Assembly (NCBI GenBank): GCA_009909085.1
Contig: JAAANX010000071.1
Location: 1 to 33,217 of the forward strand
DNA from: Cyanobacteria bacterium GSL.Bin1
Lineage (GTDB): Bacteria > Cyanobacteriota > Cyanobacteriia > Cyanobacteriales > Rubidibacteraceae
Reading direction: 5' to 3'
Length of the DNA: 33,217 bases
Shown here: one piece after another, positions 1-33,217 of the stretch
How the letters are laid out: each line of letters starts with the position of its first letter
Position numbering within the stretch: the stretch's first letter is position 1
Program-made: the position numbers and the translations under genes
Notes under the pieces: model-generated
What the model was told of the DNA's origin: nothing
Databases searched by the model: none
The model's input: only the letters and a program-made list of their open reading frames with translations

Positions 1-241
1 TTGTTGATTATTTGGGTAGATGCGATAAGTGTAGTTTAGAATCATAGCTTCATTTTACCACATAAATAACTTATTGGTAAATGTTGATTTCGGGGTATCG
101 AACCTCCTCACTAAAGCTCCGGTCAATCAACGGCGAGACTCCAACGCAGCGACGCAGGAGCGAAGCGACGAGGAAGTGAGGATATCCCGACGCTGAATCA
201 GAGATTACAGCGCGGGACTTATGTTCTCGCGCTCTTGCCAG
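1..241. other. Left-edge stretch without a recognisable gene
   Basis: No open frame here resembles a known family. The part from about 104 to 188 is GC-rich and self-complementary: CCTCAC at 107-112 can pair with GTGAGG at 176-181, and CTCC/GGAG and GCGACG-type motifs lie inside. It may be a structured repeat or the end of a degraded mobile element. It shares the short strings TCCTCAC and AGCTCCGG with the repeat element near 23.37 kb, but the similarity is too short to prove a common origin. Confidence 0.3.
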
Positions 242-1270
242 TTAACTAATTTCAGAAGGCGGAGAGTTTTCAACTTCGGATGCGGGAAGGGGACGTTGCC
301 GAGGATAATGACCAGGAGGCGGCGTTAATTCCTTCCCAGTAAACCAGCCATTTGTACAAAATTGAGGAAGAATTTCTTGGATAAATGCTTCTGCTGCTTT
401 AGAACGATAGCGATTGGGATTAATAATTAAAGAGAGCGTTCGTTTGACCACAACCTCTTCAATGTTAATCCGGTAGAGGGTCCCCATTTGCAGTTCTTTT
501 TCAATGGCAGAAATGGAGGCAAAGGCAACCCCTAATCCAGATTGAACAGCATTTTTAATCGCTTCAATGGAATTTAATTCCATTTCAATGTTCAGACGCT
601 TTGGATTAATGCTCGATCGCGTTAAAACTTGATCAATCACTTTCCGAATCGTCGATTGAGAATCAAGGGTAATAAAATTGAGTTTGTAAAGGTCTTCTTT
701 TGGAATCGCTTCCTCTTTTGCCATCGGATGAGAACTGCCCATAATCAGGGCCAGTTCATCTTCAGCATAAGGGAAGATTTGCAGGGTATCGTGTAATTCC
801 GTTGGGACTTCACCGCCAATAATCGCCAGATCCACTTGCCCATTCGCAACACTCCAGGAGGTGCGACGGGTCGAATGCACTTGCAGTTGCACCGAAACAT
901 CGGAGTATTTTTGTCGAAATAAACCTAACATACGAGGGAGGAGATAAGTTCCCGTCGTTTGGGAGGCCCCAATGAGCAAGGTTCCGCCCTGTAAATTTTG
1001 CAGATCTTCAATGGCGCGACAAGTTTCTTGACACAGGGAGAGGATTTTCTCGCCATAGGTCAGTAGGAGTTGTCCCGCTTCTGTAAGTTGCGCCCGCCGC
1101 CCCCCTCGATCAAATAACGGCACATTCATCTGGCGTTCTAAGTTTTGCACTTGCAGACTGATTGCTGGTTGAGACACATACAGAGTATCCGCTGCCCGTT
1201 TGAAGCTACCTTCTGCAGCGATCGCTTTTAAGATTCGCAGTTGATCGAGAGAAAACGGTATATCTGACAT
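242..1270 (-). CDS. rbcR: LysR-type regulator RbcR (Ycf30 type)
   Basis: This is a LysR-family regulator of the RbcR/Ycf30 group, which controls RuBisCO and carbon-fixation genes in cyanobacteria and red plastids. The protein starts [18 protein letters not shown], with a helix-turn-helix in residues about 8-67 ([18 protein letters not shown]) and the family string [14 protein letters not shown]. The effector domain begins near residue 93 with [18 protein letters not shown]. An upstream in-frame start at 1393 would add 41 residues unlike the family, so the start at 1270 is preferred. The C-terminal tail of about 30 residues is proline-rich and poorly conserved. It diverges from the NnrU-like gene across 209 bp, which likely holds both promoters and an autoregulatory site that I could not pin down. 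Confidence 0.9.
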
Positions 1271-1479
1271 CTTTTCGCCAAAGAGAGGAGAATACAAGGA
1301 AAATAAGCAATAAACTAACGTTTCAATAAAAGGGTCATGACCAAGGGTCGAAAAAGGCAACCTTGCTGACCGCTTCTGAATTGACAGTAACACGAAATCA
1401 CAACGCTTTAAGGAGTAAGCTTTACCAAGCGCAAGAATAGGCTAGGATGAGTAAGCAGGGTCAGCCTTGAAATTGACGT

Positions 1480-2196
1480 ATGAATGGAGAAAACTGGTTC
1501 ACAACAAGTCATTGGATAATGTTAGGATTGCTAGTTGGATTTGCTGTTGCCCACAGTGGTTTAGCGGCACTCCGTCCTTGGGGAGAAAAAATAATTGGGG
1601 CACGATTGTACCGGGTGGGGTTTGCCTTAGTCAGTATTCCCTTAGCTGTTATTTTAATTCTCTATTTCTTCAATCATCGCTACGATGGCTTACAGTTGTG
1701 GCAAGTGCAAGGTCAACCGGGCATTTTTCCGACGGTTTGGTTCTTGTCAGCCCTCTCATTTTTATTTCTCTATCCCGCTACTTTTAACTTATTAGAAATT
1801 GCAGCGATCGACAAACCGCAAGTTCATCTTTACGAAACGGGCATTATTCGCATTACCCGTCATCCACAAATGGTGGGGCAAGTCATTTGGTGTATTGCCC
1901 ATACGTTATGGATTGGCACATCTTTTACCTTACTGACTTCCCTTGGGCTAATCGCCCATCACTTTTTTGCCGTTTGGCACGGCGATCGCCGCCTCGCTTC
2001 TCGTTACGGCAGTGCTTTTACTGAAGCGAAACAACGCACCTCAGTGATTCCTTTTCTTGCCATTGTCCAAGGTCGTCAAACCTTAAAGTTACAAGAATTT
2101 CTTCGTCCCGCTTATCTCGGCGTCGCCATTTTTACTTATGGACTCTGGTTAGCCCATCCTTGGCTGATTCAGGTTACGGCAAAGGTAAACTTTTGA
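1480..2196 (+). CDS. NnrU-domain membrane protein, 15-cis-zeta-carotene isomerase (Z-ISO) type
   Basis: The 238-residue protein is an integral membrane protein of the NnrU family. Hydrophobic segments lie at about residues 12-30, 45-65, 83-105, 135-165 and 210-230. The stretch TRHPQMVGQVIWCIAH carries the conserved histidines of the family and could bind heme as in Z-ISO. Plant and cyanobacterial members include the 15-cis-zeta-carotene isomerase that lets carotenoid synthesis proceed in the dark. Divergent placement beside rbcR is a common cyanobacterial arrangement as far as I know. The assignment to Z-ISO rather than to a generic NnrU protein is an inference from organism type and family. 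Confidence 0.75.
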   Translation: MNGENWFTTSHWIMLGLLVGFAVAHSGLAALRPWGEKIIGARLYRVGFALVSIPLAVILILYFFNHRYDGLQLWQVQGQPGIFPTVWFLSALSFLFLYPATFNLLEIAAIDKPQVHLYETGIIRITRHPQMVGQVIWCIAHTLWIGTSFTLLTSLGLIAHHFFAVWHGDRRLASRYGSAFTEAKQRTSVIPFLAIVQGRQTLKLQEFLRPAYLGVAIFTYGLWLAHPWLIQVTAKVNF

Positions 2197-2282
2197 CTCA
2201 GTAACCCGTTAGCGTTGGCGTATAGGGGAAGGGTTGGGGGTTTGGGAAATTAGGAGATAAGGAAGGGTTAGCTGCTGTTCAA

Positions 2283-2310
2283 ATGACCAATGACCAATGA
2301 CTAATGACTA
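2283..2310. repeat. Heptamer tandem repeat, 4 units (ATGACYA)
   Basis: Four perfect 7-bp units read ATGACCA, ATGACCA, ATGACTA and ATGACTA. The array lies just past the 3' end of the rhomboid gene, which is on the other strand, and downstream of the NnrU gene. It belongs to a family found at six further intergenic sites in this window. It resembles the short tandemly repeated repetitive (STRR) sequences known from cyanobacteria. Confidence 0.9.
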
Positions 2311-2314
2311 GTAT

Positions 2315-2905
2315 TTAACTTCGTCTAGACTTGCCAATCCAACGGGCGGCAATCACCCCACCAATAAAGCCAAACAAGTGTCCTTCCCAAGAAATGCCAG
2401 CCCGACTGGGAAGAACCCCCCAAATTAAACTACCGTAAAATAAACCAACAATAATGGAGAGCGCGATCGAGGGGGCATTGCGTTGAAAATATCCCCGAAA
2501 GAGCAAAAATCCTAAGTAACCAAAAATTAAAATACTTGCTCCAATATGAATTGAATTGGGTTGACCAATCAACCAAACCCCAAAACCACCTACAAGCATA
2601 GTTAAGCCAGTGACTCGCCAAAAATCTTTGGTTTCCTGTAACATGACTAACCAACCTAAGGTCAGAAAGGGCACAGTGTTCGTAATTAGATGAGGTAAAT
2701 TACCATGTAAAAAAGGGGCAAAGACAATGCCTCGTAAACCTAAGATATTTCGAGGAGCAATCCCAAACCGATCCAGAGAGTAAGATTGCAGGAGAAATAA
2801 ATCAACTAATTCAACTAGCCAAAAAACAGCTAAGAGTCCAAATAAAATCGTAAGTTGTTGTTTAAATTCTTGGACAGTTCCTTTTGTATCCTGATAGCGG
2901 GTCAT
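2315..2905 (-). CDS. Rhomboid-family intramembrane serine protease
   Basis: A 196-residue polytopic membrane protein with the rhomboid layout. HGNLPHLITNT (residues 68-78) carries the His/Asn motif of TM2. The segment HIGASILIFGYLGF holds the nucleophile Ser124 in TM4, and WEGHLFGFIGG holds the catalytic His176 in TM6. Rhomboids cleave membrane-spanning substrates inside the bilayer. The usual GxSG motif reads GASI here, so the residue after the serine is Ile125 instead of Gly, while the Ser-His dyad is intact. The length fits a minimal six-helix bacterial rhomboid. The gene stands alone, in the same direction as the DUF3143 and J-domain genes but 100 bp downstream of them. Confidence 0.85.
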   Translation of the reverse strand: MTRYQDTKGTVQEFKQQLTILFGLLAVFWLVELVDLFLLQSYSLDRFGIAPRNILGLRGIVFAPFLHGNLPHLITNTVPFLTLGWLVMLQETKDFWRVTGLTMLVGGFGVWLIGQPNSIHIGASILIFGYLGFLLFRGYFQRNAPSIALSIIVGLFYGSLIWGVLPSRAGISWEGHLFGFIGGVIAARWIGKSRRS

Positions 2906-3006
2906 ATTCTCTATAAAAATGGGTTGAGTTGATGTTTCCTATTTAGTAGTGCTATGGAAGAGAGGGAAAGTGCATAATCATAAAAATGGCACTTTTCAGA
3001 AAAAGC

Positions 3007-3279
3007 TTAGGGACCGGAAAAAACGGCAGCTTCAATATCTTCACGACTTAAGGAATAGGGAAAAGAACGGGTCAGATCTCCATTATTTTCCCCGGAATTT
3101 AGATAAGAAACTGTAATTTCTTCTACTTCTAAAGCAATTTCAGCTTGCCAATCGGAAGTTTTGATCGACCAACAGTGTAATTCTTCACGATCTTGTTGGC
3201 AGCCTAAATTTTTTAACCACTCTTCAATTAACGGTAAAGGATGATTATATAACGGCGTATCTGCAGAGGGAAAATCCAT
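3007..3279 (-). CDS. DUF3143 family protein
   Basis: The 90-residue protein matches the cyanobacterial/plastid DUF3143 family, with TPLYNHPLPLIEEWLKNLGC at residues 8-27 and the C-terminal string SLSREDIEAAVFSGP. The function is not established. It has no signal peptide or membrane segment. The gene starts 6 bp after the stop of the J-domain gene upstream, so the two are very likely co-transcribed and possibly translationally coupled. That pairing recurs in cyanobacteria and suggests the protein works with the J-domain protein. Confidence 0.85.
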   Translation of the reverse strand: MDFPSADTPLYNHPLPLIEEWLKNLGCQQDREELHCWSIKTSDWQAEIALEVEEITVSYLNSGENNGDLTRSFPYSLSREDIEAAVFSGP

Positions 3280-3285
3280 AATGAA

Positions 3286-3810
3286 CTAGCGAATCCAGAA
3301 TAGGTAAGGTTTAAGTAAAGTCGAGGTTTCAGAAATTTCAGGAACTCGGAAGGCTCCTTCACCCCGAGTGAGGCCAATCACGATGACTAATAAGATACAG
3401 GCAAGGAAAGTTACGCCTAAAATCAGTAAGACAAAAATTTCCCCCGACGAAAGCGGGCGATCGCTGCTATCGAGATAAGCACTATTCATCACTTGACGAG
3501 TACTCTTTTCGCGAGCCTGAAAATGCAGTGGCGGTTGGATCACATTCAAGCGGGAATAACCAATTTGGTGATCGTAGAGGGCTCGCCGTTGTGGGTTACT
3601 CAATGTCGCATAGGCTTCGTTAAGGGCTTGAAACTTTGCTTTCGCTACATCCTGTGGTAACTCGGTTGTGTCTGGATGGTAGTATTTACTCAATTCTCGA
3701 TAAGCCCGTCGAATCTCTAACGGAGAGGCGGAGGGGTGCAGTCCAAGCTGTCCATAATAACTATGAGCAAATCGTTTTGAGATAGCAGTAGAAGGATTAG
3801 TCGCTGCCAT
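3286..3810 (-). CDS. Membrane-anchored J-domain (DnaJ-like) protein
   Basis: An N-terminal J domain spans about residues 17-84, with the essential HPD tripeptide at 45-47 (YYHPDTTE) and the helix IV region ALYDHQIG. J domains stimulate Hsp70 ATPase activity. The Gly/Phe and zinc-finger regions of true DnaJ are absent. One hydrophobic segment (FVLLILGVTFLACILLVIVIG, about 124-144) anchors the C-terminus, so the J domain probably faces the cytoplasm at a membrane. At 174 residues it fits the short cyanobacterial J-protein class. It is the first gene of a pair with the DUF3143 gene. Confidence 0.88.
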   Translation of the reverse strand: MAATNPSTAISKRFAHSYYGQLGLHPSASPLEIRRAYRELSKYYHPDTTELPQDVAKAKFQALNEAYATLSNPQRRALYDHQIGYSRLNVIQPPLHFQAREKSTRQVMNSAYLDSSDRPLSSGEIFVLLILGVTFLACILLVIVIGLTRGEGAFRVPEISETSTLLKPYLFWIR

Positions 3811-3969
3811 TGTTGGAGTTTAAAACGTTTAACGTGACGTTAACTAAGGTTAGTACATTTTCTCTTTCACCCATTTTGACCGGGGAAGGCGGTCAACTGC
3901 AACGAAATCTTTGGCATCGCTGCTGAATTTAAGAATTTTTCCCGAGAGTCTGATTGCTCTTTTTATTCT

Positions 3970-3998
3970 TTGCGACATAGCCTTTTTGATTTTATACA
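3970..3998 (+). promoter_or_regulatory. Candidate sigma-70-type promoter for the 4019 gene
   Basis: TTGCGA at 3970-3975 and TATACA at 3993-3998 are separated by 17 bp. Transcription would start near 4005, which leaves a very short leader. A strong ribosome site, AAGGGGGTGA at 4003-4012, lies 6 nt before the ATG at 4019. The call rests on box similarity and spacing only. Confidence 0.4.
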
Positions 3999-4018
3999 AT
4001 AGAAGGGGGTGATGATCA

Positions 4019-4330
4019 ATGAAACAACTACTATCACTATTCGTTCTATCGCTAACATTATTGGTAGCACTTCCAAGCTATAGTCAGACAGTTTGGCGAT
4101 TTGAGTCCTATCAAGAAGGGAACCGTGTCTACTTTAGCACGGCTACTTATGAGCAAGTGGGTGAGGGCGAACAACGACAAACGATTTTAGTCCAACGGGA
4201 AAGCAGTGAACTATTGACGCTTCCAGATGATGTCAGAGAAAGGCAAGAACAATTCTTTGGGGAAAGAGAAGACGTTGTCTTCAGGTTACCTTCTGGATCA
4301 AAAGACAAAATTTTCGTCAGTAATCACTGA
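4019..4330 (+). CDS. Small secreted protein of unknown function
   Basis: I do not recognise this 103-residue protein. Residues 1-22 (MKQLLSLFVLSLTLLVALPSYS) form a typical signal peptide with a likely cleavage after SYS, so the mature part of about 80 residues should be periplasmic or outside the cell. The mature part is polar and charged (Glu, Arg, Gln rich) without cysteines or a lipobox. The start is well supported by the purine-rich ribosome site AAGGGGGTGA 6 nt upstream. It is followed by about 145 bp of non-coding sequence before the archease reading frame. Confidence 0.6.
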   Translation: MKQLLSLFVLSLTLLVALPSYSQTVWRFESYQEGNRVYFSTATYEQVGEGEQRQTILVQRESSELLTLPDDVRERQEQFFGEREDVVFRLPSGSKDKIFVSNH

Positions 4331-4476
4331 TCTCACTAGCTTCACTCTTTTCAGTTCAGAATCCGGTGGAAATCAAATTTTTCACTGGGTTAAGAAAGTT
4401 GTTTTCAATCCCTAAACAGAGGGTCGGATAGGGGGTTGAGAAACACTCAATCATCTGGAATTAATGGTGTATTCAG

Positions 4477-4905
4477 ATGTCAAGTCGCCACTGCACTCAA
4501 CCACAAAACTTTGAAGAAATTGAACATACTGCTGATTGGGCTTATCGAGTGAGGAGTAAAAATTTAGCAGAATTGTTCGTTGAAGCCGCTTTCGGACTTT
4601 ATTCTCTAGCGGGAATGGAGTTAGCGCCTGAAAATCAAATCACGCGGTCCATTCAACTCCAAGCAATTGACTACGAAAGTTTGTTAGTGGCTTGGTTAAA
4701 TGAATTGCTTTACTACCATGAAAATGAGGGCTTAGGCTTTGAGCAAATCCAAATTGAGCATCTTGATGAAACGAGCTTGCAAGCCTAAATCACCGGCGCA
4801 CCAACTCAACAATGGCTCAAGGAAATAAAAGCAGTGACCTATCACAATTTATCGATCGGTGAAACAGAATGGGGGTGGGAAGTCACCATCGTCCTAGACG
4901 TATAA
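4477..4905 (+). pseudogene. Archease interrupted by an in-frame TAA
   Basis: Archease is the cofactor that helps RtcB RNA ligase become guanylylated and turn over. Residues 8-103 match the family: FEEIEHTADWAYRVRSKNLAELFVEAA and LLVAWLNELLYYHENEGLGF. The frame meets TAA at 4786-4788 after LDETSLQA. It then continues in the same frame for 38 codons, containing IKAVTYHNLSI and GWEVTIVLDV, the canonical archease C-terminus, up to a second TAA at 4903-4905. One base change in a Lys or Gln codon would produce this. The full product would be 142 residues, the normal length. The gene is 59 bp upstream of the rtcB start chosen here and is clearly its operon partner. Without the C-terminal strand the 103-residue product is unlikely to fold normally. 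Confidence 0.85.
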
Positions 4906-4950
4906 AAGAAAAATAGGTGACAACGACGATGCCCCATCCCACTCAAGCAG

Positions 4951-4956
4951 AGGAGG
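4951..4956 (+). promoter_or_regulatory. Ribosome binding site that fixes the rtcB start
   Basis: A perfect AGGAGG lies 8 nt before the ATG at 4965. Two earlier in-frame candidates, GTG at 4917 and ATG at 4929, have no comparable site. The extra 16 residues they would add do not look like RtcB. Confidence 0.75.
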
Positions 4957-4964
4957 GGCTAACA

Positions 4965-6416
4965 ATGATTAGAAAACAAGATTTACATCATCTCAATGAT
5001 TATCTGTGGGAAATCCCTACCTCTTTTAATCCCGAAATGAAGATCCCGGTCTGGATCTTTGCCAACGAGGAATTAATCGAAGATGCCCTCGGAGACTTAT
5101 CCATTACTCAGGCGGTTAATGTTGCTTGTTTGCCAACTTTAGTAGGGCACGTTGCTGTTATGCCGGATGTCCATCAAGGGTACGGTATGCCGATTGGTGG
5201 GGTCATGGTATCGCGCGTACCGTCTGGCATTATTTCACCGGGAGCCGTTGGTTATGATATTAACTGTGGTGTGCGCGTTTTAGCTTCCCAGATTGATTAC
5301 CAAAGTGCTCTCCCCTATTTAGAGGATTTAGCCAGTACGTTATATCGCAACTGTCCGAGTGGGGTTGGTCAAGGGGGGAGTCTCCCTTTAGGGGCTCAAG
5401 AATTCGATCAAGTGTGTCGTCAAGGTTCACGCTGGACGTTAGCACAAGGATATGCCACGCAAGAAGATTTAGAGCGAACCGAAGAATTTGGTTGCTTAGA
5501 AGGGGCTGATCCCGATCAAGCCAGTCAAAGAGCGAAAAAGCGAGGGAAAGGTCAGTTAGGAACCTTAGGTGCAGGCAATCACTTCCTTGAAGTTGATGTA
5601 GTGGAAGAGATTTTTAACCCAGAAGCAGCAGCAGTAATGGGGTTGCAACTCGGATGTCTGGTTGTGCAAATTCACTGTGGGTCTCGGGGGTTTGGCCATC
5701 AAGTTTGTACGGACTATGTGCAAGCCTTTCAGCAGGCAGTCATTGATTATGGCATCAAATTGCCGGATCGAGAATTAGTTTGTGCGCCCTTGAATTCCCC
5801 AGAAGGTCAAGGGTACTTAGCCGCAATGAAAGCTGCTGCCAATTTTGCATTTGCGAACCGTCAAGCGCTGGCTTATCATGCACGGCGTAGTTTTCAATCC
5901 GTATTTGGCTTGCAAGCGGGAGAGTCTCCGCTACGTCAGGTCTATGATATTGCCCATAACATGGCAAAAATTGAAACTCATTTGATTGCAGGAGAACAAT
6001 TAACCGTTTGCGTTCATCGCAAAGGTGCAACGCGAGCGTTTGGTCCGGGATTTGCCGGATTGCCTACTGAATATCGTCCTTTTGGTCAACCCGTATTGGT
6101 TCCCGGTTCAATGGGAACGGAAAGTTGGATTCTTCTGGGAACGGAAGCGAACGAAGCCCTTTCTTTTGGTTCAAGCTGCCACGGTGCGGGACGGGTGATG
6201 AGCCGTCGTCAGGCGAAACGGACGATTCGGGGGGACCGCTTGCGGGAACAACTCAAAAAAGAAGGTGTGAATGTCTGTGCCGGTTCAATGCCAGGACTAG
6301 CCGAAGAAGCGCCACAAGCTTATAAGAATGTGACTCGGGTTGTAGAAACGGTCACTCAAGCGGGGATCGCTCGCAAAGTGGCTCGTTTGCATCCCATCGC
6401 TGTTGTCAAAGGGTAA
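4965..6416 (+). CDS. rtcB: RNA ligase RtcB
   Basis: RtcB joins 2',3'-cyclic phosphate or 3'-phosphate RNA ends to 5'-OH ends using GTP and Mn2+, in tRNA splicing or RNA repair. From the ATG at 4965 the protein has 483 residues, normal for the family. The hallmarks occur in order: [14 protein letters not shown] (66-79), GYDINCGVR with metal ligands Asp98 and Cys101, [55 protein letters not shown], and SSCHGAGR, whose histidine is the guanylylated residue in the family. No key residue is missing. It follows the interrupted archease gene and precedes a phosphoribosyltransferase gene by 12 bp, so the three form one operon. Confidence 0.95.
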
Positions 6417-6428
6417 GGGGATCAGAAG

Positions 6429-7106
6429 ATGAAAACAAAATTTCGCAATCGAACTGAAGCCGGCCAATTATTAGCCAGAAAACTGCAATCAACTTATGCG
6501 AATCGCTCAGATGTGCTCGTACTAGGTTTACCGCGGGGTGGCGTGCCAGTGGCATTTGAAGTCGCTAAGCTACTCAATGCACCTTTAGATATCTGCCTCG
6601 TGCGCAAATTGGGTGTACCAGGACACGAAGAACTAGCAATGGGCGCGATCGCGACCGGAGAAGTCGTTGTCCTGAACCAATCTGTTGTCCACTCGTTAGG
6701 GATTTCTCAGAAAGCGATTGAACAAATGACCGAGCGCGAACGGTTAGAGTTAAACCGACGCGATCGCGCTTACAGAGGGTCTCGTCCGGTTCCTGATTTC
6801 AGTCAGCGCACGATCATTCTCATTGATGACGGGATTGCTACGGGATCAACGCTCCGGGCAGCTTTGTCTACAATTAAGCAGCAGCAACCGGACCGTATCG
6901 TTGTTGCTGTGCCGGTAGCACCACCGAGTGTCTGCAACGAACTGAAAACTGAGGTGGATGAAGTTGTATGTCTTGTCACGCCAGAGGAACTCTATTCGAT
7001 TAGTCTCTGGTACGAAGACTTTGCGCCAACGACCGATGAGGAGGTGCGCCACTTGCTGGCACTGGCGGTTCAGGATGCACCAGCAACGTCAACTCACTCG
7101 AATTAA
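6429..7106 (+). CDS. Phosphoribosyltransferase-fold protein
   Basis: The 225-residue protein is a type I phosphoribosyltransferase-like protein. VLGLPRGGVPVAFEVA (31-46) and the PRPP-binding loop IILIDDGIATGSTLRAA (129-145) are both present, and KLGVPGHEELAMGAI is typical of the group of unassigned PRTases found in cyanobacteria. The substrate is unknown. It starts 12 bp after rtcB, so a nucleotide role linked to RNA repair is possible but unproven. The last 15 residues are low in conservation. The gene is rich in HIP1 sites and looks native. Confidence 0.85.
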   Translation: MKTKFRNRTEAGQLLARKLQSTYANRSDVLVLGLPRGGVPVAFEVAKLLNAPLDICLVRKLGVPGHEELAMGAIATGEVVVLNQSVVHSLGISQKAIEQMTERERLELNRRDRAYRGSRPVPDFSQRTIILIDDGIATGSTLRAALSTIKQQQPDRIVVAVPVAPPSVCNELKTEVDEVVCLVTPEELYSISLWYEDFAPTTDEEVRHLLALAVQDAPATSTHSN

Positions 7107-7137
7107 CTCGAATGAATAAGATGAGGAGAATGAAGCC

Positions 7138-7197
7138 ATGAACCAGCTGAGAGAATCTCAAAAAGAGTCCCTAGTGCAGCCTGGCAAAAATAAGTGA
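7138..7197 (+). pseudogene. Stub of a truncated gene (19 codons)
   Basis: AGGAG at 7124-7128 stands 9 nt before an ATG at 7138 that opens only 19 codons (MNQLRESQKESLVQPGKNK) before TGA. The good ribosome site, the position 31 bp behind the phosphoribosyltransferase, and the transposase debris beginning a few bases later suggest the 5' end of a third operon gene cut off by an insertion. Too little is left to name it. It could also be a genuine micro-ORF or chance. Confidence 0.35.
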
Positions 7198-7202
7198 GCA
7201 GG

Positions 7203-7376
7203 TTAATTTGGCTCAGGAAAACTCTTAAATTTCCCGATGAAGGGTTTAGCTAAAGTCCGATTGAAGTAAGCGATAAAATCAAGAATTTGTTGCTTGAGAT
7301 CATGAGTCGAGACGAAGTTACCTCTTTTGAGTAAGCGTCTCATTAAAATGCTGAACTAGCACTCGATTTGATTTAA
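7203..7376 (-). pseudogene. C-terminal remnant of an IS630-type transposase
   Basis: Read on the minus strand from 7376, the frame gives LNQIEC, a TAG stop at 7361-7359, then FSILMRRLLKRGNF, STHDLKQQILDFIAYFNRT and LAKPF, ending at TAA (7203-7205). This matches the tail of IS630/Tc1-type transposases, in which WLNQIEIWFSIL and a DFIxYFNRT segment are characteristic. The TAG replaces what is normally a Trp codon. The N-terminal and central DDE parts are missing. It marks a past insertion next to the rtcB operon. Confidence 0.75.
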
Positions 7377-7427
7377 CCCTTCGGGTTCAGCAGTTGCTCA
7401 TGGGGGAACCCCCAAGACCGCACTGCT
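7375..7427. repeat. Palindromic dispersed-type repeat
   Basis: AACCC-TTC-GGGTT (7375-7387) forms one small hairpin. Next, AGCAGT (389-394 in the 7-kb numbering) pairs with ACTGCT (422-427), with GGGGG at 7402-7406 and CCCCC at 7409-7413 inside. To my knowledge elements of this form are scattered in many cyanobacterial genomes. It begins exactly where the IS630 transposase homology stops. Confidence 0.6.
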
Positions 7428-7858
7428 TCACCAAGACGTATGCTTCGGGATGTAAACTAAACAAATCCAATGAGTGGGGTCACTTATACTACCGTTGTCG
7501 ATATTTGGTTTTAAGGAGATAATGGTCAAGCAACTCCAGAAAGCCCCTGATGCCAATACTGGTCAGCCCTCTAGACGAACACGGGCCAATGCAAGACTGG
7601 GATTTTGCATTTGAAGGACTCATTGATAAGAAGAGAATGATAAGCTGTTATGCATCTATTTTGATTGCTCAAAAGGCTTACTGCAAGGAGTCTGGGCTGC
7701 AAAAATCCCAATTTAAATGCGCATCAGCTTACCTAATTCTTCATAACTACAACTACAGTATTAGGTTCAAAATCGATGATTGCCGTACTGCTCGAGCTCA
7801 AATTGCTAAACCGATTAAGATCGAAGAAAATCGCTCAACCTTATCGAAGAGGTGCGAG
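7428..7858. other. Gene-poor stretch upstream of the VOC gene
   Basis: An open frame runs from 7550 into the VOC gene, but its first 103 residues resemble nothing I know and read like translated non-coding sequence. A short frame from the ATG at 7522, preceded by AAGGAG, codes for about 30 residues and is also unrecognised. I see no RNA gene here. This is probably degraded sequence left after transposon insertion, plus the promoter of the VOC gene. Confidence 0.4.
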
Positions 7859-8224
7859 ATGAAAATTACTCTCAATCACACCATCGTTCCTTCACACGAC
7901 AAAAAAGCTTCGGCTCAGTTTTTTGCCAAGATTTTTGGTCTTCAGGTTCAAACTCCTATTGGTCATTTTGCAGCAGTACCGATTAATGAAACGCTAACGT
8001 TTGATTTTTCGGATCACGACAACTTTGAGTCCCATCATTATGCTTTTCACGTCAGTGATGAAGAGTTTGATGCGATCTTCGCCCGGATCGAAAAAGCGGG
8101 TCTCGAATATAGTAGTGACCCAATGCATCAAAATAAAGGACAATTTAACCACAGACAAGGAGGGCGAGGCTTCTATTTCTATGACCCCAATGGTCATAAC
8201 CTAGAATTACTCACTCGTGCCTAG
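7859..8224 (+). CDS. VOC-superfamily (glyoxalase/bleomycin-resistance fold) protein
   Basis: The 121-residue product is a single VOC domain: MKITLNHTIVPSHDKKASAQ, FFAKIFGLQ near residue 21, and the C-terminal YFYDPNGHNLELLTR, whose Glu is the usual metal ligand. His7 at the start is another likely ligand. Members include glyoxalases, dioxygenases and resistance proteins, and the substrate cannot be read from the sequence. The start at 7859 is chosen because the VOC fold begins right there and GAAGAGG lies 6 nt upstream. A longer frame from 7550 adds only unrelated sequence. It is convergent with the repeat-protein gene. Confidence 0.8.
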   Translation: MKITLNHTIVPSHDKKASAQFFAKIFGLQVQTPIGHFAAVPINETLTFDFSDHDNFESHHYAFHVSDEEFDAIFARIEKAGLEYSSDPMHQNKGQFNHRQGGRGFYFYDPNGHNLELLTRA

Positions 8225-8265
8225 GAAATTGCATCAAGTCAATGTTAGTTCTCTTGAATCAATTC

Positions 8266-8291
8266 AGGAGGGGAGTATTCTGTCCCCTCCT
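8266..8291. terminator. Hairpin between convergent genes, likely bidirectional terminator
   Basis: AGGAGGGGA (8266-8274) and TCCCCTCCT (8283-8291) are perfect inverted copies with an 8-nt loop. The hairpin lies between the ends of the VOC gene and the secreted repeat protein. Neither side has a clear run of T, so it may stop transcription weakly or protect 3' ends. Confidence 0.55.
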
Positions 8292-8299
8292 CGAAAAAC

Positions 8300-8644
8300 T
8301 TAGTGGCTAAGCGGATAGTGATGGTAGTATCCCTCGGAGTCAACTTGCACTTGCTGATTATTCAGCTCAGTATTGGAAAAAGCACTGGAGCCGTTAACTG
8401 CAGCATTGCTGGTGTTGGACTCTTGAATGGAAAGTTGACCTTGAGGATCTTGATTGAAGAAGCCATCGCGTTCCAACTGAATTTGCTGATTATTGAGCTC
8501 GGTGTTAGAAAAAGCACTGGAGCCATTAACCGCAGCATTTTGCGTATTGGCGCGTTGGACTGAGGTTTGGGATTGTTGAGCAGCCGCAGGAGTGGTGAAA
8601 GCAACAACAGCGATTAAACCGAAAACAAGTTTTTTACTAATCAT
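8300..8644 (-). CDS. Small secreted protein with two near-identical Asn/Gln-rich repeats
   Basis: Starting from the ATG at 8644, the 114-residue protein has a signal peptide (MISKKLVFGLIAVVAFTTPAAA, about 22 residues). It then has two repeats of roughly 43 residues, both containing NAAVNGSSAFSNTELNNQQ at about residues 36-54 and 79-97. Each is followed by an acidic/aromatic spacer (ERDGFF, DSEGYY). The Asn/Gln/Ser-rich spacing recalls curlin-like or other amyloid-prone secreted repeats, but I do not recognise the family. Upstream in-frame starts as far as 8782 would place the signal peptide internally, so they are unlikely. DNA identity between the repeats is high, pointing to a recent duplication. 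Confidence 0.6.
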   Translation of the reverse strand: MISKKLVFGLIAVVAFTTPAAAQQSQTSVQRANTQNAAVNGSSAFSNTELNNQQIQLERDGFFNQDPQGQLSIQESNTSNAAVNGSSAFSNTELNNQQVQVDSEGYYHHYPLSH

Positions 8645-8834
8645 AGGAATTTCTCTTGAGTTAGTGGTTCTAAAGGCTAAGAATTTTGGTGTGTTGTTCT
8701 TTGATATGTTGAGGAGAAAGAATTTATGCATTTTCTTTCTTAGCAAGCTGCTAGTTGGTCTAACACTAGGGTTAGCTCCCAATGATGCTTCCGTGCCACT
8801 CTAACAAAAGACAAAACTTAGGATAGATAGAGAT

Positions 8835-9026
8835 ATGTCAGAGTTGATTCCGATTCTTCTGGTCTGGGGGAGGGAAGACAAAGCCGTTCCTTTACCCTGT
8901 GGCCAGGAAATGCACCGTATTTTGAAAGGTTCTCGCTTAGAGGTCATAGACAATACCGGTCATGTTCCTAACTTTGAAGGAGCGAAACGGTTCAATCAAC
9001 TGGCAGTGGATTTTTTGCAAGATTAA
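8835..9026 (+). pseudogene. Tail of an alpha/beta-hydrolase
   Basis: Sixty-three residues match only the last quarter of an alpha/beta-hydrolase. IPILLVWGREDKAVPL contains the acid-residue loop, and LEVIDNTGHVPNFEGAKRFN has the catalytic-histidine position, followed by the terminal helix. The nucleophile elbow and the rest of the fold are missing upstream in all frames. An isolated fragment like this cannot be an active hydrolase, so it is called a remnant. It sits at the right border of the degraded 7.1-9.0 kb zone. Confidence 0.7.
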
Positions 9027-9054
9027 AAAAATTGCAGCGTCTTCATTAATCCCT

Positions 9055-10818
9055 CTATTCTGATATCAAAGGCATTTTATTGGTTCCCAAATGGGTGCTG
9101 GAAGTGAAAATTTGGTTGAGAAACTTCAAAGTAATGGCGTAGGCTGGTTTAACTCCCAGTTGTCCCAAACTCCCTGAGGCCAGAGTGCTCCCCGATAGCA
9201 AAGGATTATCAGACGCATAATAGGCGTAACGTAACGTGACATTTTCATCAATGCTGCGACGAATTTTAGCAGCGGATTGGATGGCTTTTTGCATATGTGC
9301 CCCTTCCATTTCTAAACCGATCGCGTTCCAAGACGATTCTTTGAAATACCTCAGAATATCAGCATTTTGTAAAGATGTTCCCAAAACGGTAATCATTGCC
9401 CCTTTGTAAACCGGAAGCCCTGTCTCGGCAAAATCTTCAGGTTGGATCTCGTTGGTAAACGGATAGTTATCAGCTGTCCCTTCAAACAGATGAGCAGTCG
9501 GAATCATGAGATCTCCTTTCTCCCCAACCAAAGTCCCAGCTTTCCCCATCACCGAAATTGAACGTAAATTCAAGTTTTTTACTTCCTGATCAATTTTGTA
9601 AGGTTTGAGCAGTTCATCAAAAATTTCAAAGGCTTGTTCGCCAAAGGCATAATCCATCACCAAGAGGACTGGCTTTTCGGTTTCGAGCGACTCGCGGTCA
9701 ATTTGAAGTTCCGGGCTGAGTAAATCGAGAGGAAGCAAAGCGGTATCAAACAGTTGTATGGGAATATTAGTGCCAGCGCGATCGGGCAGATAAGACATCC
9801 CATATTGTTCGGCAAATTCCCAAATCTGTTGGTTGAGTGCTTCGTTATCGGGTAAGTTTAGCTCCCGTGCCATTTCTTCAATGCTACAGGGACCCAGTTT
9901 CGGCTTTAAAGCGGGAAATGCAAATAAACTATTGAGAATACTGTGTAAGTTGGCGCTAATAATATGTAAGGGGCGTTCCCATAAATGATGGTTGAGTAAG
10001 AAGGCTTTCACTTCACTGGCCCATTTTTCCCCATGAATGTGATGTCCAATGCGTTCTCGTAGGGCAGGACTAAAAGAAATTTGACGATCGCTGCGGCTTT
10101 GGGTTTCTTCCATCGCTAAACGTCCCAGCCAATAGATAATTTGAAAGAAGCCATTATTACTCGACCCTGCTGCTTGGAAGCGTTCGTAGGCTTGCACCGT
10201 TTCCGCATAAGTTCGTCCCAACAAGGTACTGGCGTAGGAAAATGCCCTTTCTTTCACTTCTTGCGCTTCCACTTGGGAAGAAGGGGGGCGCTTGTTATTG
10301 ATCTGGGTTGTCACGATTTCTTCCAGTTTCAGCCATTCTTGAGTCGGCTGATTTTCCTCTAAAGCGTGTTCGCTAATTTTGTTCGCTTCCACATACATAA
10401 AGGTCAAATGGGTGAGGATATCGTAAATTTCACTGCGTCCCCGCGTCACTTCTATCAGCATGGTTTCATCATCGATGCGATAGCAGTTGCGGCGGCGTTT
10501 AGCAGGAATAATTTTTTCAAAGCCAGAATCCCCGTAACCTTCAGCAGCCACTAATTTCACAAAGCGACACTTTTCAATGCCCCGCGGCAAGCGATCAATG
10601 ACATACACTAAGCCGTTGAGTTCCACTTTTTCTGAGTCGGCAATGGAACCGTAAATTTCGGGTTGCAGTGCCAACAAAGCCTCTTTTAGAGCAGCACCAG
10701 AAGCCCCATTAGGTTTGTAGTACCCCCGAATAAACAAATGGCGCATAATAATGTAGATTCGCTCGATCGCGGCGCGGGATTCTTGCGCGCGAGTCCGGGT
10801 TGGGATAGCAAGATTCAT
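9055..10818 (-). CDS. Large conserved protein with a nucleoside-phosphorylase-like C-terminal half (DUF6909 type)
   Basis: The 587-residue protein has an unassigned N-terminal part (MRHLFIRGYYKPNGASG at about 25-41; helical to about 330). The C-terminal part is reminiscent of the purine nucleoside phosphorylase/MTA-SAH nucleosidase fold: ISVMGKAGTLVGEKGDLMIP, then VYKGAMITVLGTSLQ, then GLEMEGAHMQKAI. The EMEGA motif is where that superfamily binds the ribose. I believe this corresponds to the family listed as DUF6909. A nucleoside- or nucleotide-cleaving role is plausible, but the catalytic residues cannot be confirmed by eye. No signal peptide or membrane segments are seen. It is monocistronic and diverges from msrA over 186 bp. 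Confidence 0.65.
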   Translation of the reverse strand: MNLAIPTRTRAQESRAAIERIYIIMRHLFIRGYYKPNGASGAALKEALLALQPEIYGSIADSEKVELNGLVYVIDRLPRGIEKCRFVKLVAAEGYGDSGFEKIIPAKRRRNCYRIDDETMLIEVTRGRSEIYDILTHLTFMYVEANKISEHALEENQPTQEWLKLEEIVTTQINNKRPPSSQVEAQEVKERAFSYASTLLGRTYAETVQAYERFQAAGSSNNGFFQIIYWLGRLAMEETQSRSDRQISFSPALRERIGHHIHGEKWASEVKAFLLNHHLWERPLHIISANLHSILNSLFAFPALKPKLGPCSIEEMARELNLPDNEALNQQIWEFAEQYGMSYLPDRAGTNIPIQLFDTALLPLDLLSPELQIDRESLETEKPVLLVMDYAFGEQAFEIFDELLKPYKIDQEVKNLNLRSISVMGKAGTLVGEKGDLMIPTAHLFEGTADNYPFTNEIQPEDFAETGLPVYKGAMITVLGTSLQNADILRYFKESSWNAIGLEMEGAHMQKAIQSAAKIRRSIDENVTLRYAYYASDNPLLSGSTLASGSLGQLGVKPAYAITLKFLNQIFTSSTHLGTNKMPLISE

Positions 10819-11004
10819 AATAGCCCGTGTTAGGTTAGCAACAGAAGTTCATCCTAAACCGATCCTGCCATTTCAGGAACAAGGATTGACCTCGATTACC
10901 CAATTGGATTGGCTGATTGGAGTGACAGATTAGAGCTCTCTAAACTAGAGGGTACCTGCTGTCACCATTGGTCAGAGCAAACTTAAGCAGCAAGTTTCCC
11001 AAGT

Positions 11005-11481
11005 ATGACATTAAAGAAAACAGCGACTTTTGGTGCCGGTTGTTTCTGGGGCGTTGAAGCCGCCTTTCAGAAGGTAGATGGTATCGTTTCCACCTCAGTC
11101 GGCTATATGGGCGGCCATTTCCCGAACCCTAGTTATCTCGACGTGCTCTCACGTATCACCGGTCATGCTGAAGTGGTGCAAGTCGAGTATAATCCTGAGC
11201 AAGTGAGTTATGAAACGTTAATAGATGTTTTCTGGTCCATTCACGATCCAACTCAGTTAAATCGTCAAGGACCGGATCGCGGTGAACAATATCGCTCAGT
11301 AATTTTCTATCATGACCGAGACCAAGAAATCAAAGCGAGACACTCAAAACACCAATTAGGGTTGTCGGGAAAATTTGAGCAACTAATTGTCACTCAAATT
11401 GAGCCTGCTTCTGCGTATTACCCGGCTGATGAAAGTCATCAAAACTATTACCAAAAACAGCAGCACCGAGAAGAAAATTAA
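11005..11481 (+). CDS. msrA: Peptide methionine-S-sulfoxide reductase MsrA
   Basis: MsrA reduces methionine-S-sulfoxide in proteins. TFGAGCFWGVEAAF (8-21) holds the catalytic Cys13 and the conserved GCFWG. VGYMGG, GHAEVVQVEYNP and DPTQLNRQGPDRGEQYRS follow as expected, and the C-terminus has HQNYYQKQQH. The protein has 158 residues, at the short end of the family. Cys13 is the only cysteine, so the C-terminal resolving cysteines found in many MsrA proteins are absent. Regeneration would need another thiol or direct thioredoxin attack. It converges on the large signalling gene, with 48 bp between stops. Confidence 0.93.
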   Translation: MTLKKTATFGAGCFWGVEAAFQKVDGIVSTSVGYMGGHFPNPSYLDVLSRITGHAEVVQVEYNPEQVSYETLIDVFWSIHDPTQLNRQGPDRGEQYRSVIFYHDRDQEIKARHSKHQLGLSGKFEQLIVTQIEPASAYYPADESHQNYYQKQQHREEN

Positions 11482-11529
11482 GGTATCCCTTTTGCTCCAA
11501 CCCAAAACAATTCTTCTATATCTTTGCGC

Positions 11530-14500
11530 CTATCTAGCCCGAGTCGGATCGAAGATAAAGTAGTGCCCTTTTCCTTGAGATTTGGCTTGATACATTGCTG
11601 TATCTGCATCTCGCAGTATCTCTTCTGGTTGTTGATAATTGAAAGTACTAAAAGTAATCCCAATGCTAGTACTAACATACATTTCTTGGTTATTTAAAGA
11701 AAAAGGTCGAGAAAACTGTTCTTGGATTCGTTGAGCAATAACAGTGGCTTCTTCTTTATCTTCAATCTTTTCTAGCAAAATGGCAAACTCATCTCCACTG
11801 AAACGTGAAACTGTATCACTTTTACGCACGCAAGTTATTAGTCTTTGAGCAACCTCTTTTAGCAATTCATCCCCAACTAAATGTCCCAAACTATCATTAA
11901 TTATTTTGAAACGATCTAGATCGAGAAACAAAAAAGCATACAGGTATTGAGGATATTGTGCTGCTAGAAAAATCGATTTTTCTAGTAATTTTATCAGCAA
12001 AGCCCGATTGGGTAAACCCGTTAGTAAGTCATGAAAAGCATCGTGTTCTAATTTTTGCTGCATCTCCAGCAGTTTTTGTTGATTTTTTTTGAGTTGTGAT
12101 AAAGATTTTTCTAATCGCTCGGCTTTTTGTTTTTCTCTCAGTTCTGAATGCTGTAAATCTAAATATAGATTGGCATTTTTTAAGGAAATAGCAGCTTGAT
12201 CGCAAAGGATATTTAGCATTCCTAAGCACTCGCTAGTAAAAATATTTTTGGTTAAATTATTTTCTAGATAAAGAATACCAATTAATGTTTGTTGATGGGA
12301 AATGGGGAAGCATAAAATTGATTGGGGTTGATATTTAATTAAATAAGGATCGGCAATAAAAATGGTATTTTCTAGGTGCTCATCTAATATTATGGGTTGA
12401 GAAGTAAACTTAACATAGTTAATGATACTGGTGGGTAAATTTTGCTTTAAAGCTTCTAATTCGTAGCGATCAAACTCAATTTTTGGAAAATTATTGACGA
12501 TACTGATTGCTGCCAAAAAGTTTTTTGATTCTTGGTCTAAGACAATTAAAGAACCTGTTTGAGCGCCAGAATTTTTGAGAATTGAATCCATCAAAATGGC
12601 TAACAATCTATCTAATTTAATTTCTTTAGAAATCGCTTGAAAAGTTTTAATAATTGTGCTTAAATCCAGGTGGTCGCTCTTGATTTTTAAAGTAGAGATA
12701 TCAGTGGGATTGGGTTTCTCAACTAGGGTTAATTTTGGGTTGAGAATCGGTGCAAGTAATTGAGCGTAGTTTTGAGCTAAATCTTTTACTTTGGTTGTTG
12801 CCCCCCAACGGACATAACTATAGTAAGCATTAGTTAAATATAATCGAGCAATATCTTTTTTGCCCCAGTTCAAATAAAATTTAGCAGTTAATTCTTGAGC
12901 TAAAGCTAGATCATTGGGGTATTGATTGACTTTTGCTAATTTAATAGCTTGTTCGTAATTATCAATTGCCTGAAGATATTGCCCAAGAACTCGCTGTTTT
13001 TCTGCTTCTACTAAATAATATTTATGCAGATAATTCATCGGAGCGGATTTAGCCCAGGTTTTAATTTTTTTTTGATTGGCTTTGACTTTTCTCATCAAAA
13101 ATTTTTGCTCGAAAAAAGAGGCGCAATCATAGACAGCTAATCTAGTCAGGGAATCATAAAAATGAAATAAGGGAATAATTAAAGTTGCTTTAACTCCATC
13201 TAGATACAGTTCAGTATTGTTGGCATTAGTTAAAGCTTCGGTATACTTTTCAAACAGATAGCATAAGATTAATTTATGACAATATAAATGGCAAATCGCT
13301 GAAAGATGATTAGCTTCTAAAAGTAAAGGCAAAGTGGTTTCTTCGTTATAACTTTCTCCTTTTAGATAGGTCGGATTGTCTTCTCTTATTATTAAATTAA
13401 GAACGACCTGATGATATAATTTAACTAAATTAAGAGCTGTTTCTTGTTTAAATTGACTAATATAATCTAGATATTGAAAGATTTCTCCTTCGAGTTTTGT
13501 TAATTGTTTACCAATCAGATAAGAATGGTAACTGTAGACAAAAGCAGAATAGGAAGCAAATTCTAAATCTCCTGTTTCTAATCCGCTACAGTAAGCATCT
13601 TTAAGAGATTCTAATCCTGGTTGGGGATGTTCTTTCCAATGTCGAATAAAATTATTAAAAACCATTAATGTCTTGGCTTTTAATTCTTCAGCTTGGAACT
13701 TCTCTAATAAATTTAAGGCTAATTTACCAAATTGATAACCCGCATCGACTTGTCCTAACGAGCCACACAACGCTACTCCATAACTGGCGTATCCATAAAT
13801 AGATATCGCAGTATTACCATGTTGAATCGATAAATTAACTGCCTTTAAAGCTAGTAAAGGGACAAGATTGGGAGTAGCATTATAAGCAGGAGAACCCACA
13901 ATACTCATAATTTTTGCCACTGCTAATAGCTGGGGATCGGACATTCTGGGCAAATCGACTAAATTAGCAATTTCTTTTCCCGCTAAAATCAATTTTGTCT
14001 GAATTAACGCCCATAACAGTTGTATTTTATGGGGTTTGAGGGGAAAACGAACTCCCAAAAGCTCTAAAACTTGTAAGGCAATTTTTACCGCTTGCAGTGG
14101 TTCTCCTTGGGCGATGTAGGCATAGATTTTAACTTCATAGGCTTTAATCCGATCGAAGAGAGAGCGCCCATGCTGTAGGATAGTGACAACTAACTCTTCC
14201 ATTCGCTCTAAATAGCCACAGAGATAAGCGGCTTCGGCTGCTGCGACAGATAAAGCAAGAGTCAGTTCGTATTGAGTTTGCCAGCCATCTGTCGCTAGTA
14301 ATTCCAATCCCGTTGAGAAGTATTCCCAGGCATTATGATATGCATTGGCAGTTTTGGCTTTGTCACCAGCCGTCAGATTTAACTGGGCTAAACGATTTCT
14401 TTCGGATGGTGTGGAAATTAACTCAATAGCTAGATTTAAATGGTTGACAATGGCAAAAATTTTCTCTTCTCTGTCATTAGCTGAGGTTTGATTTAATAAT

Positions 14501-16680
14501 AATTGTCCGATTTGAAAATGAGTGGTTGCCTTTTCTGATTCGGGAATTAGCCGATAGGCTGCTTGCTGAACTCGATCATGTAAAAATTGATAGGAAACAC
14601 CAGGAGAAAAATCCTTTCTAACTGTAGCTTGCTGATTAAGGGTAAACTGATAAATTTCGCTAATTGGTAAAATTAAGCCTTCTTGTAAAGCTTGGCGCAA
14701 CTCGATTATCGTATCTAGTTCTGATTGACCATTAGCAATTGCTAGGGTGTCTAAAGCGAATTCATTGCCGATACAAGCAGCTATTTTTAATAAATTTTGG
14801 CTGTTTGTCGAGAGCTGTTGCAATCGTTGAGCCATAAACTCGACGACATCATCACTAACCGCTAAAACTTTTACTTTGGCAATGTCGCACTGCCAACAAC
14901 CCCGAGCGCGATTGAAAGTAATTAATCCGGCTTGGTGTAAAAAGTGCAGGAGTTCGATGGTAAAAAAAGGATTGCCTTGAGTTTTCTGCCAAATTAACTC
15001 GCTTAAGGGAAAGGCTAAAGCTTCCGAACAAGAAAGAGTATCGGCAATCATGCTGTTCAGAGTCAGACAATTGAGTGGAGATAAACCGATATAATTTACT
15101 GCCACCGCTGTATCCTCAAACTCGCAAATATTTTGCTCGAGCTCCTCTAAATTTAAAATTAGGGGATGGACTGGGCTAACTTCGTTATCTCGATAAGCAC
15201 CAATAAGTAACAAATAGCCAATATCTGAATCGCTCATTAGAAGCTGGATAAATTTGAGCGAAGCTAAATCTGCCCACTGTAAATCATCAAGAAAAATAAC
15301 TAAAGGACGCTCTTTAGTAGCAAAAACGCGAATAAATTGCCTAAAAACTAGCTGAAATCGATTTTGAGCTGCATTAGGCTCTAATTCGACAACAGGAGGC
15401 TGTTTACCGATAATTGTTTCTAATTCGGGAATTACATCAATAATGAGCTGTCCATTATCTCCTAGAGCTTGTAGCAACTGATGTCGCCAATGCTCAAGAT
15501 TTTCAGGACTTTCAGTTTGCAGTTGAAAAATTAGACCTTGAAACGCAGATAGAATCGCTGCTAAAGGCTGATTACATAGAAACTGCTCGAATTTTCCCTT
15601 CAGAACATAACCTCGTTCTCGTAGAATTGAGCGACTGGCTCGCTTGATTAAGGCGGTCTTACCTACACCAGAAGAGCCAGACACTACCAGTAACTCTTTA
15701 TTGCCTTGACAGACTCGATTGTAAGCACCTAGTAATGTTTCTACTTCCTGTTCTCTGCCATAGAGTTGATGGGGAATCATTAAGCGAGCGCAAATATCTC
15801 GCCATCCCAAGCTAAAGCTAGTAATTTCCTTCTGATTTTGCCATTGTTGCCGACATTCTTCTAGATCGTACTTTAGTCCCCAAGCAGTCTGATATCGTTC
15901 TTCAGGATTTTTAGCCATCAATTTAAGAACGATCTGACTTAACATTTCTGGAATACTGGGATTGATTTGTCTGGGAGGAATCGGCTCGAGTGCTATATGA
16001 GAGTAAACTAATTCAAGGGGATTACTCTGAGAAAACGGCAGTTGTCCCGTCAGCAGTTGGTAAAAAGTTACTCCTAAAGCATAAAAATCAGTACGATGAT
16101 CGACACCCCGATTAATTCTTCCCGTTTGTTCTGGAGAAGTATAGGGCAAAATATCATCTAGACAACTAGGATTTTGCTCCAGTTGCCTATTTTTCGGCAA
16201 GAGGGAAGCTAGACTAAAATCCCTCAACTTAACTTGTTTCGTGTCAGGAGCGATTAAAATATTTTGTGGCTGGATTTTTTGATGGATAATCTGGTTTTGC
16301 TGGAGTTTTTCCAGAATGGCTCCCACTTGAATGGCAATGTGCCAAAAATCTGATAATTGCTGCCTTGATAAATTTTGATTCTCTCTAACGGCAAAGTATT
16401 CTAGCCAAGAAATCCCCCTAAAATCCTCCATAATTAGAGCCCACCCATTGCCGAAGCTCTCCAAGGCATAAGTCTTGACTACCCCATCTAAATTGAGGTT
16501 GTGGGTAATAATATATTGATTGCGAAATTTTGTGAGTTCGGTAAAACTTGGATGTTGATTGGTTAAACATGCAATCGCAACTTTTTGGCGATCTCGGATA
16601 CGCTCTCCTCGATAAAGAGCAGTCTGAATTCCTTCAGAGATTTTCTCTAAATTTTTATACCCTTTTAGTGATACCAACAT
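11530..16680 (-). CDS. Giant signalling protein: pseudokinase - AAA ATPase - helical repeats - GAF - GGDEF
   Basis: The 1716 residues begin with a Ser/Thr-kinase-like domain (about 1-275). An AAA/STAND-type ATPase follows, with Walker A GSSGVGKT at 335-342 and Walker B LVIFLDDLQWAD at 460-471. A long helical, TPR-like region comes next, then a GAF domain (about 1340-1503), a coiled coil (1509-1548) and a C-terminal GGDEF domain. Family members usually end in a histidine kinase; this one ends in a diguanylate cyclase. The kinase domain has lost key residues: the VAIK lysine is Ala37, the HRD aspartate is Lys135 (IIHQKIQPQN), and DFG is DFS (154-156). The GGDEF signature is SGDEF (1628-1632), with an RKSD inhibitory site five residues before it, so cyclic-di-GMP synthesis is plausible. 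The gene is AT-rich with no HIP1 site, unlike its neighbours. Confidence 0.88.
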   Translation of the reverse strand: MLVSLKGYKNLEKISEGIQTALYRGERIRDRQKVAIACLTNQHPSFTELTKFRNQYIITHNLNLDGVVKTYALESFGNGWALIMEDFRGISWLEYFAVRENQNLSRQQLSDFWHIAIQVGAILEKLQQNQIIHQKIQPQNILIAPDTKQVKLRDFSLASLLPKNRQLEQNPSCLDDILPYTSPEQTGRINRGVDHRTDFYALGVTFYQLLTGQLPFSQSNPLELVYSHIALEPIPPRQINPSIPEMLSQIVLKLMAKNPEERYQTAWGLKYDLEECRQQWQNQKEITSFSLGWRDICARLMIPHQLYGREQEVETLLGAYNRVCQGNKELLVVSGSSGVGKTALIKRASRSILRERGYVLKGKFEQFLCNQPLAAILSAFQGLIFQLQTESPENLEHWRHQLLQALGDNGQLIIDVIPELETIIGKQPPVVELEPNAAQNRFQLVFRQFIRVFATKERPLVIFLDDLQWADLASLKFIQLLMSDSDIGYLLLIGAYRDNEVSPVHPLILNLEELEQNICEFEDTAVAVNYIGLSPLNCLTLNSMIADTLSCSEALAFPLSELIWQKTQGNPFFTIELLHFLHQAGLITFNRARGCWQCDIAKVKVLAVSDDVVEFMAQRLQQLSTNSQNLLKIAACIGNEFALDTLAIANGQSELDTIIELRQALQEGLILPISEIYQFTLNQQATVRKDFSPGVSYQFLHDRVQQAAYRLIPESEKATTHFQIGQLLLNQTSANDREEKIFAIVNHLNLAIELISTPSERNRLAQLNLTAGDKAKTANAYHNAWEYFSTGLELLATDGWQTQYELTLALSVAAAEAAYLCGYLERMEELVVTILQHGRSLFDRIKAYEVKIYAYIAQGEPLQAVKIALQVLELLGVRFPLKPHKIQLLWALIQTKLILAGKEIANLVDLPRMSDPQLLAVAKIMSIVGSPAYNATPNLVPLLALKAVNLSIQHGNTAISIYGYASYGVALCGSLGQVDAGYQFGKLALNLLEKFQAEELKAKTLMVFNNFIRHWKEHPQPGLESLKDAYCSGLETGDLEFASYSAFVYSYHSYLIGKQLTKLEGEIFQYLDYISQFKQETALNLVKLYHQVVLNLIIREDNPTYLKGESYNEETTLPLLLEANHLSAICHLYCHKLILCYLFEKYTEALTNANNTELYLDGVKATLIIPLFHFYDSLTRLAVYDCASFFEQKFLMRKVKANQKKIKTWAKSAPMNYLHKYYLVEAEKQRVLGQYLQAIDNYEQAIKLAKVNQYPNDLALAQELTAKFYLNWGKKDIARLYLTNAYYSYVRWGATTKVKDLAQNYAQLLAPILNPKLTLVEKPNPTDISTLKIKSDHLDLSTIIKTFQAISKEIKLDRLLAILMDSILKNSGAQTGSLIVLDQESKNFLAAISIVNNFPKIEFDRYELEALKQNLPTSIINYVKFTSQPIILDEHLENTIFIADPYLIKYQPQSILCFPISHQQTLIGILYLENNLTKNIFTSECLGMLNILCDQAAISLKNANLYLDLQHSELREKQKAERLEKSLSQLKKNQQKLLEMQQKLEHDAFHDLLTGLPNRALLIKLLEKSIFLAAQYPQYLYAFLFLDLDRFKIINDSLGHLVGDELLKEVAQRLITCVRKSDTVSRFSGDEFAILLEKIEDKEEATVIAQRIQEQFSRPFSLNNQEMYVSTSIGITFSTFNYQQPEEILRDADTAMYQAKSQGKGHYFIFDPTRAR

Positions 16681-16707
16681 CGAAGTCTTAGCTACTCTAT
16701 ATTAGTT

Positions 16708-16878
16708 TTAAGTATAAGGACAGGAGGAAAATTGTAAGCACCCAAGAAACTGAGGCGGATTGATTTCTAAATCATTCACAATCGAACGCAGAGAGTCAAG
16801 AGTATAATTCAAGTCTTCCAAAAGATTCAGATTCTCCATAACCAAATGGACCTTTTCTAGCTTGTATTGATCTGACAA
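16708..16878 (-). CDS. Possible small protein just upstream of the giant signalling gene
   Basis: A frame on the minus strand codes for 56 residues from TTG (16878) or 43 from ATG (16839). It contains VHLVMENLNLLEDLNYTLDS and ends with two cysteines in a hydrophobic tail. The leucine-rich, acidic helix-like composition looks more like real protein than chance, but I recognise no family and see no strong ribosome site. It ends 27 bp before the ATG of the pseudokinase/GGDEF gene, in the same direction, so it could be the first gene of that operon or a remnant of a larger gene. The rest of the 16681-16991 gap holds only promoter-like sequence. Confidence 0.35.
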   Translation of the reverse strand: MSDQYKLEKVHLVMENLNLLEDLNYTLDSLRSIVNDLEINPPQFLGCLQFSSCPYT

Positions 16879-16929
16879 AGTAAGAATTTTTTTATACTTT
16901 TTTTGAAGAAATGTTTAGTATAAACCATT

Positions 16930-16959
16930 TTGTGCGATCCCAGGTGTTTAGAATATAAA
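16930..16959 (+). promoter_or_regulatory. Candidate promoter for the 16992 gene
   Basis: TTGTGC (16930-16935) and TATAAA (16954-16959) are 18 bp apart. Upstream lies an inverted pair, TTATACT (16892-16898) and AGTATAA (16917-16923), with an 18-nt loop, which could be an operator. Support is from box similarity only. Confidence 0.35.
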
Positions 16960-16991
16960 ACACAGCATGGACAAGTTTAGCTTGATTTGTT

Positions 16992-17333
16992 ATGGCTTAT
17001 ACGTTCAATATTGTTGGTGTTACTCCCATTGGGAAATTTGTTCAATTTCAACACCAATTCTCTCGTAAACGGAATCGTAGCAAGACATATCTCGGTAGTT
17101 ATGACTGTTCTCTAGATGGCTTAATTAAGGCGACAAAAATGATTCCTCATAAGCCAGATTGGGATTGGGATCAAGTATTAGCGGAAATTGTTAATTTCTG
17201 GATACAGTCTGAAGGACCGATTCAACACTGGAAGCAAGAACTAGCGGTAGTGCAAGAAGAAAGTTTATTAGTGGGGCGAGTTGCTAATTCCGATTGTCTG
17301 CGCCAAGAATTTGAATCATTACTCGAATTGTGA
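16992..17333 (+). CDS. Hypothetical protein, 113 residues
   Basis: I do not recognise this protein. It is soluble, with no signal peptide or membrane segment. It has a basic patch near the N-terminus (HQFSRKRNRSKTYLGSYD, about 21-38) and a Trp-rich middle (DWDWDQVLAEIVNFWIQSEG). The clean ATG start, the absence of repeats and the candidate promoter upstream support a real gene. The basic patch could bind nucleic acid, but that is speculation. It stands alone, followed by transposase-like debris. Confidence 0.5.
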   Translation: MAYTFNIVGVTPIGKFVQFQHQFSRKRNRSKTYLGSYDCSLDGLIKATKMIPHKPDWDWDQVLAEIVNFWIQSEGPIQHWKQELAVVQEESLLVGRVANSDCLRQEFESLLEL

Positions 17334-17351
17334 GCTACCCCCAACCAATTG

Positions 17352-17534
17352 TTAGCGGAATGTGGTCGGGGCTTTGTATCTAACAGGTTGCCCAACTGTA
17401 GATTTCTTAAGTGCCCCACAACTATATCTTACAGCTGGGCAGTCAGGTTTATCCCGTGTTCCAAAAGAAATCATTCCCAGATTCTCGTCTGTGAGTTTTT
17501 GGGGTCTGTTGAGGTCTCGATATAGCTTAAGCCC
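17352..17534 (-). pseudogene. C-terminal remnant resembling TnpB (IS200/IS605 type)
   Basis: Read on the minus strand, this frame gives GLKLYRDLN, then DENLGMISFGTRDK, and ends STVGQPVRYKAPTTFR. The first piece resembles the end of TnpB, where DRDxNAA carries the last RuvC aspartate. The C-terminal tail is of the kind I associate with cyanobacterial TnpB proteins. The rest of TnpB is absent and no TnpA is nearby. The remnant abuts and slightly overlaps the 3' end of the ureidoglycolate lyase-type gene, so an insertion may have replaced that gene's last codons. The call rests on a short match. Confidence 0.5.
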
Positions 17535-18033
17535 ATATCGCATCAATTTGCCAACTCATACCTTCTGATTTTAAAAAGTCATAGCTGAAATGATCAACGT
17601 CATTGGTATCGGTTAATTCTAGATTGTAAAAATTCACCACATTATCCTCGAAATAAGGTCCGGCATGCCAGGTTCCTTTATTGAGTTTGACAAAACAATG
17701 ACCGGGGATTTGAAAGGCTTTTAGTTTTTTGACATTGGGTTTTGGATCAGTGCTAGGAGGCGCAACAGCTAACAGCCAGCTTTTCCCTTCTAATGCCCCT
17801 AAACATTGCGTACACCGTTGATGACGAGTGATGCGATGGAATTGTTTACCCCGCTGCGTTAACTGCATAATATAAAAACGGGGTTGTCCTTGGCTTAAGT
17901 CCAATTGCGCATCGTTTTGGTCATAAGGCTTGCCATCTGCTGCTGGTAAGATGAGTTGTCCATAAGGGGCAAAAGCATCTTGAGTCACCCACTCTGCAGG
18001 AAGGGTTTTAATTGTTATTTGTTCTTGATTCAT
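17527..18033 (-). CDS. Ureidoglycolate lyase/hydrolase family protein (AllA type)
   Basis: The 168-residue cupin-like protein fits the ureidoglycolate lyase family, which releases urea and glyoxylate from ureidoglycolate at the end of allantoin breakdown. Supporting segments are FAPYGQLILPAADGKPYDQN (22-41), FHRITRHQRCTQCLGALEGK with the paired histidines, and FVKLNKGTWHAGPYF, the conserved GTWHxP-like metal/substrate site. The last residues (IDAIWA) fall at the border of TnpB-like debris, so the natural C-terminus may have been altered. It lies 10 kb from the allantoinase and allantoate amidohydrolase genes, which supply its substrate in the pathway. Its partners are therefore not in one operon with it. 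Confidence 0.8.
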   Translation of the reverse strand: MNQEQITIKTLPAEWVTQDAFAPYGQLILPAADGKPYDQNDAQLDLSQGQPRFYIMQLTQRGKQFHRITRHQRCTQCLGALEGKSWLLAVAPPSTDPKPNVKKLKAFQIPGHCFVKLNKGTWHAGPYFEDNVVNFYNLELTDTNDVDHFSYDFLKSEGMSWQIDAIWA

Positions 18034-18083
18034 GATTGTTTGTCCTGTGTTTCCAGTGTGAATTAGATCATAACTAACGACAA

Positions 18084-18111
18084 ATGACCAAGGACGAAGG
18101 ACTAATGACTC
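18084..18111. repeat. Degenerate heptamer repeat, 4 units
   Basis: Units read ATGACCA, AGGACGA, AGGACTA and ATGACTC. The array overlaps the end of the ABC ATPase gene, whose last residues (MSH) and TAG stop (18102-18104) are written in repeat sequence. Confidence 0.7.
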
Positions 18112-19955
18112 ATTTTGAATTGCTTTTCAATGGTAGGAATGGCATCAATTAATTTCCGGGTGTAGGCTGTTGCCGGAGTTTGATAAATTGTTTGCGCGCT
18201 GCCAATTTCTTCAATTTTGCCTTTATTCATCACCATAACGCGATCGCTGATAAATTTAACAACGCTTAGATCGTGAGAAATAAAGATATAGGTTAAATTG
18301 AATTCGTCTTGTAACTCTTTGAGTAAGTTCAAAACTTGCGCTTGCACAGAAACATCAAGGGCAGAAACTGACTCATCACAAATAATAAACTGCGGATTTA
18401 AAGCCAGGGCACGAGCAATACAAATTCGCTGCCGTTGTCCGCCCGAAAATTCGTGAGGATAACGATTCATATCATTGGCACTTAAACCCACTCTTTCTAA
18501 GAGATAACCAACGCGTTCTTTCCGTTGCCGAGAATTTTGATATTGTTGATGAATGTTTAGGGGGTCAATAATCGTTTTGCCGATGCTGAGACGAGGATTA
18601 AGAGAACTATAGGGATTTTGAAAGACAATTTGCATTTGCCGACGCAAACGACGCAGACGTTTTCCTTGCCAGTGGGTGATGTTTTCTCCACTAAAGAAAA
18701 TTTGTCCCTGGAGGGGAGAAATTAGTTTTAAGAGGGTACGGGCTAAGGTGGATTTGCCACAACCCGATTCACCCACTAACCCTAAGGTTTCCCCTCGATA
18801 AACAGTAAAAGAAACCCCATTCACTGCCATAAAATATCGCTTCGGTTGTCCAAAAATTCCTCGCAAAGGAAACCCAACTTGTAAGTTTTGTACAGTTAAT
18901 AAGGGAGCACTGACCAGGCTACTATCTTCACCACGCATATTATCATGATCTGCGCTCTCTCTGCCAATACCAGTGTCTTGCCGCTGGAGAGTGGGGTTGG
19001 CGGTTTTGACTTGCCCATCTCCAGTTAAAAAATCGCTAACAGTGGGGAGATAGGCTAAGGTTTGGTCTAAACGCGGGCGACATGCCAATAAGCCTTTCGT
19101 ATAAGGATGTTGCGGATCGGTGAAAATACTGTGAATGTGTCCCGATTCCACAAGATTTCCCTGATACATTACAGCCACTTGATCAGCAGTTTCTGCGACG
19201 ACACCGAGATCATGGGTGATAAATAGCATGGACATTCCCCGCGCCTGACACAAATCTCGCAAGAGATTTAAGATCGTTTTCTGGACAGTAACATCAAGGG
19301 CAGTTGTCGGTTCATCCGCAATCAGCAATGCCGGATTACAGGAAATTGCCATTGCAATCATCACTCGTTGCAATTGGCCACCGGAGAGTTGGTGGGGATA
19401 GCGTTCAAGAAAAGCCCGTTTTTGTTCGTTAATGCGATGATTGACTTCAGCTTCGCTAAGGCGGTTATCTTCGAGGAGACAGTCTTGTCGCAGGATGTCA
19501 TCAGACGGTAATAATCTTACTTCTTGGAGACGCGCGATCGCTTGTCTTCGTGCTTCACTGGGAGAAACATTCTGATGTTGACGAATTGCTTCGGTAATCT
19601 GAAAGCCGATATTATAAACGGGATTGAGAGAACTCATGGGTTCTTGGAAAATCATCGCCATTTTCCCACCCCGATAGTTTCGTCGTTGTGCGTTGGGCAG
19701 TTTTAGGAGATCGAGAGGCGGTGTATCCGGAGAAGATTGAAAGTAAATTTCACCGGCAGTGACTTCACCGGGAGTCCCCACTAAACCCATCAATGCTAAC
19801 GCTGTTACTGATTTTCCGGAACCCGATTCTCCCACTAAACCTAATGTTTGTCCTCGGGGAATCTGAAAATTAATGCCGTTGACTGCAATTAAATGTTGGT
19901 CTTCTAGGAAAAACTCAACTTTCAGGTTCCGAACATCAATGACCGCATCTCCCAT
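18102..19955 (-). CDS. Fused double ABC ATPase of a peptide/nickel-type importer
   Basis: The 617-residue protein carries two complete ABC ATPase domains of the OppD/OppF-DppD/DppF type, as in GsiA, which power import through an inner-membrane permease. Domain 1 has Walker A GESGSGKS (42-49), signature LSGGQLQRV and Walker B LLIADEPT. Domain 2 has GESGCGKS, FSGGQRQRI and FIICDESVSALD. The linker after PYTKGLLACRPRL is about 60 residues and polar. Both halves keep their Walker and signature motifs. No permease or binding protein is encoded nearby, so the ligand is unknown and the transporter parts must be elsewhere. The C-terminal MSH and stop derive from a heptamer repeat. Confidence 0.92.
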   Translation of the reverse strand: MGDAVIDVRNLKVEFFLEDQHLIAVNGINFQIPRGQTLGLVGESGSGKSVTALALMGLVGTPGEVTAGEIYFQSSPDTPPLDLLKLPNAQRRNYRGGKMAMIFQEPMSSLNPVYNIGFQITEAIRQHQNVSPSEARRQAIARLQEVRLLPSDDILRQDCLLEDNRLSEAEVNHRINEQKRAFLERYPHQLSGGQLQRVMIAMAISCNPALLIADEPTTALDVTVQKTILNLLRDLCQARGMSMLFITHDLGVVAETADQVAVMYQGNLVESGHIHSIFTDPQHPYTKGLLACRPRLDQTLAYLPTVSDFLTGDGQVKTANPTLQRQDTGIGRESADHDNMRGEDSSLVSAPLLTVQNLQVGFPLRGIFGQPKRYFMAVNGVSFTVYRGETLGLVGESGCGKSTLARTLLKLISPLQGQIFFSGENITHWQGKRLRRLRRQMQIVFQNPYSSLNPRLSIGKTIIDPLNIHQQYQNSRQRKERVGYLLERVGLSANDMNRYPHEFSGGQRQRICIARALALNPQFIICDESVSALDVSVQAQVLNLLKELQDEFNLTYIFISHDLSVVKFISDRVMVMNKGKIEEIGSAQTIYQTPATAYTRKLIDAIPTIEKQFKMSH

Positions 19956-20081
19956 CAGTATCTCCGTGAGAAACTCTCTATAGCTTATTTCTGGTTACTA
20001 TAACACTTCTCACTGGAAGCTATTCATCTTACCCTTCTCATCGGAATCGATTGCTCACACTATTGACTCATGTCCTCTTTT

Positions 20082-20861
20082 CTAGAGATACCGGGTTAAT
20101 TGCACGCGATACCGTTGTTTTTTAGTGAGAGAGACTTCCCCAATTTCCGCACGCCCTTTCCCTTGGACAGCAATTAAATCACCCTCTTGCAGCGAATAAC
20201 TGGCTTGATTCACTGGTTTCCAATTGACGCGGACATTGCCTTGCGCGATCGCGCTGGCCATTTTACTCCGTGACATCCCAAAGGCAGCAGAACCCACGGC
20301 ATCCAAACGTAGCGAGGCTTCCACCGTGGTCATTTCTTTCTTTTTCGGCGGACGAATTTTTAACGCTTCTAATTCAATCTGACGGGTTTTAACTGGAACT
20401 GAGCGCACCTGGGTTAAATTCGCTTCTAAAAAAGACACCAGTTCAGGAACGACTAAAATTTGTGCCCCGCGTTCTCCTAAGACCACAATATCACCGACTT
20501 TTTGCCGCACCACACCAGTGCCCAGAATAGCCCCTAAAAAATCCCGGTGGTTGGCGGTATCAAAGAGAAAGTTTCCTGCCACATCTAAGGCAGCAATGGG
20601 CACTTGTGAGCGATCTAAAGGTAACTCAGCACGAGTAATTCCCATCCGCACTCGTTCCGCTTGCGGATAGCCCCCCCAGATCACAAACTGAATATCAGTC
20701 AGCGGAGAAAACTTTTCTTGGGCTTCTACAGCAACGGGGGGAGAAAGGAAATCAGTGCAAACCGTTTCCCAAGTTTTGATCGCTTGTTCAGCAACATCAA
20801 TCACTCGGGTAATTTCTTCTCGATTTTCCACCCCTTTGAGGATTTCATCTTTCGGTAGCAT
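20082..20861 (-). CDS. Photosystem II S4 domain protein
   Basis: The 259-residue protein matches the family named photosystem II S4 domain protein, found in cyanobacteria and plastids. The N-terminal part (FVIWGGYPQAERVRMGI at about 79-95 and FLGAILGTGVVRQKVGDI) is followed by an S4 RNA-binding domain near residues 184-245 (RLDAVGSAAFGMSRSKMASA, NVRVNWKPV). It probably binds RNA, with a proposed link to photosystem II, but the mechanism is not established. The ATG at 20861 fits the family start. It is in line with the membrane-protein gene to its right but separated by a heptamer repeat region. Confidence 0.88.
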   Translation of the reverse strand: MLPKDEILKGVENREEITRVIDVAEQAIKTWETVCTDFLSPPVAVEAQEKFSPLTDIQFVIWGGYPQAERVRMGITRAELPLDRSQVPIAALDVAGNFLFDTANHRDFLGAILGTGVVRQKVGDIVVLGERGAQILVVPELVSFLEANLTQVRSVPVKTRQIELEALKIRPPKKKEMTTVEASLRLDAVGSAAFGMSRSKMASAIAQGNVRVNWKPVNQASYSLQEGDLIAVQGKGRAEIGEVSLTKKQRYRVQLTRYL

Positions 20862-20869
20862 ATAAAAAT

Positions 20870-20924
20870 TTGTCCTTCGTCCTGGGTCGTTTATCCGTTG
20901 TGATTGGTAACCAATGACCCATGA
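20870..20924. repeat. Two degenerate heptamer arrays meeting head to head
   Basis: On the left, units read on the minus strand are AGGACGA and AGGACAA (20870-20883). On the right, plus-strand units are CCAATGA and CCCATGA. Between them is a palindrome, ATTGGT-A-ACCAAT (20903-20915). The stop codon of the next gene (20925-20927) adjoins the right array. Confidence 0.5.
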
Positions 20925-21434
20925 TTATTTATTCTCTTCATAGCCTTGGATGGTTTCGGGATTGAACTGGCGTAAAATGCGGGTGGCTTGCTCATTCACC
21001 ACTTCTGATCCTTTCACCACAATTAGATATTTGCCTTCATTGAGACGATTGCGATAAGGAAGGGCATCCCCACTGCCAAAGGCAATCCCGACGCCACCCC
21101 CGACAAAAAATGCCCCCATCAGCGCCGCGATCGCGCCGAAGAAACCGCCAATGATATGATTACCGACAGGACCCGCCCAATCGAATAAATAAATTTTCGT
21201 TAAAACATTGAATACATATCCGGCTGCAAAGCCAAAGGGAAATAGCCAAGTCGCCAGGCGAAAAATTTGTTGTCTCGCTTGACGATTGGGATTAATTAAG
21301 CCAAATTCATCAGCGGTTTTATAGCCTTGCCCTAGCATATCCACTTGCTGTTCATTTAAGCCCTCTTTCAAGAGCGTGGTATAGGCATCTTCGGCTTGGA
21401 TTCGGTTCGAGAGAACTGCAATTAAATATTTCAT
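20925..21434 (-). CDS. Conserved cyanobacterial membrane protein with glycine-rich segment
   Basis: The start is set at ATG 21434 (MKYLIAVLSNRIQAEDAY), giving 169 residues; a TTG at 21461 would add nine. A soluble N-terminal part (ALYxxL-type, with DEFGLINPN near residue 45) precedes two hydrophobic segments, LATWLFPFGFAAGYVFNVL and GGFFGAIAALMGAFFVGGGV. A soluble C-terminal part follows (GKYLIVVKGSEVVNEQATRILR). The layout, an N-terminal fold repeated after a glycine-rich hairpin, is familiar from cyanobacterial proteins of unknown function related to stress-response membrane proteins. I cannot give it a specific role. Confidence 0.7.
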   Translation of the reverse strand: MKYLIAVLSNRIQAEDAYTTLLKEGLNEQQVDMLGQGYKTADEFGLINPNRQARQQIFRLATWLFPFGFAAGYVFNVLTKIYLFDWAGPVGNHIIGGFFGAIAALMGAFFVGGGVGIAFGSGDALPYRNRLNEGKYLIVVKGSEVVNEQATRILRQFNPETIQGYEENK

Positions 21435-21687
21435 TACTTGATCAAGACTTATACTTGCCAATTACTCTATAGAGTTTATATTTTACCGTTAACTGAAGAC
21501 GACAAACATCGCTCGTAAGTAAACACTCAGCCTTTCCACTCCCCTCCCAGAAGGGTCAAAAGGATGAAAAGATACCCTACGCTCAGGCTTGAGAGAAAAT
21601 ATGGATTCTCTGGAAAATGACCCATTGTCCCTTAAACTCATAAGCAGAGGACACCCTCTCTTGATGTTGATTTCAAATAAATAACCA

Positions 21688-23268
21688 ATGGCAAAAGTTT
21701 TAGTTTCAGACTCTGTGGATCAAGCGGGGATTGATATTCTCTCGCAAGTCGCACAAGTCGATGTCAAAACCAAACTCTCTCCCGAAGAACTGGTACAAAC
21801 CATCCCTGAATACGATGCCCTGATGGTTCGTTCCGGGACAAAAGTGACCCAAGACGTCATCGAGGCAGGAACCCAGCTGAAAATCATTGGTCGCGCTGGT
21901 GTCGGTGTTGATAACATTGATGTTCCTGCTGCAACCCGTCGCGGCATTATGGTGGTTAACTCCCCGGAAGGGAATACCATTGCCGCGGCAGAACATGCTT
22001 TAGCAATGATGTTAGCCCTTTCTCGACATATTCCGGAAGCCAACCAATCCGTGAAAGAGAAAAAATGGGAACGGAAACAATTTATTGGCTCGGAAGTCTA
22101 TAAAAAAACGCTGGGTGTCGTCGGTTTAGGAAAAATTGGCTCTCATGTGGCGACGGTAGCCCGTGCCATGGGGATGAAGTTACTCGCCTATGACCCGTTT
22201 ATTTCTGCTGAACGAGCGGAACAACTCGGCTGTCGCTTAGTGGATTTAGATATTATCTTCACCGAAGCGGATTACATTACCCTGCACATACCCCGCACCC
22301 CAGAAACGGAAAATTTAATTAACGCCGAAGCCCTCGCAAAAATGAAACCGACAACGCGAATTATTAACTGTTCCCGCGGTGGGGTCATTAATGAAGAGGC
22401 TCTCGCCACTGCCGTGGAAAATGGCACCATTGGCGGGGCTGCCCTGGATGTGTTTGCGGAAGAACCCCTTGGCGAATCTAAATTAAGAGAGGTCGGAACA
22501 AATATTGTCCTGACCCCTCATTTAGGGGCATCCACGGAAGAAGCGCAAACCAATGTGGCAGTGGATGTTGCCGAACAAATTCGTGATGTTTTACTCGGAT
22601 TACCCGCGCGATCGGCCGTTAACATTCCCGGACTCAATCCCGATGTGTTGGAACAGTTACGTCCCTTCTTACAATTAGCAGAAACGTTAGGAAACTTGGT
22701 CAGTCAGTTGGCTGGCGGACGCATTGAACAACTCAATGTGCGTCTGCAAGGGGAGTTAACCGATAGCCAAAGTCAACCGATTGTCATTGCAGCTTTAAAA
22801 GGCTTATTATCCCAAGCGTTGCGAGAACGAGTCAATTATGTCAATGCTTCGATTGAAGCCAAAGAACGAGGAATTCGGGTGATTGAAACCAAGGATGCTT
22901 CAGTACATGATTATTCAGGCTCACTGCGTTTGGAAGCGACGGGATCTCTCGGTGAGCATTCAGTCACTGGTGCCCTGCTTAGCGATCAGGAAATGCGGAT
23001 TACCAATGTTGATGGTTTCCCAATTAATGTTCCCCCCAATAACTATATGTTATTTACGTTACACCGGGATATGCCAGGGATTATTGGTAAAATTGGCTCT
23101 TTACTCGGCGGATTTAATGTCAATATTGCCAGTATGCAAGTGGGACGGAAAATTGTTCGTGGTGATGCAGTTATGGTGTTGAGTATTGACGATCCTTTAC
23201 CGGAAGGTGTTTTAAGTGAAATCATGAAAATTCCTGGAATTCGTGACGCTTATACCATTAAGCTCTAA
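21688..23268 (+). CDS. serA: D-3-phosphoglycerate dehydrogenase
   Basis: SerA oxidises 3-phosphoglycerate to 3-phosphohydroxypyruvate, the first step of serine synthesis. The 526-residue long form is complete: an NAD-binding domain with GVVGLGKIGSHVA (about 143-155), catalytic-region strings RIINCSRGGVINEEAL and LTPHLGAST (the histidine), an intervening domain, and a C-terminal ACT domain (MLFTLHRDMPGIIGKIGSLL) for serine feedback. In cyanobacteria this enzyme uses phosphoglycerate from carbon fixation. The gene has a 220-bp upstream region and no operon partner. The sequence just before the start (AATAACCAATGGCA) resembles heptamer units. Confidence 0.96.
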   Translation: MAKVLVSDSVDQAGIDILSQVAQVDVKTKLSPEELVQTIPEYDALMVRSGTKVTQDVIEAGTQLKIIGRAGVGVDNIDVPAATRRGIMVVNSPEGNTIAAAEHALAMMLALSRHIPEANQSVKEKKWERKQFIGSEVYKKTLGVVGLGKIGSHVATVARAMGMKLLAYDPFISAERAEQLGCRLVDLDIIFTEADYITLHIPRTPETENLINAEALAKMKPTTRIINCSRGGVINEEALATAVENGTIGGAALDVFAEEPLGESKLREVGTNIVLTPHLGASTEEAQTNVAVDVAEQIRDVLLGLPARSAVNIPGLNPDVLEQLRPFLQLAETLGNLVSQLAGGRIEQLNVRLQGELTDSQSQPIVIAALKGLLSQALRERVNYVNASIEAKERGIRVIETKDASVHDYSGSLRLEATGSLGEHSVTGALLSDQEMRITNVDGFPINVPPNNYMLFTLHRDMPGIIGKIGSLLGGFNVNIASMQVGRKIVRGDAVMVLSIDDPLPEGVLSEIMKIPGIRDAYTIKL

Positions 23269-23320
23269 ACAGGTAAAATAACCAAAGGAGATGAGCGCGC
23301 AGAGATTACACCTTCCTCAA

Positions 23321-23394
23321 CCGTTGGTCAAAGATTACGCCTCCCGTTTAGGGAGGCGCCTGTCCTCACGCTTAGCTCCGGCGACCGTTGGTCA
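23321..23394. repeat. Hairpin flanked by direct repeats after serA
   Basis: CGCCTCCC (23338-23345) and GGGAGGCG (23351-23358) form an 8-bp perfect stem with loop GTTTA. It is bracketed by two copies of CCGTTGGTCA (23321-23330 and 23385-23394). The stem may act as the serA terminator although no T run follows. The direct repeats suggest a small repeated element, possibly mobile-element debris. Confidence 0.5.
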
Positions 23395-23421
23395 GGATGA
23401 GATAACCCGTTCTCCAAAAAT

Positions 23422-23456
23422 AAATGACAAATGGCAAATGACAAATGGCAAATGAC
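23422..23456. repeat. Heptamer tandem repeat, 5 units, overlapping the prmA start
   Basis: Units alternate AAATGAC and AAATGGC, five in all. Each contains an ATG. Three are in the prmA frame region, so the repeat offers alternative start codons 21 bp (three units) apart. Confidence 0.85.
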
Positions 23457-24363
23457 AAATAGTTGGTGGGAAATCAAAATCCGATGTCATCCAACGTTAG
23501 AGGAACTCCTTTTCTGGCGACTGGAGAAGTTTGGCTGTCAGGGAATGGTGAGTGAGACCAACCAGGAAGCGATTTTGGCGCGGGCTTATCTTCCTCAACT
23601 GCGGGCACATCCACTAGATTTGGCTGCCTTATCGCTTTGGATTCATCAAGATGCGCTTAATGTGAACGCTGAACTGCCCAGTATGACCTGGGACTTAATT
23701 GATGAGCAAGACTGGGCAAGCAGTTGGAAAAAACATTGGGATATCCAAGAAATCGGCGATCGCGTTTTGGTGTGCCCGGCTTGGCTGTCGCCTCCGGCTG
23801 AAACAGAACGGGTGGTGTTACGCCTAGATCCCGGCGTTGCTTTTGGGACTGGGGTTCATCCCACGACCCAACTCTGTTTAGAATCGTTGGAAATGCGCTA
23901 CAGTTTTGGCAATACCGGTGGTGTGGTCGCTGACATTGGCTGTGGTTCTGGTATTTTATCCATCGCTGCTTTGTTATTGGGTGCAGAAAAAGCCTATGCC
24001 GTTGATACTGATCCGCTAGCGATACGAGCCACCCGCGGTAATGGCAATCTCAATCAGATTCCACCGGAACGCTTAAAAGTTGAACAAGGCAGCTTAAAGC
24101 GTTTGCTGACGATGTATCCAGAGGGGTTTGACGGCATTTTATGTAATATTTTAGCGGAAGTGATTTTAGATCTGATTCCGGAAATGAGCGCGATCGCGCG
24201 ACCCCAGGCTTGGGGCATCCTCAGTGGCATTCTCATCGAAAAAGCACAGCCCATTGCTGATTCTCTGGAAAAATATGGTTGGAAAGTGGGAACGATGTGG
24301 CGACGGAAAGAATGGTGTTGCTTCAATATCCGTCGCCAGCCAGCAGAAGAGGATGATTACTAA
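23452..24363 (+). CDS. prmA: Ribosomal protein L11 methyltransferase
   Basis: PrmA trimethylates ribosomal protein L11 using S-adenosylmethionine. An N-terminal substrate-recognition domain ([10 protein letters not shown]) precedes the Rossmann methyltransferase fold. [17 protein letters not shown] is motif [21 protein letters not shown] is the family signature, and [13 protein letters not shown] contains the NxL catalytic-loop equivalent. The start at 23452 (MTNSWWEIK) fits the family; one at 23431 adds MANDKWQ, encoded purely by repeat units. Both ATGs lie in the heptamer array and no good ribosome site is visible. The gene ends in a 4-bp overlap with the convergent QueD-like gene (CTAA, 24360-24363). 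Confidence 0.93.
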
Positions 24364-25232
24364 TGATTGGCTAAAGCGGGTTCACGAGTCACCTCCGGGG
24401 TGGTTTGTTCATTGAGAGAACGACAATTAATTTCACAAGAATTATTGGGACTTTCAATTAACTTCACTTTCTCTAGGATTACCCCCAACTCAGTGGTCGG
24501 TGCTTTTAATAATTGGCCAATGTAGAGGGCAATATTTTCTGCAGTGGGAACCACTTCAGCAAAATAAGGGATATCTTCATTTAAGAAATAGTGATCAAAG
24601 GGTTCGACAACCACTTCTTCTAAGATATTATGCAGCTGTTCTAAATTGACAATCATACCGGTACGAGGATCAATTTCGCCGGTAACGGTTACTTCTAGAT
24701 GGTAGTTATGTCCATGACCATGAGGGCGAGCACATTTGCCATAGATTTCACAATTTTCTTCATAGCTTAAATCTGGACGCGCTAGACGGTGTGCGGCACT
24801 AAAGTGAGTGCCAACAGTTAATGATGCTTCCATGTTATTCCCTTGATAATCAGCCCAAAGTTGTGGATGTTCAAATAAACGAATATTAACGACGGGTAAA
24901 TGAGGTTCTAAATGCTGCCAAATCACTCTGGCAATATTTTCCGTGGTCGGAAGGGTTTCGCCAAACTCGGACCAAACCTCATTGAGGTAAGCGTTATCGA
25001 GTTGATCGGTAATTTCTTCCCGAATGACCGGCTTAACCTCAGACAGGTTCATTACCATGCCATATTGGTCAATTTCACCTTCTAAAGAAACATAAAGGAC
25101 ATAGTTATGTCCATGTCCAGGGAACCGGCTACCGGCTCCAAATTTAGCTTGATTTTCTTCAGCACTGAGTTCTGGAAGCCAGTAACGATGTGCTGCTGAA
25201 AACTGGGCGCGACGGTTAATTACACATTTCAT
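24360..25232 (-). CDS. Tandem-duplicated 6-carboxytetrahydropterin/6-pyruvoyltetrahydropterin synthase (QueD/PTPS)
   Basis: Two PTPS domains are fused in 290 residues. The family converts dihydroneopterin triphosphate to carboxy- or pyruvoyl-tetrahydropterin, for queuosine or pterin synthesis. Domain 2 (about 134-268) has everything: zinc histidines 148, 173 and 175 (PHGHGHNY), catalytic Cys167 (YGKC) and the Asp213-His214 pair (FDHYFLNED). Domain 1 (1-130) keeps the zinc histidines 15, 40 and 42, but Gly34 stands at the cysteine position (FGAGSR) and Asn80 at the histidine position (LDNAYLNEV). So only the second half should be catalytic and the first may be structural or regulatory. The start at 25232 is preferred over a TTG two codons upstream. 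Confidence 0.9.
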
Positions 25233-25328
25233 AGTCAAGAGTCGCTAAGGGTCTTTTGTAAAGTAATTTTAACATTTTGCGGGCAAGTCCTTGAAATTGC
25301 GTGATTTATTGGTTTGTCATTCGCGTTA

Positions 25329-25341
25329 AATGATTTTCATT
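25329..25341. promoter_or_regulatory. Short palindrome upstream of the kinase-WYL gene
   Basis: AATGA-TTT-TCATT is a perfect 5+3+5 inverted repeat in the divergent region between the QueD-like gene and the kinase-WYL gene. It resembles half of a Fur-type site, but the match is too short to name a regulator. Confidence 0.25.
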
Positions 25342-25442
25342 GTGATACAAATCCGATAATCTATTACAGTGATGAGGATAGTAAGGGAGCAACGGTAAGG
25401 GAAAATCACAACGGAAACGCAAGTAACCAATAGCGAGTAACC

Positions 25443-27497
25443 ATGATGTTCTGTCATATTCTCATCGGTTGTCCCAGTAGTGGCAAATCAACTTTAGCAA
25501 GAGCCATTCAGGATGCCGATCCCAATTATCAGATTGTTTCTACAGACGCGATTCGAGGGGATTTATTTGGCGATTCGACCATTCAAGGGAATTGGTCAAG
25601 GATTGAAGCGGAAGTTTTCGCCCAAATTGAAACTCATCTCAGTGCCGGTTATCCCGTAATTTACGATGCGACCAATGCCAAACGTCCGTGGCGAATGGGA
25701 TTATTGCAGCATCTCCATCAATATTCTGAGGTCGAGTGGTTCGGTTGGCATCTCAAAACGCCGCTCAAAACCTGTTTGCAATGGAATCGGAAGCGACAAA
25801 ATCCCGTTCCCGAAGGAGTAATTCATCGGATGTTGGAAGCGTTAAAGATCTTTCCTCCCATTGCAGCGGAAGGGTTTGCCACGGTTTATGACTTGAATCC
25901 TAAGTTAAAAACTTCCTTGATTGAGCAATTTCAGTATCAGCAGTCGCAATTTTCCCGGACAGTTATCAATCGTCAAAATCGCACTCAGAACATCACGCGT
26001 CACGCCTATTCCCACTTATTAGACTTTGAGCGTTTAATGTATTTAATTCGCTTAGTGTTAACCGATCCGGGAATCGGAAATTTACAAAAAACAGATCCGA
26101 AAACGGTGAAAACTGTCATTGGGAAACGCCGGAAACAGTTCCCCACAGAAATTGATGAAATTTGTGCGTTTATGAGTCAAATCGCCGATCCCATTTATGC
26201 CGTTCCCAGCGCGATCGCGCAAGACTTAAAATGGTTAGAAGAAAATGGAGTGATTGGTCCTACCGCTCTCAGCCGTGAGCTCAAAATTACGCGGCAAGAA
26301 AATTCAGAACAACCGACTCATAGTTATTCTGATTTAGAACCGTTTCAACGGCTGATCCAAACAATTCGCTTGATTATTCAAGAACCGTTTATTTGGAAGC
26401 GCGAGTTAGGGGGAACCTTAAATAGCTTAGTGGAACGGATGCGGGAAGAAAACCTTGTCACTGATAACTCTCGCGATCGCTTGCGCAAAGATATTGAAAA
26501 AGTTTTGAAGCCTTATGGGATTCTCCCTGAGGTGCCGATGAAACGCGGATATTTTGCGGGAACTGCAATTCTATCACAACCGGATTTAATTAAAGTGTTT
26601 CAGCTATTGGCAACCCAAGTTCAACATTTCGATGATCCCGTTGGCTTACAGGTGTATGAGAAATTTGAGCAACGGATGAAAAGCGCGAAGTTAATTGAAT
26701 CGGATCAGTACCCCGTGCGAGCTGTGCATCATGCCCATCCGATCAATCAGCCAATCCTGTCCGAGGCTTCCCTGGCAAAGAATACAGAGACAGTAGAAAG
26801 CGCGATCGCGCAAGGACAACTTTTAGAACTCGGTTATCTTGCGACTCAGGAGATGTTTGATTCGCCAGCGGAAAAAACGTTTCAGGCTTATCCGCTACAG
26901 CTTATTTTCCACAATATGAACTGGTATTTGGGCTTTGAACATTACCAGGGGGCAAAAAAAGGGTTACTACAGTTTGGACGGCTTAATCAGCTCTTTTTAG
27001 GCAAACCGCAAACTAAAGACCGTTCCCGGAATGCTCAGCAGAAATCACTCCAGCGTCTCCTTAAGCTCTATCAAGCTTCTGGCAGCATCTTTTTAGGGAA
27101 TGACCCTAACCAACAACAGCAATATCTAAGCCCTGAGGCATCTCAGCGCCAGCAAGTCGAAATCCTGATTGAACTTTGGTTCAGTGATACAGGTTTTGTC
27201 TTAATCAGTGAAGAACTCCCCTGCTTCCCTTTGCAACAAATGAAAATGTCTCGACCCTTCAACCGCAACTTCATGGGCAAAAACCGGTCTTTATTCAGCC
27301 TTCGCAAAACGGGCGATCCCCAGTTTCCTCACCGTTTTCGGGTTTATTTACCGCAGTGGTCACTGCAAGATATTGATTTACACCGTTGGATTTTGGGTTT
27401 TACCGGGAAGGCGAAAGTGGTTAAGCCAGATCATTTACGAGAAAAACTAGAACGGCAAGGGCAAGCCATTGTGCAAGCCATGACCCGACAAGGATGA
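25443..27497 (+). CDS. Polynucleotide-kinase-like P-loop domain fused to a WYL domain
   Basis: Residues 1-160 resemble the 5'-kinase domain of T4 Pnkp: P-loop GCPSSGKST (9-17), STDAIRGDLFG with Asp35 and Arg38, YDATNAKRPWR (74-84), and a WNRKRQ lid (114-119) before NPVPEGVIHRM. A middle part of about 250 residues contains a helical motif twice (YSHLLDFERLMYLIRLVL, 189-206; YSDLEPFQRLIQTIRLII, 295-312). The C-terminal part (about 445-560) is WYL-like, with YPLQLIFHNMNWYLGFEH carrying WYL at 494-496. WYL domains bind nucleic acid or nucleotide ligands and regulate partner domains. No helix-turn-helix is obvious. The likely role is phosphorylating 5'-OH ends of RNA or DNA under ligand control, but this is inferred. 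Confidence 0.7.
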   Translation: MMFCHILIGCPSSGKSTLARAIQDADPNYQIVSTDAIRGDLFGDSTIQGNWSRIEAEVFAQIETHLSAGYPVIYDATNAKRPWRMGLLQHLHQYSEVEWFGWHLKTPLKTCLQWNRKRQNPVPEGVIHRMLEALKIFPPIAAEGFATVYDLNPKLKTSLIEQFQYQQSQFSRTVINRQNRTQNITRHAYSHLLDFERLMYLIRLVLTDPGIGNLQKTDPKTVKTVIGKRRKQFPTEIDEICAFMSQIADPIYAVPSAIAQDLKWLEENGVIGPTALSRELKITRQENSEQPTHSYSDLEPFQRLIQTIRLIIQEPFIWKRELGGTLNSLVERMREENLVTDNSRDRLRKDIEKVLKPYGILPEVPMKRGYFAGTAILSQPDLIKVFQLLATQVQHFDDPVGLQVYEKFEQRMKSAKLIESDQYPVRAVHHAHPINQPILSEASLAKNTETVESAIAQGQLLELGYLATQEMFDSPAEKTFQAYPLQLIFHNMNWYLGFEHYQGAKKGLLQFGRLNQLFLGKPQTKDRSRNAQQKSLQRLLKLYQASGSIFLGNDPNQQQQYLSPEASQRQQVEILIELWFSDTGFVLISEELPCFPLQQMKMSRPFNRNFMGKNRSLFSLRKTGDPQFPHRFRVYLPQWSLQDIDLHRWILGFTGKAKVVKPDHLREKLERQGQAIVQAMTRQG

Positions 27498-27537
27498 GTG
27501 ACACGGGACTTAAACAAAATCAAAATTGGCAATTTAC

Positions 27538-27552
27538 TGTATACTGTATACA
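27538..27552. promoter_or_regulatory. Perfect 15-bp palindrome, probable operator
   Basis: TGTATAC-T-GTATACA is a perfect inverted repeat upstream of the ABM-GntR operon. GntR/FCD regulators often bind such TNGTATAC-type palindromes, and one is encoded 650 bp downstream. It also fits the loose NtcA form TGT-N9-ACA. Neither binding is shown. Confidence 0.55.
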
Positions 27553-27600
27553 TATTAAGTCCCAATCACAGTATTGAGGAATACGTCGTGGCAATTAATA

Positions 27601-27630
27601 ATGCAATCAACGACTAAGCCGTCACTATGA
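27601..27630 (+). other. Possible 9-codon leader ORF before the ABM gene
   Basis: ATG at 27601 opens MQSTTKPSL and ends in a TGA that overlaps the ATG of the next gene (ATGA at 27627-27630). Such an overlap could couple translation. No good ribosome site is seen, so it may be chance. Confidence 0.2.
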
Positions 27631-28184
27631 GTGAACCCGTAACCGCGATTATTTCACGGCAGGTCAAAATTGGATATGAGGCAGAATTTGAGGCTTGGCA
27701 GGAAAAAATTGGGTATGCTGCTAGTCAGTTTCCCGGTTTTCAAGGAATAACGGTGATGCGTCCGAGTAATCCTAAAAAACCTGAATATGCGATTATTCTG
27801 CGTTTTGATTCTTACCCGAGTCTCGTACAGTGGCAAGACTCATTGATCCGCAAGCAGTTATTGGCACAAGTGGAAGCCCTCAGTGTTGGCGAAAGCCAAA
27901 TGCAGCAACATCGGGGGTTGGCTTTATGGTTTACGCCGAAAACACCCACTAGCCCTCCTCGCTATAAAATGGCAATCTTACTCGCATTAACCGTTTTTAC
28001 GTTAACGCAATTACTAGCCCCGCAATTGGAGCGTTTGTTGATGGTACTCCCTTTACCAACGCTATTACGGGACTTTCTCGTGGTTTGTATTCAAGTCAGT
28101 TTGATTACTTATCTTATTTTGCCAACTTTAACGCAGGTGCTGTCGTCTTGGTTATTTACACAGCCACAAAATCGACAAAATTGA
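27627..28184 (+). CDS. Membrane-anchored ABM-domain (antibiotic biosynthesis monooxygenase fold) protein
   Basis: The 185-residue protein has an N-terminal ABM domain (about 5-100): VTAIISRQVKIGYEAEFEAW, FPGFQGITVMRPSN and WQDSLIRKQLLAQVEAL. Two hydrophobic segments follow (MAILLALTVFTLTQLLAP, about 115-132, and LRDFLVVCIQVSLITYLILP, 147-166). Such ABM-TM proteins are common and their reaction is not known. The gene lies between the palindromic operator and the GntR gene, which begins 21 bp after it, so it is the first gene of a two-gene unit under that operator. Confidence 0.75.
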   Translation: MSEPVTAIISRQVKIGYEAEFEAWQEKIGYAASQFPGFQGITVMRPSNPKKPEYAIILRFDSYPSLVQWQDSLIRKQLLAQVEALSVGESQMQQHRGLALWFTPKTPTSPPRYKMAILLALTVFTLTQLLAPQLERLLMVLPLPTLLRDFLVVCIQVSLITYLILPTLTQVLSSWLFTQPQNRQN

Positions 28185-28205
28185 CGTTATTTAGGAGGAA
28201 TTATT

Positions 28206-28880
28206 TTGTCTTCATCTCTGGGTTTAGCGCGATCGTCTTCCCTTTATCAACAAGCTTACCAAGCCCTACGTCAACTCATTCTCACAGGAGAGTTTGCCCC
28301 TGGTGAGCGCCTGGTAGAAACCCAACTGGCAGAAAAATTACAAGTTAGTCGCACGCCGATTCGGGAATCCTTGCGACAACTGCAACGGGAGAGTTTATTA
28401 ACAACCGATCAAAGAGGGGGATTAATTGTGCCTAGGTTATCGGCAGAAGATGCCCGACAGCTTTATGATTGTCGTTTAGCTCTCGAATTGCTGGCGGTGC
28501 GAGAGGCTTGCCAAAATGCGACGGCAGACGAGCTGGAAAAAATTGGGGCTTGGGTGATTCGTGCTGAAACGTTACTTGCCATGGAAGATTCGTCTCAGGT
28601 AACGCGAGGGGTTTTACTGGACATTGACTACAGTTTTCATCGCGCGATCGCGCAAAGTGCAAGAAATAGGCATCTTTTGGAGTTATTGATGCGCTCTTTT
28701 GATCAAATGACCTTGCTGAGAGTGCAAACCACGGAGAGAAAACCCGATGTCCTCGAAATTCGCAGTGAACATCGCAAAATCTACGAAACTCTATTATCTC
28801 GGGATGGAGAAGCAGCCCAAACCGCCATTCAAGAGCATTTAGAAGCTAGTAAAGAGCGAGTTGCAGGACTATTGCAGTGA
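28206..28880 (+). CDS. GntR-family regulator, FadR/FCD type
   Basis: The start is TTG at 28206: AGGAGG (28193-28198) is 7 nt upstream and no ATG is well placed. The 224-residue protein has a winged helix-turn-helix at about 13-75 (ALRQLILTGEFAPGERLVE, KLQVSRTPIRESLRQLQRE). A helical FCD ligand domain follows, with the metal-type residues of DIDYSFHRAIA, EHRKIYETLL and HLEASKERV. FCD regulators respond to organic acids and related small metabolites, so an allantoin-pathway intermediate is a natural guess. It is in one unit with the ABM gene and upstream of puuE. It likely controls this cluster through the palindrome at 27538. Confidence 0.9.
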   Translation: MSSSLGLARSSSLYQQAYQALRQLILTGEFAPGERLVETQLAEKLQVSRTPIRESLRQLQRESLLTTDQRGGLIVPRLSAEDARQLYDCRLALELLAVREACQNATADELEKIGAWVIRAETLLAMEDSSQVTRGVLLDIDYSFHRAIAQSARNRHLLELLMRSFDQMTLLRVQTTERKPDVLEIRSEHRKIYETLLSRDGEAAQTAIQEHLEASKERVAGLLQ

Positions 28881-28921
28881 TCAGTTCTTCGTACTCTATC
28901 CTTGGTATTGACAAGCCAGTC

Positions 28922-29047
28922 AATAACTAATGACCAATGACCAATGACTAATAACCAATAACTAATAACTAATAACTAATGACCAATGACCAATGACCAA
29001 TGACCAATGACCAATGACCAATGACTAATGACTAATAACCAATGACC
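28922..29047. repeat. Long heptamer array, 18 units
   Basis: Eighteen contiguous 7-bp units of form AAT(G/A)AC(C/T) run without a break for 126 bp. The middle block has AATAACT units, and eleven later units are mostly AATGACC or AATGACT. It lies between the GntR gene and puuE, and the last unit holds the puuE start codon (29042-29044). It is the largest array in the window. Confidence 0.95.
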
Positions 29048-29953
29048 AATACTAGAGATTTTATCGGCTACGGCGCAAACCCTCCTGATCCGAAATGGCC
29101 TAATCAAGCCAGAATTGCGGTGCAGTTTGTCATCAACTACGAAGAAGGGGGAGAAAATTGCATTCTTCACGGTGACTCTCACTCTGAGGCATTTCTCTCA
29201 GAAGTCATTGGTGCAGCGCCTTTAAAGGGAATGCGCAACCTGAATGTGGAGTCTTGTTATGAATATGGCTCTCGTGCGGGGTTTTGGCGGTTACATCGCC
29301 TCTTTTCTCGCTATAACCTCCCCGTGACGGTTTATGGGGTTGCGATGGCATTAGAACGCAATCCGGAAGCAGTGCAAGCCATGACAGAAGCAGGTTGGGA
29401 AATTGCCAGTCATGGCTACCGCTGGATTGATTATCAGTATTTTACGGAAGCAGCCGAACGGGAACACTTGCAGCGCGCGATCGCGATTCATACCCAAGTT
29501 ACTGGCAGTCGCCCTCTCGGTTGGTACACCGGAAGAAATAGCCCGCACACCCGCCGTCTCGTGGTCGAAGAAGGGGGCTTTCTTTACGATGCCGATAGCT
29601 ATGCTGATGACTTGCCTTACTGGGTAGTGGAAGGCGAAAAACCGCATTTAGTGATTCCCTATACCCTCGATAACAACGATATGCGCTTTGCCACGGCACA
29701 AGGATTTAATTCCGGTGAGCAGTTTTTTACCTATTTGCGTGATGCCTTTGACACTCTCTATCTAGAGGGAGAAGTTGCTCCGAAAATGATGAGTATTGGG
29801 TTACACTGTCGCCTGGTCGGTCGTCCGGGGCGCATTGCGGCTTTGGCGCGCTTTCTGGATTATATCGGGCAGCGCGATTGCGTTTGGATTTGCCGTCGGG
29901 TAGATATTGCGCGTCACTGGCGAGAAAAGCATCCCTTTACCAGTGACCAGTAG
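29042..29953 (+). CDS. puuE: Allantoinase PuuE type (polysaccharide-deacetylase fold)
   Basis: PuuE is a metal-independent allantoinase that opens allantoin to allantoate. The sequence has TRDFIGYGANPPDPKWP (4-20), VQFVINYEEGGENCILHGD (27-45), SCYEYGSRAGFWRLHRLF, and ASHGYRWIDYQYF (122-134), all family hallmarks of the NodB-fold PuuE group. The 303-residue length is normal. The start ATG at 29042 is inside the last heptamer unit, and MTN is repeat-encoded. No ribosome site precedes it, but the alignment starts right there. It follows the GntR gene across the 18-unit array and precedes the oppositely oriented allophanate-hydrolase-related gene. Confidence 0.9.
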   Translation: MTNTRDFIGYGANPPDPKWPNQARIAVQFVINYEEGGENCILHGDSHSEAFLSEVIGAAPLKGMRNLNVESCYEYGSRAGFWRLHRLFSRYNLPVTVYGVAMALERNPEAVQAMTEAGWEIASHGYRWIDYQYFTEAAEREHLQRAIAIHTQVTGSRPLGWYTGRNSPHTRRLVVEEGGFLYDADSYADDLPYWVVEGEKPHLVIPYTLDNNDMRFATAQGFNSGEQFFTYLRDAFDTLYLEGEVAPKMMSIGLHCRLVGRPGRIAALARFLDYIGQRDCVWICRRVDIARHWREKHPFTSDQ

Positions 29954-29956
29954 ATA

Positions 29957-29984
29957 AATAACAAATGACTAATGACTAATGACT
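29957..29984. repeat. Heptamer tandem repeat, 4 units
   Basis: AATAACA is followed by three AATGACT units. It sits between the convergent puuE and GGCT-like genes. The stop TAG of the GGCT-like gene (29976-29978) and its last residues SH are written in the repeat. Confidence 0.9.
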
Positions 29985-30362
29985 AATCATTGCATTTTTG
30001 TAGGCAACCCAGCCACCAAATTTAGAAATATCGGGCCAGTTTTCTTCCTCAATGAGTTGGCGAGGATAGAGCATCGCGATCGCGCTTTCTCTTCCTTCTA
30101 ATTCCACCGTTTCTGGATACATATTCGGCGGTTCTTGTGAGAGTAAATATTCGTAATCTGTATCGCTCATTTCATACAATTCTCCCGGAATAGAAATCCC
30201 CCCTGTTTCCACCGCATAAATTCCAGGATGCCAGCCATTTTTTACCGCATGGAGCCGATATTGAGGGGCTGTTTTTGTTTCTTTAATAAACCTCGCACCG
30301 CGCAAATTCTTGTTATCCGGTTGTCCTCGCAAAGCGGAGCCACAAATAAAAACTTTCTTCAT
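29976..30362 (-). CDS. Allophanate hydrolase-related protein (gamma-glutamylcyclotransferase-like fold)
   Basis: The 128-residue protein resembles the C-terminal domain of allophanate hydrolases. KVFICGSALRGQPDNKNLRG (3-22), RLHAVKNGWHPGIYAVETGG, ISIPGELYEMSDTDYEYLL and the C-terminal FGGWVAYKNA fit. The acidic residue of the PGELYEM segment is the usual catalytic position in the cyclotransferase fold. Allophanate is a urea-degradation intermediate, so its placement between puuE and the allantoate amidohydrolase gene fits a purine-nitrogen role. It is transcribed against both neighbours. Its C-terminal SH and stop derive from the heptamer repeat. Confidence 0.8.
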   Translation of the reverse strand: MKKVFICGSALRGQPDNKNLRGARFIKETKTAPQYRLHAVKNGWHPGIYAVETGGISIPGELYEMSDTDYEYLLSQEPPNMYPETVELEGRESAIAMLYPRQLIEEENWPDISKFGGWVAYKNAMISH

Positions 30363-30460
30363 ATTTTGTCAAATAAAATACAAAAACAATCACTCTTATT
30401 TTTATACCATTAATCTTAGTTAAGCCGCAATAAAAACATAATTTTTATTTCTTTTTTATC

Positions 30461-31783
30461 GTGATGAAATTTGAATTAAAGCAAAACTTAGAAATCAATC
30501 AAAATCGTTTTTTACGCAGTATTGACCAACTCGCTCACATTGGTGCGCTTCCCGATGGTGGGATTCGACGCATTGCCTACAGCGATGAAGATATTAGCGC
30601 TCGCGAACAGGTCAAACAGTGGATGCAAGAAGCCGGAATGACTCTCCGGGTGGATACGGCTGGTAATATTATTGGTCGCTATCCCGGTAAAATGACCGAT
30701 GCCCCGGCTTTAGCCACCGGATCTCATATTGATACCGTTCCTCGGGGCGGACGTTATGATGGGAGCTATGGTGTCCTTGCCGGCATTGAAATGGTGCGGG
30801 TTCTCCACGAAAATGAAATCCAACTCAACCATTCCCTAGAAGTAATTGTCTTTACCGATGAAGAAGGGAGTATGATTGGCTCGAAAGCCATTTCCGGTAG
30901 TGTTGTTGCCGATCCGGCAACGTATCGGCGCGACGATGGAACCGATATTTATACCTGTTTAGAGCGAGTGGGGGGACGTTGGGAAAAGATTCAGCAAGCC
31001 CGACGCACCGCCCAAGATTTAGCTGCTTTTGTGGAATTGCACGTCGAACAAGGTCCGGTTTTAGAAAAAGCAGGCGTTAGTATTGGTGTCGTAAAAGGGA
31101 TTGTCGGTCAACGGCGCTTTAATATTGCCGTGCAAGGGGAAGCGAACCATGCTGGAACCACCCCCATGAATTGCCGTCGAGATGCCCTGCTAGCAGCAGC
31201 AAAACTGACGGTTGCCATTAACGAAATTGCCAATTCTGGCGGGGAACAAGTGGCAACGGTGGGGCGGATGCAAGCCTATCCCAATACGGTCAACGCCGTC
31301 CCCGGGTTAGTGGAAATGAGCTTAGATATCCGGGATTTATCTGCTGACCATTTAGATTACTTATTAGAACAAGTGCGCGATCGCGCTGCAAAAATTGCTG
31401 CTGAAACCGATACTCAAATCGGGATGCAACCGGCACTGAATGTGATTCCCGCTGCGGCGCAATCTCATATCCAATCTGCCATTAGCAAAGCCTGTGACGA
31501 ACTGGCTTTGAACCATACCCACCTGTTGAGTCGCGCCAGTCATGACGCGCAAGAAATGGCAAAAGTGACGGATATGGGAATGATTTTTGTCCCCAGTGAA
31601 GCGGGGTTAAGTCATAACGCTGAGGAATACACGTCTCCCGAAGACTGTGTCCGTGGGGCCAATGTCCTGCTACGAACCATGATGGAATTGGATCGTCATT
31701 ATGGCGTTTCTGGAAAAGCTGTCTCGAAACAGAAAGAAACTGTTCAATCCTCGAAGCAAGTAAAGACATCCGCTGATCAATAA
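30461..31783 (+). CDS. Allantoate amidohydrolase / M20-type hydantoinase-carbamoylase family
   Basis: The enzyme is a binuclear-metal M20-family amidohydrolase. From the GTG at 30461 there are 440 residues; ATG at 30464 is equally likely. ATGSHIDTVPRGGRYDG (86-101) has His89 and Asp100, FTDEEGSM has Glu134-Glu135, FVELHVEQGPVLE has His194, and AGLSHNAEEYTSPEDC near 390 gives the last histidine. The same family contains N-carbamoyl-L-amino-acid hydrolases, so sequence alone cannot decide. Placement with puuE, a ureidoglycolate lyase-type gene elsewhere in the window and the allophanate-type protein favours AllC, which releases ammonia and ureidoglycolate from allantoate. Confidence 0.85.
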   Translation: MMKFELKQNLEINQNRFLRSIDQLAHIGALPDGGIRRIAYSDEDISAREQVKQWMQEAGMTLRVDTAGNIIGRYPGKMTDAPALATGSHIDTVPRGGRYDGSYGVLAGIEMVRVLHENEIQLNHSLEVIVFTDEEGSMIGSKAISGSVVADPATYRRDDGTDIYTCLERVGGRWEKIQQARRTAQDLAAFVELHVEQGPVLEKAGVSIGVVKGIVGQRRFNIAVQGEANHAGTTPMNCRRDALLAAAKLTVAINEIANSGGEQVATVGRMQAYPNTVNAVPGLVEMSLDIRDLSADHLDYLLEQVRDRAAKIAAETDTQIGMQPALNVIPAAAQSHIQSAISKACDELALNHTHLLSRASHDAQEMAKVTDMGMIFVPSEAGLSHNAEEYTSPEDCVRGANVLLRTMMELDRHYGVSGKAVSKQKETVQSSKQVKTSADQ

Positions 31784-31894
31784 GGATCTTGAGGTACATT
31801 AAGGGGCGAGTTATATAGCAGTCTTGTTTGAGTTCACGAATGTTTCTAGGCATGGTCAAAATGAACTTTAGTCATATATATAATGTGATCAATT

Positions 31895-33088
31895 TCAAAC
31901 AAAATGAGCGGGATCTTGATCGCGCCGATGCCGCACAGGAATAGGGGTTCCTGGTTCATCTCCCGCCAAGCTGGCAGTTTTTTCTAAGGCTTCTCGCAAC
32001 CGTTTCGCCGCATAAATGGACATATCCCTAGGAACACTCACGCGATCGCGCAAATATCTTAATGCAGATGCTGATCCAGCAGGAGGAGAACAGACTTCAC
32101 CTGTCATCAGATTGGTTAAGGCACAACGTAAGGCTTCCCCAAATAAGTCTTCTGAAGCAGGGTTCACTTTCAGCAAGTTCTCGCGATGCTTCAGCACTCG
32201 CTGCAGCGCCTCTTCCCGAGAAGTTTTCGGTTCCGGATACATTGCGTCTGGTAAACCAAACCAAGGACCTTGATCCACCCGCGCTTGATTCAATTTCGTT
32301 TGCGGTTCATCATTAGCATAACAACCGCCCATTTGCGGGGGTAAATCATGAACGTGGGTATGAAAATCGCTTTGGGTTCCCCGATAGGTGGATCGCTGTT
32401 CCATCCCATCAAACCATAAACCCAATTGAGGGTTTTCTTCCCGTAAAGAATACCCTTTGTAATAGAACAAGCTGGCGTTCATCCGTTCCAGAAAGGGCGT
32501 AAAAATAATATCAATAATGCTAAACATTTCTCGAAAATAAGGACCTGAGGTTTGTTGTAGCGCATCCTCAACTTGGGCGACCACATCCGTAAACTGTTGG
32601 CGGTTGCGATGGTCTTCACGGCGCGATCGCGCAGGAACACATAGCCAGCTACACCACGCCCGAAACAACAGTCGTTCTAACTTCCGTAGGGCAATACTGC
32701 TGGGATCATTCATACTATAACCCAGCGTCCCAAACGTCTGCTCAAGCGTACTTAAAATATCATCACTTTCCGTCAGCAAACGATCATCAAGTTTCAACGC
32801 TGGTAACATCCCTGAAGGAACAATTCGCTTATACCAAGGTTCTTTTTCCCCATAACAAAACATCGTGACCTTTTCCACACGATAGGGAATTTGCTTTTCT
32901 TCTAACCATAACCAAACCTTTTGACAGTAAGGACACCACGCATGATGATCGCGGTATAAGGTTACTCGCACATCCGATTCATTTTGCCCAAATAAACGTA
33001 AACGCGATTGCGCATTGGTTGGTCCATTAATGCGATCAATTTCAAAATTTGTCCGGGCTTGTAATTCTTCCCAACTCAGTGCTTGCAT
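31895..33088 (-). CDS. Large glutathione S-transferase family protein
   Basis: The 397-residue protein has a thioredoxin-like N-terminal domain with the redox motif CPYC at 52-55 ([20 protein letters not shown]), a cis-Pro region ([17 protein letters not shown]) and [16 protein letters not shown] long helical C-terminal domain follows. The size and motif match the cyanobacterial and plant chloroplast GST group, which is larger than classical GSTs. The exact substrate is unknown. A CxxC rather than a Ser or Tyr active site suggests thiol-transferase or dehydroascorbate-type chemistry. It converges on the amidohydrolase gene with 111 bp between them and follows, in transcription order, the TenA-like gene. 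Confidence 0.88.
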
Positions 33089-33104
33089 TTTTTGCCCTTA
33101 ATTA

Positions 33105-33146
33105 AATCACTAATGACTAATGACTAATGACTAATGACTAATGACT
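33105..33146. repeat. Heptamer tandem repeat, 6 units
   Basis: One AATCACT is followed by five AATGACT units between the GST gene and the TenA-like gene. The stop TAG of the latter (33145-33147) is at the right edge of the array. Confidence 0.9.
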
Positions 33147-33217
33147 AATTCTTGTATGCCATTTGCCAAAAATCTTTCTCTAAGCTAGCAATTTTGACAA
33201 AAGCAGATTCCAAATAT
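33145..33217 (-). CDS. 3' end of a TenA-like (thiaminase II family) gene, cut by the window edge
   Basis: The last 24 residues are visible on the minus strand, YLESAFVKIASLEKDFWQMAYKN, then TAG. The pattern F..A..LE..FW.MAY is the C-terminal helix of TenA proteins, which hydrolyse thiamin precursors or related amines. The gene extends beyond 33217, so only its tail can be judged. The stop is at the edge of a heptamer array. Confidence 0.5.
   Translation of the reverse strand, partial: YLESAFVKIASLEKDFWQMAYKN

Follow-up and report, generated by a model that had tools for sequence, protein, structure and literature searches.

An archease reading frame interrupted by a single in-frame stop codon beside an intact rtcB in a cyanobacterial draft genome

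The archease-RtcB pair has been dissected at residue level in archaeal and human proteins. The metal site of P. horikoshii archease consists of two conserved Asp residues and the C-terminal carboxylate, and activation of RtcB is strongly reduced by D12A, D141A, deletion of Ile142, or substitution of His9 or Lys117 (PMC3973293). Comparable contacts are reported for the human complex, where Asp51, Asp178, the Ile179 carboxylate, and Lys156 touch metal or phosphate at the RtcB active site (PMC10944509). The active-site residues named for RtcB are Asp95, Cys98, His203, His234, and His329, and the RtcB of E. coli is described as needing no archease (PMC10630183).

We analyzed a single stretch of DNA of 33,217 nucleotides from Cyanobacteria bacterium GSL.Bin1 (here, the window), in which an archease gene lies directly upstream of rtcB, an adjacency that is common but not universal. 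The first-pass annotation had claimed that the archease frame is broken by an in-frame TAA ahead of an intact rtcB, and that it carries 38 open codons after this one nonsense codon, with no frameshift. Both claims agree with our translation of the frame and with the profile matches to PF01951 and PF01139. The translated frame runs through DETSLQA to the TAA, its sole in-frame stop, continues as ITGAPTQQWLKEIKAVTYHNLSIGETEWGWEVTIVLDV, and ends at the stop codon at 4903 to 4905. When each side was compared with PF01951 separately, the 103-residue piece before the stop gave an E value of 9.8e-21 (positions 1 to 93 of 136) and the 38-residue piece after it, alone, 7.1e-9 (positions 106 to 136). 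Reading through the stop with an X restores a match over the full profile (1 to 136 of 136; E 5.1e-35). Chance does not account for archease profile matches on both sides of the stop. The features of the locus are collected in Table 1, in which G001 denotes a genome of the same genus.

Table 1. Features of the archease-rtcB locus in the window
Feature	Coordinates	Strand	Supporting evidence
Archease gene (PF01951) interrupted by one nonsense codon	4477..4905	+	Profile match; G001 homologue
Truncated open frame, 103 aa, the predicted product, with His17 and Asp20	4477..4788	+	Pfam positions 1-93 of 136
In-frame TAA, codon 104	4786..4788	+	Sense codons (Gln, Arg, Lys, Thr, Glu) in 10/10 others of the same archease type
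C-terminal part cut off by the TAA, 38 codons plus stop, with Lys118, Asp141, and terminal Val142	4789..4905	+	Pfam positions 106-136
rtcB, 483 aa, P. horikoshii-like class, with Asp98, Cys101, His206, His237, His331, and His406	4965..6416	+	
Phosphoribosyltransferase-domain gene after rtcB, here and in G001	6429..7106	+	PF00156; G001 homologue with 68% identity

Read through, the window frame shares with the archeases of P. horikoshii and human the full profile, the conserved His, the two Asp residues, the Lys, and the C-terminus; its best solved relative by sequence is 4n2p (E 6.5e-12). The predicted product differs, as the stop at codon 104 takes off the Lys, the second Asp, and the C-terminus. 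In window numbering, Lys118, Asp141, and Val142 all fall downstream of the stop, while His17 and Asp20 fall upstream, and these five columns are invariant in all 11 archease sequences aligned. The lost residues match Asp141, Ile142, and Lys117 of P. horikoshii archease and D178, the I179 carboxylate, and K156 of the human protein (PMC3973293 and PMC10944509). The 103-residue product would thus fall short of the combination of both metal-binding Asp residues, the conserved Lys, and the C-terminal carboxylate. Since the lost Lys, last Asp, and C-terminal carboxylate are needed for RtcB activation, the truncated archease should be inactive, judging from its sequence.

The downstream rtcB shows no such damage. 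It matches PF01139 with an E value of 5.7e-167, has no internal stop, and matches the RtcB of P. horikoshii (1uc2; E 6.9e-160), retaining every active-site residue compared. The sixth of these is His404 in P. horikoshii numbering. Alignment with relatives places the rtcB start at the ATG at 4965 rather than at the upstream GTG at 4917, so that 59 bases separate the end of the archease frame (4905) from the rtcB start; the gene order is the same in G001. What sets the window apart from other P. horikoshii-like RtcB loci is that the presumed activator gene is broken. Elsewhere in the window, a 103-residue open frame without a Pfam match lies just upstream of archease (4019 to 4330), and a 1,716-residue protein with kinase, AAA, GAF, and diguanylate cyclase domains is encoded at 11530 to 16680.

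To place the stop among related sequences, we compared the locus with other genomes of the order. G001 has the closest intact archease that turned up in this comparison (74% identity across 136 residues), with rtcB and the phosphoribosyltransferase homologue after it. A check of the codon at 4786 in relatives, proposed along with the first-pass annotation, was run and returned a sense codon in each of the 10 sequences of this archease type that were aligned; the encoded residue is Gln, Arg, Lys, Thr, or Glu, indicating that the position itself is variable. Of the 291 genomes surveyed in the order, 57 have an archease match; this spans the whole profile in 53, and a stop interrupts such a full-length match in the window's genome only. 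In a search for another copy of the same species, a scan of contigs, from which very near records may have been left out, yielded eight archease loci at 60 to 78% identity in seven other MAGs, with no stops, and viral contigs gave no match to an exact pattern that allowed any codon at the stop. Short extra archease pieces with stops lie beside full-length genes in G019 and G046, and G006 has a remnant with a stop. Counting all the short extra archease-like pieces (G019:C12:69287-69532, G046:C4:87326-87484, G068:C27:54578-54664, and G095:C83:28910-29008, in genome coordinates), stops are found in two of the four, and each piece lies about 2.3 kb or less from a full-length archease.

The dependence of RtcB on archease was examined through co-occurrence alone. 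With the P. horikoshii-like class defined as matches with E up to 1e-140, a cutoff of our choosing, 51 of the 291 genomes carry such an RtcB, and all 51 also have an archease match. Six archease-bearing genomes have no RtcB of this class, namely, G003, G006, G200, and G252, in which archease is partial, and two incomplete genomes, G150 (66%) and G279 (81%). An RtcB match of some kind (E up to 0.001) was found in 29 of the 40 nearest relatives, and the eight that reach the P. horikoshii-like class are the same eight matched by the window archease. Of the 21 other RtcB-bearing relatives, G006 has an archease remnant, and the archease protein search gave no match in the remainder. Two further loci stood out in this survey. 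G266, a 67%-complete draft with a stop-free archease match, has an archease-linked-class RtcB with one in-frame TGA (L135:399-1856) and is a possible converse case, and a Xenococcaceae MAG has an intact archease (L011:1462-1887) with no rtcB match in its 5,887-base locus.

We evaluated the age of the stop by asking how far the sequence on either side has decayed. In an in-house codon test on a small alignment, with convergence unchecked and nearly saturated synonymous sites (no pairwise dS could be obtained for the tail), dN/dS on the window branch was 0.07 for the 38-codon tail against a background of 0.11, and neutrality was weakly rejected (2dlnL 4.31). The same test gave 0.24 versus 0.13 before the stop, where neither equality (2dlnL 0.65) nor neutrality (2dlnL 1.67) was rejected, and 0.056 versus 0.064 for rtcB, where neutrality was strongly rejected (2dlnL 51.6). 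Window-specific changes at conserved columns number 0 at 29 in the tail and 2 at 49 before the stop; for comparison, G001-specific changes number 3 at 31 and 1 at 48, respectively. Three radical changes in the tail (Gly128, Trp132, and Trp134) lie outside the columns counted as conserved and could be read as early decay. With no clear decay in the tail and neutrality weakly rejected, the stop looks recent: it is either recent relative to the divergence from G001 or not real.

These observations are probably best explained by a very recent inactivation of archease through a single nonsense mutation, with rtcB not yet decayed. The mutation would leave an archease fragment of 103 residues that keeps the first metal ligand, Asp20, without Lys118, the second metal ligand Asp141, or the C-terminal carboxylate, and such a fragment would not help load GMP onto RtcB. 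For RtcB itself, which is intact and still under constraint, the prediction is weak activation, or no more than slow single turnover, and rtcB would be expected to decay next. The reality of the mutation and its fixation in the strain, the inactivity of the fragment, and the effect on RtcB are inferences from the sequence.

Alternatively, the TAA may be an error of sequencing or assembly, or a polymorphic variant that entered the consensus, in which case the archease of the organism is intact. The assembly is a draft of 210 contigs, and a tail without clear decay beside an intact rtcB is what would be expected of an archease that still works. The same reading fits the pairing of this RtcB class with archease in every genome that has it, among which a broken archease with an intact rtcB is otherwise unseen. 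Contig C82 of the same assembly, moreover, has two adjacent ABC-domain pieces in different frames, which may be a frameshift. However, the 74 ABC-domain matches of the genome are all free of stops (150 of 171 candidates scored), and a false-stop-rich assembly is not supported. A coding-potential scan of 433 kb (the window and 20 stretches) covered 357 in-frame stops, of which 16 were kept because the sequence looked coding on either side. As 13 of the 15 other stops kept have an in-frame start within 8 codons downstream, most look like ordinary gene boundaries, which also speaks against widespread error. The exceptions are L121:17827, with the first in-frame start 16 codons on, and L117:15311, with the first 51 codons on; L117:14190, with a start 8 codons on, looks by eye like a broken transposase. 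Isolated substitution errors are uncommon in consensus sequences of this type, and we consider an error or polymorphism unlikely.

A different possibility accepts the loss of archease and holds that an RtcB of the archease-linked class still functions in this lineage in its absence, either because independence has been gained or because another factor does the activating. We regard this as distinctly improbable.

Full-length archease could also still be made if enough ribosomes read through or bypass the stop. A frame that stays open and constrained past the stop, next to a conserved rtcB, would be compatible with this. Nevertheless, the site is variable, none of the 10 other sequences of this archease type has a stop there, and three features that might promote readthrough were looked for and not found. 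No ochre suppressor (TTA anticodon) was detected among 42 tRNAs found in the draft, with 150 of 266 first-look candidates scored and the caveat that a divergent or unassembled tRNA could be missed. The 81 bases covering the stop and the sequence beyond fold no better than shuffled versions (z 1.25), and no slippery run was seen at the stop by eye. Readthrough was rejected on these grounds as very improbable, which bears out the earlier preference for a recent loss or an error over programmed readthrough, as does the constraint on the tail. A second archease was not found either, the 4.82-Mb genome having one archease match and one rtcB match. Least credible is a two-piece archease whose separately translated tail joins the N-terminal fragment: the tail alone does match Pfam and has Lys118, Asp141, and the C-terminus, but it has no ATG, its sole in-frame start is a GTG 15 codons past the stop that would leave out the essential Lys118, and no stop lies within the full-length archease match of any of the 52 other genomes that have one.

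We also found archease remnants in two members of the same family. In G003, the archease remnant is spread over two frames (L098:2868-3226) and there is no RtcB match; G006 has remnants of both genes, archease at L099:4391-4519 and a G005-type RtcB in broken pieces at L134:1430-2375. Both archease remnants belong to another archease type, nearer that of G005, which rules them out as the same gene as the window archease and points to independent loss of a related pair rather than of the window locus. By sequence comparison, G003 and G006 appear to represent later stages in the loss of such a pair. G002, G004, and G008 have neither gene, and G007 has a weaker-scoring RtcB only, with no archease.

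As an event, the window archease is an ordinary nonsense pseudogene. It resembles single-nonsense bacterial pseudogenes in general in having a frame that is open but for one stop and not clearly decayed, and it differs from them only in the identity of the gene. Among the matches listed in searches on archease with RtcB, cyanobacteria, bacterial pseudogenes, and co-evolution or turnover, no title or abstract opening described an archease disrupted next to an intact rtcB. If the stop is real, the strain is a natural archease knockout beside an intact rtcB of a class never found without archease in the 291 genomes, and it offers a test of whether the P. horikoshii-like RtcB class needs archease in a living bacterium. 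In that case, the locus may also have caught the loss of an archease-RtcB module at its first step. Should its RtcB work without archease, the strain would be a natural test of whether archease dependence can be lost.
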